Of a stretch of 64,000 nt of DNA, positions 1-64,000 are shown piece after piece (within the stretch, counting starts at the first letter, position 1; every line of letters starts with the position of its first letter). A model generated the notes under the pieces. The model saw only the letters and a list, made by a program, of their open reading frames with translations, searched no databases and was not told the origin of the DNA. This DNA is from Tenggerimyces flavus (GTDB lineage: Bacteria > Actinomycetota > Actinomycetes > Propionibacteriales > Actinopolymorphaceae), in NCBI RefSeq assembly GCF_016907715.1, contig NZ_JAFBCM010000001.1, positions 6,882,001 to 6,946,000 of the forward strand. Direction: 5' to 3'. The translations under genes were made by a program, and so were the position numbers.

Positions 1-1
1 C

Positions 2-1183
2 GTCGCCGAGGGCTACCTGCTCTCGCGGCACGGCGTGGGTACGCAGGTCGCCGAGCTGCCGGCCCACTGGCCGGCGGTCGCCGAACGCTCCACCGATCCC
101 CGACCGGGCCTCAGCCTGGCTCCCGGCTACCCGGATCTGAGCCGCTTCCCCACGACCGAGTGGCTGCGTTCGATGCGTCGCGGGCTCGCCGACGCGCCGG
201 CCGAGGTGTACGGCTACGGCGATCCGCTCGGCTGGCGCCCGCTGCGGATCGCGCTCGCCGCGTACCTCGGCCGTGCCCGCGGCGTGGTGTGCGCGCCCGA
301 CCAGGTGATGATCACGTCGGGATCGGTGCACGGGCTGCACCTGCTCGCCCGGGTCCTCGCCGACGAGGGGCGGACGACGATCGCCGTCGAAGAGCCCGGC
401 TGGTACTTCGCGCGCGACGTCGTCACCCGGATGGGCGCCTCGGTTCGCCCGCTGACCGTCGACCAGGACGGCGTGCAGGTCGAGTCGTTGAGCGACGAGG
501 ACGCGGTGCTGTTGACGCCGACGCACCAGTTCCCGACGGGTGTCGCGCTCAGCCCCGAACGCCGGCGCGCGCTCGTGCGCTGGGCCGAGGCGACGGGCGG
601 GGTGCTGATCGAGGACGACTACGACGGCGAGTTCCGCTTCGACCGCGCGCCCGTCGGCGCGTTGCAGGGCACGGCTCCCGAGCACGTCTGTTACGTCGGG
701 AGTACGTCGAAGGCGCTCGGCCCGGGGCTCCGGCTCGGATGGATCGTGCTGCCTCCGCGGCTCGTCGCGCCGATGGTCGATCTCCGTCTGCACACGGACA
801 TGCAGACCGAGGCGCTCGGCCAGGTGGCGCTGGCGGACTTCCTCGCCAGCCACGCGTACGACCGGCACATCCGCGCGTCCCGGCTGCGCTACCGACGCCG
901 CCGCGACCTGCTGCTGGCCCAGCTCGAGGCGAGCCGCGCGGACGTCACCATCGCCGGCATCTCCGCCGGGTTGCACGCGCTGCTGTGGCTTCCCGAGGAC
1001 ACCGTCGAGAGCGATGTCGTCGCCGCGGCCGCGCGGCGCGGGCTCGAGCTCAGCAGCCTCACCGAGCAGTGCCTCCCGTTCACCCGCCAACGCCCCGGCC
1101 TCGTGATCGGCTACAGCCGCCCGACCGAGCACACGTACCCGACCGCCCTGTCCACCCTCACCCGCGTCCTCCCCCGCTGCTAG
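2..1183 (+). CDS. MocR/PdxR-type GntR regulator, aminotransferase-like domain (5' end outside window)
   Basis: This gene is cut by the left edge of the window. The first visible residues (EGYLLSRHGVGTQVAE) match the end of a GntR winged-helix domain. The remaining ~370 residues are a fold-type I aminotransferase domain, with IEDDYDGEFRF as the cofactor-binding Asp region and TSKALGPGLRLGW carrying the Lys expected to bind pyridoxal phosphate. Such MocR proteins sense PLP or amino-acid derivatives and control vitamin B6 or amino-acid genes; the ligand here cannot be read. A GTG at 35 is open but lies inside the HTH-aminotransferase linker, so it is unlikely to be the true start. Its TAG stop shares CTAG with the convergent downstream gene. 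Confidence 0.9.
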   Translation, partial: VAEGYLLSRHGVGTQVAELPAHWPAVAERSTDPRPGLSLAPGYPDLSRFPTTEWLRSMRRGLADAPAEVYGYGDPLGWRPLRIALAAYLGRARGVVCAPDQVMITSGSVHGLHLLARVLADEGRTTIAVEEPGWYFARDVVTRMGASVRPLTVDQDGVQVESLSDEDAVLLTPTHQFPTGVALSPERRRALVRWAEATGGVLIEDDYDGEFRFDRAPVGALQGTAPEHVCYVGSTSKALGPGLRLGWIVLPPRLVAPMVDLRLHTDMQTEALGQVALADFLASHAYDRHIRASRLRYRRRRDLLLAQLEASRADVTIAGISAGLHALLWLPEDTVESDVVAAAARRGLELSSLTEQCLPFTRQRPGLVIGYSRPTEHTYPTALSTLTRVLPRC

Positions 1184-1875
1184 GACGGGTACCGGTGGGC
1201 GTCGCCCGGCACGTGGTCGGCGAACCACGACGCCATCGGCCGCAGCTCCTCGAACGCCGCGAGCACCCGATCGGCCGCCTCGGGTTTGTGTAGCCAGTTC
1301 TCGGATCCGAGGTGCCGTCCGGCGACCAGGCTGCGGTGCCGCAGCAGCCCGGCCCGCGGATGGTCGGCGTCCCTCAGCAGCAGGGCTCGCGGATGGTCGC
1401 CCGGGTAGCTCTTCGGGATCCGTTCCAGCTGCTCACCGCCGAGGTCGTAGCCCTGCTGTCGCAGCGTCTCGACGATGCCGACCAGCTCCGGCCCCGACGT
1501 GTCGTCGGCGACGGCCGTCATGTAGGCCTCGCGCCAAGGGCTGGTGTACGAGCCAGGGTTGAACATCCACCAGCACGCCTCGACGTACATCCCGTCGAGG
1601 TCGAGCCAGACCCGCTGGTCGAAGTTGCGCTCGGCCCGGACGAAGCCAACCTGTCGTTGCCACGGCCAGAGCGTGAGGCCGAGGCTCGGAACGACGAACT
1701 TGCGGTAGCAGGCGTCCGCGTCGGCGAGATCCTGCATGAGCGCGACCATCGGCTGACGTACGAGCCGCTCCCGCTCGTCGCGAACGCTCTCCCGGACGGC
1801 CATGGGCGGGTCACCTTCGAGCTTCAGCAGCACGTCGTACGCCTGCTCTGGCCAGCCGGTGAATCGTCCACCCAT
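1180..1875 (-). CDS. DUF2461 (TIGR02453-like) protein
   Basis: The 231-residue product starts MGGRFTGWPEQAYDVLLKL, the usual opening of DUF2461 proteins (F-x-G-(F/W)-P). It ends in a conserved block containing YPGDHPRALLLRD and RHRSLVAGRHLG. It has no signal peptide or membrane segment, so it is probably cytosolic. The biochemical function of the family is not established. An ATG at 1875 was chosen because the motif starts there and the upstream sequence of that frame is Arg/Pro-rich and not protein-like. It converges on the MocR gene, and the two TAG stops overlap within CTAG. Confidence 0.8.
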   Translation of the reverse strand: MGGRFTGWPEQAYDVLLKLEGDPPMAVRESVRDERERLVRQPMVALMQDLADADACYRKFVVPSLGLTLWPWQRQVGFVRAERNFDQRVWLDLDGMYVEACWWMFNPGSYTSPWREAYMTAVADDTSGPELVGIVETLRQQGYDLGGEQLERIPKSYPGDHPRALLLRDADHPRAGLLRHRSLVAGRHLGSENWLHKPEAADRVLAAFEELRPMASWFADHVPGDAHRYPS

Positions 1876-1946
1876 ACCGCAGCAGTATCGCCGACCGATC
1901 AGGACACCTGCTGACCTATTCGCGCGGGCGAGCGCCCGCGTTGCCG

Positions 1947-2342
1947 TTAGTTGTGCAGGACCGCGCGGCGGCGGGCGAGGCGGCGGGCTACGGCGACGGC
2001 GTCGAGGCGGCTGCTGCCCGTACGGCGCGCGACGCTCGGGCGGTGCACCGCGTGCAGCGCGGTCGCCACGACCGGGGTTGGGTTGGCGAGGCGGTAGTCG
2101 CACCCCACCTCGGCGGCCTGCTTCTCGACCAGGTCGAGGGCCCGCACGACAGTCGGGTCCATCGCGGTCACGTGCGAGAGGTCGAGGACGAGATGCCGCG
2201 GATTCCGCGCGAGTACGCCCAGAAGTTGAGCCATCAGGTCGATGGCGTCGGATTCGCCGAAGTCGCCCTCCGGCGTCGCGATCACAGCCGGAGAGCCGTC
2301 CTCGACAACGGTGAGGAAGACGACGTTCGCGTCCATATGCAT
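1947..2342 (-). CDS. STAS-domain protein with DUF2188-like tail
   Basis: This is a stand-alone STAS protein of the anti-sigma-factor-antagonist type, about 131 residues from the ATG at 2342. The core reads LVLDLSHVTAMDPTVVRAL, where the usual Asp-Ser-Ser-Gly phosphorylation loop has become Asp-Pro-Thr-Val, so Ser phosphorylation by an RsbW-like kinase is doubtful (a Thr remains). The C-terminal tail SRLDAVAVARRLARRR is nearly identical to a segment of the DUF2188-like protein at 7180-7437, suggesting a partial domain fusion. The start is uncertain: GTG at 2432 would add 30 residues of weak character, and neither start has a strong ribosome site. It is presumably cytosolic and acts in partner switching; the target is unknown. 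Confidence 0.75.
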   Translation of the reverse strand: MHMDANVVFLTVVEDGSPAVIATPEGDFGESDAIDLMAQLLGVLARNPRHLVLDLSHVTAMDPTVVRALDLVEKQAAEVGCDYRLANPTPVVATALHAVHRPSVARRTGSSRLDAVAVARRLARRRAVLHN

Positions 2343-2493
2343 GACAGCCACCGCCTGACCGCAGTGATGCCCCGTGTACGTGGCCACTCTGTCGGACCAG
2401 CGGTCACGATACGCCTCCGCGTTTTCGCTCACCAGAGGGCGGCCAGGCGTGAAATTCTTCCGGCCTGATGTCGTATCGAGGCGATCCCGTTCG

Positions 2494-2505
2494 TCGGTGG
2501 GTATA
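2494..2505 (+). promoter_or_regulatory. Possible stress-sigma -10 element (GGGTAT)
   Basis: The sequence GGTGGGTATAAC lies about 25 bases before the start of the small membrane-protein gene. GGGTAT is the -10 core recognised by SigB/SigF-type sigma factors of actinobacteria, and the nearby STAS genes make such a sigma plausible. A clean GTTT -35 at the right distance was not found, so this is weak. Confidence 0.25.
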
Positions 2506-2529
2506 ACCGCCAGACGGATGGAGGCCAGG

Positions 2530-2928
2530 ATGAACGCCCTAGCGGCACAGCGTCGGGTGTGGGAGTTCCTCGAGATGCTGCTCGCCATGGCCGCGGGCAT
2601 GCTGGTGCTCCCGCCGTTCCAGAACGCCCTGTGGAACGTGCCCGCGGACCGCGCCGACCTGCACCTGCTCGTGATGACGGCGAACATGGCGGTCGGCATG
2701 CTCGCCTGGATGCTGGTCCGCCGCCACGCCTGGAGGCCGGTCGCCGCCATGATCGCCGCGATGGGCGTCCCGTTCCTGCTGCTCGCCCCGCTCTACTACG
2801 GGGCCGGCATCGACGGCGACACGCTGATGATCGTCGCCCACGCCCTCATGCTCCCGTGCATGTTCCTCGCCTCGACCCTCAGCCGGGCAGGGCTTGCATG
2901 GCCCCGTGCCAGGCAACGCCCATCTTGA
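2530..2928 (+). CDS. Four-helix small integral membrane protein
   Basis: The 132-residue protein has about four hydrophobic helices (approximate residues 12-30, 45-62, 70-88 and 98-118) joined by short loops, and a charged N-terminus on MNALAAQRRVWEF. The ATG at 2530 was chosen because GGAGG stands six bases upstream; an in-frame ATG at 2518 overlaps that ribosome site. No enzymatic motif is visible. Met-rich helices such as MTANMAVGMLAWMLV recall small actinobacterial membrane proteins that databases sometimes label FliP-like, but nothing supports a flagellar role here. Its last 50 bases overlap the 3' end of the convergent GH43 gene. Confidence 0.65.
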   Translation: MNALAAQRRVWEFLEMLLAMAAGMLVLPPFQNALWNVPADRADLHLLVMTANMAVGMLAWMLVRRHAWRPVAAMIAAMGVPFLLLAPLYYGAGIDGDTLMIVAHALMLPCMFLASTLSRAGLAWPRARQRPS

Positions 2929-4927
2929 GATAGCCGGCCGCGTTCGGGTGCAGGGTGTCGGCGAGGTCCGCGGTCGTCAGCGCCGCGTGTATATCGACGT
3001 ACGACACCTTCTTCCCCGCGTTCGCGCGCACCTCCACGATGCCCGGGATCGACGCGTTGTACGTACGGATGCGCGACTCGATCGCCACGTCGGCCGCGGG
3101 GATGATCGACGCCACGATCACCGAGGCCTGCGGGACCCGGCTCGTGATCTGGTCGATCAGCGCGGCGAGCCTGGCCGGCGCGTTCGCGACGTCGAAGTTC
3201 TGGTTCAGGTCGTTCGTGCCGATGTGCAGCAGCACGACGTCCGGCCGGTACGTGTCGAGGAAGCCGTTCATGCTGCCCGCGAGCTGGTCGATGCGCCACC
3301 CGGGATGGCCCTCGTTCTGCTGGTCGGGCAGGTTGCCGATGACGACCGATCCCACGAAGTCCGGCTTCACGGCCGGGTCGAGCATCAGCCGCCGCCACAG
3401 CTCGGTGCGGTAGTTGACGCCGGCAGCCGAGCCGTACGTGATCGAGTCGCCCGCCGGCATCACCCGCTGGACCCGCGACAGCCGCCACTTCTGGTTCGCC
3501 GCCGCGAGGTACTGCCACACCAGCACGTTCGCGCCGTTCGCCGTCGCCCCGTGGTCGACGTCCAACGCGCGCCCGCCGAGCTTCGACGACACCCGGTAGA
3601 CGCCGTCGCCCACGGAGTCCAGGTACCAACGCTGGTTGGCGCCTCCGTTCGCCATCCACTGGATCACGTCGGCGCCGTCGACGTCCGCGCTCTCCGCGAC
3701 GTCCAGCGACTTGCCGCTGTGCACCGCACGCAGCTCATACGACCCGTCCGACTGTGGGAGCACCTGCCACTGCTGGTTGGTCGCGCCGTGGTAGTCCCAC
3801 TGCAAGACGTCCGCGCCGTCCGCGGTGCTCGGGCCCGCGACGTCGAGCACCCTGCCGGAGTGCGTCGCCGTCAGGACGTACTCGTCGGCAGGCACCACCA
3901 AGGCGCCGGGGTCCCCAGCGGGCAAGGCCAAAGTCTGTCCCAACGACGCCGGCACCCCGAAGTCCGGCGTCCCGTCCGCGCGCCAGTTCACCTTCTGGAT
4001 CCGCGTCGAACGGTCGCCGCCGCAGCTCCCCGCCGGGTTGACGACGCCGTGGTACGCCATCCACGTCTCGCTGCCGTCGGGCGAGGTGAAGAAGCTGTTG
4101 TGCGCGGTGGTGTAGGCCGTGTTCGCCGGGTTCGCACCGAACACCGGCTGTGGCGACTTCGACCAGGCGGCGGGGTTCAGAACGTCGCCACCGTTGAACG
4201 TCAGCAGCCCGAGCGCGTAGTTCGGACTCGTACAGCCGCTCGCGGAGTACGCCACGAACAACCGCCCGTTCCGCCACAACGCGGCCGCCCCCTCGTTGAC
4301 CGCGGCGTGGTCCAGCTCCCACGCGAACTGAGGGCGGGACAGCAGCACGCGCGGTCCGCTCGTCGTCCACGGGTTGCTCATCGGCGCGATGTAGAGGTTC
4401 TGCGGCCCGGTCGTCCCCGGCTCCCAGCCCGACCACATCGCGTAGAGCCGCCCGTCGGGCATCGTGAGGATCGAGCCGTCGAGCGAGTAGTGGTCGGCCG
4501 CGGCGGCGAGCTGGCCCTTGTACGTGTACGGGCCGAGTGGGTCGACGCCGGCGCTCTCGATCACGTGCATCCGGTGGTTGCCGACCGCGTTGCTCGAGTC
4601 GGTCGCGGTGTAGTAGCCGTACCACTTCCCTTGCAGGTAATGAAATTCCGGTGCCCAGATGCCGCAGCAACGCGACGAGCTCGAGTCCTGCCACACGGTG
4701 GTCTCGGGTGCGGTCGCGAGGTCCGTCACCGAGGCGCCGCGGACGAGCGTGATCCGGTCGTTCCGCGTCGCGGTCAGGTAGTAGGTCCCGTTGTGGGTGA
4801 ACAGCTGCGGGTCGGAGGCGACCTCCCGTACGGGATTGCGGAACCCCGCCGCGGTCGAACGCGACTCCGCCGCCACGCCCTCGTGCGGAACGACTCCCAC
4901 GGTGGCGACAGCAGCGGCCCAGGGCAA
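2879..4927 (-). CDS. Secreted GH43 - CBM13 (ricin B) - SGNH esterase fusion
   Basis: This is a modular secreted carbohydrate-active enzyme of about 682 residues. Residues 30-340 are a family 43 five-bladed propeller: catalytic base Asp39 in SDPQLF, the WAPEFHY strand, pKa-modulating Asp150 in SLDGSI, and acid Glu212 in VNEGAA. Residues 348-485 are three ricin-type repeats with QQW, QRW and QKW motifs, which bind sugars. Residues 488-682 are an SGNH hydrolase with GDSIT (Ser495), GTND and DTLHPN (Asp657/His660). Likely substrates are arabinan or arabinoxylan, with the esterase removing acyl groups; this is inferred from the families. The open frame begins at a TTG and gives MPWAAAVATVGVV without a charged N-region. 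The missing N-region lies one frame away (see the next entry). Confidence 0.88.
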   Translation of the reverse strand: MPWAAAVATVGVVPHEGVAAESRSTAAGFRNPVREVASDPQLFTHNGTYYLTATRNDRITLVRGASVTDLATAPETTVWQDSSSSRCCGIWAPEFHYLQGKWYGYYTATDSSNAVGNHRMHVIESAGVDPLGPYTYKGQLAAAADHYSLDGSILTMPDGRLYAMWSGWEPGTTGPQNLYIAPMSNPWTTSGPRVLLSRPQFAWELDHAAVNEGAAALWRNGRLFVAYSASGCTSPNYALGLLTFNGGDVLNPAAWSKSPQPVFGANPANTAYTTAHNSFFTSPDGSETWMAYHGVVNPAGSCGGDRSTRIQKVNWRADGTPDFGVPASLGQTLALPAGDPGALVVPADEYVLTATHSGRVLDVAGPSTADGADVLQWDYHGATNQQWQVLPQSDGSYELRAVHSGKSLDVAESADVDGADVIQWMANGGANQRWYLDSVGDGVYRVSSKLGGRALDVDHGATANGANVLVWQYLAAANQKWRLSRVQRVMPAGDSITYGSAAGVNYRTELWRRLMLDPAVKPDFVGSVVIGNLPDQQNEGHPGWRIDQLAGSMNGFLDTYRPDVVLLHIGTNDLNQNFDVANAPARLAALIDQITSRVPQASVIVASIIPAADVAIESRIRTYNASIPGIVEVRANAGKKVSYVDIHAALTTADLADTLHPNAAGYLKMGVAWHGAMQALPG

Positions 4928-4955
4928 CGAGTCCGAGCAACAGGGTCCGGCGCAT
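4900..4955 (-). other. Probable single-base frameshift in the GH43 signal peptide
   Basis: An ATG at 4955 opens MRRTLLLGLVAL, a textbook n-region and early hydrophobic core, but in the frame one base away from the enzyme. Around 4920-4925 the enzyme frame takes over with WAAAVATVGVV. Removing one base from the CCC run there would join them into one Sec signal peptide ending before ESRSTAAGF. The cause may be a genuine mutation, a sequencing error in a short homopolymer, or programmed slippage. Sequence alone cannot decide. Confidence 0.65.
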
Positions 4956-4986
4956 GCCCTAGATCATTGACGCCGGAAACAATCCC

Positions 4987-5004
4987 TGTCAGCTGTCTGT
5001 CAGC
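4987..5004. promoter_or_regulatory. TGTCAGC direct repeat, 11-bp phased, upstream of GH43 gene
   Basis: TGTCAGC occurs at 4987-4993 and again at 4998-5004, exactly one helical turn apart, in the 60-base gap before the GH43 gene. This is the spacing expected of a tandem regulator site. The regulator is unknown, and two copies could arise by chance. Confidence 0.3.
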
Positions 5005-5016
5005 AAGCTGCCAGTA

Positions 5017-5406
5017 CTAGACGGTGAGTGCGGCGTCGACGTCGGGATGGACGTCGAACACGGTGTCCAGCGACGTCAGGTGCAGCAGCTTGGCGACGAT
5101 CGGCGAAGGGGCGGCGAGGCGGAGGGTCGTCCGTACGGCCTCCGCATGCCTGCCGACGATCAGCAACGTGTTCAACGCGGCGGAGTCGATGAAGCGCACC
5201 CCGCTCAGGTCCAGCACCAGCAACGGGAGTGGCTCGGACATGGTGGCCAGGAGCTGATCGCGAAGATTCTCACAGTTCGACAGGTCGAACTCACCCGACG
5301 CTCTCATCACGACGGCGTCAGCCCGGGCGAGCGGCTCGGTGCGAAGGGTCCCGAGCGTGCGCGGAAAGTCGCCCTTGCTGGCGTCGAAAGCAGCGTGGAT
5401 CGTCAT
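5017..5406 (-). CDS. STAS-domain anti-sigma factor antagonist
   Basis: The 129-residue STAS protein has the core VLDLSGVRFIDSAALNTLL. The Asp-Ser-Ala-Ala loop keeps the Ser that RsbW/SpoIIAB-type kinases phosphorylate in RsbV-like antagonists. It has an N-terminal extension of ~20 residues before the first strand. The ATG at 5406 is preceded by GGGGAA, a fair ribosome site. It is probably cytosolic: unphosphorylated antagonists bind the anti-sigma kinase and free a sigma factor. No dedicated kinase is adjacent; the nearest RsbW-type ATPase in this window is at 58680-59618. It is downstream of, and on the same strand as, the STAS/PadR pair. Confidence 0.85.
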   Translation of the reverse strand: MTIHAAFDASKGDFPRTLGTLRTEPLARADAVVMRASGEFDLSNCENLRDQLLATMSEPLPLLVLDLSGVRFIDSAALNTLLIVGRHAEAVRTTLRLAAPSPIVAKLLHLTSLDTVFDVHPDVDAALTV

Positions 5407-5539
5407 ACGTTCCCCTGACTCATAGGCGAACGCGGCCTGCGCCGCGGTCGGCCTCGCTGCTGGACCTGATGCGGACTCTACGCCCGCGGCACCTCCCGCG
5501 CACCCATCCGCGGAACCGACGGCCGAAGGGGCACCTTTC

Positions 5540-5830
5540 TCAATGTTCCAAGTCCCTTCCGGACGGACTCCAAGTCAGCTCGCCGCTCGCCAAGTCCGCG
5601 ACCAGAGCGCGGAGCCACTCCGCCAGCCGAGTCCGGCCGGCGGAGGTCACGCGATAGACCGTCCGCTCCGGCAGCCGGCCCGCCCGGTTCACCGCGGCCG
5701 GCTCGATCAGCCCCTCGGCGACCAGCCGTTCGACGACCCCGTACAGCGACCCGCTCTTGTGCTCGGCCAGCAGGTCGTTGCCCCGATGCCTGGCGAGCTG
5801 CTGCAGCCCTACAACAGGTACCTTTTCCAA
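5540..5830 (-). pseudogene. Truncated PadR-family regulator
   Basis: The readable protein keeps the second half of a PadR winged helix: SGSLYGVVERLVAEGLIEP followed by NRAGRLPERTVYRVTSAGR is a near-perfect PadR wing. The normal first helix (roughly LALLAERPMHPYE) is absent. The frame has only a TTG start (VPVVGLQQLARHRGND follows), and the C-terminal dimerisation domain of ~80 residues is missing. A functional PadR is usually 110-200 residues with both parts, so this is most likely a remnant. It lies 13 bases downstream of the STAS gene at 5844-6239. Confidence 0.65.
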
Positions 5831-5843
5831 GCTATCGACCGAG

Positions 5844-6239
5844 TCAGGAGCCGCCGCGGCTGCCGTCGGACATGACCGCGGCGAGGGCCGCGGGCAACGA
5901 GGGGAAGACCGGCCAGGCGCGGTCCAGCGCGGTGATCGCGAGCATCCGCGTCACGGTCGGAGACGGCTCGGCGATGCTGAACGCGCAGCCCAACGAGGCG
6001 GCGCGGTGGGCGGTGGCGGACAGGACGCCGAGGCCGGACGAGTCCAGGAACGTGACCTTGGACAGGTCGACGATCAGCGCACTCGGCGACGCGGCGTCGG
6101 CCGCCAGCGCCGTACCGGTGACGCGCGACGTCATCGCGGCGATGAGCTTCTCTCGCAGCGACGACGCGGTCCCGGTGTCGACTTCCCCTTCCGGCGCAGC
6201 CACTGCAGCCGCTCCCACATGGCTCACAGTGACCTCCAC
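5844..6239 (-). CDS. STAS-domain anti-sigma factor antagonist (canonical DSSG)
   Basis: The 131-residue protein has the classical core LIVDLSKVTFLDSSGLGVL, with an intact Asp-Ser-Ser-Gly phosphorylation loop, and is the most RsbV-like of the STAS proteins here. The GTG at 6239 was chosen because GAGGGAGG sits six bases upstream; a GTG at 6260 would place that ribosome site inside the gene. The C-terminal helix ends VFPSLPAALAAVMSDG. It presumably acts in cytosolic partner switching with an RsbW-type kinase and a SigB/SigF-type sigma factor. The remnant PadR frame follows immediately. Confidence 0.88.
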   Translation of the reverse strand: MEVTVSHVGAAAVAAPEGEVDTGTASSLREKLIAAMTSRVTGTALAADAASPSALIVDLSKVTFLDSSGLGVLSATAHRAASLGCAFSIAEPSPTVTRMLAITALDRAWPVFPSLPAALAAVMSDGSRGGS

Positions 6240-6398
6240 GCGCGACCTCCCTCGATGCACGACGATGACAGGGCTCTACGGTGCTGAGCCGGCTGCCCGC
6301 CCGTACGCCTGCCACGTACCCAGGACGGCCCGGGGCAACACAGACAACTTCTCCGCAACCACTCTGTCACCTAACGTGAGCATACGGGCGACCACCGA

Positions 6399-6881
6399 TC
6401 ACACCACCAGCGCGGCTGTCGCGGCCTCGATACGCAGGCCGTCCAGCGCCTCCAACTGGTGGTTCGCCCGGTCGATCAGCTCGTCGAAGTCGAACGTCGC
6501 GAGCGTCGGCCCGCGGACCGCCACCGCGCGCAACGCGCGCCAGAGAGCGCGCTTGCCGTGGACGCCGAGGTACAGCGTCTCGAGTTCGAGGAGTCGGGTG
6601 AGCTCGGTGCTGCCGGTCGCGGCCTTGCTCAGCTTCAGCTGACCCAACTGCTCCAGCACGGCCGCCGCCGCGTGCTTGACCCGATGCTGTCGCGCTTCGA
6701 CCCGGTCGACGATGGCGAGCAGCGTGTCCCGGTCGTCCTCGATCTCGTTGCGCAACTGCGCGAGCTGCTTCGCCAACCGCTCGTCGGCCTCGTCGGACTG
6801 CATCCGTTCGATCAGCTGGATGGCCGCCGTCGCACCGGCAAGGTGATCGTTCAGATAGATCTCCATGGAGTCGGTCGACAT
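6399..6881 (-). CDS. All-helical protein, possibly ferritin/hemerythrin-like bundle
   Basis: The 160-residue product is almost entirely helical and strongly charged, opening MSTDSMEIYLNDHLAGATAA and continuing with long amphipathic helices rich in Glu, Arg and Leu (LAQLRNEIEDDRDTLLAIVDR). The length and pattern fit a four-helix bundle of the kind seen in actinobacterial stress proteins. No clear metal-binding His/Glu set was found, so a ferritin-like activity is not claimed. The ATG at 6881 has GGAG five bases upstream. It sits among STAS genes and may be stress-regulated; function unknown. Confidence 0.7.
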   Translation of the reverse strand: MSTDSMEIYLNDHLAGATAAIQLIERMQSDEADERLAKQLAQLRNEIEDDRDTLLAIVDRVEARQHRVKHAAAAVLEQLGQLKLSKAATGSTELTRLLELETLYLGVHGKRALWRALRAVAVRGPTLATFDFDELIDRANHQLEALDGLRIEAATAALVV

Positions 6882-6990
6882 TCACACTCCGTTCTTCCCG
6901 CCTGCGAGGAGGGATCGCCGCGACTATCCGGGAGCCGAGCGGGTACGACGACTTTGCTCATCCGCATCCGCCATCCGTATGGAGGCCGTC

Positions 6991-7188
6991 GTGCGCATTG
7001 CCGCAGTCATCGTCGTCATCTGGTTGGTCATCGGTGTCCTTGCCGCCGTTCAACGCGGCTATTTCGGAGGATCCAGTACGAATTGCGCGAAAGCCGGAAC
7101 GACTATCGTGACGATCGTCGCCGGACCGCTCAACTACGTCGGCGCTAACCCGAAGATCAAGTGCACGCTCCCCCAGCCGTCACGCTGA
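6991..7188 (+). CDS. Small single-pass membrane protein
   Basis: This 65-residue protein opens with a strong membrane helix (VRIAAVIVVIWLVIGVLAAV) followed by QRGYF and a short extracytoplasmic tail with two Cys (NCAKAG and KIKCTLPQ) that could pair. The GTG at 6991 was chosen because GGAGG lies five bases upstream. Similar small proteins with the IWL(I/V)IG...QRGYF pattern occur across actinobacteria, but their role is not known to me. The last nine bases overlap the convergent DUF2188-like gene. Confidence 0.65.
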   Translation: MRIAAVIVVIWLVIGVLAAVQRGYFGGSSTNCAKAGTTIVTIVAGPLNYVGANPKIKCTLPQPSR

Positions 7189-7437
7189 GGCTGACTCGCG
7201 GGAGACCACCTTGCCGTGCCGCGCGGTCGGATCGTGACGTTCGGTCGTTCCGTTGAGATCCTCGACGAACATCTCCGCACGTTCCCGACGGGCGATCCGC
7301 CGCGCGACGGCAACGGCGTCGAGACGACTGGGGTAGACCCGGGACGCGCGGCTCGCGCCGTCGCGATGAATGGCCCACATCTGTTGGCCTTTGTGGTCGA
7401 CGGGCAGGACACGAACTGTCGGTGCCTGGGTATGCAT
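7180..7437 (-). CDS. DUF2188-like small basic protein
   Basis: The 85-residue protein has the pattern of DUF2188 proteins: a short beta segment (VRVLPVDHKGQQMWAIHRDG), then SRLDAVAVARRIARRERAE and a final strand MFVEDLNGT. An AAGGAG ribosome site precedes the ATG at 7437. The function of the family is unknown. Eleven residues of the central helix (SRLDAVAVARR) are identical to the tail of the STAS protein at 1947-2342, which points to a common origin. It is probably cytosolic. Confidence 0.7.
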   Translation of the reverse strand: MHTQAPTVRVLPVDHKGQQMWAIHRDGASRASRVYPSRLDAVAVARRIARRERAEMFVEDLNGTTERHDPTARHGKVVSRESASA

Positions 7438-7651
7438 TTCCGCACTCCTTGTCGTGTTCTTGGCGGGCGCGACCTTCGTTGGATCCGAGGCGCGCTGAGC
7501 CATCACAACGCGATTGGCGTGCCGGGGAACGCGAGGTGGAATTCACTTGGCCACCAACGCTTCCGCCTCCTCGCCACCTGGAGGAGGGAAGCGCACTGTT
7601 TGACCGCCCTCGCAATGGCAATACTGCCCCGTCGAGGCGGTCCGCTAAACC

Positions 7652-8398
7652 TCAGCTCGGTGGGTTCGGGAGCTCTCGCACGATCTTGGCCGCGAGCTCT
7701 CGTACTTTGACATTGCTGTTCTGCGACTGCTTGGAAAGCTCGGTCCAGGCTTGCTCGGCGGTGATTCCGCTCCGCGCCATCAAGATCCCGATCGCGTGGT
7801 CGATGGTGGACCGACTGTCCAACGCTGCTTGCAGATCCTCGGCGAGCTTGCGGGTCCGCGCGTGCCTTTGAGCGTTCGCGACGGCGGCCAGCGCCGAGTT
7901 GGTGAACAGGGCGAGCAGAGCAGCTTCCATGCCGTCGAATCGCTCAGGTTTGTTGCTGTACAGGTTGAACGAGCCGATCACGCTGGAGTCGGTCAGCAGC
8001 GGCGCGGCGAGATAGCCCAGCACACCTGCCTTCTCCGCGGCTTCGGCGAAGTGCGGCCACCGTTCGCGAGCGCCGTCGATGTCGGTACGGACGGGCTGGC
8101 GGGTCTCCGCCGCCTCCAGGCATGGACCGGCTCCCGCCTCGTACTGCGCCCGGTCGAGCGGCATCACGTCCACGCTGGTCGTGGCGACGGTCTCCGGCAG
8201 TCCGTGCGAGGCGTAGACCGTGATGCTCGCGTCGTAGCCCGGAGGGAACAGCCGCGAGGCGATGGTCGTCAGCCGCTGCAGCATCGGGGCGAGCTCGTCG
8301 TCACCGCCGAGGGTGTTCCAGAGGTCGCCCATGGTGGCGGCGACGTCGACGCCGTCGTACTCGTCGTCGCGCTCTGGGGACAGGTCGAGCTCAGCCAT
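7652..8398 (-). CDS. GAF-ANTAR transcription antitermination regulator
   Basis: The 248-residue protein has an N-terminal GAF domain (residues ~25-180; AGAGPCLEAAETRQPVRTDI and GVLGYLAAPL are typical GAF strands). The C-terminal ANTAR RNA-binding domain (residues ~188-245) carries IDHAIGILMARSGITAEQAW. ANTAR proteins bind paired hexanucleotide hairpins in nascent RNA and prevent termination; the GAF domain is the sensor. Such proteins are numerous in actinobacteria. It lies upstream of, and on the same strand as, the DUF2188-like gene, 214 bases apart. No dual-hairpin target was identified here. Confidence 0.92.
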   Translation of the reverse strand: MAELDLSPERDDEYDGVDVAATMGDLWNTLGGDDELAPMLQRLTTIASRLFPPGYDASITVYASHGLPETVATTSVDVMPLDRAQYEAGAGPCLEAAETRQPVRTDIDGARERWPHFAEAAEKAGVLGYLAAPLLTDSSVIGSFNLYSNKPERFDGMEAALLALFTNSALAAVANAQRHARTRKLAEDLQAALDSRSTIDHAIGILMARSGITAEQAWTELSKQSQNSNVKVRELAAKIVRELPNPPS

Positions 8399-8437
8399 GG
8401 TGGATCACCCGCCCAGATTACCGCTGCGGTGCCCGCG

Positions 8438-9259
8438 TCAATCCTCGCGATATCTGGCATCCAGGACGCAATAGAGCCCAAAGCAGGCGAGACCGACCGC
8501 GATGATGCCGAGCAGGATCTTGCCGAACGGCTGCTCGGCCAACGTCTTCAGCGCCGCGTCCAACCCGGTCTGCTTGTTCGCGTCATGGGTCGCGGCGGCG
8601 ACCACGATCAGCATGCCCACCGTTCCGTACGCGACGCCGAGGGCGCCGTAGCCGATCTGTCCCAGTCTGATCGCGCTCTTGACGGCGGCGGGCGACGCGC
8701 CCTTGAAGTCCAGTTCCTCGGTGAACTTCTTCTTCCAGCCTCGGTAGACGAGGTTGGCGGCGACGCAGATCACGGCGACTCCGACGGCTCCTACCAAGAG
8801 GAACCCCGCGGGCATCGCCAGCACCTTGGCGGTCAACGTCTGCTGGCCTCCGCCACTGGAGCTCTTGCCGAGGGCCGTCTTCGCGGCGGTGAAGGCGAGC
8901 GCGGCGACCACCAGGGCGTGCGCGGCGCTGGACACTCGGCGTTTCGTGCGGCTGCCTCGGTCCTGGATGTTTCGGTGTCCCCAGATCGCCACCGCGAGCT
9001 GCCAGACCGTGAACGCGGCGAGCCCGACGACGATCAGCCAGAGCAGGACCACACCCCCGGGCTGCTCGGCGATGGTCTGCAACGCGCCGCCCTTGCTGGG
9101 TTTGGCGGAGCCGGACTCACCGATCGCGATCCGGATCGCCAGGAACGCCACGAGCACGTGGACGAGCCCGTACGCGACCAGACCCACCCGTCCCAGCAAC
9201 CGGACCGGCTTACTTCGGGCGGCTTCATGGGCAGTGGCCTCGGCGTTGCCCGCACTCAT
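8438..9259 (-). CDS. DUF1206 integral membrane protein
   Basis: The 273-residue protein carries three repeats of the DUF1206 two-helix unit. Each starts with a pattern like GRVGLVAYGLVHVLVAFLAI (residues ~24-43) or IGYGALGVAYGTVGMLIV and ends with a second helix such as ILLGIIAVGLACFGLYCVL, giving six membrane segments. The start at 9259 follows GGGGAGGAACCC, a strong ribosome site. The family is common in actinobacteria and cyanobacteria, with no assigned function. It is transcribed in the same direction as the GAF-ANTAR gene 39 bases downstream, so the two may be co-transcribed. Confidence 0.85.
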   Translation of the reverse strand: MSAGNAEATAHEAARSKPVRLLGRVGLVAYGLVHVLVAFLAIRIAIGESGSAKPSKGGALQTIAEQPGGVVLLWLIVVGLAAFTVWQLAVAIWGHRNIQDRGSRTKRRVSSAAHALVVAALAFTAAKTALGKSSSGGGQQTLTAKVLAMPAGFLLVGAVGVAVICVAANLVYRGWKKKFTEELDFKGASPAAVKSAIRLGQIGYGALGVAYGTVGMLIVVAAATHDANKQTGLDAALKTLAEQPFGKILLGIIAVGLACFGLYCVLDARYRED

Positions 9260-9383
9260 GGGTTCCTCCCCAGAAAGACAGCTTGCAAGCCATGGTTCTA
9301 CCCACCGCTGCCTCGTTGACCCTTGCGGCAAGTGTCCCGATTCGCCTTGCTGTGCGCGGTTTTCGCCTGGGACCGATGCTATG

Positions 9384-9635
9384 CTAGCTGTCGTTCGTCA
9401 AGCGCAGATTGACGCCGGCGATGTCGGCTTCGCGTCTCGCCAGCATGAACGTGGAGGCGCCCATCGCGTCGCCGATCTCGGCATAGGTGAGGTCCACGAC
9501 CAACTCGCGCGGGCGATCCTGAACGGCGCGCAGGAGTTCGGTCTGCAACTGCTGGATGCTGTCGACGTCGATGTCGCCTTTGAGGTGAATGCCCACCTCG
9601 TCGCGTCCCCTGTCGACGTTGATCTCCAAACTCAC
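9384..9635 (-). CDS. Short STAS-domain protein lacking the phospho-acceptor Ser
   Basis: This compact 83-residue STAS protein has strands LEINVDRGRDEVGIHLKGDI and ELVVDLTYAEIGDAMGASTF. At the position of the Asp-Ser-Ser-Gly loop it reads Asp-Ala-Met-Gly, so the usual phosphorylated Ser is missing and it would behave as a constitutively unphosphorylated or non-switching antagonist. The GTG at 9635 was chosen because GAGGAA stands five bases upstream. It is probably cytosolic. Its upstream region contains a possible stress-sigma promoter (see 9680-9704). Confidence 0.8.
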   Translation of the reverse strand: MSLEINVDRGRDEVGIHLKGDIDVDSIQQLQTELLRAVQDRPRELVVDLTYAEIGDAMGASTFMLARREADIAGVNLRLTNDS

Positions 9636-9679
9636 GGTGGTTCCTCGATCCTCCCCGCATCGGGTGTGTTGATATCTGC

Positions 9680-9704
9680 CTGCCCTGCATCGCCGCATGG
9701 AAAC
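9680..9704 (-). promoter_or_regulatory. Possible SigB/SigF-type promoter
   Basis: On the minus strand GTTT is followed after 15 bases by GGGCAG, close to the GTTT-N15-GGGTAT pattern of actinobacterial general-stress sigma factors. It lies ~45 bases upstream of the STAS start at 9635. The -10 deviates at one or two positions, so confidence is low. Confidence 0.3.
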
Positions 9705-9758
9705 ACCTCCCGGCGTGTCGCCAAGCCGGTCGGCGACTTCGGCCGGACGGGGTGAGCG

Positions 9759-10283
9759 CTATCTCTGGACGGCGGCGATGGTGAAGCCGTCCCGCCGCAA
9801 CCGCCACACCAGGTCGTCGTGGTCGCTGGTGTCCGCGTTCCAACCGCCGACGGAGACGGCGGCGTAGCGGCGGACGTGCAACCGTCCATCCACCCACAAA
9901 CCGGCGCACGCCATGCCCAGGCGTTCGAATGCGACCACCGCACTCCGCAGCTGCTCGGGCTCGGGTTCGTCGGCCGGTTCGTACACCGCGACATACCGGC
10001 CACGGGCTCGCGCCAGCCCCGACGCGTACAGCGCCCCGAGCGCGGGACCGTCCGCGCGGACCTGCTCGGCCCACATCGGCACCACGTCACCGTCGGCGGT
10101 CGACGACAGCAGCTTCACGTCGAGCCGCCGCCGCGGGTACTGGGCCGCCGCGAGCGCGCGCAGGACCCGGCCGGGCGATCCGTGCGTGAGCGGAACGAGC
10201 ACGGTGTACGTCGGAAGACTGCTTTCGCCCACCGACAACGCGTCGGTCCGAGAGACAGTCACCACAAGGTCGTGGTCTGCCAT
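9759..10283 (-). CDS. Minimal, divergent GT2-like (GT-A fold) protein
   Basis: The 174-residue protein follows the plan of family 2 glycosyltransferases of the cellulose-synthase/EpsE type. It has a first strand YTVLVPLTHGSPGRVLRALA, a second strand block YPRRRLDVKLL, and a block GRYVAVYEPADEPEPEQLRSAV that matches the usual Y-D-A-E-D-R-P-E-P-x-Q-L segment, followed by GGWNADTSDHDDLVWRLRRDGF. It is less than half the normal length. It has no membrane helices, no QxxRW acceptor motif, and altered Asp residues, so catalysis is doubtful. The ATG at 10283 is divergent from the AfsR-like regulator, with a shared 94-base control region. Confidence 0.6.
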   Translation of the reverse strand: MADHDLVVTVSRTDALSVGESSLPTYTVLVPLTHGSPGRVLRALAAAQYPRRRLDVKLLSSTADGDVVPMWAEQVRADGPALGALYASGLARARGRYVAVYEPADEPEPEQLRSAVVAFERLGMACAGLWVDGRLHVRRYAAVSVGGWNADTSDHDDLVWRLRRDGFTIAAVQR

Positions 10284-10304
10284 GGCCCGACTATGAGGCC
10301 GCCC

Positions 10305-10333
10305 GGTCGCAGCCGAGTCGCATGTTGGTCGCA
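10305..10333 (+). promoter_or_regulatory. Triple 11-bp phased heptamer repeat (SARP-type box)
   Basis: The hexamer GTCGCA occurs at 10306, 10317 and 10328, exactly 11 bases apart, inside heptamers GGTCGCA, AGTCGCA and GGTCGCA. SARP-family regulators bind heptameric direct repeats separated by four bases, so this is the expected geometry. The array ends ~45 bases before the start of the AfsR-like gene and also faces the divergent GT2-like gene. This suggests autoregulation or joint control. Confidence 0.6.
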
Positions 10334-10377
10334 GCGTGGGGCTTACACGGGGTATCCGACGTTCTATCTTCATTTAT

Positions 10378-13300
10378 GTGCGAGTGGGCATCTTGGGTCC
10401 GCTGGTCGTCTTGGACGGAGACCGGCCGATTCCGCTGGGCGGGGCGAAGGAGCGCGCGGTCCTCGCGACCTTGGCGCTCGACGCCGGCCGCGTCGTGCCC
10501 ATCGACCGGCTCGTGGACGTCGTCTGGCCTGGTGAGCCGCCGCGTACGGCGGTCAAGACGGTGCAGAACTATGTCCTCCGGCTACGCAAACGGCTGGCCC
10601 CTTTGCTGGCGATCGAGACGGTGACCCGCGGGTACCTGCTGCGCGGCGGACCCGACACGACCGACGTCGGCGTGGTCGCGCGGTTGCGGGCGGAGGCGGA
10701 CTCGGCCGCTCGTTCCGGGGACACCTCGCGCCGGCTCGCCTGCCTGCAGGAGGCATTGGCGCTGTGGCGGGGACGGTCACTGTCGGAGTTTCTCGCGCTG
10801 CCGGCGTTGGCGAGCGAGGCGGCGCGGCTGGACGAGTTGCGTACGGTGCTCCGCGAGGACGCGATGGACGCCGAGCTCGCCGCCGGCCGGCACCAGGAGC
10901 TGGTCGCCGAGCTGGAGAGCCAGGTCGCGGCGAACCCGTTGCGCGAACGGCTGTGGACGCAGCTGATGCTCGCGCTCTACCGCAGCGGCCGGCAGGCGGA
11001 CGCGCTGAACGCGTACCGCCGGGCCCGTACGGTGCTGGTCGAGCAGCTCGGCCTCGAGCCGAGCCCGCAGCTGCGGGCGCTGGAACGTTCGATCCTCGAG
11101 CAGGATCCGTCTCTCGGGGCTCCCGTTCCTGGCGCCCCTCGATCGCCGTTGCCGCAGACCGTTACGTCGCTGATCGGCCGTCAAGACGACGTTGACGAGG
11201 TGCTCGAGCTCGTCTCGGACAGCCCGTTGGTGACGTTGACCGGGGTGGGCGGGATCGGCAAGACCCGGATGGCCTTGGCGGTCGGCGAGGCTTGGTTGCG
11301 GGCGACAGGTCGCCCGGTGTGGCTGGTCGAGCTCGCGCCGCTCGACAACGGCGCCGCCGTGGCCGCTACCGTCGCGGCCTCGGTGAGTCCGGCGACGACG
11401 TCCGACGATCCGATCGAGGTCATCGTGTCGGCGCTGGATCGTCAGCCGGGCTTGCTGATTCTGGACAACTGCGAGCATGTGATCGATCAGGCTTGCGCTC
11501 TCGCTGACGCTCTGCTGCGCCGGTCTCGTGGGGTGCGGGTGCTGGCGACCAGCCGGGAGCGGCTCGCGATCAACGGCGAGCGGGTATGGCCCGTACCCGC
11601 TCTGGCGGCGCCGGACGCGTCGAGCCTCACCGGGGCGGACGATCCGAGCGAGATTCCTTCGGTGCTGCTGTTCTGTGAGCGTGCTCTGTCCGCGACACCG
11701 GGGCTGACGTTCGACCGTGCCGCGCTGCTGCGGGTGGCCGAGGTGTGTCACCGGCTGGACGGCGTACCCCTCGCGCTCGAGCTGGCCGCCGCGCAGCTTC
11801 CCGTGCTGTCGTTGGACGAACTGATGACGCGGCTCGACGATCCGTTCAGCGTTCTCGGCGGTGGTGGTCGTACGTCCCTGCCGCAGCATCGCACGTTGCA
11901 GGCGGCCATGGACTGGAGCCACGGGCTGCTGGATGCCCCTGCTCGGTTGGTGTTTCGCCGACTGTCGGTGTTCCCCGGGGCGTTCTCGCTGGCCGACGCG
12001 GAGGCGGTCTGCGTCGACCGTTCGTTGGCTCCTGCTCTGGTCTTTCCGGTGCTGTCCGTCCTGCAGGGGTTGGTGAACAAGAGCCTGGTGACGGTCGACG
12101 GCGCGTTGGGTGAGCGGCGCTTCCGGATGCTGCAGACGATGCGGGACTACGCGCGGGTGCAGCTGGATCGTGCTGGTGAGACAGCGGAAACCAGGCGTCG
12201 TCACCTGCGGCAGCTGCTCGCCGTCGCGGACATGTCGCTGCCCGCGAAGTATGCCGAGGTCGACCGTGTCGCTGGCTACCTCGCGGACATTCGGGCCGCG
12301 GTGGACTGGGGCCTGGCGTCTGGAGAGGCGATCCTGGTGACAGAGCTGTTGACGTCTGCGTGGGGGTACCTGCGATCTGGTGCGCCTCACGAGGGACGAC
12401 AGTGGCTGCAGCGCGCCGTGAACACCGAGCCGCGATCCACCGGCGTAGGTCGGGCCCGCGCGCTGATGGCTCTCGCGCACCTGCGGCTGCAGGGATACGA
12501 GCTGGAACTTGCCCGCGAGGCTGCCGAGGAGGCGTTCAGGATCGCTTCCAGGCTTGATGATCGGTTGGTTCTCAGTCAGGCGCTCTTCACGATGGCCCGA
12601 CCTGCCCACCTCGGCGACGACCCCTCGACCGCCCTGCATTGGTACGAACGTTCACTCGCTGTCGCGCAGGCAGCGAAGAACACGTACCTCACGGCCAGGA
12701 CGATGTATTTCCTGGGCGTTCTGCTCACCGACCAGGGCCAGTACGACCGCGGGATCAGGCTGCTCGACTCGGCGGCTGTCGCGTACTCGTCCTTCGGCAG
12801 TGCGGACGAGGCCTCTGTGCTGTCGTCGCGGGGGCTCGTCGCCTATCGGCTCCGCGATCTGGAAACGGCCGCCGACACCCTCGGTCGTGCCGTGCGGCTC
12901 TTTCGCTCCTTCGGTTATGCGCCGAGTCTCTGCGAGCCCCTGCATCGCCATGCTCACGTCCTGCGCTGCCTCGGCGATCGGCAAGGGGCTCGCGCTGCCG
13001 CGACGGAGAGTCTGACCATTGGCGAGGCCGTTGGAGCCCGTGGCGACACGATTTTGGCTCGGCATGCGCTGGCCGAGCTCGCGTTGGACGAGGACCGCCT
13101 GGCGGACGCGGCTTCGGAGCTCTCTCAGGGGCTTGCCTCGGTGACTGGCACTGACGACCGCTGGATTCTGATCGAGCTGGTGGAGGCCGGCGTACGGCTT
13201 GCCGCTGCGGTGTCCGCGTGGTCGTTCGTCGCCCGGCTGTTGGGGGCGGCCGACGGGCTGCGGGAGGCGATCCTGTTCGCCCACGAGCCGGTGAAGGCGG

Positions 13301-13467
13301 CGGATCTGGACGGTGCGCGCGGCCTTGCGCTGGCGTCGCTTGGTGGGGCTGCGTACTCAGCCGCGTATCTGGCGGGGCAGCGGCTCGGTGCGCGCGGTGC
13401 CGCCTCGTTGCTGCGCGATCTGCTGGAGGACGCGGCTCCGCTGGCCGGGATTTCGTCCACAGGGTGA
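10378..13467 (+). CDS. AfsR/SARP-like regulator (OmpR-HTH, BTAD, NB-ARC ATPase, TPR)
   Basis: The 1029-residue regulator begins at a GTG giving VRVGILGPLVVLDGDRPIPL, the standard SARP opening. Residues 1-90 form an OmpR/PhoB-type winged helix (ERAVLATLALDAGRVV...LVDVVWPGEPP). Residues ~95-245 are the bacterial transcriptional activation domain. Residues ~265-560 are an NB-ARC/STAND ATPase with Walker A GVGGIGKTRMA and Walker B LLILDNCEH. The C-terminal ~450 residues are helical TPR-type repeats. AfsR-type proteins integrate signals through ATP binding and activate secondary metabolism or other gene sets; the target here is not visible. A triple 11-bp repeat lies just upstream. Confidence 0.92.
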   Translation: MRVGILGPLVVLDGDRPIPLGGAKERAVLATLALDAGRVVPIDRLVDVVWPGEPPRTAVKTVQNYVLRLRKRLAPLLAIETVTRGYLLRGGPDTTDVGVVARLRAEADSAARSGDTSRRLACLQEALALWRGRSLSEFLALPALASEAARLDELRTVLREDAMDAELAAGRHQELVAELESQVAANPLRERLWTQLMLALYRSGRQADALNAYRRARTVLVEQLGLEPSPQLRALERSILEQDPSLGAPVPGAPRSPLPQTVTSLIGRQDDVDEVLELVSDSPLVTLTGVGGIGKTRMALAVGEAWLRATGRPVWLVELAPLDNGAAVAATVAASVSPATTSDDPIEVIVSALDRQPGLLILDNCEHVIDQACALADALLRRSRGVRVLATSRERLAINGERVWPVPALAAPDASSLTGADDPSEIPSVLLFCERALSATPGLTFDRAALLRVAEVCHRLDGVPLALELAAAQLPVLSLDELMTRLDDPFSVLGGGGRTSLPQHRTLQAAMDWSHGLLDAPARLVFRRLSVFPGAFSLADAEAVCVDRSLAPALVFPVLSVLQGLVNKSLVTVDGALGERRFRMLQTMRDYARVQLDRAGETAETRRRHLRQLLAVADMSLPAKYAEVDRVAGYLADIRAAVDWGLASGEAILVTELLTSAWGYLRSGAPHEGRQWLQRAVNTEPRSTGVGRARALMALAHLRLQGYELELAREAAEEAFRIASRLDDRLVLSQALFTMARPAHLGDDPSTALHWYERSLAVAQAAKNTYLTARTMYFLGVLLTDQGQYDRGIRLLDSAAVAYSSFGSADEASVLSSRGLVAYRLRDLETAADTLGRAVRLFRSFGYAPSLCEPLHRHAHVLRCLGDRQGARAAATESLTIGEAVGARGDTILARHALAELALDEDRLADAASELSQGLASVTGTDDRWILIELVEAGVRLAAAVSAWSFVARLLGAADGLREAILFAHEPVKAADLDGARGLALASLGGAAYSAAYLAGQRLGARGAASLLRDLLEDAAPLAGISSTG

Positions 13468-13565
13468 GGTTTCGGCGAGTTTTCCACAATTCGCCTTCCG
13501 GGACCCTTTTCGGGGTGGTTCTTCGGGCACGGTTGTGTCACAGCCGGTTTCCGAGGAGGTACGCG

Positions 13566-14033
13566 ATGTCACTGCAGAACGAGTCACCATTCAGCGCTGC
13601 TGGCTGGGTTGCCGGTGAGGTGCGTTACGGAATGTCCGAGGACCAGCGGCGTCCCTGGGCGGCGTTTCGGTTCGTGTGGACGGAGCGTCGGTTCGACAAG
13701 GAGCGGGGGACGTACGTGGACTTCGGGGGTGGGAACTTCGTGACGGTGTGGTGCAACTGGGAGCTCGCGCGGCACGTCACGTCCAGCCTGCACAAGGGCG
13801 ACCCGGTGCTGGTGGTCGGGCGATTACGCGTGGAGGAGAAGGAGATCAACGCGAGGAAGTACGGGGAGGCCGAAGTGTCGGCGTACGCGGTCGGCCACAA
13901 CCTCTCGTGGGGAACGTCAGCCTTCCGCCGAGTCCGCGTCGCCCGCTCCACGGCGTCCGAGTCCCCACCATGGGATCGCACAACGGAGGCGGCGCCAGAA
14001 CCGGCGGCCGACGAGCAGCCCGAAGCCGCCTAA
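13566..14033 (+). CDS. Single-stranded DNA-binding protein paralogue
   Basis: This 155-residue OB-fold protein contains GWVAGEVRYGMSEDQRRPWA, FGGGNFVTVWCNWELARHV and GDPVLVVGRLRVEE, matching the SSB core. The C-terminal tail is short and Pro/Glu-rich (AAPEPAADEQPEAA) and lacks the acidic Asp-Asp-Asp-Ile-Pro-Phe tip that recruits partner proteins. It is therefore likely an accessory SSB (SsbB type, associated with DNA uptake or stress) and not the replicative one. GAGGAGG precedes the ATG. It is followed by a short hairpin and then a strong bidirectional hairpin. Confidence 0.85.
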   Translation: MSLQNESPFSAAGWVAGEVRYGMSEDQRRPWAAFRFVWTERRFDKERGTYVDFGGGNFVTVWCNWELARHVTSSLHKGDPVLVVGRLRVEEKEINARKYGEAEVSAYAVGHNLSWGTSAFRRVRVARSTASESPPWDRTTEAAPEPAADEQPEAA

Positions 14034-14050
14034 CCAAGCACCCCCAGACC

Positions 14051-14074
14051 GGGTGCGGTCCCCCGGCCGCACCC
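14051..14074 (+). terminator. Hairpin downstream of SSB gene
   Basis: An 8-bp perfect inverted repeat (GGGTGCGG / CCGCACCC) with an 8-base loop stands 17 bases after the SSB stop codon. There is no U-tract, as is common for high-GC terminators. Confidence 0.5.
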
Positions 14075-14225
14075 ACCCCGGGCGGCACCGCGCCAAGCCG
14101 CCCAACCCCGCGGCCCTCACCGCCTGACCCGGTGACGCGCCGCACCGGCTGGGCGGGGACTGGGCTCACCGCGTGCCCCACACCACGCGACGGGCCCACC
14201 CCGCCCAGCCATCCACCACAGAGCC

Positions 14226-14262
14226 GCGGCGTGGCACCGACAGCTGTCCGGTGCCACGCCGC
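14226..14262. terminator. Strong bidirectional hairpin terminator
   Basis: The 14-base arm GCGGCGTGGCACCG pairs perfectly with CGGTGCCACGCCGC across a 9-base loop that is itself nearly self-complementary. It sits between two convergent genes (SSB and the cytokinin-dehydrogenase-like gene), where a two-way terminator is expected. Confidence 0.75.
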
Positions 14263-14392
14263 ACGGTCGGGCAGGGCTGAGTTTGAGAGGTGCTCATCCC
14301 GCCCGGCCAACCCTCACCCCGCGAACCGGTGCTCGCTGAACAGACCGGGTGACCTACCCCGCCACCCCTCGCGCTCACCCCCGGCGCGCTGT

Positions 14393-15682
14393 TCAGCGGG
14401 CACCCCAGCGGGCGAAGAGCTCGTAGCCCGGAGTCAGCAGGTGCGCTGGGTCGAACCGCTCCTTGTCCTGCACGATCCCCGGCCACAGCACCCCGAAGTG
14501 CTCCCGCCAGTCGGCGGGACTCCACGGCAGGGCGCTGACCGGATACAGCACACCACCGGCTTCTCTTACCTGCTTGTAGAACCGCGCGTTCTGCGCCACC
14601 AACGACTCCGGCCCGAAGCGGATCAGGTTGAACACGAAGGCCACCGGCTCGGACGGCACCCGCAGCAGCGGAGTGCGCAGGGCAGCCGTGGGCACGGGGT
14701 AGAACAACACCCGCCCGTGCGCACCCAGGTCGGACGCCTGCAGCGAGTGAACGATCGACGAGGCGACCTCCACCGCCGTCGACGAGGGCAGGAACGTCAG
14801 GAACCAGGGATGCGCCAGCGACCACTCCCCCGTCGACCGCAGCAGCTCGGTGAACCGGTCGAACCCATGGACGTACGCCGCATAAGGCAGCTCGTCGACC
14901 TGCGCCGAAGCATCCAGCTCCGCCGCGCCATCGAAGACCCCCACCTCCAGCACGTACTGCCGGGAGTCGCCCACCAGCACCGAGCCCTGCAGATGATCCA
15001 CCCCTCCGCGCTCCAGCAACCTCAGCTGAGCGGAAGCCAGCGCCGCCAGCGACGGGTACGGCAACGTGTACAGCCGCACCGACGACGGCGCGGGTACGAG
15101 GGTCAGCTCCGCTCGCACGATGATCCCGAACTGCCCCAGCCCACCCCGCACAGCGTCGAACAAGGCCGGATTGACCGTCGGCGAGCACGTCACGACCGAC
15201 CCCGATCCCGTCACCACCTCCAGCGACAGCACGTTGTCCGTCTGGAACCCGTACCGATGCGTCGCCCCACCCACGCCCCCGACCGACAACGTCCCGCCGA
15301 CGGACAGGTCGAGGAAGTTCGGCAACACCGGCGGCGTCAACCCGGTGGACAGCGCAGCGGCGACGACCGAACGCCACGAAGCCCCCGCCTCCACCACGAC
15401 CCGGTCGGCACCCACCACGGACACCGACGACAGCTCGGCGAGGTCCACCACGACCCCACCGGCCACCTGACTCCGCCCATAGACCGAGTGCCCCAGCCCG
15501 CGCGCCGCCACCTGCCATCCCCGCGCCGCGGCCCACCGGACGGCCACAGCCACGTCCGAGACCAACGCCGGCCGCGCCACCACCGCGGGCACGGACCGCA
15601 CCACATGCCCGAAGTCGTCCGCGGCCAACGCCAATGCCGACGGCGAGGTCAGCACCGAACCAGAGAACCCAGCGATCTCCAT
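14393..15682 (-). CDS. FAD-linked oxidase, cytokinin-dehydrogenase-like
   Basis: The 429-residue flavoenzyme of the VAO/PCMH family has an FAD domain with RGLGHSVYGRSQVAGGVVVD, where the His in GHS is the usual covalent FAD attachment site. GTLSVGGVGGATHRYGFQTDNV and GGLGQFGIIVRAEL are further cofactor strands. The C-terminal half (HPWFLTFLPSS, LFYPVPTAALRTPLL, FNLIRFGPESL) resembles plant-type cytokinin dehydrogenases. It would oxidise an amine such as an N6-isoprenoid adenine, but substrate specificity is inference. It lacks a signal peptide. It is divergent from a LuxR-type regulator, with a palindrome between them. Confidence 0.82.
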   Translation of the reverse strand: MEIAGFSGSVLTSPSALALAADDFGHVVRSVPAVVARPALVSDVAVAVRWAAARGWQVAARGLGHSVYGRSQVAGGVVVDLAELSSVSVVGADRVVVEAGASWRSVVAAALSTGLTPPVLPNFLDLSVGGTLSVGGVGGATHRYGFQTDNVLSLEVVTGSGSVVTCSPTVNPALFDAVRGGLGQFGIIVRAELTLVPAPSSVRLYTLPYPSLAALASAQLRLLERGGVDHLQGSVLVGDSRQYVLEVGVFDGAAELDASAQVDELPYAAYVHGFDRFTELLRSTGEWSLAHPWFLTFLPSSTAVEVASSIVHSLQASDLGAHGRVLFYPVPTAALRTPLLRVPSEPVAFVFNLIRFGPESLVAQNARFYKQVREAGGVLYPVSALPWSPADWREHFGVLWPGIVQDKERFDPAHLLTPGYELFARWGAR

Positions 15683-15721
15683 CACACTTGACAACGTTCC
15701 CCGCCAGCCCGATCCGCACCA

Positions 15722-15737
15722 CCCCAGAATCCTGGGG
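15722..15737. promoter_or_regulatory. Inverted repeat CCCCAG-N4-CTGGGG in divergent promoter
   Basis: A perfect 6-bp inverted repeat with a 4-base spacer lies in the 76-base gap between the divergent flavoenzyme and LuxR-type genes. It is about 20 bases before the LuxR start. Dimeric LuxR-type HTH proteins bind such sites, so this is a candidate shared operator. Confidence 0.4.
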
Positions 15738-15758
15738 ACCGTTGCTAGCCTGAAGAAC

Positions 15759-16757
15759 GTGGCCACGCTGCAGGTAGCTCGCAAAGCGGTCACGAAGCTG
15801 GTCAGCCGTGGCCTCGGCCCGCGCGAGTTCGCGAGCAACGCCGCGAGCGCCCTCCGCCGCTTCGTGCCGTACGAAGGCGCCTGCCTGCTCACCCTCGACC
15901 CCGCCACGCTCCTCCCCACCGGCGAGTACGTCGAGAACGGCCTCCCACCCAGCACCAGAACCCGCCTGCTCGAGATCGAGCTCCTCGACCACGACGTCAA
16001 CAAGTTCGCCGCCCTCGCCCGCACGACCAGCACGGCAAGAGCTGCCAGCCTCAGCGCAGCCACCCAAGGCGACCTCGACCGCAGCCTCCGGCACCGCGAA
16101 GTACGCAAGCGCTACGGCCTCGACGACGAGCTCCGCGCCATGCTCGTCGACGGCTCCGGAACGTGGGGCGCGCTCACCCTCATGCGCACCCAAGGCCAAC
16201 CCCGCTTCACCAAAGCCGAAGTCGACCTCGTCGCCACCCTCGCCGGAGACCTCGCCCAGGGCCTCCAACGCGCCGCACGGACCAACGCGCCGCACGACGA
16301 CTCCGTCGGCGTCCTCACGGTCACCAGAGACGGCACGAAAGCCAACCACGCCGCCAAGCGCTGGCTCGACGAGCTCTCACCCGTCGCGGTCGACTCCGTC
16401 GTCTACCAAGCCAGATCCACCGGCGACGCCTACGCCAGAGCCCGCACCGAGCAAGGCACCTGGCTCGCCCTCAGAGCCACCCAGCACGACCACGCCGTCA
16501 CCGTCACCATCCAACCTGCACAGGCGAACGAGCTCGCCCCGCTGATCGCCGACGCCTACGGACTCACCGCACGCGAACGCGCCATCACCGAGCTCATCGC
16601 GCAGGGCCACGCGACGAACGAGATCGCCACGCAGCTGCACCTGTCCCCATACACCGTGCAGGACCACCTCAAGGTGATCTTCGACAAGACCAGCACGAAG
16701 ACCCGCGGCGAGCTCGTCGCGCGGATCTTCTTCGAGCACTACGCCCCGAGGTTGTAA
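15759..16757 (+). CDS. LuxR-family regulator with GAF-like sensor
   Basis: The 332-residue protein has an N-terminal GAF-like sensor region (residues ~15-170; FVPYEGACLLTLDPATLLPT, then GTWGALTLMRTQGQPRFTKAEVDL). The C-terminal LuxR HTH (residues ~265-330) carries YGLTARERAITELIAQGHAT and LHLSPYTVQDHLKVIFDKT. It starts at a GTG and is cytosolic. It is divergent from the cytokinin-dehydrogenase-like gene, which is its most likely target, and its 3' end overlaps the convergent DAO gene by 19 bases. The ligand is unknown. Confidence 0.88.
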   Translation: MATLQVARKAVTKLVSRGLGPREFASNAASALRRFVPYEGACLLTLDPATLLPTGEYVENGLPPSTRTRLLEIELLDHDVNKFAALARTTSTARAASLSAATQGDLDRSLRHREVRKRYGLDDELRAMLVDGSGTWGALTLMRTQGQPRFTKAEVDLVATLAGDLAQGLQRAARTNAPHDDSVGVLTVTRDGTKANHAAKRWLDELSPVAVDSVVYQARSTGDAYARARTEQGTWLALRATQHDHAVTVTIQPAQANELAPLIADAYGLTARERAITELIAQGHATNEIATQLHLSPYTVQDHLKVIFDKTSTKTRGELVARIFFEHYAPRL

Positions 16758-17704
16758 CGGCAGCGCGCCAACGCCGCGGGCGAAGAGCCCGAAGCGAGCT
16801 CCTCGGCCACCAACCGCCCCACCGTCGGCCCCAGTGTGAGCGCCGAGTGCAGCACCGCCACGTACAACGACGGCGACACGTATCCGATCACCGGCCCGGC
16901 CGGAGGCATCGGCCGAAGCCCCACCGCGTGCCCGAGCAACCGCGCCGAGTCCGCACCGGAGAACGACGCCTGGAACGTGGCGAACGTCCGTTCCATATCC
17001 ACTGACAACGGAGCCGTCAGCCGCAACTCACCGGGCCGCACCTCGCGCGCCTCGAAGTCAGGCGTGGCGATGATCGTCCGTACCAGCCCCTCAGGCGCCG
17101 AGGCCCACAGCAACAACGCCGGTGCCTCCTCCACCGGAACGGGCGACAGCCCCGCCACCCCGGTCCCCGCCGCCAACACCACCGTCGAAGCGCCGAAGTC
17201 CAACGACGTGACCGGAAAGTCGTACGAAACTTCCGCACCGAACGAGACCGCACCCTCGACGAGCAAGGCCGTCAGCCGGACCGGATCGACCGCGAAATCC
17301 CCCGGCGTGAAGACAGCGAAGTCGGGCACAGCGAGCAACGAGGGCTCGAGAAGAGCGATCTCCTCCGCAGAAACCAGCCGCTGACCAGGGCCGACCGACA
17401 TCGTCACACCCGGCCGCGTCGACCCCTCCGTCCACACCAACGAGCCGGAACGTCGCAGGGAGAAGTCCGGAAGTTCCACAGCCAGGCGTTCGTAGTCCGC
17501 GTGCACGAACAGGCGCAGCTCGTCGGCCCCGCCCGGCCAGTCCCCGCCGGCGGTGTCGCCCACCCAGGCGAACGAGCCACCCGTCACTCCCTGCGCCGGA
17601 GCCGCGTGCTGCTCGACCAGGCGCACGCGAATCCCCCGCTGAGCAAGGTGATACGCGATCGACGCGCCGACGATGCCGGCTCCCACCACCACAACAGAAT
17701 CCAC
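16739..17704 (-). CDS. DAO-family FAD-dependent amine/amino-acid oxidoreductase
   Basis: The 321-residue protein starts with the dinucleotide-binding motif VVVVGAGIVGASIAYHLAQRG and ends with GLRPMPPAGPVIGYV, the usual second FAD contact of D-amino-acid oxidase/glycine oxidase/sarcosine oxidase relatives. It is slightly shorter than the ~370 residues common in the family, mainly in the central substrate domain. The substrate is probably a secondary or D-amino acid; no closer call is possible. Upstream lies a perfect hairpin. Confidence 0.85.
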   Translation of the reverse strand: MDSVVVVGAGIVGASIAYHLAQRGIRVRLVEQHAAPAQGVTGGSFAWVGDTAGGDWPGGADELRLFVHADYERLAVELPDFSLRRSGSLVWTEGSTRPGVTMSVGPGQRLVSAEEIALLEPSLLAVPDFAVFTPGDFAVDPVRLTALLVEGAVSFGAEVSYDFPVTSLDFGASTVVLAAGTGVAGLSPVPVEEAPALLLWASAPEGLVRTIIATPDFEAREVRPGELRLTAPLSVDMERTFATFQASFSGADSARLLGHAVGLRPMPPAGPVIGYVSPSLYVAVLHSALTLGPTVGRLVAEELASGSSPAALARCRYNLGA

Positions 17705-17756
17705 GACGAGGCACCCTATCCAGCCGGCCGGAGCCAGCGAACCCGATTAACCGCGT

Positions 17757-17791
17757 GGGGCCCGGACCGGGTACTGGCTGGTCCGGGCCCC
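17757..17791. terminator. Perfect terminator-like hairpin in a divergent gap
   Basis: GGGGCCCGGACC pairs with GGTCCGGGCCCC through a 12-bp stem and an 11-base loop. It looks like a strong terminator but lies upstream of both flanking genes (DAO on the minus strand, sortase on the plus strand). It may mark the end of a lost gene or act in a leader. Confidence 0.5.
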
Positions 17792-17945
17792 CGTCCTCCG
17801 ACGTCCTGACGGCTCGAGTCGCGTCAGACGGTCGTGGCCGCGGCGCATCGCGCCGGGGCCGACCAGCCGGCTCGGCTCGGCTCGAAGACAGCCGCGACCA
17901 GTAACGCTCATCTGGTCAGTCCATGGGGATCGGTGCTGGCGTGCG

Positions 17946-18686
17946 GTGGTGAAGTGTTACTTTCGGCTAACGAGTGACTTCGAAGAGTGGTTATGGACAT
18001 CGGCCTTGAAAAGGGACATATCTTTCGCACTGAGGGTCGCCGCCGAGGTGTGCCTGACGCTCGGCGTGCTGGTGGCGCTGTTCGTCGGGTACGAGCTGCT
18101 GTGGACGAGCCACGTCACCGGCGAGGCGCAGCGCGAGGCCGCGTCGTCGTTGCAGCGGGCCTGGATACCGCCACCACCGTCGACTCCGTCGACTCCGTCG
18201 AGCAAGGGCGTCCCGGCTGACCCCGCGCCCAAGCTGGGCGAACCGTTCGCGATGCTTCGGATCCCGCGCCTGGGCGACGCGTGGCAGTGGGCGGTGTACG
18301 AGGGCGTTCGAAGGGACGACCTGCGCAAGGGGCCCGGCCACTACCCCGACACGGCGCGGCCCGGCCAGGTCGGGAACGTGGTGATCGCCGGGCACCGGAC
18401 GACGAACGGAGAGCCGTTCGCGCACCTCGACCGGCTGCGGAACGGCGACCAACTCGTCCTCGAGACGGCATCGAGGCGGGTGGTCTACCGCGTGGACGCG
18501 GCCGAGATCGTCCCGCCCACGCGGATCAGCGTGCTGCTGCCCGTACCGAACAAGCCAGGCGCAAAGCCGACGCAGGCGCACCTGACGCTGGTGACCTGCC
18601 ACCCGCGCTGGGGCTCGACCTCGCGGCTGATCACGTACACCACGCTGGTGAGCTCGACCCCGCGCCGGCTGCCCGGGAAGGTGTGA
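17946..18686 (+). CDS. Class E sortase
   Basis: The protein is about 246 residues, with an N-terminal membrane anchor (ALRVAAEVCLTLGVLVALFVGYELLW region), a Pro/Ser/Thr-rich linker (PPPPSTPSTPSSK) and a sortase barrel. The catalytic triad is visible: His in VVIAGHRTTNGEPF, Cys in LVTCHPRWGS, and Arg in TSRLITYTTLV. Class E sortases of high-GC Gram-positives attach proteins carrying LAXTG signals to the cell wall; no substrate gene is adjacent. The start is uncertain: GTG at 17946 lacks a ribosome site, and a TTG at 18004 (LKRDISFALR) would give a conventional anchor. A conserved small membrane protein follows one base after the stop. Confidence 0.9.
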   Translation: MVKCYFRLTSDFEEWLWTSALKRDISFALRVAAEVCLTLGVLVALFVGYELLWTSHVTGEAQREAASSLQRAWIPPPPSTPSTPSSKGVPADPAPKLGEPFAMLRIPRLGDAWQWAVYEGVRRDDLRKGPGHYPDTARPGQVGNVVIAGHRTTNGEPFAHLDRLRNGDQLVLETASRRVVYRVDAAEIVPPTRISVLLPVPNKPGAKPTQAHLTLVTCHPRWGSTSRLITYTTLVSSTPRRLPGKV

Positions 18687-18687
18687 G

Positions 18688-18843
18688 ATGTACGCCTGGA
18701 TCTGGCGCAGGCTGCCCGGCGGAGTGCCGACCAAGCTGCTGTGCGCCGTAGCGCTCGGAGCGGTCGTGCTGTGGCTGCTGTTCGGCTACGTCTTCCCGTG
18801 GCTGGACGACCACCTCGGTTTCAGCGGCACGTTGTGGACGTAA
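18688..18843 (+). CDS. Small sortase-associated membrane protein (51 residues)
   Basis: This short gene starts one base after the sortase stop codon and encodes one membrane helix (LLCAVALGAVVLWLLFGYVF) flanked by MYAWIWRRLPGGVPTK and the acidic tail PWLDDHLGF. Small proteins beginning MYxWIWRxLPG are regularly found directly after class E sortase genes in actinobacteria, so position and sequence agree. It may assist sortase placement; the function is not established. Confidence 0.75.
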   Translation: MYAWIWRRLPGGVPTKLLCAVALGAVVLWLLFGYVFPWLDDHLGFSGTLWT

Positions 18844-18897
18844 GGCCATTCGCCTGGAAGCCTGTCCCCGGAAGTGTTCGGGTCGGCTGGAGGACCG

Positions 18898-20418
18898 ATG
18901 GCAGTGATCAACAGGCGGGCGTTCTTGTCGTGGCTGTCGACGAGTGGGCTCGCGCTTACGGGCGTCGCGGCGCTGACTGAGCCGGCTTCGGCCGATCGGG
19001 GCGGCGAGGACGTGCTCGTGCTCGCCGGCGGGACGCTGATCGACGGTACGGGTGGGAAGCCGCGGCACAACGCGACGATCGTGCTGGTCGGCGACCGGAT
19101 CGTGGCGATCGGCCGTCCCCGGCACGCGCTGCCCGAGGGCGTGAAGGTCGTGGATCTGCGCGGCAAGTACGTCCTCCCCGGCCTGTGGGACTCCCACGCG
19201 CACACCGACAACCTGCCGAAGATCCACCTGCCGCTGTGGATCGCGAACGGCGTCACCTCGGTCCGCGAGATGTGGGGCCTGGCGCACCTGCCCGCGATGC
19301 GGGAGCGGATCGAGGCCGGCGAGATCCTCGGGCCGCGGATGGTGATCGCCAGCAAGATGATGGACGGCCCGTACGCGGGGTCCAGCGTCCCGTCGAACGC
19401 GGCCGTCGTCCGTACGCCCGAGGAGGCGCGCGCCGCGGTCCGTGCGGCCAAGAACAGCGGCGCCGACTTCGTCAAGATCTGGTCGCTGCTGGAGCCGGAG
19501 CTGTTCGAGGCGATCGCGACCGAGGCACACCGGCGCGGGCTGCCGCTCTCCGGGCACCTGCCCGACCGCGTGCCGGTGCTCGACGGCATCCGGGCCGGCA
19601 TGACGACGATGGAGCACCTGCACGGCATCCCGCTCGACGTGTCGTCCCGGCGGGACGAGTTCCGCGCGCTGATCAACAGCACGCCGGTCGATCCGGCGAA
19701 CCCGGCGGCGTACTACTTCTTCGTGCGCCAGTTGGAGATGGAGGCGATCAAGTCGTACGCCCTGCGCCGCGCGGAACGGCTGTTCTCCGCGCTCCGGCGC
19801 TCGCGTACGGTGCTCACGCCGACGATGACCGTGCAGCGCTTCTTCACGTTCCCGCCGTCGTTCCACCGGGCGGACCCGCGGGTGAAGTACATGCCGCCGT
19901 GGTTGGTCGAGTCGTGGAACGCGAACATGGGCCCGGAGTGGACGCCCGCGCAGATCGAGGCGGGGCAGGCGTACTACCGCGCGGTCCTGGAGCTGGTCGG
20001 GTCGATCAACGAGGCCGAGGTGGTCCAGCTGGCCGGCTCGGACTCGCTGGTGCCGTACCAATTCGCCGGCTTCAGCCTGCAGGACGAGCTCGGCTGGCTG
20101 GTGGACGGCGGCCTCACGCCGATGCAGGCCATCCTCGCCGCGACCCGCAACCCCGCCCGCATGGTTGGCCTCGGGCACCTGAGCGGGACCGTTCAGCCCG
20201 GCAAGTGGGCGGACCTGCTGGTGGTCGACGCGGACCCGCTGGTGAACATCCGCAACACCCAGCGCATCCACGCCGTCGTGACCCGCGGCCGGTTGATCAC
20301 GCGGGCCGAACGCGAACGCATGCTCGCCGCCGTCGCGGCCGAGGCCCAGGTCACCCCACCACCGGCAGCCCCGGCCGCCAACTGCTGCGGAACCACCGGC
20401 ATCTACGTCCGCCACTAG
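18898..20418 (+). CDS. Tat-exported metal-dependent amidohydrolase
   Basis: The 506-residue protein begins with a twin-arginine signal (INRRAFLSWLSTSGLALTG; cleavage probably after ASA). The imidazolonepropionase-like amidohydrolase fold follows. Metal ligands are visible: HxH in WDSHAHTD, a candidate carboxylated Lys in FVKIW, His in LSGHLPDR and MEHLHG, and Asp in AGSDSL. The C-terminal beta-sandwich strand is PGKWADLLVVDADPL. It would hydrolyse C-N bonds (cyclic amides, dipeptides, N-acyl compounds) outside the membrane; the substrate is unknown. GGAGG precedes the ATG. It converges on the ABC importer genes. Confidence 0.88.
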   Translation: MAVINRRAFLSWLSTSGLALTGVAALTEPASADRGGEDVLVLAGGTLIDGTGGKPRHNATIVLVGDRIVAIGRPRHALPEGVKVVDLRGKYVLPGLWDSHAHTDNLPKIHLPLWIANGVTSVREMWGLAHLPAMRERIEAGEILGPRMVIASKMMDGPYAGSSVPSNAAVVRTPEEARAAVRAAKNSGADFVKIWSLLEPELFEAIATEAHRRGLPLSGHLPDRVPVLDGIRAGMTTMEHLHGIPLDVSSRRDEFRALINSTPVDPANPAAYYFFVRQLEMEAIKSYALRRAERLFSALRRSRTVLTPTMTVQRFFTFPPSFHRADPRVKYMPPWLVESWNANMGPEWTPAQIEAGQAYYRAVLELVGSINEAEVVQLAGSDSLVPYQFAGFSLQDELGWLVDGGLTPMQAILAATRNPARMVGLGHLSGTVQPGKWADLLVVDADPLVNIRNTQRIHAVVTRGRLITRAERERMLAAVAAEAQVTPPPAAPAANCCGTTGIYVRH

Positions 20419-20428
20419 CCGCACCCGG

Positions 20429-21511
20429 CTAGCTGCCGTAGGGGTCGGCGGCGTCGCGGAGGCCGTCGCCGACGAAGTTGAGGGCCATCACGGTGACGAT
20501 GACGGCGGCTCCGGGGAGGAGTAGCCACGGGGCGCTGGCCAGTACGCGGATGTTCTGCGCGTCCTGCAGCAGCACGCCCCAGGACACCGCGGGTGGGACC
20601 AGGCCGAGGCCGAGGAACGACAGCGCCGTCTCGGCCAGGATCACCGACGGCACCGCCAACGTGAGCGTCGTGATGATGTAGCTCGTCATGCCCGGCAGCA
20701 GATGCCGCACGATGATCCGCCCCCGGCCGGCCCCGTCGAGCTCCGCCGCCAGTACGTAGTCCTCCGTACGCAGCTCGAGGAACTTCCCCCGGATCACCCG
20801 CGCCAAACCGGTCCATCCGATCAGCGACAGGATCAGCGTGATCGCCAAGTACGTCTGCACCGGCCCCCACCCCGGCGGCACCGCGGCGGCCAGCCCCAGC
20901 CACAGCGGCAACGTCGGGATCGACATGATGAACTCGATCCCCCGCTGGATCACCGTGTCCGGCGCGCCACCGAAGTATCCCGACACCCCGCCCAGACACA
21001 CCCCTAGTACCAACGCCACGACGACGCCGAAAAGCCCTACGGACAAGGATATTCGCGCCCCATACAGCAGCCGGCTCGCCAGGTCCCGCCCCTGCGCGTC
21101 GCCACCCAGCGGATAGAACGGCTCCCCCGCCCGCACCGGACCGAGGAAGTGCCGGTCGAACGGGATCAGCCCGAACAGCTTGTACGAAGCACCCTTGGCG
21201 AAGAACCGCAGCGCGATCGGCTTCGACTCGTCGACGGTGAACCGCCGTTCCATCGTCTTCGGATCCGCGGACGACCGATACCCGTCGACGTACAGCCGCG
21301 GCCCACCCTCGAAGCCGACGCGCACCTGCTGCGGCGGCGCGTACGCGTAGGTCGAGTGGTACGCGCTCTGCGTCGTCGGTGCCCAGAACTCACACGTCGC
21401 CGCGCCGACGTACGCCAGTCCGACCACCACCATGCACACGACCGCCAACCGGTGCTTGCGAAACCGCCACCACATCAGCTGGCGTGGCGACGCGAACGAG
21501 ACCTCGGCCAC
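20429..21511 (-). CDS. Oligopeptide/oligosaccharide ABC importer permease (DppC type)
   Basis: The 360-residue protein has the N-terminal FRKHRLAVVCMVVVGLAYV helix typical of DppC-like permeases, then a long extracytoplasmic insertion (~residues 45-130, GFEGGPRLYVDGYRSS...PFDRHFLGP), then GGDAQGRDLASRLLYGARIS and the EAA-type loop ELDGAGRGRIIVRHLLPG. The large insertion is common in members of this family that import oligosaccharides. GTG starts directly after the TAG of the partner permease. No ATPase gene of the system is in the window. Confidence 0.88.
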   Translation of the reverse strand: MAEVSFASPRQLMWWRFRKHRLAVVCMVVVGLAYVGAATCEFWAPTTQSAYHSTYAYAPPQQVRVGFEGGPRLYVDGYRSSADPKTMERRFTVDESKPIALRFFAKGASYKLFGLIPFDRHFLGPVRAGEPFYPLGGDAQGRDLASRLLYGARISLSVGLFGVVVALVLGVCLGGVSGYFGGAPDTVIQRGIEFIMSIPTLPLWLGLAAAVPPGWGPVQTYLAITLILSLIGWTGLARVIRGKFLELRTEDYVLAAELDGAGRGRIIVRHLLPGMTSYIITTLTLAVPSVILAETALSFLGLGLVPPAVSWGVLLQDAQNIRVLASAPWLLLPGAAVIVTVMALNFVGDGLRDAADPYGS

Positions 21512-22504
21512 CTACATCAGCCCCGATCGGATGCGCGGGTCGACGACCGCGAGCAGGATGTCCGACACCAGCGTCCCGAACACGGTCAGCACCGAGACGA
21601 TGAGGATGATCGAGCCCGCCAGGTACATGTCCTGCGCCTGCAGCGCGCCGAGCAGCAACGGTCCCGTACTCGGCAGCCCGAGCACCTGCGCCACGATCAC
21701 CTCGCCACCGAACAGCCCCGGCAGGATCCAGCCGGCCGTCGAGATGAACGGGTTGAGCGCCACCCGGACCGGATAACGCAGCAGCACTTGACGTTCGGTC
21801 AGCCCACGCGCTCGTGCCGTGACGACGTACGGCTTGTGCAGCTCGTCGAGCAGGTTCGCCCGCAGTACCCGGATCGTTCCGCCGACGCCTTCCAGCGAGA
21901 GCACGAGGACCGGTAGCCACAAGTGGGCAAGCAGATCCAGCACCTTGCCGAGGTTCCAGCGCGCGTCCACCCACTCCGGCGAGAACAATCCGCCGACGGA
22001 CACCCCGGCGAAGCGGAACATCAGGTACGACACCGCGAGCGCCACCATGAACCCCGGCACCGCGATGCCGAGAAACGCGAAGCTGGTCAGCACATAGTCG
22101 CCGACGGAGTACTTCTTGATCGCCGAGTAGATGCCCGCCGGCAATGCGACAAGCCAACCCAGCAAGAGCGTCGAGACACCGAGCACGATCGTCCACGGCA
22201 GTCGCTCGGCGAGCAGCGCCGACACCGGCCGGCCGTACTTGAACGACTGCCCGAAGTCGCCGTGCAGCACGATGTTGCTGATCCACTTCCAGTACTGCGT
22301 GAGAACGGACTGGTCGAGCCCGTACCGCACCCGCAACGACGCGAGGTACGCAGGATCCGCACCCTGGCCGGACTTCTCCAGGTTCGCGGCCAGCGTGGTC
22401 AGGTAGTCGCCCGGCGGCAGCTGGATGATCAGGAACGCCACGATGGAGATCCCGAACACGGTCAGGACCATGTACGTGAGCCGCCGCAGAACGAAGTAGC
22501 CCAT
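21512..22504 (-). CDS. Oligopeptide/oligosaccharide ABC importer permease (DppB type)
   Basis: The 330-residue permease opens MGYFVLRRLTYMVLTVFGIS, the usual DppB start, with six membrane helices. The EAA loop is VVTARARGLTERQVLLRYPVR. It forms the translocation path with the adjacent DppC-type protein. It lies two bases downstream of the binding-protein gene, and its stop codon abuts the next start, so the three genes form one operon. Confidence 0.9.
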   Translation of the reverse strand: MGYFVLRRLTYMVLTVFGISIVAFLIIQLPPGDYLTTLAANLEKSGQGADPAYLASLRVRYGLDQSVLTQYWKWISNIVLHGDFGQSFKYGRPVSALLAERLPWTIVLGVSTLLLGWLVALPAGIYSAIKKYSVGDYVLTSFAFLGIAVPGFMVALAVSYLMFRFAGVSVGGLFSPEWVDARWNLGKVLDLLAHLWLPVLVLSLEGVGGTIRVLRANLLDELHKPYVVTARARGLTERQVLLRYPVRVALNPFISTAGWILPGLFGGEVIVAQVLGLPSTGPLLLGALQAQDMYLAGSIILIVSVLTVFGTLVSDILLAVVDPRIRSGLM

Positions 22505-22506
22505 GC

Positions 22507-24465
22507 TCAGTGCTTCGACGGGTCCTCGTACGAGACCTGCTCCAGCAGCGTCGCCATGTCGCCGCCGACGTGATAGCTCTCCATCGCGTGCTCGCGGATG
22601 TTGTACAGATCGGCGTTCGCCACCATCGGGTGCGTCGGCGTCATCACGGTCCCGATCACCCAGACGTTCTTGTCGTGCAGGTCGAGGATCGCCCGTCCGA
22701 GCTCGAGCCGCTTGGCCTCGTCGACCTCCTGCTTCAGCTGGTCGTACAGCTCCTGCAGCTTGCGGATGTCGCCGGTCGGCTCGGTGCCCTGCTCACCGTT
22801 CGACTGGTACCACACGCCGTTCATCGGTGCCCAGAACGCGCTGAGCGCGGTAGGGACGACCGACCCCGGGTCGATGTCCCAGATGTAGGTTTCGGTTGTG
22901 CTGCAGGCGATGTCGTACTTCGCCTCGGGTACGCGCTGCCACCACAGCTCGCCGGCGATCAGGTGCGCGAACGCGTTGATCCCGACCTTCGCCCAGTAGT
23001 CGACGACGAGCTGGTAGAGCTCGACGAGGTCCTGCTGCTGGATCATCAGCTCCAGTCGCAGCTTCTTCCCGTCGAGGCGGAGCCGGAAGCCGTCCTTGTC
23101 GCGCTCGGTCAGGCCGAGGCCGTCGAGCAGGCTGTTCGCCTTGGCGACGTCGTACTCGATGAAGCGTTGGCCCATGCCCTTGACGAAATAGATGTCCTCG
23201 GCCTGGCCGCACGGGTGCTGGATGATGCCCTGGCCGACGTACAGCGTCTCGTTCAGCTCCTGCCGGTTGATCGCATGGGAGAGCGCGGCGCGGAAGTCGG
23301 CCTTGCCGAACAGGTCGCGCAGGATCGTGTCGGGATGGTTCTGGTTGAGGCTGATCGCCGGCAGCGCGGCGTCGTCCTTCCAGGACAGGACGCGGTAGCC
23401 GTTCTTGTCGGCATTGCGCAGCAGCACGGGCATGTCCCGGAACGTCAACGCGGCCGTGCCGATGTCGAGATCGCCGTTCGCCGCCCGAAGCACGATCGTC
23501 TCCGGCTCGGCGAAGAACCAGGTGATCCTGTCGACGTACGGCAGCTGCCGCCCGTCCGGATCGACCTTCCAGTAGTACGGGTTGCGTTCGGCGACGGCCT
23601 GGCCGCCGGCTTTGGCGGGCTTGGCGATCTTCCACGCCCCCAGCACGGGGCGGTCGGGGTTCAGCCAGAAGTCGTTCTTGGCGGCGAACAGGTCGTTCCA
23701 GCCGTTGTACGCCTCCGCCTTCGCCTGCTTGGTGAGCGACGCCAGGTCGGTGAAGTCGGGATGGAACTTGCTCAGGTAGTGCTTGGGCTGCATCAGACCG
23801 AGCGCCGCGTCAGGGAAGCAGAAGAACTTCAGCAGCAGGCCGTGCGGGGCGGCGAACTTGAACGCGATCGTGTGGTCGTCGATCTTCTCGAAGTCGACCG
23901 CTTTGCCCTGCTGGGAAAGCCATCCCCACGGCTGCGGAGTCAGGGTCTTGTTCAGCAGCACGTGGTCGTGCACGAACATCAGGTCGTCGGTCGTGAACGG
24001 TGTGCCGTCGGACCACTTGACGCCTTCGCGGAGGTGGAAGACGTACGTACGGCCGCCGTCCTCGATGTCCCACGACTCCGCCAGCCCGGCTTGCGGGGCG
24101 GTGGACTCGAGGTTCCACTCGGCCAGGCACGACCTGCCGAGGTTGCGCATCGGGTAGCCGTCCGCGGCGTCGATCTGGCCCTTGCGGAACGTTCCACCGA
24201 ACGATCCGGGCTTGGTCATGGGCTGCACCACGAGGGGCTTGTTCGGCAGCCGTTCGGAGAGCTTGGGGAGTTTTCCCTGCTGCACAAGGGCCGCGAGCAT
24301 CGGCGACTCCTTGGCGCCGGCGTCCGCGCCGGTGTTGCCGTTGCCCTTTCCCTCGTCCGGCCCTTCGGGATCGGTGGAGAGGAACGAGCAGCCAGCCAGG
24401 GCGGAGCTGCCGCCGACAAGTGCTGCTGTCAGAAGCAGCGATCGGCGTGAGATATCGATTGCCAA
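22507..24465 (-). CDS. Family 5 ABC substrate-binding lipoprotein
   Basis: The 652-residue solute-binding protein has a lipoprotein signal (SRRSLLLTAALVGG, lipobox Leu-Ala-Gly-Cys), then a Gly/Asn/Asp-rich linker and a family 5 (DppA/OppA) fold. Landmarks are LAESWDIEDGGRTYVFHLREGVKWSDG in shortened form (AESW, FHLREGVKWSDG) and ALSHAINRQELN. It is longer than peptide-binding members (~530), as in oligosaccharide-binding ones. The TTG at 24465 was chosen because AAGGAG is nine bases upstream and it directly precedes the signal. Its divergent neighbour is a beta-N-acetylhexosaminidase, which makes N-acetylglucosamine-containing oligosaccharides a reasonable guess. Confidence 0.88.
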   Translation of the reverse strand: MAIDISRRSLLLTAALVGGSSALAGCSFLSTDPEGPDEGKGNGNTGADAGAKESPMLAALVQQGKLPKLSERLPNKPLVVQPMTKPGSFGGTFRKGQIDAADGYPMRNLGRSCLAEWNLESTAPQAGLAESWDIEDGGRTYVFHLREGVKWSDGTPFTTDDLMFVHDHVLLNKTLTPQPWGWLSQQGKAVDFEKIDDHTIAFKFAAPHGLLLKFFCFPDAALGLMQPKHYLSKFHPDFTDLASLTKQAKAEAYNGWNDLFAAKNDFWLNPDRPVLGAWKIAKPAKAGGQAVAERNPYYWKVDPDGRQLPYVDRITWFFAEPETIVLRAANGDLDIGTAALTFRDMPVLLRNADKNGYRVLSWKDDAALPAISLNQNHPDTILRDLFGKADFRAALSHAINRQELNETLYVGQGIIQHPCGQAEDIYFVKGMGQRFIEYDVAKANSLLDGLGLTERDKDGFRLRLDGKKLRLELMIQQQDLVELYQLVVDYWAKVGINAFAHLIAGELWWQRVPEAKYDIACSTTETYIWDIDPGSVVPTALSAFWAPMNGVWYQSNGEQGTEPTGDIRKLQELYDQLKQEVDEAKRLELGRAILDLHDKNVWVIGTVMTPTHPMVANADLYNIREHAMESYHVGGDMATLLEQVSYEDPSKH

Positions 24466-24564
24466 GGTGAGTCGCTCCTTGCCGAGGAGGAGGCGCCCGG
24501 ATCTTGGGAACGATAGTTGCGAAATTGCCCAAGACAACAAAGCTGACCAAAAGCCGGCCTGAGT

Positions 24565-24580
24565 CTGCCCGATCGGGCAG
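24565..24580. promoter_or_regulatory. Perfect 16-bp palindrome in divergent promoter
   Basis: CTGCCCGATCGGGCAG is a perfect palindrome located in the 179-base gap between the binding-protein gene and the GH20 gene. It is a plausible operator for a dimeric repressor controlling both directions. No regulator gene is adjacent. Confidence 0.45.
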
Positions 24581-24644
24581 GTTTGCCTTCCCGTTCGGTC
24601 CTCGGACTGGCAGAGCGAGAAAACGATTGCCTAGGGTCGAGTCG

Positions 24645-26156
24645 ATGATCCCGTTGCCTCAGCGTTTCTCCTTGTCCGATGGGCGGTTCGCGTTCGCCCC
24701 CGCGATGCGACTCACAGGTCCGCCCGACCTCACCGCGCTGGTCCGGCAGGAGCTCGGCGACCTCGGCGTCGGCTGGTGCGAGACGTCGACGGGCGAGATC
24801 CCCGCCCTGGCTGTCGGTCTCGATCCCGCGCTCGCCCGCGAGGGGTACGTCGTGCGGATCTCAGCCGACGCCGTCCAGCTCTCCGGCGGATCCGCGGCCG
24901 GCGTGTTCTACGGACTGCAGACGCTGCGGCAGCTGTTGCCGGCGTCGGCCTTGCGGCGCGCGCAGGGCTTCCACGACTGGTCGTTGCCGGGTGGCGAGAT
25001 CGCGGACGAGCCGTCGTTGTCGTGGCGCGGCCTGATGATGGACGCCGCGCGACACTTCATGCCGAAGGACTTCCTGTTCAAGCTGATCGACCTGCTGGCG
25101 TTGCACAAGCTGAACGTGCTGCAGCTGCACCTGACCGACGACGAGGGCTGGCGGTTCGACTGCGCGCGGTACCCGCTGCTGACCTCGGTCGGCGGCTGGC
25201 GGCCCGAGACGCGGATGCATGCTCAGCCGACCGGCGACGGCACGCCGCACGGCGGCTTCTACACCCAGGACGACCTGGCCGAGATCGTCGCGTACGCGGC
25301 GCGCCGGTTCGTCACCGTCGTGCCGGAGATCGAGCTGCCGGCGCACGCGGCCGCGGCGATCAGGGCGTACCCGGCGCTGGGGACCGCGGAGCCGTCGACC
25401 GTCCTGAACGTCGAGGACTCCACGCTCTCGTTCGTCTTCGACGTGCTGGACGAGGTGCTCGCGGTGTTTCCGAGCGAGTTCGTGCACGTGGGCGGCGACG
25501 AGGTCCCGCCGGGACCGTGGGAGCGGGATCCGGGTGCGCTCGCGCGGATGCGGGCGCTGGGGCTGACGGACGCGGCACTGTTGCGGGACTGGTTCATGGG
25601 TGAGGTCGGCCGCTGGTTGTCCGCACGAGGGCGGCGGATGGTCACCTGGGGTGGACTCGATCCCCGCTTCGCGCCACCGAACGCGGCGGTGATGTCATGG
25701 CAGAGCATCGAGGCCGGCGTCGAGGCCGTACGGTCCGGGCGGGACGCGGTGATGGCACCCGCGTCGCCGACCTACTTCGACGCCTACCAGTCCGAGAGCG
25801 ACGACGAACCGATGGTGATGGGCGGACTCACGACCGTGGAGTCGCTCGTCGAGTACGCGCCCGTTCCGCCGTCCTTGTCCGCGGCGGAGGCGGAGCGGAT
25901 CCTGGGGACGCAGAGCGAGATCTGGACCGAGTACCTGCCGACGCCAGCGCGGGTGGAGTACATGGTGTTCCCGCGCCTGTGCGCGTTCGCCGAGGCCGCG
26001 TGGCGGACGACGCAGAGCCGTTCGTACGCCGACTTCCTCCCTCGGCTGCGCGCGCACCTGCCCCGGCTGGACGCGCTCGGCGTCAACTACCGGCCGCTGG
26101 ACGGCCCGCACCCGTGGCAACGCGGTGGGACGGGCCGCTTCCGCCGACCTCGCTAG
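24645..26156 (+). CDS. Beta-N-acetylhexosaminidase (GH20)
   Basis: The 503-residue enzyme has an N-terminal GH20b domain (residues ~1-125) and a GH20 barrel. WRGLMMDAARHFMPKDFLFKLIDLLAL and LQLHLTDDEGWR are family signatures, and HVGGDEVPPG contains the Asp-Glu catalytic pair used in substrate-assisted hydrolysis. It removes terminal GlcNAc or GalNAc from chito-oligosaccharides or glycans. No signal peptide is visible, so it probably acts in the cytosol on imported oligosaccharides, consistent with the divergent importer operon. Its stop overlaps the convergent YbaB-like gene within CTAG. Confidence 0.93.
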   Translation: MIPLPQRFSLSDGRFAFAPAMRLTGPPDLTALVRQELGDLGVGWCETSTGEIPALAVGLDPALAREGYVVRISADAVQLSGGSAAGVFYGLQTLRQLLPASALRRAQGFHDWSLPGGEIADEPSLSWRGLMMDAARHFMPKDFLFKLIDLLALHKLNVLQLHLTDDEGWRFDCARYPLLTSVGGWRPETRMHAQPTGDGTPHGGFYTQDDLAEIVAYAARRFVTVVPEIELPAHAAAAIRAYPALGTAEPSTVLNVEDSTLSFVFDVLDEVLAVFPSEFVHVGGDEVPPGPWERDPGALARMRALGLTDAALLRDWFMGEVGRWLSARGRRMVTWGGLDPRFAPPNAAVMSWQSIEAGVEAVRSGRDAVMAPASPTYFDAYQSESDDEPMVMGGLTTVESLVEYAPVPPSLSAAEAERILGTQSEIWTEYLPTPARVEYMVFPRLCAFAEAAWRTTQSRSYADFLPRLRAHLPRLDALGVNYRPLDGPHPWQRGGTGRFRRPR

Positions 26157-26641
26157 GACGAGGGCGGCGGCGGGCTGGCGTCCTCGGCGAGCTTGCGCAT
26201 CCTCTCGATGTACACGTCCAGCTCGCCGTCCATCCGGACCGTGTCCTGCATGAACTCGTTCATCTGCTGCTTCATCGCCGTGACCTGCTCGTTGAGCTCT
26301 TCCATGTCCGGACGGCCGTCCTCGCCGAGCGTGACGTCCAGCACGACCTGGATCTGCGCGTGCGTGTCCTGCCGAGCCGCGTTCACCAGCCGCACGATCT
26401 CGGCGGCCAGGTCCTCCGACGGCATCCGAAGGACGCGCGGGTCCAGGGTCAGGGAGGTGACGCCAGCCGACTCGGAGAACGACACCTGGATGCGCTCGTC
26501 GTCGCTCTTGGCGGTGCCGGTCACCTCGTTGATCTTGGCCTGCAGCTCCTCCGCGCGGGCGAGCTGCTCCCGCTGCTGGGCGATGATCTCCTCCGGAGAC
26601 TGCAGCAGGTCCCTCAGATCAAAGCTGTCCGACGCCGACAT
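26153..26641 (-). CDS. YbaB/EbfC-family protein, EspL-like context
   Basis: The 162-residue protein has an N-terminal helix (EEIIAQQREQLARAEELQAKI), a central beta-hairpin (IQVSFSESAGVTSLTLDPRVL) and helices typical of YbaB/EbfC nucleoid-associated proteins. It continues with a long charged helix containing MEELNEQVTAMKQQMNEFM. YbaB homologues such as mycobacterial EspL are found next to type VII secretion genes, and here the gene follows a WXG-like pair on the same strand. It may act as a chaperone or regulator of those proteins; this is inference. Confidence 0.8.
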   Translation of the reverse strand: MSASDSFDLRDLLQSPEEIIAQQREQLARAEELQAKINEVTGTAKSDDERIQVSFSESAGVTSLTLDPRVLRMPSEDLAAEIVRLVNAARQDTHAQIQVVLDVTLGEDGRPDMEELNEQVTAMKQQMNEFMQDTVRMDGELDVYIERMRKLAEDASPPPPSS

Positions 26642-26671
26642 TCCCCGACTCTCCTAGCATGATGAGCGAAC

Positions 26672-27562
26672 TCAGACCTTGACCGCACGAAGGTACTTCT
26701 CGGCGATGTCCTTGACGATGTCGACCCCGGACTGGCCCAGATTCGCCCAGCCTCCGCCCTCGATGTCGCCGATCTTGTACGCGTCGGTGCCGGCGGCGTT
26801 GAGGGTCATCAGGCCGACGATGCCGGCGTGTGCCCAACCGACCTTCACCATGATCTCGTCCATCACCTGGATGACCTTGCGCGCGATCTCGACGACCGGC
26901 TTGAGGCTGGTACGGAACGACATGGCCGTGCCCTGGCCGACGACGGGGATGAGCATCAGCGCCCAGAACACGATCGCCATCGCCGCGAGGAAGACCATCA
27001 GCGCCATCGAGATCGACAGCTGGACGAACCGCAGCATCGCGACGGTCCCGGTCATGGCCGCGTTCACGTAGCCGAGGTGGGACGTTCCGAGGATGCCTAC
27101 CCGGTGCGAGGTGAGCAGCCGGCTGAACGCCTGTTGGTCGTCGGCCGCCCACTGCTGGTCGGTGATGCTTTGGGCATGCTCTTCCAGCTCGTTGTGCAGA
27201 TCGCCACCGATCTTCGCCGACTCGTGCATCTTCGAGCAGGCGCGCATCATCGCCCCGGTGTCGGTCTTGATCAGGAACAGCCGCACCGGAACGCTCGTCA
27301 TCACGTCGGTCGGGATGATCTGGGTGACGATGCTCGCCGACTTGGGCAGCCGGATCACGCGCGTCGGCCGCATCCCCTTGTTCGACGCCCTGGTCGCGAT
27401 CTTCTGCAGGCTGTTGAGCATCAGACCGCTCTTCGCCGCCGGCACGGGCATCAACAGCTCCCAGAACGCCGTACAGGCAGCCAGCGAGGAGTAGAACGCG
27501 ATGTTGCCGAAGGCCTCGCCGGGGCTGACGACGCCCTCCATCGAGTCGTACGGATTGCTCAT
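26672..27562 (-). CDS. Large WXG-like protein with two membrane helices
   Basis: The 296-residue protein is helical, with a central two-helix membrane segment (LSISMALMVFLAAMAIVFWA and LMLIPVVGQG, residues ~185-215). Before it, IGGDLHNELEEHAQSITDQQ followed by WAADDQQAF resembles the second helix and turn of WXG100 proteins, with Trp-Ala-Ala in place of Trp-x-Gly. The N-terminus has a second hydrophobic stretch (AFYSSLAACTAFWELL). It overlaps the upstream WXG-like gene by ATGA. It is probably a type-VII-like substrate or membrane component; I do not recognise a named family. Confidence 0.6.
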   Translation of the reverse strand: MSNPYDSMEGVVSPGEAFGNIAFYSSLAACTAFWELLMPVPAAKSGLMLNSLQKIATRASNKGMRPTRVIRLPKSASIVTQIIPTDVMTSVPVRLFLIKTDTGAMMRACSKMHESAKIGGDLHNELEEHAQSITDQQWAADDQQAFSRLLTSHRVGILGTSHLGYVNAAMTGTVAMLRFVQLSISMALMVFLAAMAIVFWALMLIPVVGQGTAMSFRTSLKPVVEIARKVIQVMDEIMVKVGWAHAGIVGLMTLNAAGTDAYKIGDIEGGGWANLGQSGVDIVKDIAEKYLRAVKV

Positions 27563-27861
27563 CGCGGCACCCCCGGCATCGGCGCCGTACCCTCGGCGTA
27601 CGCCCAGTTCTTCGACGTCTTCTGCGCGGCTTCGTTGATCTCGACGGAGACCTCCTGCTTGATCTCGTACGACCGCTCGACGTACTCCGCACCGAAGAAG
27701 AACGCCGCCACGACGAACATGCCCCCGCCGGAGCCCGCGCCCATCATGTCGTTCTGGGCATCGGCGGCGAGCTGCTTGGCACGCGGCATGTGCGCCTCGG
27801 CGGATCGCTCGATCCGTTTGCCGAGCTCGCTCACGAACTCCCAGTCGACCCGCTTTGTCAT
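27559..27861 (-). CDS. WXG100-like small protein
   Basis: The 100-residue protein opens MTKRVDWEFVSELGKRIERS and has two long helices around a Gly-rich turn (GAGSGGGMF), then IKQEVSVEINEAAQKTSKNW, the pattern of ESX/WXG100 partners. The canonical Trp-x-Gly is replaced by a Gly-Ala-Gly-Ser-Gly turn followed by a hydrophobic stretch (MFVVAAFFFGAEYV). It is first in a three-gene unit with the large WXG-like protein and a YbaB-like protein. It is divergent from the membrane-protein gene at 27966. Confidence 0.6.
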   Translation of the reverse strand: MTKRVDWEFVSELGKRIERSAEAHMPRAKQLAADAQNDMMGAGSGGGMFVVAAFFFGAEYVERSYEIKQEVSVEINEAAQKTSKNWAYAEGTAPMPGVPR

Positions 27862-27965
27862 GCGGGGAAGCCTAGCGGCGGAGCCGGCGCTCGCCCACGG
27901 ACCCGTCGGTGAGCTGTGGATAACTGCCGTACGACGTCGAGCGGTCACGCATTAGGGTGCTCGGG

Positions 27966-28670
27966 ATGAACTACACGATCCTGCAGACCCCCGGGGATCC
28001 GGCCCACGTCGTCGACGCGCTCGCCTCGGTGGGCAGCGGCACGCCCGACCAGGCCGGAGTCCAGGCCTCCCATGGCTGGACCAGCGTGCGGCTGGAGAAC
28101 GAGGCCGCCGCCGGCAGCTTCGGCCCGCTGCTCGTCGGGCTGCTCAAGGTCCCCGTGCTGGCGTGGTCGGTCGACGACACGCGCTGCCGGGTCACGTACT
28201 ACCGGCCGACCGGCGACCCGATCGAGGCCTCCGACCGCGCCGAGGACGTCGACCGGCTCGTCAAGGCGTTCACCGACAGCGTCACCACGCTCGCCGCCGA
28301 GGACGAGAGCGGCAGCAGCCAGGCCAAGGCTCTCGAGGCCGGCGCCGGCACGCCGCAGGACCAGCACCGCGCGCTCGCCCAGCGGCTGGGCGTCCCGTAC
28401 GTCGTTCCCGGCCAGACCGCGCAACCCAGCGTGGTCAAGCCGTCGCTGACCGAGAGCAGCCTGCCTCTCGGTGCTCAGGACTTCCGCCGCCGCGCGTCGC
28501 TGCGGAACACCCGCAGCTGGCTGCACTTCGCCTCCGGCCTCGGCCTGGTAGCGATCCTCCTGCTGGTGATCCGCGGCCCCTGGATCGGCATCCCGATCGC
28601 GGCCGTGGTCATCGGCATCCTCCAGCTGGTCCGCTACCTCCTCGGTCGGTCACTTCCGCGCGAGGGTTAG
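27966..28670 (+). CDS. Hypothetical protein with C-terminal membrane hairpin
   Basis: The 234-residue protein has a soluble N-terminal domain of mixed character (MNYTILQTPGDPAHVVDALA ... LAWSVDDTRCRVTYYRPTGD), a flexible Ser/Gly/Pro-rich middle, and two membrane helices at the C-terminus (LHFASGLGLVAILLLVIRG and IGIPIAAVVIGILQLVRYLL) ending in basic residues. It is divergent from the WXG-like trio with a ~100-base control region, so a linked role is possible. No family was recognised. Confidence 0.65.
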   Translation: MNYTILQTPGDPAHVVDALASVGSGTPDQAGVQASHGWTSVRLENEAAAGSFGPLLVGLLKVPVLAWSVDDTRCRVTYYRPTGDPIEASDRAEDVDRLVKAFTDSVTTLAAEDESGSSQAKALEAGAGTPQDQHRALAQRLGVPYVVPGQTAQPSVVKPSLTESSLPLGAQDFRRRASLRNTRSWLHFASGLGLVAILLLVIRGPWIGIPIAAVVIGILQLVRYLLGRSLPREG

Positions 28671-28682
28671 GCGCCTCGTTTC

Positions 28683-29480
28683 GTGAGGGTCGGAGAGATC
28701 GCACTGGATCCGGTGGCGGACGGCTCGTTCGTCGCCCGGCCGGCGTACTTCGGTGCGCACGTTCCGCCCGACGCGCATCCGGAGCTGTTCTCCCGCCACG
28801 GTGCGGCCTGGCTGCCGATCGGGTGCTTCCTCGTCCGTACGGGCTCGCGGGTCGTGCTGGTCGACGCCGGGCTAGGGCCGTCGCTGGAGGACGTCGCCGA
28901 GGGCATGCTGCTGGTCGGCGGGCAGCTCCTCACGGGGCTGCACGCGCTGGGAGTCGGTCCGTCTGATGTGACGGATGTCGTGTGCAGTCACCTGCACAGC
29001 GACCACGTGGGGTGGCTGTTCGACCTGTCGTCGGTGCCGGTCTTCCCGCGGGCAACGATCTGGTTCGGGCTCGGGGACTTCGAGCATTTCGTCAGCGGGG
29101 CGGGGTTCATGCAGCCGCACATTCGGTCGGGGTTCTCCGACAGCTCCCGGCTCCGGTTGGTGGACGAGGACGTGACGGTGGCGCCCGGTGTCACCGTGCT
29201 CCGTACGCCCGGCCACACGCCCGGGCACCTGTGCGTCGTGGTCTCGTCCGGCCCCTCCCGCGCCCTGTTGCTGGGTGACGCGATCACCTGCCCGATCCAG
29301 CTCGACGAGCCGACCTGGCACTCCCTGGGAGACGTCGACCCCGCCCTCGCGAACCGCACCCGCGAGCTGATGTGGCGCGAGCTCGAGCAGGAAGGAACGG
29401 TAGGAACCGGCGCACACTTTCCCGACCTCCGCTTCGGCCGTCTCCTCGAGGGCAAGGCCAGCCGCCGCTGGCATATCTGA
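28683..29480 (+). CDS. Metallo-beta-lactamase-fold hydrolase
   Basis: The 265-residue protein has the zinc-binding signature HLHSDHVGW (HxHxDH). Further metal ligands are His in TPGHTPGHL and Asp in LLLGDAITC, plus a late His in TVGTGAHFPD. The architecture matches N-acyl-homoserine-lactonase/metal-dependent hydrolase relatives. The substrate is unknown. It begins at a GTG 12 bases after the preceding gene without a clear ribosome site, so translational coupling is possible. Confidence 0.88.
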   Translation: MRVGEIALDPVADGSFVARPAYFGAHVPPDAHPELFSRHGAAWLPIGCFLVRTGSRVVLVDAGLGPSLEDVAEGMLLVGGQLLTGLHALGVGPSDVTDVVCSHLHSDHVGWLFDLSSVPVFPRATIWFGLGDFEHFVSGAGFMQPHIRSGFSDSSRLRLVDEDVTVAPGVTVLRTPGHTPGHLCVVVSSGPSRALLLGDAITCPIQLDEPTWHSLGDVDPALANRTRELMWRELEQEGTVGTGAHFPDLRFGRLLEGKASRRWHI

Positions 29481-29516
29481 GCCCTCGCGGCTGGCCTCGA
29501 GCCCTACCCTGAGCGA

Positions 29517-31271
29517 ATGTCGACTGGCGAGACCCGTGGGCTGGGGCGGTGGGCTCCCGGCCTGTCCGAGCTCCGGCGCTACGAGCGCGGGTGGCTGCGC
29601 GGGGATGTGGTGGCGGGGGTCGCCGTGGCGGCGTACCTCATCCCGCAGGTCATGGCCTACGCCGAAGTCGCCGGGCTCCCACCCGTCACTGGCCTCTGGG
29701 CGATCTCCGGCTCGCTCGTCGTCTACGCGATCCTCGGCTCCTCGCGTCAGCTGTCCGTCGGCCCCGAGTCCACCACCGCGCTGATGACGGCCACCGCCAT
29801 CGCGCCGTTCGCCGCGGGTGATCCGGGCAAGTACGCCGGACTCGCCGCGGCCCTCGCGATCGTCGTCGGCGCGCTCTGCATCGTCTCCAGGCTCGGCAAG
29901 CTCGGGTTCCTCTCCGACCTGCTCTCCAAGCCCGTCCTCGTCGGCTACATGGCCGGCGTCGCGGTGATCATGATCGTGAGCCAGATCGGCAAGGTGACCC
30001 GCCTCGACTCCACCGCCGACTCGTTCCTCGGAGACCTCGCCTTCTATGCCACCCACCTCGCCGACACGCACCTCCCGACGCTCCTGCTCGCTGCCGGCAT
30101 GCTCACTGTCCTGCTCGTCGTCGGCCGCATGTTCCCGCGGGCACCGATCCCCCTCATCGCGATGCTGCTCGCCATCGGCGTCGTGATGGTGTTCGGCCTG
30201 CAGCAGCTGGGCATCGAGGTCGTCGGAACGATCCCCGCCGGTTTCCCCGTCCCCACCGTCCCCGACGTCACCGCCCACGACTGGTCCGTGCTCCTGCTCC
30301 CCGCCGTCGGCCTCGCGATCGTCGCGTACAACGACAACATCCTCACCGCCCGTGCGTTCGCGAGCCGCAACAGCTACGCGGTCGACGGCAACCAGGAACT
30401 GCTCGCGCTCGGTGCCGCCAACGTCGCGGCCGGCGTCATGCAGGGCTTCCCGGTCAGCAGCAGCGGCAGCCGTACGGCGATCGGCGACTCGCTGAAGAGC
30501 CGCACCCAGCTCTACTCCCTCGTGGCGCTGGCTGTGGTGATCGTCACAGTGCTGTTCCTCCGCCCCGTCCTGGCCAGCTTCCCCACCGCCGCCCTGGGCG
30601 CGATCGTCATCTACGCCGCGATCAGGCTGATCGACCTCGCCGAGCTCAAACGTCTGATCCGGTTCCGCCGCAGCGAGTTCGTGATCGCGATCGCGACGAC
30701 GATCTCCGTGCTCGTCTTCGACATCCTCTACGGCATCCTCGTCGCGGTCGGCCTCTCGATCCTCAACCTGCTCCGCCGCGTCGCCCGCCCGCACGACGCG
30801 ATCCTCGGGTACGTACCTGGCCTCGCCGGCATGCACGACGTGGACGACTACCCCAGCACCAAGCTCGTTCCCGGCCTCGTCGTCTACCGGTACGACTCGC
30901 CGCTCTTCTTCGCCAACGCCGAGAACTTCAAGAAGCGCGCGCTCGAGTCCATCGACGCCGCGGACCAACCCGTGGAGTGGTTCGTGCTCAACGCGGAGGC
31001 GAACGTCGAGATCGACATCACCGGGGTCGACGCCCTCGACGAGCTCCACGAGGAGCTCGAGCGGCGCGGCATCGAGTTCGCGCTGGCCCGCGTCAAGCAG
31101 GACTTGCGCACCGAGCTCGAGGCCGCGGGCATCGTCGAACGCGTCGGCGAGAACCGCATCTTCCCCACCCTCCCGACCGCGGTGCAGGCGTACGTCGAGG
31201 CGTACGTCGCACGCCACGGCGCGCCACCCGAGGGCGTGACCATCCAAGAGCCACCCCGGCCACCCATCTAA
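29517..31271 (+). CDS. SulP (SLC26) anion transporter with C-terminal STAS domain
   Basis: The 584-residue permease has about 12-14 membrane segments, starting with VVAGVAVAAYLIPQVMAYAE and the SulP signature around GLPPVTGLW. TM3/TM10 blocks include SVGPESTTALM and GFPVSSSGSRTAIGDSL. The C-terminal ~120 residues are a cytosolic STAS domain (GLVVYRYDSPLFFANAENFK; VEIDITGVDALDELH). It would import sulfate or another anion such as bicarbonate. It is followed by a TetR operator and gene. Confidence 0.93.
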   Translation: MSTGETRGLGRWAPGLSELRRYERGWLRGDVVAGVAVAAYLIPQVMAYAEVAGLPPVTGLWAISGSLVVYAILGSSRQLSVGPESTTALMTATAIAPFAAGDPGKYAGLAAALAIVVGALCIVSRLGKLGFLSDLLSKPVLVGYMAGVAVIMIVSQIGKVTRLDSTADSFLGDLAFYATHLADTHLPTLLLAAGMLTVLLVVGRMFPRAPIPLIAMLLAIGVVMVFGLQQLGIEVVGTIPAGFPVPTVPDVTAHDWSVLLLPAVGLAIVAYNDNILTARAFASRNSYAVDGNQELLALGAANVAAGVMQGFPVSSSGSRTAIGDSLKSRTQLYSLVALAVVIVTVLFLRPVLASFPTAALGAIVIYAAIRLIDLAELKRLIRFRRSEFVIAIATTISVLVFDILYGILVAVGLSILNLLRRVARPHDAILGYVPGLAGMHDVDDYPSTKLVPGLVVYRYDSPLFFANAENFKKRALESIDAADQPVEWFVLNAEANVEIDITGVDALDELHEELERRGIEFALARVKQDLRTELEAAGIVERVGENRIFPTLPTAVQAYVEAYVARHGAPPEGVTIQEPPRPPI

Positions 31272-31285
31272 AGCCCAGCGGTTTG

Positions 31286-31303
31286 TGACTGACTGGTCAG
31301 TCA
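31286..31303. promoter_or_regulatory. TetR operator: TGACTGA-CTGG-TCAGTCA
   Basis: A perfect 7-bp inverted repeat with a 4-base spacer lies 15 bases before the TetR start. It is directly followed by CATGATAG, which could serve as a -10 element. The position and the TGAC/GTCA symmetry are typical of TetR autoregulation. It would repress the whole downstream operon. Confidence 0.65.
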
Positions 31304-31318
31304 TGATAGAACGAAGGC

Positions 31319-31921
31319 ATGGCTCCACGCCGCGTCGACGCCGAAGCAAGGCGGACGGAGATCCTGGCCGCCGCCGTCCGCACGTTCGCCCGCAAGGGCT
31401 ACGCCGCCACCCGGATCGAGGACGTCGCCGCGGAAGCGGGGATCGGCAAGGGCAGCGTCTACCTGTACTTCGACAGCCGCGAGTCCCTGCTCCACAGCGC
31501 GTTCCAGGCGATGACGACCGCCTCGCAGGGCGTCCTCGACGCGGCACGCGAGGGAGCCGGCACACCGCTCGAGCGGCTCGCCGGGCTGATCCGCGACGTA
31601 CTCGGCATGATCGCGAGCGACCCCGACCTGTCCGTGGTCCTGCTCGACTTCTGGGCGGCAGGACGTCTCGGCGACGCGCCGCAGCCGATCGACATGGCCC
31701 AGCTGTACGTCGACTACCGGGCCGTCATCGTCGCGTTGCTCCGTGAGGCCGCGACCGAGGGAACGGTCCGCGAGGACGTCGGCGAGCAGGAGGCGATGGT
31801 CCTCGTCGGCGCCATCGAGGGTTGCATGCTCCAGTGGGTGATGGACCCGCGGATCTCGCTCCCAGGTCTCGCCGAGCCGATCGTCGCCGTGTGCATCGAC
31901 GGACTGAGGAAGGAGAAGTGA
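31319..31921 (+). CDS. TetR-family repressor
   Basis: The 200-residue regulator has an N-terminal HTH (ILAAAVRTFARKGYAATRIE ... GIGKGSVYLYFDSRESLL) typical of TetR, and a helical ligand domain. Its own promoter contains a clean operator palindrome. The stop is one base from the FAD monooxygenase start, so it heads the operon that runs through the SDR gene at 36537. The ligand is presumably a substrate or product of those enzymes. Confidence 0.92.
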   Translation: MAPRRVDAEARRTEILAAAVRTFARKGYAATRIEDVAAEAGIGKGSVYLYFDSRESLLHSAFQAMTTASQGVLDAAREGAGTPLERLAGLIRDVLGMIASDPDLSVVLLDFWAAGRLGDAPQPIDMAQLYVDYRAVIVALLREAATEGTVREDVGEQEAMVLVGAIEGCMLQWVMDPRISLPGLAEPIVAVCIDGLRKEK

Positions 31922-31922
31922 G

Positions 31923-33092
31923 ATGAGAGTCGTGATCATCGGAGCGGGCATCGCCGGGCTCGCGCTGGCCCAGCGGCTCGACGCGCAGGGCAACGAGGTG
32001 ACCGTGCTGGAACGGTCGAACGGTCCGCGCCAGCAGGGCTACATGATCGACTTCTTCGGGCCGGGCTACGACGCGGCGGAGGCCATGGGTGTCCTCCCCC
32101 GCATGAGCGAGCTCGGCTACCGGCTGGCCGAAGCGGGGTGGTACGACGCGAAGGGACGGCGCCGGGCCACGCTCGATCTCGGCGTGTTCTCGGCGAAGAT
32201 CGAGGGCCGGATGATGAGCATCATGCGTCCCGACATCGAGCGCGCGCTTCGCGAAAGCCTGCCCGCGCGGGTCGACGTCCAGTACGGCACGAGCTTCGTC
32301 GACCTGGACGAGCTCGACGCCGACCTGGTCGTCGGCGCGGACGGCATCCACTCGACCGTACGTCACCGTACGTTCGGCGGCGACGACAGCGACTACCTGC
32401 GCCACTTGGGATTCCATACCGCCGCGTTCATCTTCGACGATCCCGAGATTCACGCCGCGGTCCAGGGCAAGTTCTGCTTGACGGACACCGTCGACCGGCA
32501 GGTCGGCCTCTACGCGATGCGCGACGGCCGGGTCGCGGCGTTCACCGTGCACCGCTCCGACGACCCGAACCTTCCGGAGGACCCGCGCGAGGCACTCCGC
32601 CGCGAGTTCGCCGGGCTCGGCTGGCTCGTTCCGCAAACCCTCGAGAAGTGTCCACCAGGCAACGAGGTCTACTACGACGTGGTCGCGCAGGCCGTCCTGC
32701 CGAAGTGGAGCAAGGGACGCGTCGCGCTCGTCGGCGACGCCTGCTACGCGGTCTCCCTCGTCGCCGGTCAGGGTGCGTCGCTCGCGATCTCCGGCGCGTA
32801 CGTCCTCGCCGACCAGCTCGCGCGACATGGCACCGTCGCGGACGCGCTCACCGGCTACGAGCAGGTGTGGCGTCCCGTCGCGGAGGAGAAACAGGAGGCG
32901 GGACGCAAGGGCGTCCGGTGGTTCCTGCCCCGCAGCCGCTTCGACCTGTGGACCAGGCGAACGATGATGAAGGTGTCGCGGCTCCCCGGGATGGACCACC
33001 TCATCGTCGGCGCGTTCACCGGCAAGGTCGTCACCGTCGTCCGGGATCTCGAAGCGAGCGCGGGATCGCGGCGTGACATGCTGGCTGGATGA
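31923..33092 (+). CDS. FAD-dependent aromatic-type monooxygenase
   Basis: The 389-residue protein has the GxGxxG motif VVIIGAGIAGLALAQRL, the DG region VGADGIHSTVRHRTF, and GDACYAVSLVAGQGASLA, the second FAD motif of class A flavin monooxygenases. It is similar in plan to phenol/polyketide hydroxylases and TetX-like enzymes. It would hydroxylate an organic substrate using NAD(P)H and O2. The C-terminal helix region is extended (~100 residues). It overlaps the next gene by ATGA. Confidence 0.88.
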   Translation: MRVVIIGAGIAGLALAQRLDAQGNEVTVLERSNGPRQQGYMIDFFGPGYDAAEAMGVLPRMSELGYRLAEAGWYDAKGRRRATLDLGVFSAKIEGRMMSIMRPDIERALRESLPARVDVQYGTSFVDLDELDADLVVGADGIHSTVRHRTFGGDDSDYLRHLGFHTAAFIFDDPEIHAAVQGKFCLTDTVDRQVGLYAMRDGRVAAFTVHRSDDPNLPEDPREALRREFAGLGWLVPQTLEKCPPGNEVYYDVVAQAVLPKWSKGRVALVGDACYAVSLVAGQGASLAISGAYVLADQLARHGTVADALTGYEQVWRPVAEEKQEAGRKGVRWFLPRSRFDLWTRRTMMKVSRLPGMDHLIVGAFTGKVVTVVRDLEASAGSRRDMLAG

Positions 33093-33571
33093 CCGACGAC
33101 TGGGAGCAGCGGGTAGCAGCGGCGTGGGCAGAGATCGACGAGCATGACGAGGTCGCGTTCCGCGTCCTGATCGACAAGCTGGCCGCCGAGTTGCCGGCGG
33201 GGAGTGCGATCGCCGCGTTCGAACGGGCTTGCGCGTTCGACTCGACCGGGCATCCCGACCAGGCCGTTCCGCTCTACCAGGAGGCGCTCGAGACCGGGCT
33301 GACCGGCCTCCGTCGGCGCCGGGCGAAGATCCAGCTGGCGAGCTCGATCCGCAACCTCGGCAGGCCGCAGGAGAGCGTCGAGATCCTCACCGCCGAGCTC
33401 GACGCGGAGTCCGACGAGCTCGACGACGCCGTCAAGTGCGTGCTCGCCCTCGCGCTCACCGATGTCGGTCGCGAACGGGAGGCCGTCTCGCTCGTCGTCG
33501 GCGCGCTCGCCCGCCACCTGCCGCGCTACCAGCGTTCGATGGCCAACTACGCACGCGCGCTGGTGGAATGA
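33089..33571 (+). CDS. Small TPR-repeat protein
   Basis: The 160-residue protein has about three tetratricopeptide helices pairs (AIAAFERACAFDSTGHPDQA, AKIQLASSIRNLGRPQESVE, CVLALALTDVGREREAVSL), as in the TPR_5 group. It is joined to both neighbours by ATGA overlaps, so it is made with the operon enzymes. It may be a scaffold or assembly factor; no function can be assigned. Confidence 0.85.
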   Translation: MTDDWEQRVAAAWAEIDEHDEVAFRVLIDKLAAELPAGSAIAAFERACAFDSTGHPDQAVPLYQEALETGLTGLRRRRAKIQLASSIRNLGRPQESVEILTAELDAESDELDDAVKCVLALALTDVGREREAVSLVVGALARHLPRYQRSMANYARALVE

Positions 33572-34563
33572 CCGCGGCTGAGCTCGACCTGGCGGGCCTC
33601 CGGAACCTCCTCGACCGCGAGCGCCCCGGCCTCGTCAACGGCCCGTTGACAGCGGAGCTGATCACGGGCGGCAAGTCGAACCTCACGTACGCCGTCACCG
33701 ACGGCGCAGCGAGCTGGATCCTCCGCCGCCCGCCGCTCGGCCACGTTCTCGCCACCGCACACGACATGGGCCGCGAGTACCGGGTGATGGCGGCGCTCGC
33801 GGACACGGCGGTACCTGTACCGCGCATGCTCCTGCCGCACGAGGACCCACCGTTCTACCTGATGGAGTACGTCGAGGGAACCGTCTTCCGTACGCCGGAG
33901 CAGACCGCCGGCCTCGGCCGGGAACGGGCCAGGACGATCAGCCACCACCTCGTCGACGTCCTCGTCACCCTGCACGCCGTCGACCCCGCGACCGTGGGCC
34001 TGGCGGACTTCGGCCGCCCAGACGGCTACCTGGAACGCCAGCTCCGCCGCTGGAGCCAGCAGCTCGAGGCCTCGAAGAGCCGCGACCTGCCCGACCTCGA
34101 CACGCTCGTCGAGCGGCTGCACAGCACCGTGCCCCGGACGAGCAGGCACTCGATCGTGCACGGCGACTACCGCCTCGACAACACGATCGTGCGAGAGGAC
34201 CGCATCGCCGCGGTCGTCGACTGGGAGATGGCCACGCTCGGCGACCCGCTCGCCGACATCGGCCTGCTCACCGTCTACTGGGACCTCTCGATGGCCAACC
34301 CGCACAACCCCGTCGGCGGTGGGGTCACGCGAGAGGCGGGCTTCCCGACCTCGGACGAGTTGGTCGCCTACTACGCCGAACAGAGCGGCGTCGAGCCCGA
34401 ACGGCTGCCCTGGTACCGCGCGTTCGGCCACTTCAAGCTCGCCGTCATCGCCGAAGGAATCCACTACCGCGACCTGCGAGGGCTGACGGTAGGACCTGGC
34501 TTCGATCGCATCGGTGAGTTGGTCGTGCCCCTCGCCCGCAGCGGCCTCGAGCTGCTCAGCTAA
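33568..34563 (+). CDS. APH-fold kinase of the ACAD10/11-LvaA type
   Basis: The 331-residue phosphotransferase has LITGGKSNLTYAVTDG (nucleotide loop), VHGDYRLDNTIV (catalytic loop Asp) and VVDWEMATLGDPLADIGLL (metal-binding Asp). This subgroup, LvaA of Pseudomonas and the kinase half of ACAD10/11, phosphorylates the 4-hydroxyl of 4-hydroxyacyl-CoA. It is followed directly by an acyl-CoA-dehydrogenase-like gene and an SDR, as in lva operons. The assignment to this chemistry is inference from gene order and subgroup motifs. Confidence 0.82.
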   Translation: MTAAELDLAGLRNLLDRERPGLVNGPLTAELITGGKSNLTYAVTDGAASWILRRPPLGHVLATAHDMGREYRVMAALADTAVPVPRMLLPHEDPPFYLMEYVEGTVFRTPEQTAGLGRERARTISHHLVDVLVTLHAVDPATVGLADFGRPDGYLERQLRRWSQQLEASKSRDLPDLDTLVERLHSTVPRTSRHSIVHGDYRLDNTIVREDRIAAVVDWEMATLGDPLADIGLLTVYWDLSMANPHNPVGGGVTREAGFPTSDELVAYYAEQSGVEPERLPWYRAFGHFKLAVIAEGIHYRDLRGLTVGPGFDRIGELVVPLARSGLELLS

Positions 34564-34574
34564 GGAAGGCCGGG

Positions 34575-35798
34575 ATGGACTTCGCCTACGACGCTCGCAC
34601 CGAGGAGCTGCGCGCCGCACTCGACACGTTCCTGCGCGACCACGTCTATCCCGCCGAGCCGGTCTTCGCCGAGCAGCTCGAGACGACGCCGGCCTGGGAA
34701 CGGCCGCCGATCGTCCAAACCCTCAAGGCCGAAGCCAAACGACACGGTCTCTGGAACCTCTTCCTGCCAGGCGAGAACGGCGCCGGCCTCAGCAACCTGC
34801 AGTACGCGCCACTCGCCGAGCTCACCGGCCGCAGCCCGGACCTCGCGCCGGAAGCCCTGAACTGCGCGGCTCCCGACACCGGAAACATGGAGCTGCTCCA
34901 AGAGTTCGGTACGCCAGAACAGCAAGCCACGTGGCTCGTTCCGCTCCTGAACGGCACGATCCGCTCCGCGTTCTGCATGACCGAGCCGGAGGTCGCCTCC
35001 TCCGACGCGACGAACATCGCGACCAGCATCACCGCCGACGGCGACGACTACGTCATCGACGGCCGCAAGTGGTGGTCCACCGGCGCGATGGCACCAGTGT
35101 GCGAGCTGCTCGTGGTGATGGGCCGGACGAACCCGGACGCGGCCAAGCATCGCCAACAGAGCATGGTGCTCGTCCCCCGCTCGACGAGCGGCGTCGACGT
35201 ACGCCGTGGCATGCGGCTGTTCGGCTACACCGACAGCGCGCATGGCGGCCACGCCGAGGTGGTGTTCGACAATGTCCGCGTACCGAAGGGCAACCTGATC
35301 GGCAACGAGGGCGACGGATTCGCGATCGCGCAAGCCAGGCTGGGACCTGGTCGCATCCACCATTGCATGCGGCTCATCGGCATGGCCGAACGCGCGCTGG
35401 AGCTGATGTGCCGCCGAGCGGTCGAGCGGACGCCGTTCGGCAAACCGCTGGCCGAGCAGGGCGTCGTTCAGGACTGGATCGCGGAGTCGCGGGTACGGAT
35501 CGAGCAGCTGCGGCTCCTCGTGCTCAAGACCGCGTGGCTGATGGACACGGTCGGCAACCAGGGTGCGCACACCGAGATCCAGGCGATCAAGATCGCGACC
35601 CCGTCCTCGGTCGAGTGGATCATCGACAAGGCTATCCAGGCCCATGGCGCGGCCGGGCTGTCGCAGGACTTTCCCCTTGCCTCGTTGTGGACCGCTGCTC
35701 GTTCGCTGCGGCTCGCGGACGGCCCGGACGAGGTGCACCGGCGTTCGCTGGCCCGCCGCGAGCTCCGGGCCTACCGGAAGGATCCCCATGCCCACTGA
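34575..35798 (+). CDS. Acyl-CoA dehydrogenase-like protein, ACAD10/11-LvaC type
   Basis: The 407-residue flavoprotein has FCMTEPEVASSDATNIATSI (FAD/substrate strand), WWSTGAM, and a C-terminal block IQAHGAAGLSQDFPLASLWT followed by LRLADGPDEVHRR. Ordinary acyl-CoA dehydrogenases have Tyr-Glu-Gly-Thr at the end, with the Glu as base; here it is Asp-Gly-Pro-Asp-Glu-Val, as in ACAD10/11 and LvaC proteins. It may therefore eliminate phosphate from 4-phosphoacyl-CoA instead of dehydrogenating. AAGGAAGG precedes the ATG. It overlaps the SDR gene by 11 bases. Confidence 0.85.
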   Translation: MDFAYDARTEELRAALDTFLRDHVYPAEPVFAEQLETTPAWERPPIVQTLKAEAKRHGLWNLFLPGENGAGLSNLQYAPLAELTGRSPDLAPEALNCAAPDTGNMELLQEFGTPEQQATWLVPLLNGTIRSAFCMTEPEVASSDATNIATSITADGDDYVIDGRKWWSTGAMAPVCELLVVMGRTNPDAAKHRQQSMVLVPRSTSGVDVRRGMRLFGYTDSAHGGHAEVVFDNVRVPKGNLIGNEGDGFAIAQARLGPGRIHHCMRLIGMAERALELMCRRAVERTPFGKPLAEQGVVQDWIAESRVRIEQLRLLVLKTAWLMDTVGNQGAHTEIQAIKIATPSSVEWIIDKAIQAHGAAGLSQDFPLASLWTAARSLRLADGPDEVHRRSLARRELRAYRKDPHAH

Positions 35799-36537
35799 GC
35801 AAAGTCGGGTCGCGATCGTCACTGCGGCGAGCCGCGGCATCGGTCTCGCGATCGCGCAGGCACTGGTCGATCGCGGCGACCGGGTCTGCGTCACGGGCCG
35901 CAAGCCGGAGGGGCTCGAGGCCGCGGTCGCGTCGCTGGGCGGCGCCGCGATCGGCGTCGCCGGGCGGGCGGACGACGTCGAACACCAGTCCGCCTGCGTG
36001 CAGGCGACGATGGAGGCGTTCGGGCGGGTCGACCTGCTCGTGAACAGTGCCGGCATCAACCCCGTGTACGGGCCGTTGCTGGACCTGGACTTCGACGCGG
36101 CGCGCAAGATGCTCGAGGTCAACGTCCTCGCGCCGATGAGCTGGGCACGCCACGTTCACCAAGCCTGGATGGGCGAACACGGCGGGGCGATCGTGAACGT
36201 CGCGTCCATCGCAGGCCTGCGCACGACGCCAGGCCTCGGCTTCTACGGCATCACGAAGGCGGCGCTGATCCAGGTGACCGCGCAGCTCGCGTCGGAGCTC
36301 GGCCCCCAGGTGCGGGTGAACGCGGTCGCGCCGGCCGTGGTCAAGACGACGTTCGCGACGAAGCTGTACGAGGGTCGCGAGGAGGAGGTCGCGGCGCGTT
36401 ATCCGCTGCGGCGGTTGGGCGTTCCAGCCGACGTCGCCGGGGCCGTGGCGTTCCTGCTGTCGCCGGAGGCGTCGTGGATCACCGGGCAGACGTTCGTCCT
36501 CGACGGCGGCCTGACGCTGTCGGGCGGCCTCATCTGA
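35788..36537 (+). CDS. Short-chain dehydrogenase/reductase (LvaD-like position)
   Basis: The 249-residue SDR has VTAASRGIGLAIAQAL (cofactor motif), NSAG, catalytic Ser in NVASIAG, and YGITKAAL (Tyr-x-x-x-Lys). The C-terminus SWITGQTFVLDGGLTLSGG is the classical family ending. It probably oxidises a hydroxyacyl-CoA or reduces a ketone within the operon pathway. It starts inside the dehydrogenase gene, indicating coupling, and its end overlaps the convergent sulfotransferase gene by eight bases. Confidence 0.88.
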   Translation: MPTEQSRVAIVTAASRGIGLAIAQALVDRGDRVCVTGRKPEGLEAAVASLGGAAIGVAGRADDVEHQSACVQATMEAFGRVDLLVNSAGINPVYGPLLDLDFDAARKMLEVNVLAPMSWARHVHQAWMGEHGGAIVNVASIAGLRTTPGLGFYGITKAALIQVTAQLASELGPQVRVNAVAPAVVKTTFATKLYEGREEEVAARYPLRRLGVPADVAGAVAFLLSPEASWITGQTFVLDGGLTLSGGLI

Positions 36538-37261
36538 GGCCGGATCGCTCGCGCAGGTAGGTGTAGTGCGACAGGCAGACCTCCGCGACCTCGGCCGGCT
36601 GCCCTGTCAACTGGGGATTGCGCGGCCGGTACGGCTCGAAGCCGGTCGAGCGCCACACCGCGTCGTACCAGTGCGGCGCCCAGACGCCGTCGCTGTCGCG
36701 CGGTCCGGCGGGCCAGCTGAGCATCCGCGGCGTGAACTCGAGGTCGTGCTGTTCGCACAACGCACGCAGGTGATTCTCCGGGTCGCGGAGGAAGTCGGCG
36801 GCGTCGATGACGGGCGGCGGCGTGCCCGCGGCGGCCAGCTCGTCGTACAGAACGACCTGCTGGCGCAGCCCGATGTCGTCCGGCTCGACCGAGGCCCGGC
36901 TCCTGACGTACGAGGCGACGACCTCGCGCGGGTCGCGGATCAGGAGCACGTTCGACAGCCGGCCGATCCACGCGCGGTCGATGCCGGGCAACAGGTGATG
37001 GCTCATGTGCTTCTGGTAGAAGACGCGTACGCCGTCCGGCACCGGTCCGAGCAGCGACTCGACGACGCGCTCCCACGAGGGCTCGCCGGCCGCGATCACC
37101 TCCTCGCGGACGGGATGGTCGAGCCCGGTCTCAGCCAAGTAGTGCGCGTACAGCGGCTCGTCCACGACGACCGAGTCCGAGCGGTTCTCCCAGGCCCGCA
37201 TCATCGCGGTGGAGATGTTGCGCGGCCCCGACCAGATGGCGAGCCGTACGACGCCGGTCAT
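36530..37261 (-). CDS. Sulfotransferase-family protein
   Basis: The 243-residue protein opens VVRLAIWSGPRNISTAMMRA, a P-loop-like 5'-PAPS-binding segment (SGPRNISTAM). It has NVLLIRDPREVVASYVRSR, the 3'-phosphate-binding motif of sulfotransferases. It would transfer sulfate to a small molecule or, like related branched-chain aminotransferase-linked proteins, act on amino-acid derivatives. It overlaps the upstream class IV aminotransferase gene by ATGA, a pairing that also occurs in other bacteria. The partner substrate is unknown. Confidence 0.82.
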   Translation of the reverse strand: MTGVVRLAIWSGPRNISTAMMRAWENRSDSVVVDEPLYAHYLAETGLDHPVREEVIAAGEPSWERVVESLLGPVPDGVRVFYQKHMSHHLLPGIDRAWIGRLSNVLLIRDPREVVASYVRSRASVEPDDIGLRQQVVLYDELAAAGTPPPVIDAADFLRDPENHLRALCEQHDLEFTPRMLSWPAGPRDSDGVWAPHWYDAVWRSTGFEPYRPRNPQLTGQPAEVAEVCLSHYTYLRERSGLR

Positions 37262-38169
37262 GCGCCGGCCCGCTCGGTGACGTCGCGGTCGACCAGCTCC
37301 CGATAGAGGTCGCGCAGCCTTCGTACCATCGGTCCGGGCGGCGCGTCGCCTATCGTACGACCGTCGACCTCGCGGACGGGCACGACGCCGCCGAAGGTTC
37401 CGGTGACGAACGCCTCGTCCGCGCCGTAGACGTCGGTGAGGCTGAAGTTCCGTTCGTACACAGGGACTCCAGCCTCCTTGCAGACGTGGACGATGTTGCC
37501 GCGGGTGATGCCGCCGAGGCAGTAGTCTCCGGTCGACGTCCACACCTCGCCCCGCCGGACGATGAAGAAGTGCGTGGAGTTGCAGGTCGCGACGAAGCCA
37601 TGCGGATCGAGCATCAGCGCCTCGTCGGCGCCGGCCGTGTAGGCCTGGATGCACGCGGTGATGTCGTTCAACTTGCTGTGTACGTTGAGCTTCGGGTCGA
37701 GGATGTCGGGTGAGCAGCGGCGTACGTGCACGGTGAACAGCCGTACGGACGACGCGCTCGGCACCTTGTACTCGGGCACGATCGCGATCGTCGCCGGGCC
37801 CGGCGCGAGGCGCGGGTCCTGGTACAGCGTGTGCTTGACGCCGCGGGTCACCATCAGCCGGAGGTGTACGCCGTCGGTCATCTCGTTCGCGCGCAGCGTC
37901 TGGTAGATCGCGTCGGCCAGCTCGGCGCGGGTCAGCCCGATGTCGAGCACGAGCACCTTCGCGCCCTCGTACAGCCGATCCAGGTGCTGGTCGAGGAACG
38001 CGGGATGCCCGTTGTGGATGCGCAGGCCCTCCCACACACCGTCGCCGAACACGAAGCCCGAGTCGAACACCGACACGACCGCGAGGTCGCGGCGCACGAG
38101 CTCACCGTTCAGGTAGACGAGGACATCGGCGTTCCGCGGGTCGTCATCGGCGGCATGTGCTCCAGTCAC
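37258..38169 (-). CDS. Class IV PLP aminotransferase (BCAT/D-amino acid/ADC-lyase family)
   Basis: The 303-residue enzyme has VYLNGELVRRDLAVVSVFD and FGDGVWEGLRIHNG near the N-terminus. NVHSKLNDITACIQA carries the likely PLP Lys, and GFVATCNSTHFFIVRRG and CLGGITRGNIVHVCKEA are fold-type IV landmarks. It could be a branched-chain or D-amino acid aminotransferase; motifs do not settle which. It starts at GTG. It precedes and overlaps the sulfotransferase gene. Confidence 0.87.
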   Translation of the reverse strand: MTGAHAADDDPRNADVLVYLNGELVRRDLAVVSVFDSGFVFGDGVWEGLRIHNGHPAFLDQHLDRLYEGAKVLVLDIGLTRAELADAIYQTLRANEMTDGVHLRLMVTRGVKHTLYQDPRLAPGPATIAIVPEYKVPSASSVRLFTVHVRRCSPDILDPKLNVHSKLNDITACIQAYTAGADEALMLDPHGFVATCNSTHFFIVRRGEVWTSTGDYCLGGITRGNIVHVCKEAGVPVYERNFSLTDVYGADEAFVTGTFGGVVPVREVDGRTIGDAPPGPMVRRLRDLYRELVDRDVTERAGA

Positions 38170-38235
38170 GTTCCCACCCTAGGCCGTGTCGGGCAGAGAT
38201 CGCCTGGCGCGCGACACCCCCACATCCCGCCTGAC

Positions 38236-39330
38236 CTAAGGATTGATCGCGAGGAACAGGAACGCGGCCAGCAGCACGAGGTGCACGCTGCCCTGCAGCC
38301 TGGTGGCACGGCCGGGGACGACGGTGAGGACGCTGACCACGACGGTGAGGCCGAGCAGGACCATCTGCAGGGGCCCGAGCCCGAGGACGAGCGGGCCCTC
38401 CATCCAGATCGAGGCGATCGCGATCGCCGGGATCGTGAGGCCGATGCTGGCGATCGCCGAGCCGTACCCGAGGTTGAGGCTGGTCTGAACCCGGTTCTTC
38501 AAGGCGGCCCGCCCCGCCGCGAGCGTCTCCGGCAGCAGCACGAGCAGCGCGATCACGACGCCGACGAACGAGGGCGGGAAGCCCACCGCTTCGACGCCGG
38601 ACTCGATCGCGGGCGACTCGACCTTCGCCAACCCGACCACGGCCAGAAGCGCGACGAGGAGGAGCCCGAGGCTGATCAACGTCGTCCGCCCGCTGGGTGG
38701 CTCGGCGTGCGCCTCCTCCTCGACGGTGCCGTCGGCCGTGACCGGAAGGAAGAAGTCGCGGTGCCGGACGGTCTGGGTGAGCACGAAGACCGCGTACAAC
38801 GCCAGCGACGCGAGCGCGGCGAAGATGAGCTGGGGCGAGGAGAACTCCGGCCCAGGCTGGCTCGTTGTGAACGTCGGCAGCACCAGGCTCATCGTCGCCA
38901 GCGTGGCCACCGTGGCGAGCGCTGCCCCGCTGCCCTCGCTGTTGAACAGCGTCATGCCGTACTTGCGTCCGCCCAGCAGTAAGGAGAGTCCGACGATCCC
39001 GTTCGTGGTGATCATCACCGCCGCGAAGACGGTGTCGCGGGCGAGGGACGCGGTCTCGGGTCCGCCGGAGGCCATCATCGTGACGATCAGCGCGACCTCG
39101 ATGACGGTGACGGCGACCGCCAGCACGAGGGAGCCGTACGGTTCACCCACTCGGAGCGCCACGATCTCGGCGTGATGCACCGCGGCGAGGACCGTACCGC
39201 CGAGCACGAGCGCCACCACCGCGACCACCGGCGGGGCGAGCTCCCTGCCGCGCCCCCAGGTGATCGCGAGCAGGACAAGGGCGAGCAGCGGCACAACTGT
39301 GGTCCAGGACACACGACGCAGGCGGTTCAC
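38236..39330 (-). CDS. Cax/ChaA-type calcium/proton antiporter
   Basis: The 364-residue membrane protein has about 11 helices with two homologous halves. The exchanger motifs are GEPYGSLVLAVAVTVIEVAL and VVIALLVLLPETLAAGRAAL, each with the essential Glu. A charged loop (TADGTVEEEAHAEPPSGR) separates the halves. It would extrude calcium or other cations using the proton gradient. A GTG at 39330 was chosen; the longer frame upstream is not protein-like. Confidence 0.85.
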   Translation of the reverse strand: MNRLRRVSWTTVVPLLALVLLAITWGRGRELAPPVVAVVALVLGGTVLAAVHHAEIVALRVGEPYGSLVLAVAVTVIEVALIVTMMASGGPETASLARDTVFAAVMITTNGIVGLSLLLGGRKYGMTLFNSEGSGAALATVATLATMSLVLPTFTTSQPGPEFSSPQLIFAALASLALYAVFVLTQTVRHRDFFLPVTADGTVEEEAHAEPPSGRTTLISLGLLLVALLAVVGLAKVESPAIESGVEAVGFPPSFVGVVIALLVLLPETLAAGRAALKNRVQTSLNLGYGSAIASIGLTIPAIAIASIWMEGPLVLGLGPLQMVLLGLTVVVSVLTVVPGRATRLQGSVHLVLLAAFLFLAINP

Positions 39331-39401
39331 CCTTCCACCCTGGCATATGGCACCAATTCCTTCTTGGCACCAGGCTGGTCTGTACGTGCATGACCGCCTC
39401 G

Positions 39402-40185
39402 ATGAAGCACAGCATCTTCCTGCCCACCGGCTTCGGCCAGGAGTTCGCGCGCGTTCCCGATGCGGCGCATCCGGCTGGGTCAGCTCGTCACCGGCAACGG
39501 CTACCGCAACCCCGCCTTGCAGGCGAAAATAGCTTCCACCGTGGACGTTCTGTCCCACGGGCGCCTCACGTTCGGCATCGGCGCGGGCTGGTACGAGCCG
39601 GACTACGTCGGGTACGGCTACGAGTTCGGCACCGCCGGCGGGCGGCTCCGGCAGCTCGGCGAGGCGGTGCAGATCATCCGCTCGATGTGGACCGAGGAGA
39701 AGACCTCGTTCGAAGGTTCCTACTACCGCGTTCAGGATGTGGTCAACCAGCCCAAGGGTGTGCAGTCACCGCACATCCCACTGCTGATCGCGGGCGGCGG
39801 TGAGAAGGTCACGCTCAAGCTCGTCGCCCAGTACGCCGACGCCTGCAACGTGATGGCCTCGCCGGAGGTGATCGCCCACAAGTACGCGATCCTCGCCGAG
39901 CACTGCGCGAACGTCGGCCGCGACGACGCCACGATCCACCGCACCGCGACGACGGTCTGCATCATCCGCGACACCGACGCCGAGGCACGCGCCTCGCTTC
40001 CGCCCGGCCTCGAGTTCGCCTACCCCGGTGACCTCGTGTCGTACCTGCTCATCGGGACCGTCGACACGGTCCGCGAACGGCTCGCCGCGTACGAGGCGGC
40101 GGGGGTCCAGGAGCTCGTGATCGGGTTCGAAGACCCCACCGACGCCACGCTGGTCCGTTCGTTCGCCGAGGCGTTTCTGCCTTGA
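39402..40185 (+). pseudogene. F420-dependent LLM-class oxidoreductase with internal deletion
   Basis: The first 16 residues MKHSIFLPTGFGQEFA are the normal N-terminus of an LLM-class F420-dependent oxidoreductase. About 47 bases later the gene resumes in a different frame with RRIRLGQLVTGNGYRNPALQ and continues to the end (FGIGAGWYEPDYVGYGYEFG, PHIPLLIAGGGEKVTLKLVA). Roughly 60-70 residues that carry the first beta strands and cofactor contacts are missing, and the halves are out of frame. Translation from the ATG at 39460 would give a 241-residue barrel lacking its start, which is unlikely to fold. The junction is near 39450-39462. Confidence 0.8.
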
Positions 40186-40239
40186 CCTCGATCTTTCGTC
40201 CAGCGGTGGGTTCGACCGGTCCGGCCCGCCCCGCCCTGG

Positions 40240-40271
40240 GGCCAATGATCATGTTTACATGATCATTGGCC
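40240..40271. terminator. 32-bp near-perfect palindrome (GATCATGT core)
   Basis: The 15-base arm GGCCAATGATCATGT pairs perfectly with ACATGATCATTGGCC across a 2-base loop. It lies between the convergent LLM remnant and RibD-type gene, consistent with a bidirectional terminator. The core GATCATGT recurs at 53052-53126, so it may belong to a repeat family. Confidence 0.6.
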
Positions 40272-40411
40272 GCTTTACGTGGGGTGGACGCCAGGTAGAG
40301 GGATCACTGGCCGGGTAAGGCGACCGCGACGCTTGGGGCCGCGCGCCATCGCGCTACGCGCGCGATGACCGACGCTACCTTGAGAGACATGGCCTTAGGC
40401 GTAAGGGATCC

Positions 40412-40981
40412 TCAACCGTGCAGGGTGGGCCGGTAGGTGAGCTCCTGGGTGTGGCCGTCGAGCGTCCGCTGCTCGAGCAGTTCGAGGTCGAAGTCGGCCG
40501 CACCGGCGAAGATCGGGTCGATCCCGGTCTGCCCCGTGATCACCGGGAAGATCGTCACCTGCACGCGGTCGACCAGCCCGGCGGCCATCAGCGACCGGTT
40601 CATCGACACGCTGCCGTGCGAGCGCAGCGGTACGTCGGACTCCTTCTTGAGCTGGGCGACGATGTCGACGGCGTCACCGTTCACGAGGGTCAGGTCCGGC
40701 CAGTCGATCGGCCCCTGCAGGGTCCTCGACACCACGGTCGTGGGCAGGTTCCGCATCCGGGTGTTCACCGCGTCGGTCACCAGGGCGGGATCGGTCTCGG
40801 CCATCATCCGAAAGGTGTTGGCCCCGAAGACCAGCCGCTGCTCCTCGTTGTACTGAGCGAGCCGGCGGTCGAGGAACTCCGGGCCCGCCTTGCCCCAGTA
40901 GCCGCCCCAGTCGCCGTTCTCGTTGTACGAGCCGAAGCCGTCGAGGCTGCAGAGGATGTCGAATGTGTACGTCGCGGTCAT
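40412..40981 (-). CDS. RibD-C/dihydrofolate-reductase-fold protein
   Basis: The 189-residue protein starts YTFDILCSLDGFGSYNENGD, the RibD C-terminal domain opening, and has RLVFGANTFRMMAE and LRSHGSVSMNRSLMAAGLVD (NADPH-binding). It ends with LLEQRTLDGHTQELTYRP. Members reduce pteridine- or pyrimidine-type compounds; many are uncharacterised. It is the last gene of a four-gene operon with ATGA overlaps. Confidence 0.87.
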   Translation of the reverse strand: MTATYTFDILCSLDGFGSYNENGDWGGYWGKAGPEFLDRRLAQYNEEQRLVFGANTFRMMAETDPALVTDAVNTRMRNLPTTVVSRTLQGPIDWPDLTLVNGDAVDIVAQLKKESDVPLRSHGSVSMNRSLMAAGLVDRVQVTIFPVITGQTGIDPIFAGAADFDLELLEQRTLDGHTQELTYRPTLHG

Positions 40982-41781
40982 GACGAGCTCCTCAAGTCTT
41001 CTTGATCGTGGTGCAGTTCGCAGGGGCAGGCGGTCCAGCCTTCGGGCAGCGGGCCGAGGTCGTCGTCACGGCCTTCCTCGATGCGGGAGACCTGGGCGAT
41101 GGGGCGTCCCTTCCCATTGACGCGGAACTGGCCGCCGCCGGCGGGCCAGCCCTGCGGCCAACCCTCGGGCGAGTCCTCCCAGGCCTCCTGCCGGCCGTAC
41201 ACGGTCCGGTCCAGTAGCGCGTACGACGGGTCCATCGCCTCGTCGCCCCGGGCGGTCGTCCACCAGGTCTCGAAGACACGGTCTCCGTCGCGGAGATAGG
41301 CCGCGAGGATGCCGAAATGCGGGACCAGCTTCGCCACCGACTCCGGCGGCACCGAGTACCAAGGAGCCGGGTAGCCCATGAACTCCCGATACCGCGACGC
41401 CTCCTCGTACGGGCCCTCGCAGAAGACCGCGTAGCTCACGTCACGGGAGTGCAGATAGTTCAACTCGGTCACGTTCGAGGAGTTGAACGTGCACCCCTCG
41501 CACTGCTCCGCAGCCGGCCTACCGGGATGCCACATGTGGTAGTACGCCACCAACAGCGTCCGGCCCTCGAAGACATCGACCAACGACACCGCGCCGTTCG
41601 CTCCGACCAACGGCGTCGAAGCGTCGACCTCCACCATCGGCAACCGACGCCGAGCCGCGGCGATCGCGTCACCCTCGCGGGTGTGAGCCTTCTCCCGTAC
41701 CTGCAACCGATCGAGCTCGGCCTGGAACGTCGCCCGATCCACAACCGGAGGACGGGACGCATCGGCGGGGCGAATGGTCAT
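40978..41781 (-). CDS. DUF899 thioredoxin-like protein
   Basis: The 267-residue DUF899 protein has EKAHTREGDAIAAARRRLPM, then LLVAYYHMWHPGRPAAEQCE and GCTFNSSNVTELNYLHSRDV, where the Cys pair lies in CEGC. It has YREFMGYPAPWYSV and the C-terminal block LPEGWTACPCELHHDQ. The fold is thioredoxin-like; the catalytic role is not established. It is cytosolic and coupled to both neighbours by ATGA overlaps. Confidence 0.88.
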   Translation of the reverse strand: MTIRPADASRPPVVDRATFQAELDRLQVREKAHTREGDAIAAARRRLPMVEVDASTPLVGANGAVSLVDVFEGRTLLVAYYHMWHPGRPAAEQCEGCTFNSSNVTELNYLHSRDVSYAVFCEGPYEEASRYREFMGYPAPWYSVPPESVAKLVPHFGILAAYLRDGDRVFETWWTTARGDEAMDPSYALLDRTVYGRQEAWEDSPEGWPQGWPAGGGQFRVNGKGRPIAQVSRIEEGRDDDLGPLPEGWTACPCELHHDQEDLRSSS

Positions 41782-43355
41782 GCGGTGACCTTCTCTCGTT
41801 CATCGGTGGACTCGGTGGACACAGTGGCGGCGTCCACGCCGCCTTGCGAGTTCCGTACGTGCCGGAACGCGCGGATGGTGAGCACGGCGAGAACGGCGTA
41901 GACGATCGCGCTCACGATGCCCACCACGTGCAGCCCGGAGGTGAACGCGTCACGGGCCGAGGCCAGCAGGGCGCCGGCCTGCTCGGCGGGCAGCTGACCA
42001 GCGGCCGCGACCGCGCGGTCGATGCTCTCCCGCGCCGCGTCGGCGGCCTCGCGAGGGAGCGCGCCGAGCGTGCCGTCCACGTTGTTCCGATACACCGCGG
42101 TCCCGAGCGTGGCCAGGGTGGCGATGCCGAGCCCGAGGCCGAACTCGGCGCTGGTCTGCACGATCGACGCCCCGGAGCCGGCCTTCTCCGCCGGCACGGC
42201 GCTCATCGCGAGGTGGTTGCAGAGCGCGGCCAGCGGTGCGGTGCCGAGCATGACGACGCACATCGCGACGAAGATCGGCACGGGCCCCGATGTCGAGTCG
42301 GCCAGCGTGAACATCACGTACCCGACGCCCGCGACGGTCAGGCCGCCCGCGATCAGGTACGCCGGACGAATGCGGTTCGCCACCGCTGGCGTGGTCAGGT
42401 TGCCGATGATCATCACCACGTTCGGCACCAACAGCAGCATGCCCGCGGCGAGTGGCGAGAGGTTGACGACGTTCTGCAGGTACAGCGTGACCAGCAACAT
42501 GGTGGCCGCACCGACCAGCGCGGTCATGAACATCAGGGTCAGCGCGGAGCTGAACGTACGGTTGCCGAACATCCGCAGGTCCAGCAGCGGGTGCTCGAGG
42601 CGCCGCTGCCGCCGCACGAACACGAGCGCTGCCGCGAGGCCGAACGCCAACGCCACGGCCGGGAACCACTCGAACCCGTTGCGGGCCAGCTGCTTGAGCC
42701 CGTACACGAACGGCAGGATCGCCGCGAGCGACAGCACGACACTGACCGGATCCAGCTTGCCCACCGAAGGCGCACGGTAGTCGGGGAGCAGGAACGGCCC
42801 GAACACCAGCAGCAGCACGATCCCCGGCACGGACACCAGGAACACCGACCCCCACCAGAAGTACTCGAGCAACACCCCACCGACCAGCGGGCCGAGCGTC
42901 GCACCGCTCATGAAGCAGGCCAGATAGATCGCGAGCGCACGGCCGCGTTGCCTGGAGTCGGTGAACATGCCGGTGACCAGCGCCAGCACCGACGGCGTCA
43001 CCGCGGCACCCGCCACGCCGAGCAGCGCCCGGCTGGCGATGAGCAGCTCCGGACTGGTGGAGAACGCCGCCGCAACCGAGGCGACGCCGAACGCCGCTGC
43101 GCCAATGAGCAAAAGCCGCTTCCGGCCGATCCGGTCGCCGAGGGTGCCCATGGTGACCAGCAGGCCGGCGATCAGGAAACCGTAGATGTCCACGATCCAC
43201 AGCTGCTGGATGCCGCTCGGCGCGAGGTCGGCGGTGAGCCGCGGAACGGCCAGGTACAGCACGGAGAAGTCCATCGTGACGAGGAACGTGGGCACGCCGA
43301 GTACGGCCAGCCCCAGCCATTCCCGCCACCCCGCTCGGGGACTAGCAGTACTCAT
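41778..43355 (-). CDS. DHA2-type MFS drug/metabolite exporter
   Basis: The 525-residue transporter has 14 predicted membrane segments. FLVTMDFSVLYLAVPRLTAD and GDRIGRKRLLLIGAAAFGVA are DHA2 family (QacA/SmvA) motifs A/B, and GVAGAAVTPSVLALVTGMF is motif C, typical of proton antiporters. It would export cationic drugs or a metabolite. It is second in the VOC-MFS-DUF899-RibD operon and is likely controlled by the divergent LAL regulator. Confidence 0.92.
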   Translation of the reverse strand: MSTASPRAGWREWLGLAVLGVPTFLVTMDFSVLYLAVPRLTADLAPSGIQQLWIVDIYGFLIAGLLVTMGTLGDRIGRKRLLLIGAAAFGVASVAAAFSTSPELLIASRALLGVAGAAVTPSVLALVTGMFTDSRQRGRALAIYLACFMSGATLGPLVGGVLLEYFWWGSVFLVSVPGIVLLLVFGPFLLPDYRAPSVGKLDPVSVVLSLAAILPFVYGLKQLARNGFEWFPAVALAFGLAAALVFVRRQRRLEHPLLDLRMFGNRTFSSALTLMFMTALVGAATMLLVTLYLQNVVNLSPLAAGMLLLVPNVVMIIGNLTTPAVANRIRPAYLIAGGLTVAGVGYVMFTLADSTSGPVPIFVAMCVVMLGTAPLAALCNHLAMSAVPAEKAGSGASIVQTSAEFGLGLGIATLATLGTAVYRNNVDGTLGALPREAADAARESIDRAVAAAGQLPAEQAGALLASARDAFTSGLHVVGIVSAIVYAVLAVLTIRAFRHVRNSQGGVDAATVSTESTDEREKVTA

Positions 43356-43723
43356 GATCTGATCCCGTCAGTAGGAGAAGCTTGGAGGCCGATCACATGA
43401 CCTTCGGGATCGGCGAACTGGCCCAGCTCGAGGTTGGTGCCCGGCACGGTGTCCGGGCCGAAGATCCGCCGGCCGCCCAACTCCTCGGCGCGGTCCAGGG
43501 CTGCCCCGACATCGGGCACCTCGACGTACACCGTGACGTGCCGGCTGCCGCCGTCACCGGAGCCGATTCCTCCGGTAATGCCGTCCGGCCCACCCGGCCG
43601 CACCACGCCGTAGCCGGCAGGGCCGCCGGGCTCGATCCTCCAGCCGAACAACTGGGCGTAGTAGGCGTGTAACGCCGCGGCGTTGCCGCCGACGATCTCG
43701 AAGTGCACGACCGGGTGGGACAT
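43352..43723 (-). CDS. VOC-family (glyoxalase/bleomycin-resistance fold) protein
   Basis: The 123-residue protein has two beta-alpha-beta-beta-beta modules (VVHFEIVGGNAAALHAYYAQ ... VTVYVEVPDVGAALDRAEEL) ending ELGQFADPEGHVIGLQ. The metal-ligand positions His7 and the C-terminal Glu/His are present. It may bind or modify a small molecule. It is first in its operon, and its stop overlaps the MFS start. Confidence 0.85.
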   Translation of the reverse strand: MSHPVVHFEIVGGNAAALHAYYAQLFGWRIEPGGPAGYGVVRPGGPDGITGGIGSGDGGSRHVTVYVEVPDVGAALDRAEELGGRRIFGPDTVPGTNLELGQFADPEGHVIGLQASPTDGIRS

Positions 43724-43809
43724 GCCTCGACGCTAGGGAGATCGCGCGGACGAGGAATCCGCATCGATATCAGTACTCGCGGGACCGCTACGCAGATAGT
43801 GTCGCCGTC

Positions 43810-46497
43810 ATGCTTCGTGGCCGGCAGGCTGAATGTGCCGCCATCGACGCCCTCCTGGAACAGATCCGGCGCGCGGTAGGTGGCGTGCTGGTGTTGCGCG
43901 GGGAGCCCGGGATCGGCAAGACCGCCCTGTTGGAGTACGCGCTGGAAAGCGAGGACGTACGGGTGCTGCGGTGCGCGGGCTACGAGTCGGAGAGTCAGGT
44001 GCCGTTCGCCGGACTGCACCAGGCGCTCCGGCCGGTCCTCGACCAGCTGCCGGCGTTGGCCGAGCCGCAGCGGCGGGCGTTGTCGGGGGCGTTCGGTCTC
44101 GGCGAGGCGGCCCTCGACCGGTTCATGATCGGCGCCGCGGTGTTGTCGCTGCTGGCCGAGGCGGCAGAACAGTCGCCGCTGCTGGTGCTGGTCGACGACG
44201 CGCACTGGCTCGACCGGGCGTCGTTGGACGCGTGGATGTTCGCCGCGCGCAGGCTGGAGCACGAGGCGGTCGGCGTCCTGATCGCCACCCGGAACGAACC
44301 CGGCGCACCAGATGCGGCGGGGCTCCCGGAGCTCGAGCTCGCCGGCCTCCCGGCCGACGAGGCCGCGCTGCTGCTCGACGATCTCGGCGTCGCGGGAGTC
44401 GCCCGTTCGGAGTTGGTCGCGTCGACCGAGGGCAACCCGTTGGCGTTGCGCGAGCTGGCTGCCGCCGGTCCGATGTCGTACGACGGGCCGGTGCCGCTGA
44501 CCGATCGGCTGCGGCAGGCGTTCGGGCGTCAGCTCGAGGCCCTCCCGTCCGGTACGCGCAGGTTCCTGACCCTCGCGGCGGCCGACGACACCGGTGACCT
44601 CGCGACCATCCACCGAGCGGCTCCGGCGGTCGGTACGTCGATCGCCGACCTGAGCGCTGCCGAGTCCGCCGGGCTGGTCCGGGTCACGCAGGGCGCGCTG
44701 ATCTTCCGGCACCCGCTGCTGCGTTCCGCCGCGTACCACGGTGGGTCGCTGGCCGATCGGCTCGAGTCGCACCGCGTCCTGGCCGCAGTGACGGGCGACG
44801 AGGACAGGCGAGCGTGGCATCTGGCCGCGGCGACGATCGGACCCAACGACGCGATCGCGGACGCGCTGGAGCAGGCGGGCAGGCGAGCGACGGCCCGAGG
44901 TGCCCACGGTGCGGCGTCGTCGGCCTGGGCCAGGGCCGCTGAGTTGTCGACCGACGCGGACGAGTCCGTTCGTCGCCTGACCGACGCCGCGGAGGCCGCG
45001 GTCACGGCGGGCCGGGTCGAATGGGCCAACGTCACAGCGCTGCAGACGCTCCCGACGACCGGCGACGAACTGCAGCGCGCACGGCTGCTCGAGATCGCCG
45101 GCCGGGCCGAGTTCGTGGCCCGCGACCTGCACGGAGCCCACGCCCACCTCCTGTCGGCCAGCGACGCGATGGCGGCACGTGACCCGGAACGTGCGTTCTG
45201 GCTGGGCCTCACCGCCGTCCACACCGTCTGGTCGATGCCCACCGACCCCGTCCTGCTCGTCTCGACGGTGGATCACCTTGCCGCGTTGACGCCGCCGGGG
45301 TCGGCGTTGGATGCCGTTGCCTGGTTGGCGAAATGGGCCGCGCTGGCAGCCACCGGCAGCGACCGGAGCGACCACCCCGACCTGGATCCGCTGATCGCGC
45401 GAGCAGCCGAGGTCGCGAGGGAACGTGGACCGCACGCACTGGTCGAGGTGATGAGCTTCGCGGTGATGGTGAACCGGGACCAGACCGCGGCGGACATCGC
45501 AGCCGAGCTCATCCGAGACGCCCGGCAACGTGGTGCTGTCGCGGTCCTTCCCTCGGCACTCGCCCAGTTGAGCCTGTGCCAGGTCGTCCTCGGAAGGTAT
45601 CGGGACGCGCTCATCAGCGGCACCGAGGCGGTCACGCTGGGGCGCGACACCGGTCAGGAGTTGTGGGCGGCGTACGCGAGCTCCGCGTTGGCGTACCTGG
45701 CGGCGATCCAGGGTGACGAGGCGCGTTGCCTCGAGCTCGCCGGCCTCGGTCCGGGTACGCCGGGCGACGAGCGTGCGACCGGCACCCAGGCTCGCGCCGC
45801 CCTCGGCCTCCTCGAGCTCGGGCTCGGCCGGATCGCCGAGGCCTACGAGCAACTCGCCGGAGTGCAGCGTGGACCCGTCCGGCACCTGTCCTCGGTCCAG
45901 CGCAGCGTGCCCGACTTCGTCGAGGCCGCGGTCCGGATGGGCCGGGCGAACGAGGCCGCCGAGGCGATGCGGCGATGCGCGACCTGGGCGGTGGTGATGG
46001 ACGAACCGTGGACCGACGCGTTGGTGTTGCGGTGTCAAGCCCTGCTTGCGGCCGACGACTCGGCGGAGGACCTGTACGTCGCGGCATTGGCAGCTCACCC
46101 GCTCGACGAACGGCCCTTCGATCGCGCCCGGACCACCTTGCTGTACGGCGAATGGCTGCGCCGCGCCCGCCGCAAGGCCGACGCCAGGCACCAACTCCTC
46201 AACGCTCGCGAGGTGTTCGAAGGGATCGACGCGAGACCGTGGGCCGATCGCGCCGCCGGCGAGCTCGCCGCGGTCGACGGATCGACCCGCCTCCGTACGA
46301 CGTCGGCCGATGCCGGCGGGCTGACGCCACAGGAGCTGCAGATCGCCGAGCTCGCGGCCTCCGGGATGGCCAACCGCGACATCGCGGCGCAGCTCTTCCT
46401 CAGCCCGCGCACGGTGGCGTACCACCTGTACAAGGCCTACCCGAAGCTCGGCATCCGCTCCCGCGCCGAGCTCACCGACGTCCTGGTTCCCCGATGA
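43810..46497 (+). CDS. LAL-type (large ATP-binding) LuxR regulator
   Basis: The 895-residue STAND-class regulator has an N-terminal AAA domain with Walker [17 protein letters not shown] and Walker [17 protein letters not shown] long helical/TPR-like middle follows. The C-terminal LuxR HTH ([20 protein letters not shown] ... [20 protein letters not shown]) binds DNA. It is divergent from the VOC-MFS-DUF899-RibD operon with an 86-base gap, so it is the best candidate regulator. It overlaps the convergent hydrolase gene by 26 bases. Confidence 0.93.
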
Positions 46498-46993
46498 CGG
46501 TCGCCACGAACGAAGCCAACGCCGCACCGATCTCGTGCGGCGAGTCCTCCGGGAGGAAGTGGATGCCCGGGACCGTCACCTCCTGGTGGTGAGGCCAGGT
46601 ACGACAGAACGCGCGAGCTCGATCCGTGGCCACCGCGGCGATCTGCTCGGGATGGCGGGCGATGCGGTCGAACGCGATCGCCGAGCCCCAGTCGTGCGCG
46701 ACGAGCACGACGTCGCGCGTGGCATCGACCGCCTCGAACCAGGCGTCGAGGTACGCGATGTGGTCGGCGAGGGTGTACCCGCCGCGCGGCGATGGCGACG
46801 AGTCGCCCATGCCGACGAGGTCCGGCGCGAGGACGCGGTTCGTCGACGCGAGGTACGGAATCACGTTGCGCCACAGGTAGGACGAGGTCGGATTGCCGTG
46901 CAGGAAGACCACGGGCCCGCCCGTACCGACCTCGACGTAGCTGACCTCGGCGTCCAGTGCCCCGACGCGTCGCCGGGGATGCGGATCGCTCAT
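46472..46993 (-). CDS. Haloalkane-dehalogenase-like alpha/beta hydrolase with cap deleted
   Basis: The 173-residue protein is clearly a haloalkane-dehalogenase-type hydrolase: [20 protein letters not shown] (oxyanion Asn34), [20 protein letters not shown] (nucleophile Asp101, halide Trp102), and C-terminal [10 protein letters not shown] (His145). Normal members are ~290 residues; here [10 protein letters not shown] runs straight into [17 protein letters not shown]. About 110 residues (the cap domain and the catalytic Glu strand) are missing in frame. It may be inactive or a recently deleted gene. The junction is near 46625. Confidence 0.8.
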
Positions 46994-47056
46994 GGCCGGC
47001 AGGCTACGGGGCCAAGGTGTCCTCCGGATGACGCGACCGAGGATCCGACCGGGCGA

Positions 47057-48682
47057 CTACAGGTCGATCGAGGCGAGTTCGGTCAACTGGGGCTGGTCGT
47101 CCTCGTCCGCGCTCGCCGTCTCCCACCGCGCCGAGGCCGAGCGACCGTTCAGCTCGAGCGTCGCGAGCGCGTTCTCGAACCGTGGCCCGGACTCCAGCGA
47201 CCAGTCCAGGTGCGGCGACGGTACGCGTGCCGACCAGGCGAGGCCACGACCGATCAACTTGGCCAGCCCGATCGCCGCGAACCCGCTGAGGAAGCGCACG
47301 GCCCGAGCCAGCGGGTTGCGGATCGGCGAGCACACCAGCTGCCAGATCCGGCTGTTCGCCGTCGACTCGCTGGGGAAGGATGCCCTTGCGGCGTAGGAGA
47401 AATGCACATCCCCGGACAGGAACGTCACCGTCGCGGGACTGTCCGGAGCGGTCGCCGCGTCGGTCACGAGGTCGGCCAGCCGATCGAACGAGCTGCCGAA
47501 CGCTGCCCAGTGCTCCAAGTCGACACTCTGCCGTACGGACTCGCCGAACCGCGTCAGGTTCCGGCCCCAGTGCCCTTCGGCGACGGCCTCGTTCCAGGAC
47601 TCGATGTGGTGCAGGCCGACCGGCAGCAGGTACGGCAGCGAGGTCCCGATCAGCAGATGGTCCTTGCCTCCTGAGGAGTGGACCTTGTCGGCGAGCCAGC
47701 TCCACTCGTTCTCGTCCAGCATGCTGCGCCGCTTGGGCGTCAGCTCGCGCGCGCACCGGGAGTCGACCATCACCAACCGCACCCGGCCGAAGTCGCGCGT
47801 GTAGCTCCACCGGTTGCTGGTCGGGTTCCGGTCGGCCTCGTACGCGAACTCGTCCAGGACGTGCCCGATGTCCCCGTCGCCCCGGCGCAGCGCGTTGTAC
47901 ACCTCGTCTTCCGCGCGTTCGGCCGGCGAGAGGTTGCCGAGGTGTTGGTACAGCCAGTACGTCCCGAGCCCGCCGGTCACGCGCTTGCGCCACCAGGGCT
48001 TGCGTGCCATCTGCTGCCGCCAGACGCGCGAGGTGTTCCAGTCGTCGCGGATGTCGTGGTCGTCGAAGATCATCGCGGACGGGACCGTCGAGAGCAGCCA
48101 GCGGATCCACTGCTCGGAGAACGCGAGCCGGTAGAGCTCGGTGTACTCCTCGAAGTCCGCGATCTCCATGCCTGGTGGCTCATTGACGTTCCGGCGCGCC
48201 TTGAGGAAGTCCTGCATCGGCTGCGAGGTCGCGTCCGCGTAGACCTGGTCGCCGAGGAGGAGAACGGCAGTCGGCCAGTCCTCCTCCGGCGCGGTCGCGA
48301 GCCGGCGTGCGTACGCCCGCAGCACGTCGAACCCGTACGTCCGGTTGTGCCTGGCGTCGTGCGGAACGCTCCGCCGGCACGACCCGAACACCAGCCGCAA
48401 CCGGTCCGACGCGGGATCGAGCGTGCGGATCGTCGATGCGGGCATCGTCGAGCCGGGCTCGGGCCAGACCTGCTCGCCGTTCAGCGCCATCGTGTACGGG
48501 ACGTTGGTGCCTAGCGTCAGGCCGGTGAGTTCGACGAGCGCGTAGTGGTGGCCGTGCACGGTGAACGTCGGCGTCTCGGTGTCGAGCACCCGCACCGTGC
48601 ACGACTCACTGGTCTCCACCCAGACCGCGGCGGTCGTCTCGTCGACGTACCGCAGCAGCGGGCCCATCACGATCGAGCTCAC
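47057..48682 (-). CDS. PhoD-like alkaline phosphatase/phosphodiesterase
   Basis: The 541-residue protein has an N-terminal beta-sandwich (VWVETSESCTVRVLD) and a metallophosphatase domain. VFGSCRR, LLLGDQVYAD, IFDDHDIRDDWN and FLSGDVHFSYA carry the Asp, Asn and His metal ligands. Unlike Bacillus PhoD it shows no Tat signal, so it is probably cytosolic. The substrate could be a phosphodiester. It starts at GTG. Confidence 0.88.
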   Translation of the reverse strand: MSSIVMGPLLRYVDETTAAVWVETSESCTVRVLDTETPTFTVHGHHYALVELTGLTLGTNVPYTMALNGEQVWPEPGSTMPASTIRTLDPASDRLRLVFGSCRRSVPHDARHNRTYGFDVLRAYARRLATAPEEDWPTAVLLLGDQVYADATSQPMQDFLKARRNVNEPPGMEIADFEEYTELYRLAFSEQWIRWLLSTVPSAMIFDDHDIRDDWNTSRVWRQQMARKPWWRKRVTGGLGTYWLYQHLGNLSPAERAEDEVYNALRRGDGDIGHVLDEFAYEADRNPTSNRWSYTRDFGRVRLVMVDSRCARELTPKRRSMLDENEWSWLADKVHSSGGKDHLLIGTSLPYLLPVGLHHIESWNEAVAEGHWGRNLTRFGESVRQSVDLEHWAAFGSSFDRLADLVTDAATAPDSPATVTFLSGDVHFSYAARASFPSESTANSRIWQLVCSPIRNPLARAVRFLSGFAAIGLAKLIGRGLAWSARVPSPHLDWSLESGPRFENALATLELNGRSASARWETASADEDDQPQLTELASIDL

Positions 48683-48709
48683 CGGTGGGACTCTAGCCCC
48701 GCCGCACGC

Positions 48710-50746
48710 TTAAGGGCGCACTTCCACCTCGGCGAGCTGGAGGACGTAGCCCTCGCTGGTGAGCTGGAGCCCGTCGGTCCGGTCGGTGATGATCCTGACC
48801 TGGTCGGTGGTGTCGGAGAACCCCCAGCTGTACGTCTGAGGCGTGCTCGGCGACCCGCCGCCGGTGACCGTCTTGCGGGTCAGCCACTGGGCACCGTCCC
48901 AGACCTGGATGTGGAAGTGCTGCGGGAATCCACGGCCCACGGTGCCGGGATCGTTGCGCGGGTAGAGCACGACCGACGAGAACGTACGACGGGCGGCGAA
49001 CCGCACCGCCACCCACTCCTCGTGCTGGTTGAAGTTCCCCAACGCGCTGGAGAATCCGCCCGACTCCTGGGGAATGCTGTTGCGCGAACCGTCCACCAGG
49101 TGGGGCCGGTGGAACGAGCAGCACTCCACGGAGCTGGACGACGTGACCCTGGCGTTGAAGGCGTGGTTGACCGGGCCGGGCGCGACGCCCGGGCCGTTGT
49201 ACGCGCCGCGGTTCGGGGCGCCGGAGCCGACGGGGTTGCCCCAGTAGTCGCGGTCGCCGAGGACGCCGGTGTTCGTACCACTACCCAACGCGGGCGACCC
49301 GGTGGCGAGCTTGTAACCGTCGACCGTGTCCCGACCGAGGTACCCGGACCCGGGCGCGACGAGCAGCGGATCGGCCGTCGACCGATGTCCGCCGACCGGC
49401 TCGCTCGCGTGGTGCTTGCCGTAGAAGGTGTTGTAGTCGAAGACGGTGTCGGGCAGCGGCAGGTAGCTGTTGTTGCCAAGGGTGTAGAAGATGTTGTTGT
49501 AGACGTACGCCCGGCCGAACGCCGGCTCGCCGGAGTAGCGGCGCATCACCGCCGCGGTCGATCCGGGCCCGAGGTAGATCGTGTTGTTGTTGATGTCGGG
49601 ACGGTCCGGTCCCTTGGGGTAGTCGCCGCAGAGGGTGATGACGCCCCGCTTGTCGTTCTGCGAGATGTTGAACCGGACGCGCGCGTCGTCGATGTCGACG
49701 CCCTGGTCGGCGATCTCGCACAGCAGCACGAACCCGCCGAGGTTGTTGTGGCTGTAGTTGTACTGCACGTACGTCGATCGGCTGCCCAGGTCGATGTCGT
49801 ACCCCTGGCCGTCGTTGACCGCGATGTCGTTGTAGACCTCGTTGAACTGGATCAGCGTGTTGGTGGCGATGGCGCTCCAGATGCCGGCGGACGCGGTGTT
49901 CCAGTAGCCGGTGTGGTCGGAGTCGCGGTTGTGCGCGCGGCCGCCGCTGTTGGAGACGACGTTGTGCTGGACCACAGTGTTGGACGTGATGAAGTTGAGG
50001 ATGCCGTCGCCGCCGGAGTCGTCGACCGTGTTGTTCTGGATGACGACGTCGTTCGTGTGTGGCAACGACTGCCAGAACGCGGCGTTGCCGGTCTGGATGG
50101 CAGGTCCGACGAAGATGCCGATCCGGTCGACGGTGCGGATGGTGTTGTTCTCGATACGGACGCCGTTCCAGTACGAGCCGTTCATGTCGGAGACGACCGC
50201 GATGCCGCCGTTCTGGCCGTAGAAGCCCGACTGGTAGCCGCGCACGTCGTGGATGGTGTTGCCCGCGATCGTGATGCCGTCGAGCCGGCCACCGCCGTTG
50301 TTGTGCGCCTTGATGCCGACCAGCGTCTCCCTCGCTCCGTCGCTTCGGTTGTTGGTCACCTCGAGGTTGCGGACCTCCCAGTACGGCTGGTTCAGCAGTT
50401 GGACCGTGCCCTGGATGTCGCCGCCGCCATGGATCAGCGGCTTGGGACCGTCGCCGTACCTGTCGATCCGGATCCGCGCGGCGCTGGTCCCCGAGCCCTT
50501 CGGCCAGAGCTGGCCGTTCCAGACCGCGCCGGCCTTCAGCAGCAGGGCGTCGCCGGGTTGGAACGTCGTCGCATTGGCCTTCTGCAGCGAGCGCCAAGGC
50601 GTGCTCGGCGAGGTGCCGTTGTTCGTGTCGTTGCCGTTGGTGGCGTCGAGGTAGTACGTCGCCGGCGCCGCGTTCGCGGGAGGTGCTGCCAGCATCCATG
50701 CCGTTGCCGCGAGGAGCAAGGCGAGAACAGCGGCCATTCGCCTCAT
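48710..50746 (-). CDS. Secreted right-handed beta-helix protein with F5/8-type module
   Basis: The 678-residue protein starts MRRMAAVLALLLAATAWMLA (Sec signal, cleavage after ANA). YYLDATNGNDTNNGTSPSTP is the classic opening of beta-helix lyase-like proteins. Residues ~90-450 hold many parallel beta-helix turns with NNT/NVV patterns (IAGNTIHDV, IENNTIRTV, IQNNTVDDS). The C-terminal ~130 residues (VECCSFHRPHLVDGSRNSIP ... WVAVRFAARRTFSSVVLYPR) resemble F5/8 type C carbohydrate-binding modules. It probably binds or cleaves a polyuronate or similar glycan; catalytic residues were not identified. The ATG has GGAG six bases upstream; a GTG at 50773 would overlap the lipoprotein stop. Confidence 0.85.
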   Translation of the reverse strand: MRRMAAVLALLLAATAWMLAAPPANAAPATYYLDATNGNDTNNGTSPSTPWRSLQKANATTFQPGDALLLKAGAVWNGQLWPKGSGTSAARIRIDRYGDGPKPLIHGGGDIQGTVQLLNQPYWEVRNLEVTNNRSDGARETLVGIKAHNNGGGRLDGITIAGNTIHDVRGYQSGFYGQNGGIAVVSDMNGSYWNGVRIENNTIRTVDRIGIFVGPAIQTGNAAFWQSLPHTNDVVIQNNTVDDSGGDGILNFITSNTVVQHNVVSNSGGRAHNRDSDHTGYWNTASAGIWSAIATNTLIQFNEVYNDIAVNDGQGYDIDLGSRSTYVQYNYSHNNLGGFVLLCEIADQGVDIDDARVRFNISQNDKRGVITLCGDYPKGPDRPDINNNTIYLGPGSTAAVMRRYSGEPAFGRAYVYNNIFYTLGNNSYLPLPDTVFDYNTFYGKHHASEPVGGHRSTADPLLVAPGSGYLGRDTVDGYKLATGSPALGSGTNTGVLGDRDYWGNPVGSGAPNRGAYNGPGVAPGPVNHAFNARVTSSSSVECCSFHRPHLVDGSRNSIPQESGGFSSALGNFNQHEEWVAVRFAARRTFSSVVLYPRNDPGTVGRGFPQHFHIQVWDGAQWLTRKTVTGGGSPSTPQTYSWGFSDTTDQVRIITDRTDGLQLTSEGYVLQLAEVEVRP

Positions 50747-50769
50747 CGTCGACTCCATTCTCGTGGGCG

Positions 50770-51396
50770 TCACTGGAGGGGGATCCGGTCGAGGACCTCG
50801 TGGTCGATGTCAACCTCGGCTTGCCGGACCCAGGCTTGGATCAGTGCTCGGTACTCCTGGTCGAGCCAGAGCGCGTGGATCCGTTCCTTGTTCTGCTCGA
50901 AGTCCGTCAAGTGCGTCTTGACGGACTCGTGGAACGCGCGGAGGTCGGCCTCGGCGGGGCGCAGCTCACGGGCCGCGAGGCGCTCCTTGAGCGCGACGAC
51001 CTCGGTGTCGAAGCGGTAGCCGAAGTAGTAGTCGGGCTCGAGCTCGGTGGGGCCGTATACCGCTTCCCCCTTGTGGAGTGCGGCTTTCCGCCTCGCGTTC
51101 TCCTTCTCCGCGCCGCCGAGGTAGCTGCTGTAGTCCGCGGTCTGGATGACGCCTTCGCGCAGCATCCTGGCCTGCTGCACCTTGATCTCCACGATCCGGC
51201 GCAGCGCCTGGTCCGCGGAGATCGCGCCCCTCGAACGGCGCAGCTCGCGCTGCAGCTCGCCCACAACGACAGGGAGTCCGTCGACGGTAGCCACGCGAAT
51301 GTCAGGCGAGGTCACCGCGCTACTGGAGGGGGAACAGGCGGCGGCCAGCACGAGCGTGGTGACCACGGCCGCCAGCGCGAGCAGGGTGCGCCCCAT
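50770..51396 (-). CDS. SurA/PrsA N-domain-like lipoprotein
   Basis: The 208-residue lipoprotein has a signal (MGRTLLALAAVVTTLVLAAA-Cys) and a SurA-type N-terminal region (VDGLPVVVGELQRELRRSRG and ADQALRRIVEIKVQQARMLR) followed by long helices. It has no parvulin (PPIase) domain. It sits immediately upstream of the beta-helix gene, 23 bases from its ATG. A chaperone for that secreted protein is a reasonable inference. GGAGGGG precedes the ATG. Confidence 0.8.
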   Translation of the reverse strand: MGRTLLALAAVVTTLVLAAACSPSSSAVTSPDIRVATVDGLPVVVGELQRELRRSRGAISADQALRRIVEIKVQQARMLREGVIQTADYSSYLGGAEKENARRKAALHKGEAVYGPTELEPDYYFGYRFDTEVVALKERLAARELRPAEADLRAFHESVKTHLTDFEQNKERIHALWLDQEYRALIQAWVRQAEVDIDHEVLDRIPLQ

Positions 51397-51536
51397 GACC
51401 CCTCCGATGTTGGAACGTTTCAATCGTTCACCGGTCCGCACCGGCTGCTCGGAGCATGAGTTGGCGACGGCGGCGCGTCAAGGTCTGTTCGGCTGGCCGT
51501 CGGTAGGTGGCAGCTTGCTGCCGTTCGCTTGCTGGG

Positions 51537-52277
51537 CTAGATGATCCCGCCGTTGGCGTACAGGATCTGGCCGTTGACCCAGCGGCCCGGGCCGGCGAGG
51601 AACGCGACGACTTCGGCGATGTCGTCGGGGGTGCCGAGACGCTCGAGCGGCGGCGCCTTCGCGAGGTTGTCGATGTCGGCCTGGTCCTTGCCGTCGAGGA
51701 ACAGCTTCGTCGCGGTCGGGCCGGGCGCCACGGCATTGACGGTGATGTCCCGCCCGCGGAGCTCGCGGGCGAGGATGAGCGTCATCGCGTTCACCGCGCC
51801 CTTGCTCGCCGCGTAGGCGGCGTAGCCGGGGAACTGCAGCTTCGACACCGAGGTGGAGAAGTTGACGATCGCGCCGCCGTTCCGGACGCGCCGGGCCGCC
51901 TGCTGGGAGACGACGAACGTCCCGCGGATGTTGGTGCGGTGCATGCGGTCCAGGTCGTCGAGGTCGAACGTCGCCAGCGGGCCGAGCACCATGAGACCGG
52001 CGGTGTTGACGACGACGTCGATGCCGCCGAACGCCTGCTCTGTCTGGTCGAACGCGGCGGCCATCTCGTTCTCGTCGGCGACGTCTCCGCCGACCGCGAT
52101 GGCCCTGCCGCCGGCTGCCTCGATCGCCTGGACGGTCTCCTCGGCCCTCGTCTGGTTGCCGGCGTAGTGCACGGCGACTCGCTGGCCGTCTTGGGCGAGG
52201 CATTCGGCGACGGCTCGGCCGATGCCACCGGATCCGCCGGTGACGAGGGCGACGCGGGCATGCGTGGTCTCGGTCAT
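51537..52277 (-). CDS. Short-chain dehydrogenase/reductase
   Basis: The 246-residue classical SDR has VTGGSGGIGRAVAECL, NTAG, VNFSTSVS (Ser) and YAASKGA (Tyr, Lys). The C-terminus is RWVNGQILYANGGI. It is NADP(H)-preferring by the His-Tyr after the second strand (AVHYAGN). The substrate is not identifiable. The upstream TetR gene, 19 bases away on the same strand, probably controls it. Confidence 0.9.
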   Translation of the reverse strand: MTETTHARVALVTGGSGGIGRAVAECLAQDGQRVAVHYAGNQTRAEETVQAIEAAGGRAIAVGGDVADENEMAAAFDQTEQAFGGIDVVVNTAGLMVLGPLATFDLDDLDRMHRTNIRGTFVVSQQAARRVRNGGAIVNFSTSVSKLQFPGYAAYAASKGAVNAMTLILARELRGRDITVNAVAPGPTATKLFLDGKDQADIDNLAKAPPLERLGTPDDIAEVVAFLAGPGRWVNGQILYANGGII

Positions 52278-52296
52278 GGTGAGTTTCTCCTTGTTG

Positions 52297-52980
52297 CTAA
52301 GGCTTGCTCGTCGTGGTGAGGCGTTCGAGCCACTCCTTGAGCAGCCCCGCCTCGGCGGGCGTGAACTTGTCGAGCTTGCTCGCGAGCAGGGTCGTCGCAG
52401 CGGCGGCCTGGGCGTTCTCCTTGCTGGCCGGCTCGACGTGATCGGTCAGGACGGTCGCGAACACCGCGTCGCGCACGGTGCGCGAGATCGAGCGGTCGGG
52501 ATAGAGCTCGGGGCGGGTGATCAACGACAGCGAGACGCCGGTGTTGGCGGACATCACGAGCTGCGCGGCGGTCTCGGGCGGGACCTTGAGCCTGCCCTGC
52601 TCGGCGATACGGTGGAGGATGCCGAGCAGCAGCCGGTGCATCTCGTACGCCGCCTCCGGCGTCTTGCGGAGCGTCGGCGAGAACATCAGCCGGTAGGAGC
52701 TCGGGTGCGCGAGCGCGAACTCGGCGTGGTTGTCCCAGCCCGCCCGCAGATCGGCGACGGGGTCACCGGAGCTGGTCGCGCCGCGCTTCGACTCGAGGTA
52801 CCGCTCGAAGCCGTGGTCGACGACGGCCGCGAGCAGCGCGTCCTTGTCGCCGAAGTGCCGGTACAGAACGGGCTGCTGCACACCCGCCGCCTCGCCGACC
52901 GCCCGGGTCGAGATGTCCCCGGTCGGCGACTCGGCCAGCAGCCTGGCGGCGGCCTCGATGATCGCTGATCTCATGTCCAC
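52297..52980 (-). CDS. TetR-family regulator
   Basis: The 227-residue protein has the TetR HTH (ISTRAVGEAAGVQQPVLYRH, then FGDKDALLAAVVDHGFERYL) and a helical ligand domain with a common TetR_C block (LMFSPTLRKTPEAAYEMHRL). It precedes the SDR gene with a 19-base gap. Upstream of its start, TATC-AAC-GATA is a short inverted repeat that could be part of its operator. The first two Met codons (52980, 52974) are both possible starts. Confidence 0.9.
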   Translation of the reverse strand: MDMRSAIIEAAARLLAESPTGDISTRAVGEAAGVQQPVLYRHFGDKDALLAAVVDHGFERYLESKRGATSSGDPVADLRAGWDNHAEFALAHPSSYRLMFSPTLRKTPEAAYEMHRLLLGILHRIAEQGRLKVPPETAAQLVMSANTGVSLSLITRPELYPDRSISRTVRDAVFATVLTDHVEPASKENAQAAAATTLLASKLDKFTPAEAGLLKEWLERLTTTSKP

Positions 52981-53051
52981 GATATCAACGATAACACTTT
53001 CTGGATCGATGACAACACCGCCGCCAGATCACCGCTAACCCCCGCTGCGCG

Positions 53052-53126
53052 GTGATCATGTACGTGATCATGAAGGTAAACCGGGCGTATACGACGGCTC
53101 CGCTTCACGATCACGTACATGATCAC
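53052..53126. repeat. 24-bp inverted repeat with GATCATGTACGTGATC core
   Basis: GTGATCATGTACGTGATCATGAAG (written here as arm 53052-53075) is repeated inverted at 53103-53126 with one mismatch, leaving a 27-base loop. It lies after the TPR gene on the minus strand and may be a transcription terminator. Its core resembles the palindrome at 40240-40271. Confidence 0.65.
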
Positions 53127-53175
53127 GAGTCGAGGTCCACGACGCTCGAGAGCTACGCCGGAAGGATCGCCGACC

Positions 53176-54036
53176 TCAACGGCTGGTTCTTCTGGTGGGA
53201 CTGAACGCCAGCTCGGCGAGGCGCCGCTCGCACGACCGCATAGTTGGATGGTCTGCCGCGACGTTGCCTCGCAGCAGGCCGAGGGCGCGGCGGAACGAGG
53301 TCACCGCCGCGTGCCCCTGCCCGAGAACCGCCTGGCAGCAGCCGAGGTTGTGCAGCGTGATCGCGAGGTCCGGGTCGTACGGACCGAGGTGCGCCTCCTT
53401 GAGCCGGACCGCGCGATCGAGGAGCCCGGCGGCCTCGGCGTGGTGACCGAGCCGGAACTCCAGTGAGCCGAGGTTGTGCAGCGTGACGCCGAGCTCGTAA
53501 TGCTCGTCGCCGTACGCGCGTTCATACGCGACGAGCACCCGGGCCAGGAGCTCGCGGGCGTCGGTGAGCCGGCTGAGGTCGATCAGGATCGCGGCGAGGG
53601 CCGCCTCGTCGGCGGTCCGGTCGAGGTTGACGCCGGGACCTCTCAGCGCGATGCCCTCGCGCGCGATCGGCTCGGCCGCCGCGGAGTCGCCGCGGGCGTG
53701 CAGGACGCCGGCGATGTTGTGCAGCAGGCTCGCGCGGACGTCCGGTTGGTCCGCGCGAGCCAGCCGGAGCGCGCGGCGGTACGCGAGCTCCGAGCCGGTG
53801 AAGTCGCCGCTGTACTTGCCGACGAGCCCGAGCCCGTTGAGGATCCGTACGAGCTCGCGCGCATCGTCGCCGAGGTCGGTCTCGGCGATCCGGAGGGCGG
53901 CGACGAACACGCGCCGAGCCTGGCCGTACCGCCCAGACCGGAGCAGCTCCTCGCCGCGACCGCAGGCCGCTTCGACGGCTCGCACCGCCCTCCACTTCCG
54001 CGCCGTGACCGGCGCGGACCCCGCTCGCATCGACAT
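53176..54036 (-). CDS. TPR-repeat protein
   Basis: The 286-residue protein is built of tandem TPR units (ARELVRILNGLGLVGKYSGD, ASLLHNIAGVLHARGDSAAA, LGVTLHNLGSLEFRLGHHAE, LAITLHNLGCCQAVLGQGHA), of the kind found in kinesin-light-chain-like and AfsR C-terminal repeats. No other domain or signal is present. It is likely a protein-interaction module; the partner is unknown. Confidence 0.85.
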   Translation of the reverse strand: MSMRAGSAPVTARKWRAVRAVEAACGRGEELLRSGRYGQARRVFVAALRIAETDLGDDARELVRILNGLGLVGKYSGDFTGSELAYRRALRLARADQPDVRASLLHNIAGVLHARGDSAAAEPIAREGIALRGPGVNLDRTADEAALAAILIDLSRLTDARELLARVLVAYERAYGDEHYELGVTLHNLGSLEFRLGHHAEAAGLLDRAVRLKEAHLGPYDPDLAITLHNLGCCQAVLGQGHAAVTSFRRALGLLRGNVAADHPTMRSCERRLAELAFSPTRRTSR

Positions 54037-54129
54037 GACGGCCCCTCTGGTCGGACGTGTCTCCGACCAGAGTCCCTGTCCACGCTGGACAAACGCTGGG
54101 CAGCCGCTGGGCGGTCAGCCAGCCCTCGG

Positions 54130-54549
54130 TCAGCCCTGCGGCCCGCGCGCCAGGATCTGCAGGTAGTGCGGGTTCGACATGATGCCGAGGACGTTGCCGA
54201 ACGGGTCGACGACCGAGGCGGTGATGAAGTCGCCGGCCGCGCCGCGCGGAGTGATCTTGTCGTGCAGCGTGGCGCCGAGCTCGATCAGCCGGTCGAGCGT
54301 GGCCTGCAGGTCGTCGACGTGCCAGTAGACGATCTCGCCGGCGGCCTGCTCGGTCGCGGGGTGCACGCGGTACTTGCCGTCGATGATGCCGAGCTCGTGC
54401 TCGTAGTCGCCGATCCGGAACTCGACGTACGCGGGGCTCTCCGGCGGGTACGCGTAGTACGCGTCGACGCCGAGGAACTCCGAGTACCACTGCTTGGCGG
54501 CGGTCAGGTCGTCGGCGTAGAAGCTGACGGTGGTGAGTCCTCGCAACAT
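54130..54549 (-). CDS. VOC-family protein
   Basis: The 139-residue protein starts TTVSFYADDLTAAKQWYSEF, typical of glyoxalase/bleomycin-resistance proteins, and has FRIGDYEHELGIIDG and SVVDPFGNVLGIM at the C-terminus. GAGAGGAA precedes the ATG at 54549. No specific substrate is visible. Confidence 0.85.
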   Translation of the reverse strand: MLRGLTTVSFYADDLTAAKQWYSEFLGVDAYYAYPPESPAYVEFRIGDYEHELGIIDGKYRVHPATEQAAGEIVYWHVDDLQATLDRLIELGATLHDKITPRGAAGDFITASVVDPFGNVLGIMSNPHYLQILARGPQG

Positions 54550-54638
54550 TTCGGTTCCTCTCTCGGTGGGTGAGACCAGTCTTCCGGTCAAAGTGCTCAC
54601 CAACTGATCACTTTGAGATGGAAGTTTCGGGTTGCCTA

Positions 54639-54667
54639 TGACGCCATCTGGCGCCAGAATGGCGCCA
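54639..54667. promoter_or_regulatory. Iterated TGGCGCCA operator over an RHH start codon
   Basis: TGACGCCA (54639), TGGCGCCA (54649) and TGGCGCCA (54660) follow one another at 10-11 base spacing. The final A of the last copy is the first base of the ATG of a ribbon-helix-helix gene. Arc/MetJ-type RHH proteins bind tandem short sites, so this is a candidate autoregulatory operator. Two further copies lie inside the gene at 54935 and 54957, 22 bases apart. Confidence 0.55.
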
Positions 54668-55152
54668 TGGAGTTGGAATCGTATGTAGCGAGCCTGCGCC
54701 GCGAGCTCATGGTGAACGCCGCGGTAGGTGGCGCCGAGGCCGAGGCGATCGCCGAACGGCTGGTCGCGCCGCTGGAGTCCTCGGTGAGACTGGTGCTGTT
54801 GAAGGCGTTGTCGAGCGCTGCCCAGGAGATCAGCCGGGACCTCCCGGCCGGCTCGGTCGAGCTGCGGCTCAGTGGCCTCGACCCGAGCTTCGTCGTCACC
54901 TCCTCCCCCGTTCCGCCGGCCGACGAGGAGTACGTGGCGCCAACGACGGCGGACGATGGCGCCACCGCCCGGATCAACTTCCGGCCTCCGGAGCAGCTCA
55001 AGAGCCGGATCGAGGAGGCCGCGGGCCGCGAGGGCATGTCGGTCAACGCGTGGCTCGTCCGTTCCGTCTCCGCGACGTTGAACCGGGAGAGCCGCCGACC
55101 GATCCGCCGCGCTCCCCGCGGCGGCGACCACCAGTCCGGCTGGGCCCGGTAG
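54667..55152 (+). CDS. RHH (HicB/Arc-like) regulator heading DUF4097-ABC operon
   Basis: The 161-residue protein has an N-terminal helical region (MELESYVASLRRELMVNAAV) and a C-terminal ribbon-helix-helix fold (ARINFRPPEQLKSRIEEAAG, then REGMSVNAWLVRSV) with a basic tail. Proteins of this kind precede DUF4097 and ABC genes in many actinobacteria. It may be a DNA-binding regulator of the operon, supported by the tandem TGGCGCCA sites at its start. It is followed nine bases later by the DUF4097 gene. Confidence 0.8.
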   Translation: MELESYVASLRRELMVNAAVGGAEAEAIAERLVAPLESSVRLVLLKALSSAAQEISRDLPAGSVELRLSGLDPSFVVTSSPVPPADEEYVAPTTADDGATARINFRPPEQLKSRIEEAAGREGMSVNAWLVRSVSATLNRESRRPIRRAPRGGDHQSGWAR

Positions 55153-55161
55153 GAGGCGACG

Positions 55162-56010
55162 ATGACCACGTTCGACACCCCGGACCCGATCTCCGTCCAG
55201 CTCGACTTCGGCGCCTCGGTCGCCAACGTACGACTGGTCGCCACCGACCGCGCCGACACAATCGTCGAGGTGACGCCGTCCGACCCGAGCCGCTCGCTCG
55301 ACGTCAAGGCGGCGGCGAAGACGGAGATCACGCTCACCGGCCGCAACCTGCTGGTCCTCGGTTCGAGGCAGGCCAACTGGTTCGGCACCGACGGCTCGGT
55401 CGACCTGACCATCGAGCTCCCGAACGACTCCAAGGTCGTCGCGGACTCCGCGCACGGCGGCTTCCACACCGAGGGCCGGCTCGGCGAATGCCGGTTCACC
55501 ACCTACTACGGCAACCTCGATCTCGATCACACCGGCCCGCTCCAGGCGCGTACCGGCGGCGGCAAGCTGACTGTCGACCACGTCGACGGCGACGCCGAGG
55601 TCACGTCGTCGATCGGCACTGTCCGGGTGGGCTTCGTCGACGGCGACGCCAGGGTCCAGAGCGACCACGGCACCGCGACGGTCGCCGAGGTCACCGGCGC
55701 GCTGCGCGTGACCGCGTCGGGCGAGATCACGGTCGACCGTGCCCAGGCGGACGTCGTCGCGAAGTCGAACCTCGGCGACATCCGGATCGGCGAGGTGAGC
55801 AGCGGCTCGATCACGATGGAGACCGCCGACGGCGAGCTCGAGGTCGGCGTCAGCGACGGTGTCGCAGTCTGGTTCGACGCCGCCACGAACGTCGGCACTG
55901 TCAACAACGCCTTGACGGTGATGGACGGACCGGAAGAGTCCGAGGCCACCGTCGAGATCCGCGCACGGACGCACCGCGGCGACATCCTGATCCGCCGCGT
56001 CGATGTCTGA
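55162..56010 (+). CDS. DUF4097-family beta-repeat protein
   Basis: The 282-residue protein is formed of short beta-strand repeats of the DUF4097/adhesin-like type (VTSSIGTVRVGFVDGDARVQ, then SDHGTATVAEVTGALRV and SNLGDIRIGEVSSGSITMET). It has no signal peptide. These proteins usually accompany an ABC transporter and a RHH or DUF1707 protein; their function is unknown. GGAGG lies before the ATG. Confidence 0.85.
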   Translation: MTTFDTPDPISVQLDFGASVANVRLVATDRADTIVEVTPSDPSRSLDVKAAAKTEITLTGRNLLVLGSRQANWFGTDGSVDLTIELPNDSKVVADSAHGGFHTEGRLGECRFTTYYGNLDLDHTGPLQARTGGGKLTVDHVDGDAEVTSSIGTVRVGFVDGDARVQSDHGTATVAEVTGALRVTASGEITVDRAQADVVAKSNLGDIRIGEVSSGSITMETADGELEVGVSDGVAVWFDAATNVGTVNNALTVMDGPEESEATVEIRARTHRGDILIRRVDV

Positions 56011-56020
56011 GGGGACGACG

Positions 56021-56785
56021 ATGAACGCTGTGATCGACGTCGAGGGGCTGCGCATGCGGTACGGCTCGTACGACGTTCTGCACGACGTGACTTTCCAAGT
56101 ACAGAAGGGCGAAGTCCTCGCCTTGCTCGGGCCGAACGGTGCCGGAAAGAGCACGACGATCGAGATCCTCGAGGGCTTCCGGATGCGCTCGGCGGGCCGC
56201 GTCGAGGTGCTCGGCGTCGATCCCGCGCACGGGGACGAGGCCTGGCGAGCCCGGCTCGGGATCGTGCTGCAGTCGTGGCGCGACCACGGCAAGTGGCGCG
56301 TCCGCGAGCTGCTGGCACACCTGGGCTCGTTCTACACCGCGTACTCCTCCGACACCGTACGCCGGCCGTGGGATCCGGACGAGCTGGTCGCCGCGGTGGG
56401 GCTGACCAGGCAAGCAGGGCAGAAGATCATGCGGCTGTCCGGCGGTCAGCGACGGCGACTGGACGTCGCGATCGGCATCGTCGGGCGTCCGGACCTGCTG
56501 TTCCTCGACGAGCCGACGGCGGGCTTCGACCCGGAGGCTCGGTACGACTTCCACGAGCTCGTCCGTGAGCTCGCGACGATCCAGGCGACCACGATCCTGC
56601 TCACCACGCACGATCTGGACGAAGCGGAGAAGCTCGCCGACCGGATCATGATCCTGAAGGGCGGCCGCATCATGGCGAACGGCACCGTCGACGAGCTCAC
56701 CCGCCAGGTTGCCGCGGACGGCGAGCGGCGGACGCTCGAGGAGACCTACCTGTCCTGGGTTCGCGCGGCGGAGGTCGCGTCATGA
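56021..56785 (+). CDS. ABC-type export ATPase (ABC-2 type)
   Basis: The 254-residue ATPase has Walker A GPNGAGKSTTIEIL, signature RLSGGQRRRLDVAI, and Walker B LLFLDEPTAGFDPEA, typical of drug/lipid ABC-2 exporters. ATG at 56021 follows GAGGGG six bases upstream; an alternative ATG at 56003 would include the upstream stop overlap. The permease gene follows with an ATGA overlap. Confidence 0.93.
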   Translation: MNAVIDVEGLRMRYGSYDVLHDVTFQVQKGEVLALLGPNGAGKSTTIEILEGFRMRSAGRVEVLGVDPAHGDEAWRARLGIVLQSWRDHGKWRVRELLAHLGSFYTAYSSDTVRRPWDPDELVAAVGLTRQAGQKIMRLSGGQRRRLDVAIGIVGRPDLLFLDEPTAGFDPEARYDFHELVRELATIQATTILLTTHDLDEAEKLADRIMILKGGRIMANGTVDELTRQVAADGERRTLEETYLSWVRAAEVAS

Positions 56786-57633
56786 GCGCGACGACCGCGG
56801 CGTACCGCGCCGGCTGGCACCGCGGCCTGGTCGAGTTCCGGCAGTCCCTGACCAGCCCGGGCGACCTGTTCTCGACTTTGTTCTGGCCGCTGCTCATGGT
56901 GGTCGTGCTGATCTTCGTACGCGACAGCGAGTTCGGCTCCAGTGGGCTGCTCCTCGGCACGCTGTTCCTGCCCAGCGTGATCGGCATGAACATCGCGGCG
57001 AACGGCATGCTCACGACCGCGGGGCTGCTCGCGATCGAACGCGAGGACGGCACGCTGCTCCGCGCCAAGGCGACGCCGAACGGCATGCAGGGCTACGTTG
57101 TCGGGAAGATCGTCACGGTCGCGGGGACGACCCTGATCGCGCTCCTCGTCGTGCTGATCCCGGGCGTCTTCCTCGTCGACGGGCTCGCGATCGGGAGCGT
57201 CGGCGCGTGGGTGGGGCTGGCCGGGATCGTCGCGCTCGGCATCGTCGCCACGCTGCCGATCGGTCTCGTGATCGGCTCGCTGTTCGACAACCCGCGCAAC
57301 GCCGGGCTCGCCAATCTGCTGATGCTGGGCGTCATCGGGATCTCCGGCATCTTCTATCCGCTGACCGCGCTGCCGACGTTAGTGCAGTGGATCGCGCAGG
57401 TGTTCCCGGTCTACTGGCTCGGCCTCGGCGCCCGTTCGGTGCTGCTGCCGGACAGCGCGGCCGCGGTGGAGCTCGGCTCGTCGTGGCGGACGCTGGAAAC
57501 CGTTGGGGTGTTGGGAATCTGGGCGATCGCCGGCCTCGTTCTCGCGCCGATCGTGCTGCGCAGGATGGCGCGCCGCGAGTCCGGCTCAGCGCTCGCCAAG
57601 CGCCGCGAGCAGATGCTGCAGCGGACGCGGTGA
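56782..57633 (+). CDS. ABC-2 type permease
   Basis: The 283-residue permease has six membrane helices of the ABC-2 type, including GDLFSTLFWPLLMVVVLIFV, LLAIEREDGTLLRAKATPNG (the coupling helix) and LANLLMLGVIGISGIFYPLT. It forms the exporter with the preceding ATPase. It ends before a strong hairpin terminator. Confidence 0.9.
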   Translation: MSATTAAYRAGWHRGLVEFRQSLTSPGDLFSTLFWPLLMVVVLIFVRDSEFGSSGLLLGTLFLPSVIGMNIAANGMLTTAGLLAIEREDGTLLRAKATPNGMQGYVVGKIVTVAGTTLIALLVVLIPGVFLVDGLAIGSVGAWVGLAGIVALGIVATLPIGLVIGSLFDNPRNAGLANLLMLGVIGISGIFYPLTALPTLVQWIAQVFPVYWLGLGARSVLLPDSAAAVELGSSWRTLETVGVLGIWAIAGLVLAPIVLRRMARRESGSALAKRREQMLQRTR

Positions 57634-57638
57634 ACGTA

Positions 57639-57676
57639 CGAGGACCCCGGCCGGGTCGCACCGGCTGGGGTCCTCG
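57639..57676. terminator. Bidirectional hairpin terminator
   Basis: CGAGGACCCCGGCC pairs with GGCTGGGGTCCTCG (14 bp, one mismatch) across a 10-base loop between the permease gene and the convergent rhodanese gene. Confidence 0.75.
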
Positions 57677-57697
57677 TCCCCCTGACGCCTCTGGAGG

Positions 57698-58087
57698 TCA
57701 GGACACCTGACGGGTAACCGGGCGGCCCTGTTCGATCCAGGCCTTCAGCCCGCCGTCGAGGTGCGCCACGTCGCTGTACCCGAGGTTCTGCAACGCCGCC
57801 GTGGCGAGCGCCGAGCGGCCGCCGGAGGCGCAGTACACGACGGTCGGAGCCGCGGGGCTGAGCTCCGCACGGTGGTACGGGCTCTCCGGGTCGGCGTAGA
57901 ACTCGAGCATCCCCCGCGGCGCGAGCACCGCGCCGGGGATGTGCCCGTCGCGAGCCACTTCGTCGGGCTCGCGAATGTCGACGAGTGTCATCGGGGCGCC
58001 CTCCAACTGCCGCGCCACCTCGTCGACGTTCAGGTTGCGAATCTGGCCTTTGGCCTCGGTCACCAGCTGCTTCACGGTCTTCGCCAT
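57698..58087 (-). CDS. Rhodanese-domain sulfurtransferase
   Basis: The 129-residue rhodanese has EARGQIRNL-type N-terminus (TEAKGQIRNLNVDEVARQL), TLVDIREPDEVARDGHIPGA (active-site loop approach) and the catalytic Cys in VVYCASGGRSALA. It ends HLDGGLKAWIEQGRPV. It transfers sulfur to cyanide or a thiol acceptor and is probably cytosolic. AAGGAAGAG precedes the ATG. Confidence 0.9.
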   Translation of the reverse strand: MAKTVKQLVTEAKGQIRNLNVDEVARQLEGAPMTLVDIREPDEVARDGHIPGAVLAPRGMLEFYADPESPYHRAELSPAAPTVVYCASGGRSALATAALQNLGYSDVAHLDGGLKAWIEQGRPVTRQVS

Positions 58088-58202
58088 TGGTCTCTTCCTT
58101 CCGAAAGTTCGTCTCTCCGCTTGGCAGCCATTCGACCGCGACCAGCTTCGGGGAACATCCGTGCTGAGTACGGAAGTCGGCCCCGTAGTCCGACCGCGAT
58201 CG

Positions 58203-58580
58203 TCAGTGGTCGGTCACCTCGACGATCACGAGCGTGTTGCCGTCGACGTCGCGGAAGGTGAACATCGGCGGGACGAAGTCGCCCATCCGCAGGACCTCGG
58301 CATCGACATCGACGCCGGCCGCGAGCAGGTGGGCGTGGTCGCTGTCGGCGCTCGAGGTGGTGAGGCGGATGCCGGTGTCGACGCCCGCGCGGGCGGGGTC
58401 GGCGAGGAGGGCGATCGAGGTCAACGCGCCCGGTGCGGCGACCTCGAGCCAGCGGCCGTCGCCGAACGCGCCGTCCAGTCGGACCTCGAAGCCGAGCGTG
58501 TTCCGGTAGAACTCGAGTGCCTTGTCCTGGTCGCGGACGGGGATCGCGATGGTGCGAAGGTCGTTGATCTGCGTGCTCAT
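58203..58580 (-). CDS. VOC-family protein
   Basis: The 125-residue protein opens IAIPVRDQDKALEFYRNTLG, the usual VOC pattern, and has MFTFRDVDGNTLVIVEVTD at the end. The metal ligands of glyoxalase-like enzymes cannot be assigned confidently. It is a stand-alone gene upstream of the rhodanese gene on the same strand. Confidence 0.85.
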   Translation of the reverse strand: MSTQINDLRTIAIPVRDQDKALEFYRNTLGFEVRLDGAFGDGRWLEVAAPGALTSIALLADPARAGVDTGIRLTTSSADSDHAHLLAAGVDVDAEVLRMGDFVPPMFTFRDVDGNTLVIVEVTDH

Positions 58581-58679
58581 GTCGATGCCCTTCGGGTTCG
58601 CCGCCCCGTTCCAAGGGCAGCTCTCACCCCGGACGTAGAGACCGGCTCGACGTTCTCGACATCCGCGCGCGGAGTTCTT

Positions 58680-59618
58680 TCAAGATCTTTTGGTCGGCAG
58701 GTGGAAGTGCAGCCGGACCGTCGTCCCGGCGGGACCGGGATGCAGCTGAACGAGGTCGCTCAGCTGGTTCGCCATCAGCAACCCGCGCCCTCCGAGGGCG
58801 TCCGCGCCGGGGATCTGCCGGCCGGCGAGCAGGTCGGTCATCGTGCCGTGGTCGCGGATCTCGCAGACCAGGCTGCCGTCGGCCTGCCAGGTCCGCAGGA
58901 TGCCGAAGCCACCGGCGTACGCGAGCGTGTTGCCCGCGATCTCGTTCACCGCGATCAGCAGGTCGTCGATCCTCGTCTGCGGCAGGCCCGCGTTCTTCGC
59001 CTGCTCGCGGACGAACCTTCGGACAGCGCCGAGCTCACCGACGCCGAAGTCGCGCTCGACCAGGTTCGCCGGCGCGGGCGGGAGGTTCGCGGTGGCCGTG
59101 ACGGCGACGCGGGCCGGGTCGTCGTAAGCGGTGCTTGGCCGGCCGGATTTGCCGTGGAACATGACGGGATGGGTGCGTTCGGCGTCGTTCTTGACCAATT
59201 TGGCGAGTTGGGTGGTGTCGTACGGGCACCGGATGGTGACGTGGTGGCCGGCGAACGCGAGGTTGATCAGCGCCTCGTGCTGGACGGCGGCGGAGTACTC
59301 CGACGCGGGTCGGCCCGGCCAGATCGGCTCGCCGAGGACGCGGGCGCCGCGCGTCTCCTGCTCGGCGAGGAATGGATGCAGGACGGTCGGAATGATCCGG
59401 CCGGGGTTGCCGCCGATCTGTCCCATGTCCAGGTAGCGGACGTCGCCCTCGTCGCCGACCTGCTCGCGAAGCAGCCCCAGTCTCGGCTCGGGAAGGGCCA
59501 CGAGAACGGCTTCGCCAGCCCTCATACCAGCGCGAACGAACTCCACCGTGCCGGCCAGAAACTCGCTCACGTCTCCGTACAGCAAAGCCTCGTGAATGAA
59601 GGTCGATCGTGCCCCCAC
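58680..59618 (-). CDS. MEDS-domain anti-sigma-type histidine kinase
   Basis: The 312-residue protein has an N-terminal MEDS sensory domain (residues ~8-165; HEALLYGDVSEFLAGTVEFV and DMGQIGGNPGRIIPTVLHPF). A C-terminal HATPase_c domain of the RsbW/SpoIIAB type (residues ~180-310) has N-box ELIAVNEIAGNTLAY-like sequence (DDLLIAVNEIAGNTLAYAGG) and GGRGLLMANQL as the G-box. It would bind ATP and phosphorylate or sequester STAS antagonists or a sigma factor. It is the only RsbW-type ATPase in the window, so it is a candidate partner for the STAS proteins, though it is 50 kb away. Confidence 0.88.
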   Translation of the reverse strand: MGARSTFIHEALLYGDVSEFLAGTVEFVRAGMRAGEAVLVALPEPRLGLLREQVGDEGDVRYLDMGQIGGNPGRIIPTVLHPFLAEQETRGARVLGEPIWPGRPASEYSAAVQHEALINLAFAGHHVTIRCPYDTTQLAKLVKNDAERTHPVMFHGKSGRPSTAYDDPARVAVTATANLPPAPANLVERDFGVGELGAVRRFVREQAKNAGLPQTRIDDLLIAVNEIAGNTLAYAGGFGILRTWQADGSLVCEIRDHGTMTDLLAGRQIPGADALGGRGLLMANQLSDLVQLHPGPAGTTVRLHFHLPTKRS

Positions 59619-59684
59619 CGGGGCATTATCGCCAGATCGGAGGGTGCTTGGCCGATCACCACACCGGATATCCCGCCAGGTGGG

Positions 59685-60179
59685 CTATCCGTTGGGCTCG
59701 GCCCCACCCAGAAGTCGGTGCCACCAACGCTTTCGGACCGCTACTTTCGGAGCGGCTGTGGTCGGTTCGGCGGGGGTCGCACGGTCCTCGCGCCACTGCT
59801 CGACGACCTTCTCGATGTCGACCGGGACCACATGGACCGGAGGTCCGCCGATCGGGAACCGGATCCAGTCGCGGATGCGGTCGTTCAGCTCCGTGACGAC
59901 CTCGCGGACCGAACGTTCGGCGTGCAGCTTCGCCACCCGCCCGCGCAGATCCTCGAGCTCCTTGCGCAGCTTCAACGGCGTCGGTAACAGCTCGTCGGCG
60001 GGCACACCCTCCGCCTTGAGCTTGCGCTGGACGAACAGCTCGTCGTACGGCCGCTCCAGATCCTGGATCGGCTTGCCAGCGCCGGGCAGGTTGTCGAACC
60101 CGCCGTTGTCCATGGACTCGCGGATCTGCTTGTCCACCCAGTTCTCGAACGAGACGCCGGGCGGCTTGCGCTCGGTCAT
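59685..60179 (-). CDS. DUF1992 (DnaJ-subfamily C28-like) protein
   Basis: The 164-residue protein has VSFENWVDKQIRESMDNGGF and DNLPGAGKPIQDLERPYDE, the DUF1992 signature, then a charged helical region (LLPTPLKLRKELEDLRGRVA) and a basic C-terminus. It has no J domain. Function is unknown. It is divergent from the GH78 gene. Confidence 0.88.
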   Translation of the reverse strand: MTERKPPGVSFENWVDKQIRESMDNGGFDNLPGAGKPIQDLERPYDELFVQRKLKAEGVPADELLPTPLKLRKELEDLRGRVAKLHAERSVREVVTELNDRIRDWIRFPIGGPPVHVVPVDIEKVVEQWREDRATPAEPTTAAPKVAVRKRWWHRLLGGAEPNG

Positions 60180-60280
60180 GCAGCCATCTTCTACGACACT
60201 CGACGTACGTCCTAGGAGGTAGCTCACAAGCCGCTTCTCGCTGTACGTACCGGGCTCCCCGGATCGGCAGGCTGCAGGGC

Positions 60281-63200
60281 ATGACTGAGGTGACTCGCCG
60301 AGGTGTCCTCGGCGCCGTAGCGGGCGCGGCCGCGTTGTCCGGGCTGCCCGCGACCACGGCACAAGCGAGCGTCGACCGGCTCCGACCCGTCCGACTGACC
60401 ACGGAGCACCTGACCAACCCCCTCGGCATCGACGCTCCGATGCCGTCGTTCGGCTGGCAGCTCCGGGCGAACGGCACGGACCGGGCGCAGAGCGCGTACC
60501 GGATCCGGGTGGCGAGCTCGCCACGACTTCTGGCCCGGCCGGACCTGTGGGACTCGGGCCGAGTGTCGTCCCCGGGCCAGACGGGAGTCGCGTACGGCGG
60601 GCGCGCACTGCGACCAAAGTCGCGGTACTACTGGTCCGTTTCGGTCTGGGACGAGTCCGGACGTAGCGGGTCGGACAGCCAGCCAGCCTGGTTCGAGACC
60701 GGCCTTCCCGCTGATGCGTGGGGCGCGTCGTGGATCGGCACCGGCATCGTCCTGCCCAAGCCGCTGCGGGTGCTGCCGCCGCGCCAGTACTCCCCCACTC
60801 CGCTCGAGCCGGGCCACACGCTCGGCCAGACGTTCGTGTCGGAGGGGCCGCTCGACGCGCTGTCGGTGTTCCTCGACGTGGTCGGGACGGCGGGCTGCAC
60901 GATGACACTGCGCCGCACCGATCCCTCCGGCGCCGTCGTGGCGCGCGCGGTGCTGTCCGGGCTGACGCCGGACAACTACGGGAACGCGATCGGCCGGCTC
61001 GCGTTCTCACCCGAGCTCGCGCCGGGCACGTACTACCTGGAGCTGTCCGACGCACAAGGGTCGGTGGCGTGGCAGGGGCTGGCCGAGGATCTGTATCCGG
61101 ACGGCGTGGCGTACGTCGATGGCGCCGAGCGGCCGGGCGAGGACCGGTGGGTGTTCGGACTGCCGCCGGACCCGCCGGCGGATCCCGTTCTCCGCAAGGA
61201 GTTCGCGCTGCCCGCGCGCGTCGAGTCGGCGCGGCTGTACGTCGTGGGGCTGGGGCACGCGGTGGCGTACGTCAACGGCGAGCGCGTGGGCGACGCAGTG
61301 CTCGAGCCCGGTGCGACGAACTTCGACCAGCGGGTGCTCTACCGGACGCACGACGTGACCTCGCTGCTGCGGCGCGGCGCGAACGCGATCGGCGTCGAGC
61401 TGGGCCGCGGCTTCTTCTCGACGCGGGCTCCGGACAGCGACGGCGCGAACCTGGCGGCCTGGATCGCGGAGCCGCAACTGCTTGCCCGCTTGGAGATTCT
61501 CCTGTCCGACGGCCGTCGCGTGGTCGTGGGTACGGGTCCCGACTGGTCGGTGGCCGACGGCCCGACGACGTACGACGGCCCGTACACCGGCGAGTCGTAC
61601 GACGCGCGCCGCGCCGCCGCATTGTCGGGTTGGACGCGCGCTGGCTACGACGCCGCCTCGTGGCGGCGGGCCGCCGTCGTCCCCGCGCCGGCCGGGCGGC
61701 TGGTGGCGTACGCCGGGGAGCCGATGCGCCGTCAGCCTTCGGTATCGCCGGTACGGGTGACTTCCCCGGCTGAGGGCGTGCGGCTGTACGACTTCGGGCG
61801 CGTGCTCGCCGGGTGGGTGCGGCTGTGTGGGCGCCTCCCCGCCGGCGCGAAGATACGGCTGCTCTCCGGGGAGAAGCTCGGCCCGGACGGGCGGGTGTAC
61901 CTCGGCATCGCCGGCGGGAACGACAACCCGTCCGTCAACGGCCGCTTGCAGGTGGACGAGTACGTCGCCTCCGGTGCTGGTCGCGAGACGTGGGAGCCGT
62001 CGTTCACCTACAAGAGCTTCCAGTACGTCGAGGTGACCGGTGTCTCGGAACCGCTCGACCTGGTTGCCGTTCCGGTGCGCAGCGACGTGCCCGTGACGAT
62101 GAAGCTGTCGGTGGAGCACCGCGAGCTGCAGTGGATCGCGGACGCGTTCCTGCAGACGGCGAAGAACAGCATCCACGGTTTCCCCGACGCGTCACCGTTC
62201 TCGAAGGTGGGCTGGCTCGGGACGGTGACGAACCAGGGTCCGCCGCTGCTGTACCAGTTCGGGATGGCGAGCGTGTTCGCGCGCTGGCTCGACGACATCG
62301 CCGCGACGCAGTCGCCGAGCGGTGCGCTGCCGCTCGTCGCGCCGCTCGGTGGGCCGCCGGCGGAGTTCCTGCTGTCGCCTGGATACGTCAGCGTGTACGC
62401 GGATCTGGTGTGGCGGTACTGGCTGACGTACGGCGACCGTTCGGTCGTGGCTCGGCACTTCGACGGCGTGAAGCGGTCGGTGGACTGGATGCTGTCGCAG
62501 CTGCGGGACGGGTTGGCCGACGACACGTTCGGCGACTGGTACCCGCCGAACCCGCAGTCGTACCCGCGCGGACCCGAGGGCGGGAAGCTCGTGGGCACGG
62601 CGTACGTGATCAAGTCGGTCCGGAACACCGCCGCGCTGGCCTCGGTGCTGGGCAGGGACTCGGTGGCCTCGTCGTTGCGGGCACGGGAGCGTGCGTTGGT
62701 GGCTCGGTTCAACTCAGCGTTCCTGAAGTCGTCAGGTGTCTACGAGACCGAGGTGCCGACGGCGTACCGGCAAACCAGCAACGCGGTGCCGTTGGCTCTG
62801 GGCCTGGTGCCTTCGGGGTCGGTCGCTCGCGTTGCCGCCGGGCTGGCGGCCGACGTGGAGTCGAAGCAACGCCACCTTGACACCGGCTCGATGGGCACGG
62901 GCGCATTGCCGTACGCGCTGTCGGACTTCGGGCGGCCGGACCTGGCGGTGGCGGTGCTCGGGCAGAAGACGTACCCGGGGTACGGGTATCTGCGGTCGCT
63001 CGGCGCGACGACATTCTGGGAGCGCTGGGAGGCGATCGCGCGGGCGCGGCAGGACCCGACGTTGAGCGGACCGGTGAAGTGGCTGGTGGAGCGCGCCGCT
63101 GGCGTGGAACCGTTGGCCGCTGGCTGGGCTCGGTTCCGGGTCGCTCCCGCGGTGACCGCTTCGCTGCCGTCGGGCTCGGTCGTGCTGTCGACAGTGCGCG

Positions 63201-63355
63201 GCCGGGTAGCCGTGTCGTGGCGGCGGCGCGGCTCCTCGTTCACGCTGTCGGTCGAGGTGCCGGTCAACGCGGTGGCCTCGGTGGTGCTGCCGGACGGGCG
63301 GACGCGCGAGCTGGGCTCAGGCCGGCATCGGCTCCGGGCCCGGCTCGAGCGGTAG
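60281..63355 (+). CDS. Tat-exported GH78 (alpha-L-rhamnosidase-like) protein with altered active site
   Basis: The 1024-residue protein has a twin-arginine signal (MTEVTRRGVLGAVAGAAALS). It then has a fibronectin-like domain (~residues 30-145), GH78 N-terminal and concanavalin-like domains, and a six-hairpin catalytic barrel. In ordinary members the barrel carries Asp-Cys-Pro-x-Arg-Glu-Lys-x-Gly-Trp-x-Glu; here the stretch is DASPFSKVGWLG (residues 636-647), so the general-acid Glu is Ser641 and the following Glu is Gly647. The base Glu914 in TTFWERWE is kept. It may be a non-hydrolytic binding protein or have shifted specificity. Starts at ATG in a short leader. Confidence 0.88.
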   Translation: MTEVTRRGVLGAVAGAAALSGLPATTAQASVDRLRPVRLTTEHLTNPLGIDAPMPSFGWQLRANGTDRAQSAYRIRVASSPRLLARPDLWDSGRVSSPGQTGVAYGGRALRPKSRYYWSVSVWDESGRSGSDSQPAWFETGLPADAWGASWIGTGIVLPKPLRVLPPRQYSPTPLEPGHTLGQTFVSEGPLDALSVFLDVVGTAGCTMTLRRTDPSGAVVARAVLSGLTPDNYGNAIGRLAFSPELAPGTYYLELSDAQGSVAWQGLAEDLYPDGVAYVDGAERPGEDRWVFGLPPDPPADPVLRKEFALPARVESARLYVVGLGHAVAYVNGERVGDAVLEPGATNFDQRVLYRTHDVTSLLRRGANAIGVELGRGFFSTRAPDSDGANLAAWIAEPQLLARLEILLSDGRRVVVGTGPDWSVADGPTTYDGPYTGESYDARRAAALSGWTRAGYDAASWRRAAVVPAPAGRLVAYAGEPMRRQPSVSPVRVTSPAEGVRLYDFGRVLAGWVRLCGRLPAGAKIRLLSGEKLGPDGRVYLGIAGGNDNPSVNGRLQVDEYVASGAGRETWEPSFTYKSFQYVEVTGVSEPLDLVAVPVRSDVPVTMKLSVEHRELQWIADAFLQTAKNSIHGFPDASPFSKVGWLGTVTNQGPPLLYQFGMASVFARWLDDIAATQSPSGALPLVAPLGGPPAEFLLSPGYVSVYADLVWRYWLTYGDRSVVARHFDGVKRSVDWMLSQLRDGLADDTFGDWYPPNPQSYPRGPEGGKLVGTAYVIKSVRNTAALASVLGRDSVASSLRARERALVARFNSAFLKSSGVYETEVPTAYRQTSNAVPLALGLVPSGSVARVAAGLAADVESKQRHLDTGSMGTGALPYALSDFGRPDLAVAVLGQKTYPGYGYLRSLGATTFWERWEAIARARQDPTLSGPVKWLVERAAGVEPLAAGWARFRVAPAVTASLPSGSVVLSTVRGRVAVSWRRRGSSFTLSVEVPVNAVASVVLPDGRTRELGSGRHRLRARLER

Positions 63356-63862
63356 GCCGGTGTCGGCGAGAATCCGCTTGACGGTGGCGTCCAGCTCGCT
63401 GTGCTGGTCGATGACCTGCTCCCGGTCGCCCGGGAGCAGGTCGCGGTCCCGGTACCACTCGGCCATCACGTCCGGCCCGTACACGGCCGCCTCTGGCTTG
63501 GTGGCGTGCCGGCGGACGGTCTCGTCGAACGGGACGTCGAAGTAGTAGAAGAACGATGGCCCTCTGTTGGCGGCGGCGAGCCGATCGAGCATCTCCGCGT
63601 ACCTGGCCGCGTCCAGGATGCCCTCGACCACGACGTGATAGCCGCGGTCGAGGGCGAACCGCGCGGTGTGCTCGATCAGCTCGATGTTGATGCCGCCAGG
63701 GACGTCCCGCTCGCGCAGGATCGTCCGGCGGAGCACGTCCTGGCCGACCCACGCCATCGAGCGCTCGCAGGCCATCCGCAGCGCGTGGGCGACCGAGCTC
63801 TTCCCGGACGCGGACGGGCCGCGGAGGACGACGAGCCGCGTTCTTGGGCTGCCGATCTTCAC
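63317..63862 (-). CDS. P-loop kinase (AAA_33/zeta-toxin-like)
   Basis: The 181-residue protein has Walker A VVLRGPSASGKSSVAHALRM, Walker B-like HVVVEGILD, and a lid with RHATKPEAAVYGP. It resembles small ATP-dependent kinases and zeta-type toxins, but no antitoxin gene is adjacent. Its 3' end overlaps the GH78 gene by 39 bases. The substrate is unknown. Confidence 0.85.
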   Translation of the reverse strand: MKIGSPRTRLVVLRGPSASGKSSVAHALRMACERSMAWVGQDVLRRTILRERDVPGGINIELIEHTARFALDRGYHVVVEGILDAARYAEMLDRLAAANRGPSFFYYFDVPFDETVRRHATKPEAAVYGPDVMAEWYRDRDLLPGDREQVIDQHSELDATVKRILADTGLPLEPGPEPMPA

Positions 63863-64000
63863 CCCGCGAGCCTAGGGGCGGCCACCGACGTGGCGGGGGC
63901 TCGGGTGCTGCTGTTGCTGTTGCTTTGCCCTGCTGTGCTTGGTCGGGCTCGCTGGTCGGGCTGTGGCGGCGGTCGATTGTGGTGGCCGGTTGGCCACCTT

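Follow-up and report, generated by a model that had tools for sequence, protein, structure and literature searches.

The window, a stretch of 64,000 nucleotides from the Tenggerimyces flavus genome, hosts what by sequence is an actinobacterial, separate-gene version of the mammalian ACAD10/11 kinase and ACAD pair. The features that concern us are listed below.

31286..31303, no strand: perfect inverted repeat TGACTGAC-TG-GTCAGTCA, 15 nt ahead of the TetR ATG
31319..31921, + strand: TetR-family regulator (PF00440, 60 bits)
31923..33092, + strand: FAD-dependent monooxygenase, FAD_binding_3 (PF01494, 76.8 bits)
33089..33571, + strand: small TPR_5 protein (PF12688, 177.8 bits)
33568..34563, + strand: putative 4-hydroxyacyl-CoA kinase of the ACAD10/11 kinase-domain type, APH fold (D200, N205, R157 and an Arg beside the alpha-C Glu)
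34575..35798, + strand: putative 4-phosphoacyl-CoA eliminating ACAD of the ACAD10/11-LvaC subgroup (R255, R260, H263, R266 and catalytic D382)
35788..36537, + strand: short-chain dehydrogenase/reductase, SDR (PF13561, 191 bits)

Four plus-strand genes (TPR_5, kinase, ACAD and SDR) fill positions 33089-36537, and all six frames from TetR to SDR carry a coding signature, with a third-position GC of 0.86-0.91. The gene caller set the kinase and SDR starts too early in the same frame; the ATGs at 33568 and 35788 are used instead. The genes named in a preliminary description of this DNA are real: the kinase, the SDR and an ACAD with Asp-Gly-Pro-Asp-Glu-Val (within ADGPDEVH) are all present, and the TetR and FAD monooxygenase genes do lie ahead of them. 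It proposed overlaps coupling kinase, ACAD and SDR; among the four genes, the TPR gene overlaps the kinase gene by 4 bp and the ACAD gene overlaps the SDR gene by 11 bp, but kinase and ACAD are spaced by 11 nt. The monooxygenase gene shares a further 4 bp with the TPR gene, so the tight gene run begins at TetR, with the monooxygenase starting 1 nt past the TetR stop. The run stops at the SDR, and the next gene, sulfotransferase-like, is on the opposite strand.

It is probable that the genes from TetR to SDR form one operon, read as a single transcript under TetR control. The inverted repeat is probably the operator of the adjacent TetR gene, and the regulator is probably autoregulatory as well as in control of the operon. 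At up to two mismatches the repeat has a single site in the 8.5-Mb genome, as has a reversed control pattern. All 17 NCBIfam models listed for the TetR protein stay below their cut-offs; the best match, ScbR, scores 73 bits against a cut-off of 150, which leaves a role as gamma-butyrolactone receptor unsupported.

The kinase scores 165 bits against the ACAD11 kinase domain, compared with 37 for 9fsg ('aminoglycoside phosphotransferase-like protein'), 33 for MphH and 23 for hygromycin kinase; by score it does not group with antibiotic or homoserine kinases. The catalytic D220 and N225 of the ACAD11 kinase correspond to D200 and N205 here. Both CoA-side arginines are also present, namely R176 (here R157) and an Arg beside the alpha-C Glu, which we take as the equivalent of the published R86. 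We compared kinases linked to DUF6285, presumably the family of the Pseudomonas putida protein LvaB, with kinases lacking this link. The R176 counterpart is found in 72/72 unlinked kinases versus 1/26 linked ones, and the second arginine in 72/72 versus 0/26. By BLAST against the mouse ACAD11 kinase the window protein scores 181 bits, the DUF6285-linked kinases (n=26) 43-85 and the others (n=72) 115-286. In a kinase tree the 26 DUF6285-linked rows fall on one side of a branch (98/92), with the window kinase and ACAD11 on the other, a side that also holds APH rows from the window's own genome in a tree whose root is not fixed; support is weak (82/12) for the fork that would place the window and ACAD11 groups together. 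The tree left out repeated retrievals of loci already included (L171-L181, L244-L252, L153, L155), over-long frames (L138, L141, L150), L253 and 12 near-copies from one genus, while the duplicate L254 (= L140) stayed in without a DUF6285 label. For the arginine counts the same repeats, over-long frames and L253 were left out together with L254, and the 12 near-copies were retained. Score and residues support a place for the window kinase with ACAD10/11, the place of LvaA being taken from the literature.

The evidence for the ACAD is of the same kind. It matches ACAD11 at 450 bits (8v3u, 2wbi) and 448 bits (8v3v) and 4hr3 at 452 bits, versus 138 bits for the next ACAD class. Mouse ACAD11 residues R626, R631, H634, R637, H597 and D753 are each conserved: the phosphate-binding R626, H634 and R637 are R255, H263 and R266 here, and D382 aligns with the catalytic D753, an Asp replacing Glu. 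In ordinary control ACADs the three phosphate-binding residues are absent (7/7), and position 753 is Glu in six, Pro in one and Asp in none. The whole residue comparison spans 60 rows, that is, 50 distinct proteins. Replacing R626, H634 or R637 of ACAD11 with Ala or Leu is reported to hit ACAD activity hardest, with R637K causing only partial impairment (PMC12440821), and the ACAD10 Asp mutant loses ACAD activity (PMC11342911). By score and residues, membership of the window protein in the ACAD10/11-LvaC subgroup is supported, with LvaC placed according to published work, and a grouping with ordinary catalytic-Glu dehydrogenases is not seen. With both proteins grouping with ACAD10/11 and with other bacterial kinase-ACAD pairs, the preliminary description was correct in calling this an ACAD10/11-type module.

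Bacterial kinase-ACAD sets of this kind are common, and the window module is ordinary metabolism. Among the 29 best loci at class level, 24 have the kinase followed by this ACAD within 10 nt; such an ACAD does not adjoin a kinase in 5/29 class loci and 5/13 order-level loci. The 'split' of the module, which had been presented as special, is genuine in that the genes are separate, but this is the usual bacterial form in the loci compared. Other actinobacterial sets (L083-L094, L158, L159, L212-L240) resemble the window in having the kinase usually directly 5' of the ACAD, with identities of up to 64% for the kinase, 76% for the ACAD and 70% for the SDR. A close SDR (59-70%) lies inside the 1.5-kb flank in 9/29 class loci; where found in these actinobacterial sets it is upstream of the kinase, whereas the window SDR is downstream. 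Unlike the window, these stretches are without TPR or monooxygenase relatives. In the window the bacterial counterpart of ACAD10/11 is seen to be a common gene pair of actinobacteria that has no LvaB gene next to it. In a Comamonas plasmid ACAD locus (L166), no kinase is annotated beside the ACAD.

How does the set compare with characterized systems? Mammalian ACAD10 and ACAD11 (PMC12440821, PMC11342911) belong to the same two subfamilies, share the tested active-site residues and likewise have no LvaB partner. In mammals a single fused protein replaces the two genes of the window, ACAD10 has a HAD domain that the window set lacks, and only the window pair has SDR, TPR, monooxygenase and TetR genes as operon neighbours. 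The mammalian enzymes feed 4-hydroxy fatty acids into normal fat breakdown.

The likeness to LvaA, LvaC and LvaD, also proposed in the preliminary description, stands in part. As lvaABCDE of P. putida is described in PMC6692424, the order kinase, ACAD, SDR is that of A, C and D, and the window ACAD is of the subgroup reported for LvaC, a likeness that rests on published descriptions. LvaA is PP_2791 and LvaC is PP_2793 in that source; because these flank one slot, LvaB lies between them. Since the kinase-ACAD gap in the window is just 11 nt, nothing can occupy this position, and here the likeness fails. The window also differs in having TetR in place of a sigma-54 regulator and in lacking the adjoining CoA synthetase; no acyl-CoA synthetase, the place of LvaE in P. 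putida, is found in the operon or among the 11 window proteins scanned. The window's genome gives no DUF6285 match. In Pseudomonas citronellolis LA18T (PMC6692424), kinase, ACAD and SDR occur together and, as in the window, no lvaB was found in the stretch examined; a histidine phosphatase gene belongs to that set and is absent from the window operon.

We think it very likely that the kinase and ACAD turn 4-hydroxyacyl-CoA into 2-enoyl-CoA, assisted by the SDR and within a TetR-controlled operon. The likely chemistry, with reactions and substrate read from sequence, runs from 4-hydroxyacyl-CoA through a 4-phospho intermediate to 2-enoyl-CoA. The kinase, of the type working without LvaB as in ACAD10/11, would use ATP to phosphorylate the 4-hydroxyl. 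The ACAD-fold enzyme would then eliminate the phosphate, with Asp382 as base, FAD as redox-active cofactor and R255, H263 and R266 holding the phosphate, and the 2-enoyl-CoA could enter beta-oxidation. The SDR would most likely make 4-hydroxyacyl-CoA from 4-oxoacyl-CoA, the reaction of LvaD, or else act one step downstream. As a 4-oxoacyl-CoA reductase in an LvaD-like role it is a possible candidate; it exceeds the NCBIfam cut-off for 'glucose 1-dehydrogenase' (304 versus 215 bits), a model that gives no acyl-CoA pointer.

Several other explanations deserve consideration. An antibiotic or small-metabolite kinase standing beside an unrelated dehydrogenase is hardly credible. In its favour, the protein's Pfam family is APH, NCBIfam gives weak hits, far below cut-off, to APH(3') and thiamine kinase, and the top PDB match, 9o56 (191 bits), is labelled aminoglycoside phosphotransferase; the ACAD11 score, the CoA-side arginines and the ACAD adjacency conserved across loci all speak against it. 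The preliminary description had put the TPR protein in the LvaB slot. This fails on position, with the TPR gene upstream of the kinase. TPR proteins are common mediators of protein contacts, and the 4 bp that its gene shares with the kinase gene suggest translational coupling, so might the protein nevertheless bind the kinase and be required for its activity? We regard this as highly improbable. The predicted structure is all helices (pLDDT 94.9), the protein has no profile similarity to DUF6285, and its relatives (n=80, 63-79% identity) have unlinked contexts, with 0/80 near such a kinase and no TPR gene within 1.5 kb of the 29 class kinase loci. Moreover, the window kinase has the arginines that DUF6285-linked kinases lack, and the ACAD10/11 kinase domains are active in vitro in two reports whose main texts are silent on LvaB. 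The TPR protein was rejected as an LvaB substitute.

The monooxygenase, suggested earlier as the source of the hydroxyacid, fares little better. A chain of 4-bp overlaps joins it through to the kinase under a common upstream operator-like repeat, but that it adds the hydroxyl later phosphorylated by the kinase is very unlikely. Its PRK07588 match reaches 270 bits against a cut-off of 454, and the 25 NCBIfam models listed, all below cut-off, include tetracycline destructase (TetX-like) and aromatic hydroxylase types, with fatty-acid hydroxylases absent. None of the 29 relatives retrieved (33-58% by tblastn) lies beside a kinase or TPR gene, and on this count it was rejected as a conserved partner. 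With 0/80 and 0/29 relatives near such a kinase, neither the TPR protein nor the monooxygenase looks like a conserved pathway part (the TPR protein is not known to belong to the pathway), and so far as searched the two are joined to the kinase-ACAD set in the window genome alone. A reading with rather more to recommend it, though still unlikely, is that the same chemistry serves a specialized 4-hydroxyacyl group bound to CoA or a carrier, as when a gamma-lactone signal or polyketide is made or broken, and not general fat breakdown. The closest ACAD in the plasmid collection (76%) adjoins a kinase on a Streptomyces plasmid, in a stretch that also encodes an AfsA-domain protein, ketoacyl synthases and a CoA-transferase, and the window operon opens with TetR and a class A flavin monooxygenase, both common in secondary metabolism. 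Against this, in an order-level relative (L171) the set is accompanied by an AMP-binding acyl-CoA ligase and an ordinary ACAD, which looks catabolic, and AfsA, ketoacyl synthase and carrier protein are absent among the 11 window proteins scanned. An MBL-fold hydrolase (28683-29480) might be a lactonase that feeds the pathway; HxHxDH-type genes lie near 3/20 kinase loci and 0/80 TPR loci, counts that are too small to weigh, from loci of differing lengths and a crude finder.

The two CoA-side arginines split the DUF6285-linked kinases from the rest and could explain why LvaB is needed in P. putida and not in mammals. The missing arginines and the separate branch suggest a possible role for LvaB. 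A bolder idea, which we consider very unlikely, is that there are two kinds of kinase: self-sufficient ones with a two-arginine CoA grip (ACAD10/11, the window), and ones that lost both arginines and acquired a small DUF6285 partner, perhaps LvaB, to supply the grip. The window kinase would then be a self-sufficient one recently linked, by way of a TPR adaptor and a TetR switch, to a substrate-making flavin monooxygenase. Speaking against it, no lvaB was found near the LvaA homologue (59%) of P. citronellolis (PMC6692424). In Variovorax (L255), too, the kinase and DUF6285 genes are directly followed by an ordinary ACAD that has Glu and lacks R626, H634 and R637, so other substrates are possible for some DUF6285-linked kinases. 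The reported identity of LvaA to the ACAD10/11 kinase domains is 29% (PMC11342911), a value inside the BLAST range of unlinked kinases (27-43%) and at the top edge of that of the DUF6285-linked ones (22-29%). Pointing the other way, the full residue set is present in the ACADs that neighbour DUF6285-linked kinases in L254, L256 and L258.

The six genes of the window operon run closely packed on one strand, with an inverted repeat ahead of them:

31286-31303: perfect inverted repeat (8-bp arms, 2-bp spacer), 15 nt before the TetR start
31319-31921, + strand: TetR regulator
31923-33092, + strand: FAD monooxygenase
33089-33571, + strand: TPR_5 protein
33568-34563, + strand: APH-type kinase
34575-35798, + strand: ACAD
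35788-36537, + strand: SDR

The largest gap from TetR to SDR is 11 nt, between kinase and ACAD. TetR and the monooxygenase are separated by 1 nt, the TPR gene overlaps the monooxygenase and kinase genes by 4 bp each, and ACAD and SDR overlap by 11 bp. From the sequence, a single TetR-controlled operon is the natural reading. The next gene, sulfotransferase-like and on the opposite strand, shares 8 bp with the end of the SDR gene. Directly upstream of TetR, on the same strand, lie an MBL-fold hydrolase and a SulP-type transporter with a STAS domain (28683-31271).

The perfect symmetry and the location of the repeat favour a putative role as TetR operator. A pattern search of the 8.5-Mb genome at ≤2 mismatches returned a single site; the reversed control pattern gave one site per strand as well, so the lone genome-wide match is no better than chance. 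At ≤3 mismatches the window holds one site against 0.38 expected, with at least one site in 31 of 100 shuffles.

The preliminary description likened the kinase and ACAD to LvaA and LvaC, which convert 4-hydroxyacyl-CoA via a phosphorylated intermediate. We regard the core of this reading, in which a 4-hydroxyacyl-CoA kinase is paired with a phosphate-eliminating ACAD, as well supported by homology and residues. Such kinase-ACAD pairs are common in bacteria and of an already known type, of which the window pair is a further example. The top PDB matches of the ACAD are 4hr3 (452 bits), mouse ACAD11 (8v3u, 450; 8v3v, 448) and human ACAD11 (2wbi, 450), after which the next match falls to 138 bits. 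In the mouse ACAD11 model of PMC12440821, the 4-phospho group is bound by R626, H634 and R637, with D753 as base and R631 positioning the substrate (numbering as in that paper, the PDB chain index plus 1). The aligned window residues are R255, H263, R266, D382 and R260, with H226 at H597. The complete ACAD11 set is present in 62/62 aligned rows, namely the window, mouse and 60 loci proteins (50 distinct) chosen by score to the window ACAD. Of seven ordinary ACADs that served as controls, two come from plasmid loci and the other five from the window's own genome; R626, H634 and R637 are all absent in 7/7, and position 753 is Glu in six and Pro in one. The genome has one ACAD of the ACAD10/11-LvaC kind, its next-best ACAD being 31% identical.

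For the kinase, PDB entry 9o56, which carries the label aminoglycoside phosphotransferase, scores highest (191 bits), followed by 3dxp (167) and mouse ACAD11 (165 and 161); lower down come 9fsg (37, 'aminoglycoside phosphotransferase-like'), 3ats (36), MphH (33) and a hygromycin kinase (23). Our tree joins 9o56, with weak support (92/32), to a Deinococcus kinase from L163, a locus also holding an ACAD of the ACAD10/11-LvaC kind. The window kinase belongs to a supported set (95/91) comprising 46 rows, of which 45 are fetched kinases, many of them ACAD-linked. The mouse ACAD11 domain falls in a separate supported set of nine (98/99), and the fork uniting the two is weak (82/12). The catalytic D220 and N225 of ACAD11 correspond to window D200 and N205. 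The ACAD11 model of PMC12440821 places two arginines facing CoA, R176 (window R157) and R86, the latter described beside the alpha-C Glu; our own count puts that neighbour at residue 84, so it is identified through its place next to the Glu and the number is disregarded.

At order level, kinase matches at E ≤ 0.001 occur in 47 of 57 genomes (own included), many of them weak, with relatives of 51-57% in two other families. Seven genomes of the same family gave no kinase match better than E = 1e-7. The class sample has matches in 247/296 genomes, up to 64% identity. With no close relative in those seven genomes of its own family and relatives at 51-64% in other families, the kinase may have been acquired by transfer or lost from other family members. 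An ACAD of the ACAD10/11-LvaC kind immediately follows the kinase, at most 9 nt away, in 24 of the 29 best class loci (window excluded) and not in the other five; among the order-level loci (51-57%) this holds for 8/13, with gaps up to 50 nt. An SDR at 59-70% is found on the upstream side in 9/29 class and 8/13 order-level loci, within a short flank of 1.5 kb. Given this adjacency and the nearby SDR, kinase, ACAD and SDR form a recurring set. In the window operon the SDR is at the opposite, downstream end; where other actinobacterial sets have a close SDR (59-70%), it is upstream of the kinase. In L171, an SDR-bearing set, the locus goes on to an ordinary ACAD plus an acyl-CoA ligase of the AMP-binding type.

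On a linear plasmid of Streptomyces sp. NBC_00388 (L158, 3654-17203), a kinase and a 76% identical ACAD adjoin an AfsA-domain protein, a CoA-transferase and ketoacyl synthases; the region may be a cluster for lactone or lipid biosynthesis. Kinase-ACAD sets are repeatedly accompanied by a histidine phosphatase gene, as in L163, L164, L165, L258, L260 (named there from its translated start, not annotation) and L269, loci spanning Deinococcus, Azoarcus, Azospirillum, Thermus, Burkholderia and Caballeronia. This enzyme may clear 4-phosphoacyl-CoA.

We take P. putida LvaB to be a DUF6285 protein. The genome itself has no DUF6285 match, and a DUF6285 profile built here found none at the window operon or in 70 stretches with non-DUF6285-linked kinases (L257, with both kinase kinds, was set aside); the profile recovers 33/33 DUF6285 stretches, including the 15 from which it was made. 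Kinases paired with an ACAD of the ACAD10/11-LvaC kind, lacking an annotated DUF6285 gene, occur in plasmid loci of Bosea, Deinococcus, Azoarcus, Azospirillum, Ruegeria, Sphingopyxis, Novosphingobium, Sulfitobacter and Caballeronia. According to the passages of PMC6692424 on the lva genes, LvaB is a 12-kDa protein binding LvaA, growth on levulinate needs each of lvaA, lvaB and lvaC, and P. citronellolis has a set with a histidine phosphatase and no lvaB found in the region.

DUF6285 occurs in 25/296 phylum genomes, and 26 of 29 fetched DUF6285 stretches (repeat matches in one contig among them) have a kinase match. In a 93-row tree, a supported branch (98/92) has all of these kinases, together with five from plasmid records, to one side of it. 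The Arg beside the alpha-C Glu is present in 0/26 DUF6285-linked kinases (L129-L157, L255-L259) and the R176 Arg in 1/26, against 72/72 others for both, although the rows are related, not independent, and the 72 were selected for resembling the window kinase. All 98 kinases, DUF6285-linked or not, retain D220 and N225. In L255, a kinase-DUF6285-ACAD locus, the ACAD is of the ordinary type. The term DUF6285 is absent from all 18 papers listed by one literature search.

The suggestion that the TPR protein occupies the LvaB slot did not hold up. Among the best 80 of 282 relatives (63-79% identical, up to 8 kb of flank each side), none has a kinase of the window type, an ACAD of the ACAD10/11-LvaC kind or the monooxygenase nearby; three stretches hold ordinary ACADs (28-31%). 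No relation to DUF6285 emerges from the TPR protein's profile (probability 0.1%), which matches TPR chains, including BH0479 (3k9i) over profile residues 52-141; the protein is predicted all-helical (pLDDT 94.9). For the monooxygenase, 29 fetched class relatives (33-58%, tblastn) have neither TPR nor kinase within 1.5 kb, and two have a TetR-like gene nearby. On this basis we treat the TPR protein and monooxygenase as genes added in this lineage. The TPR_5 family itself shows strong conservation (63-79%) in Streptomyces, Pseudonocardia, Jiangella, Nocardia and other taxa, with gene neighbourhoods that vary.
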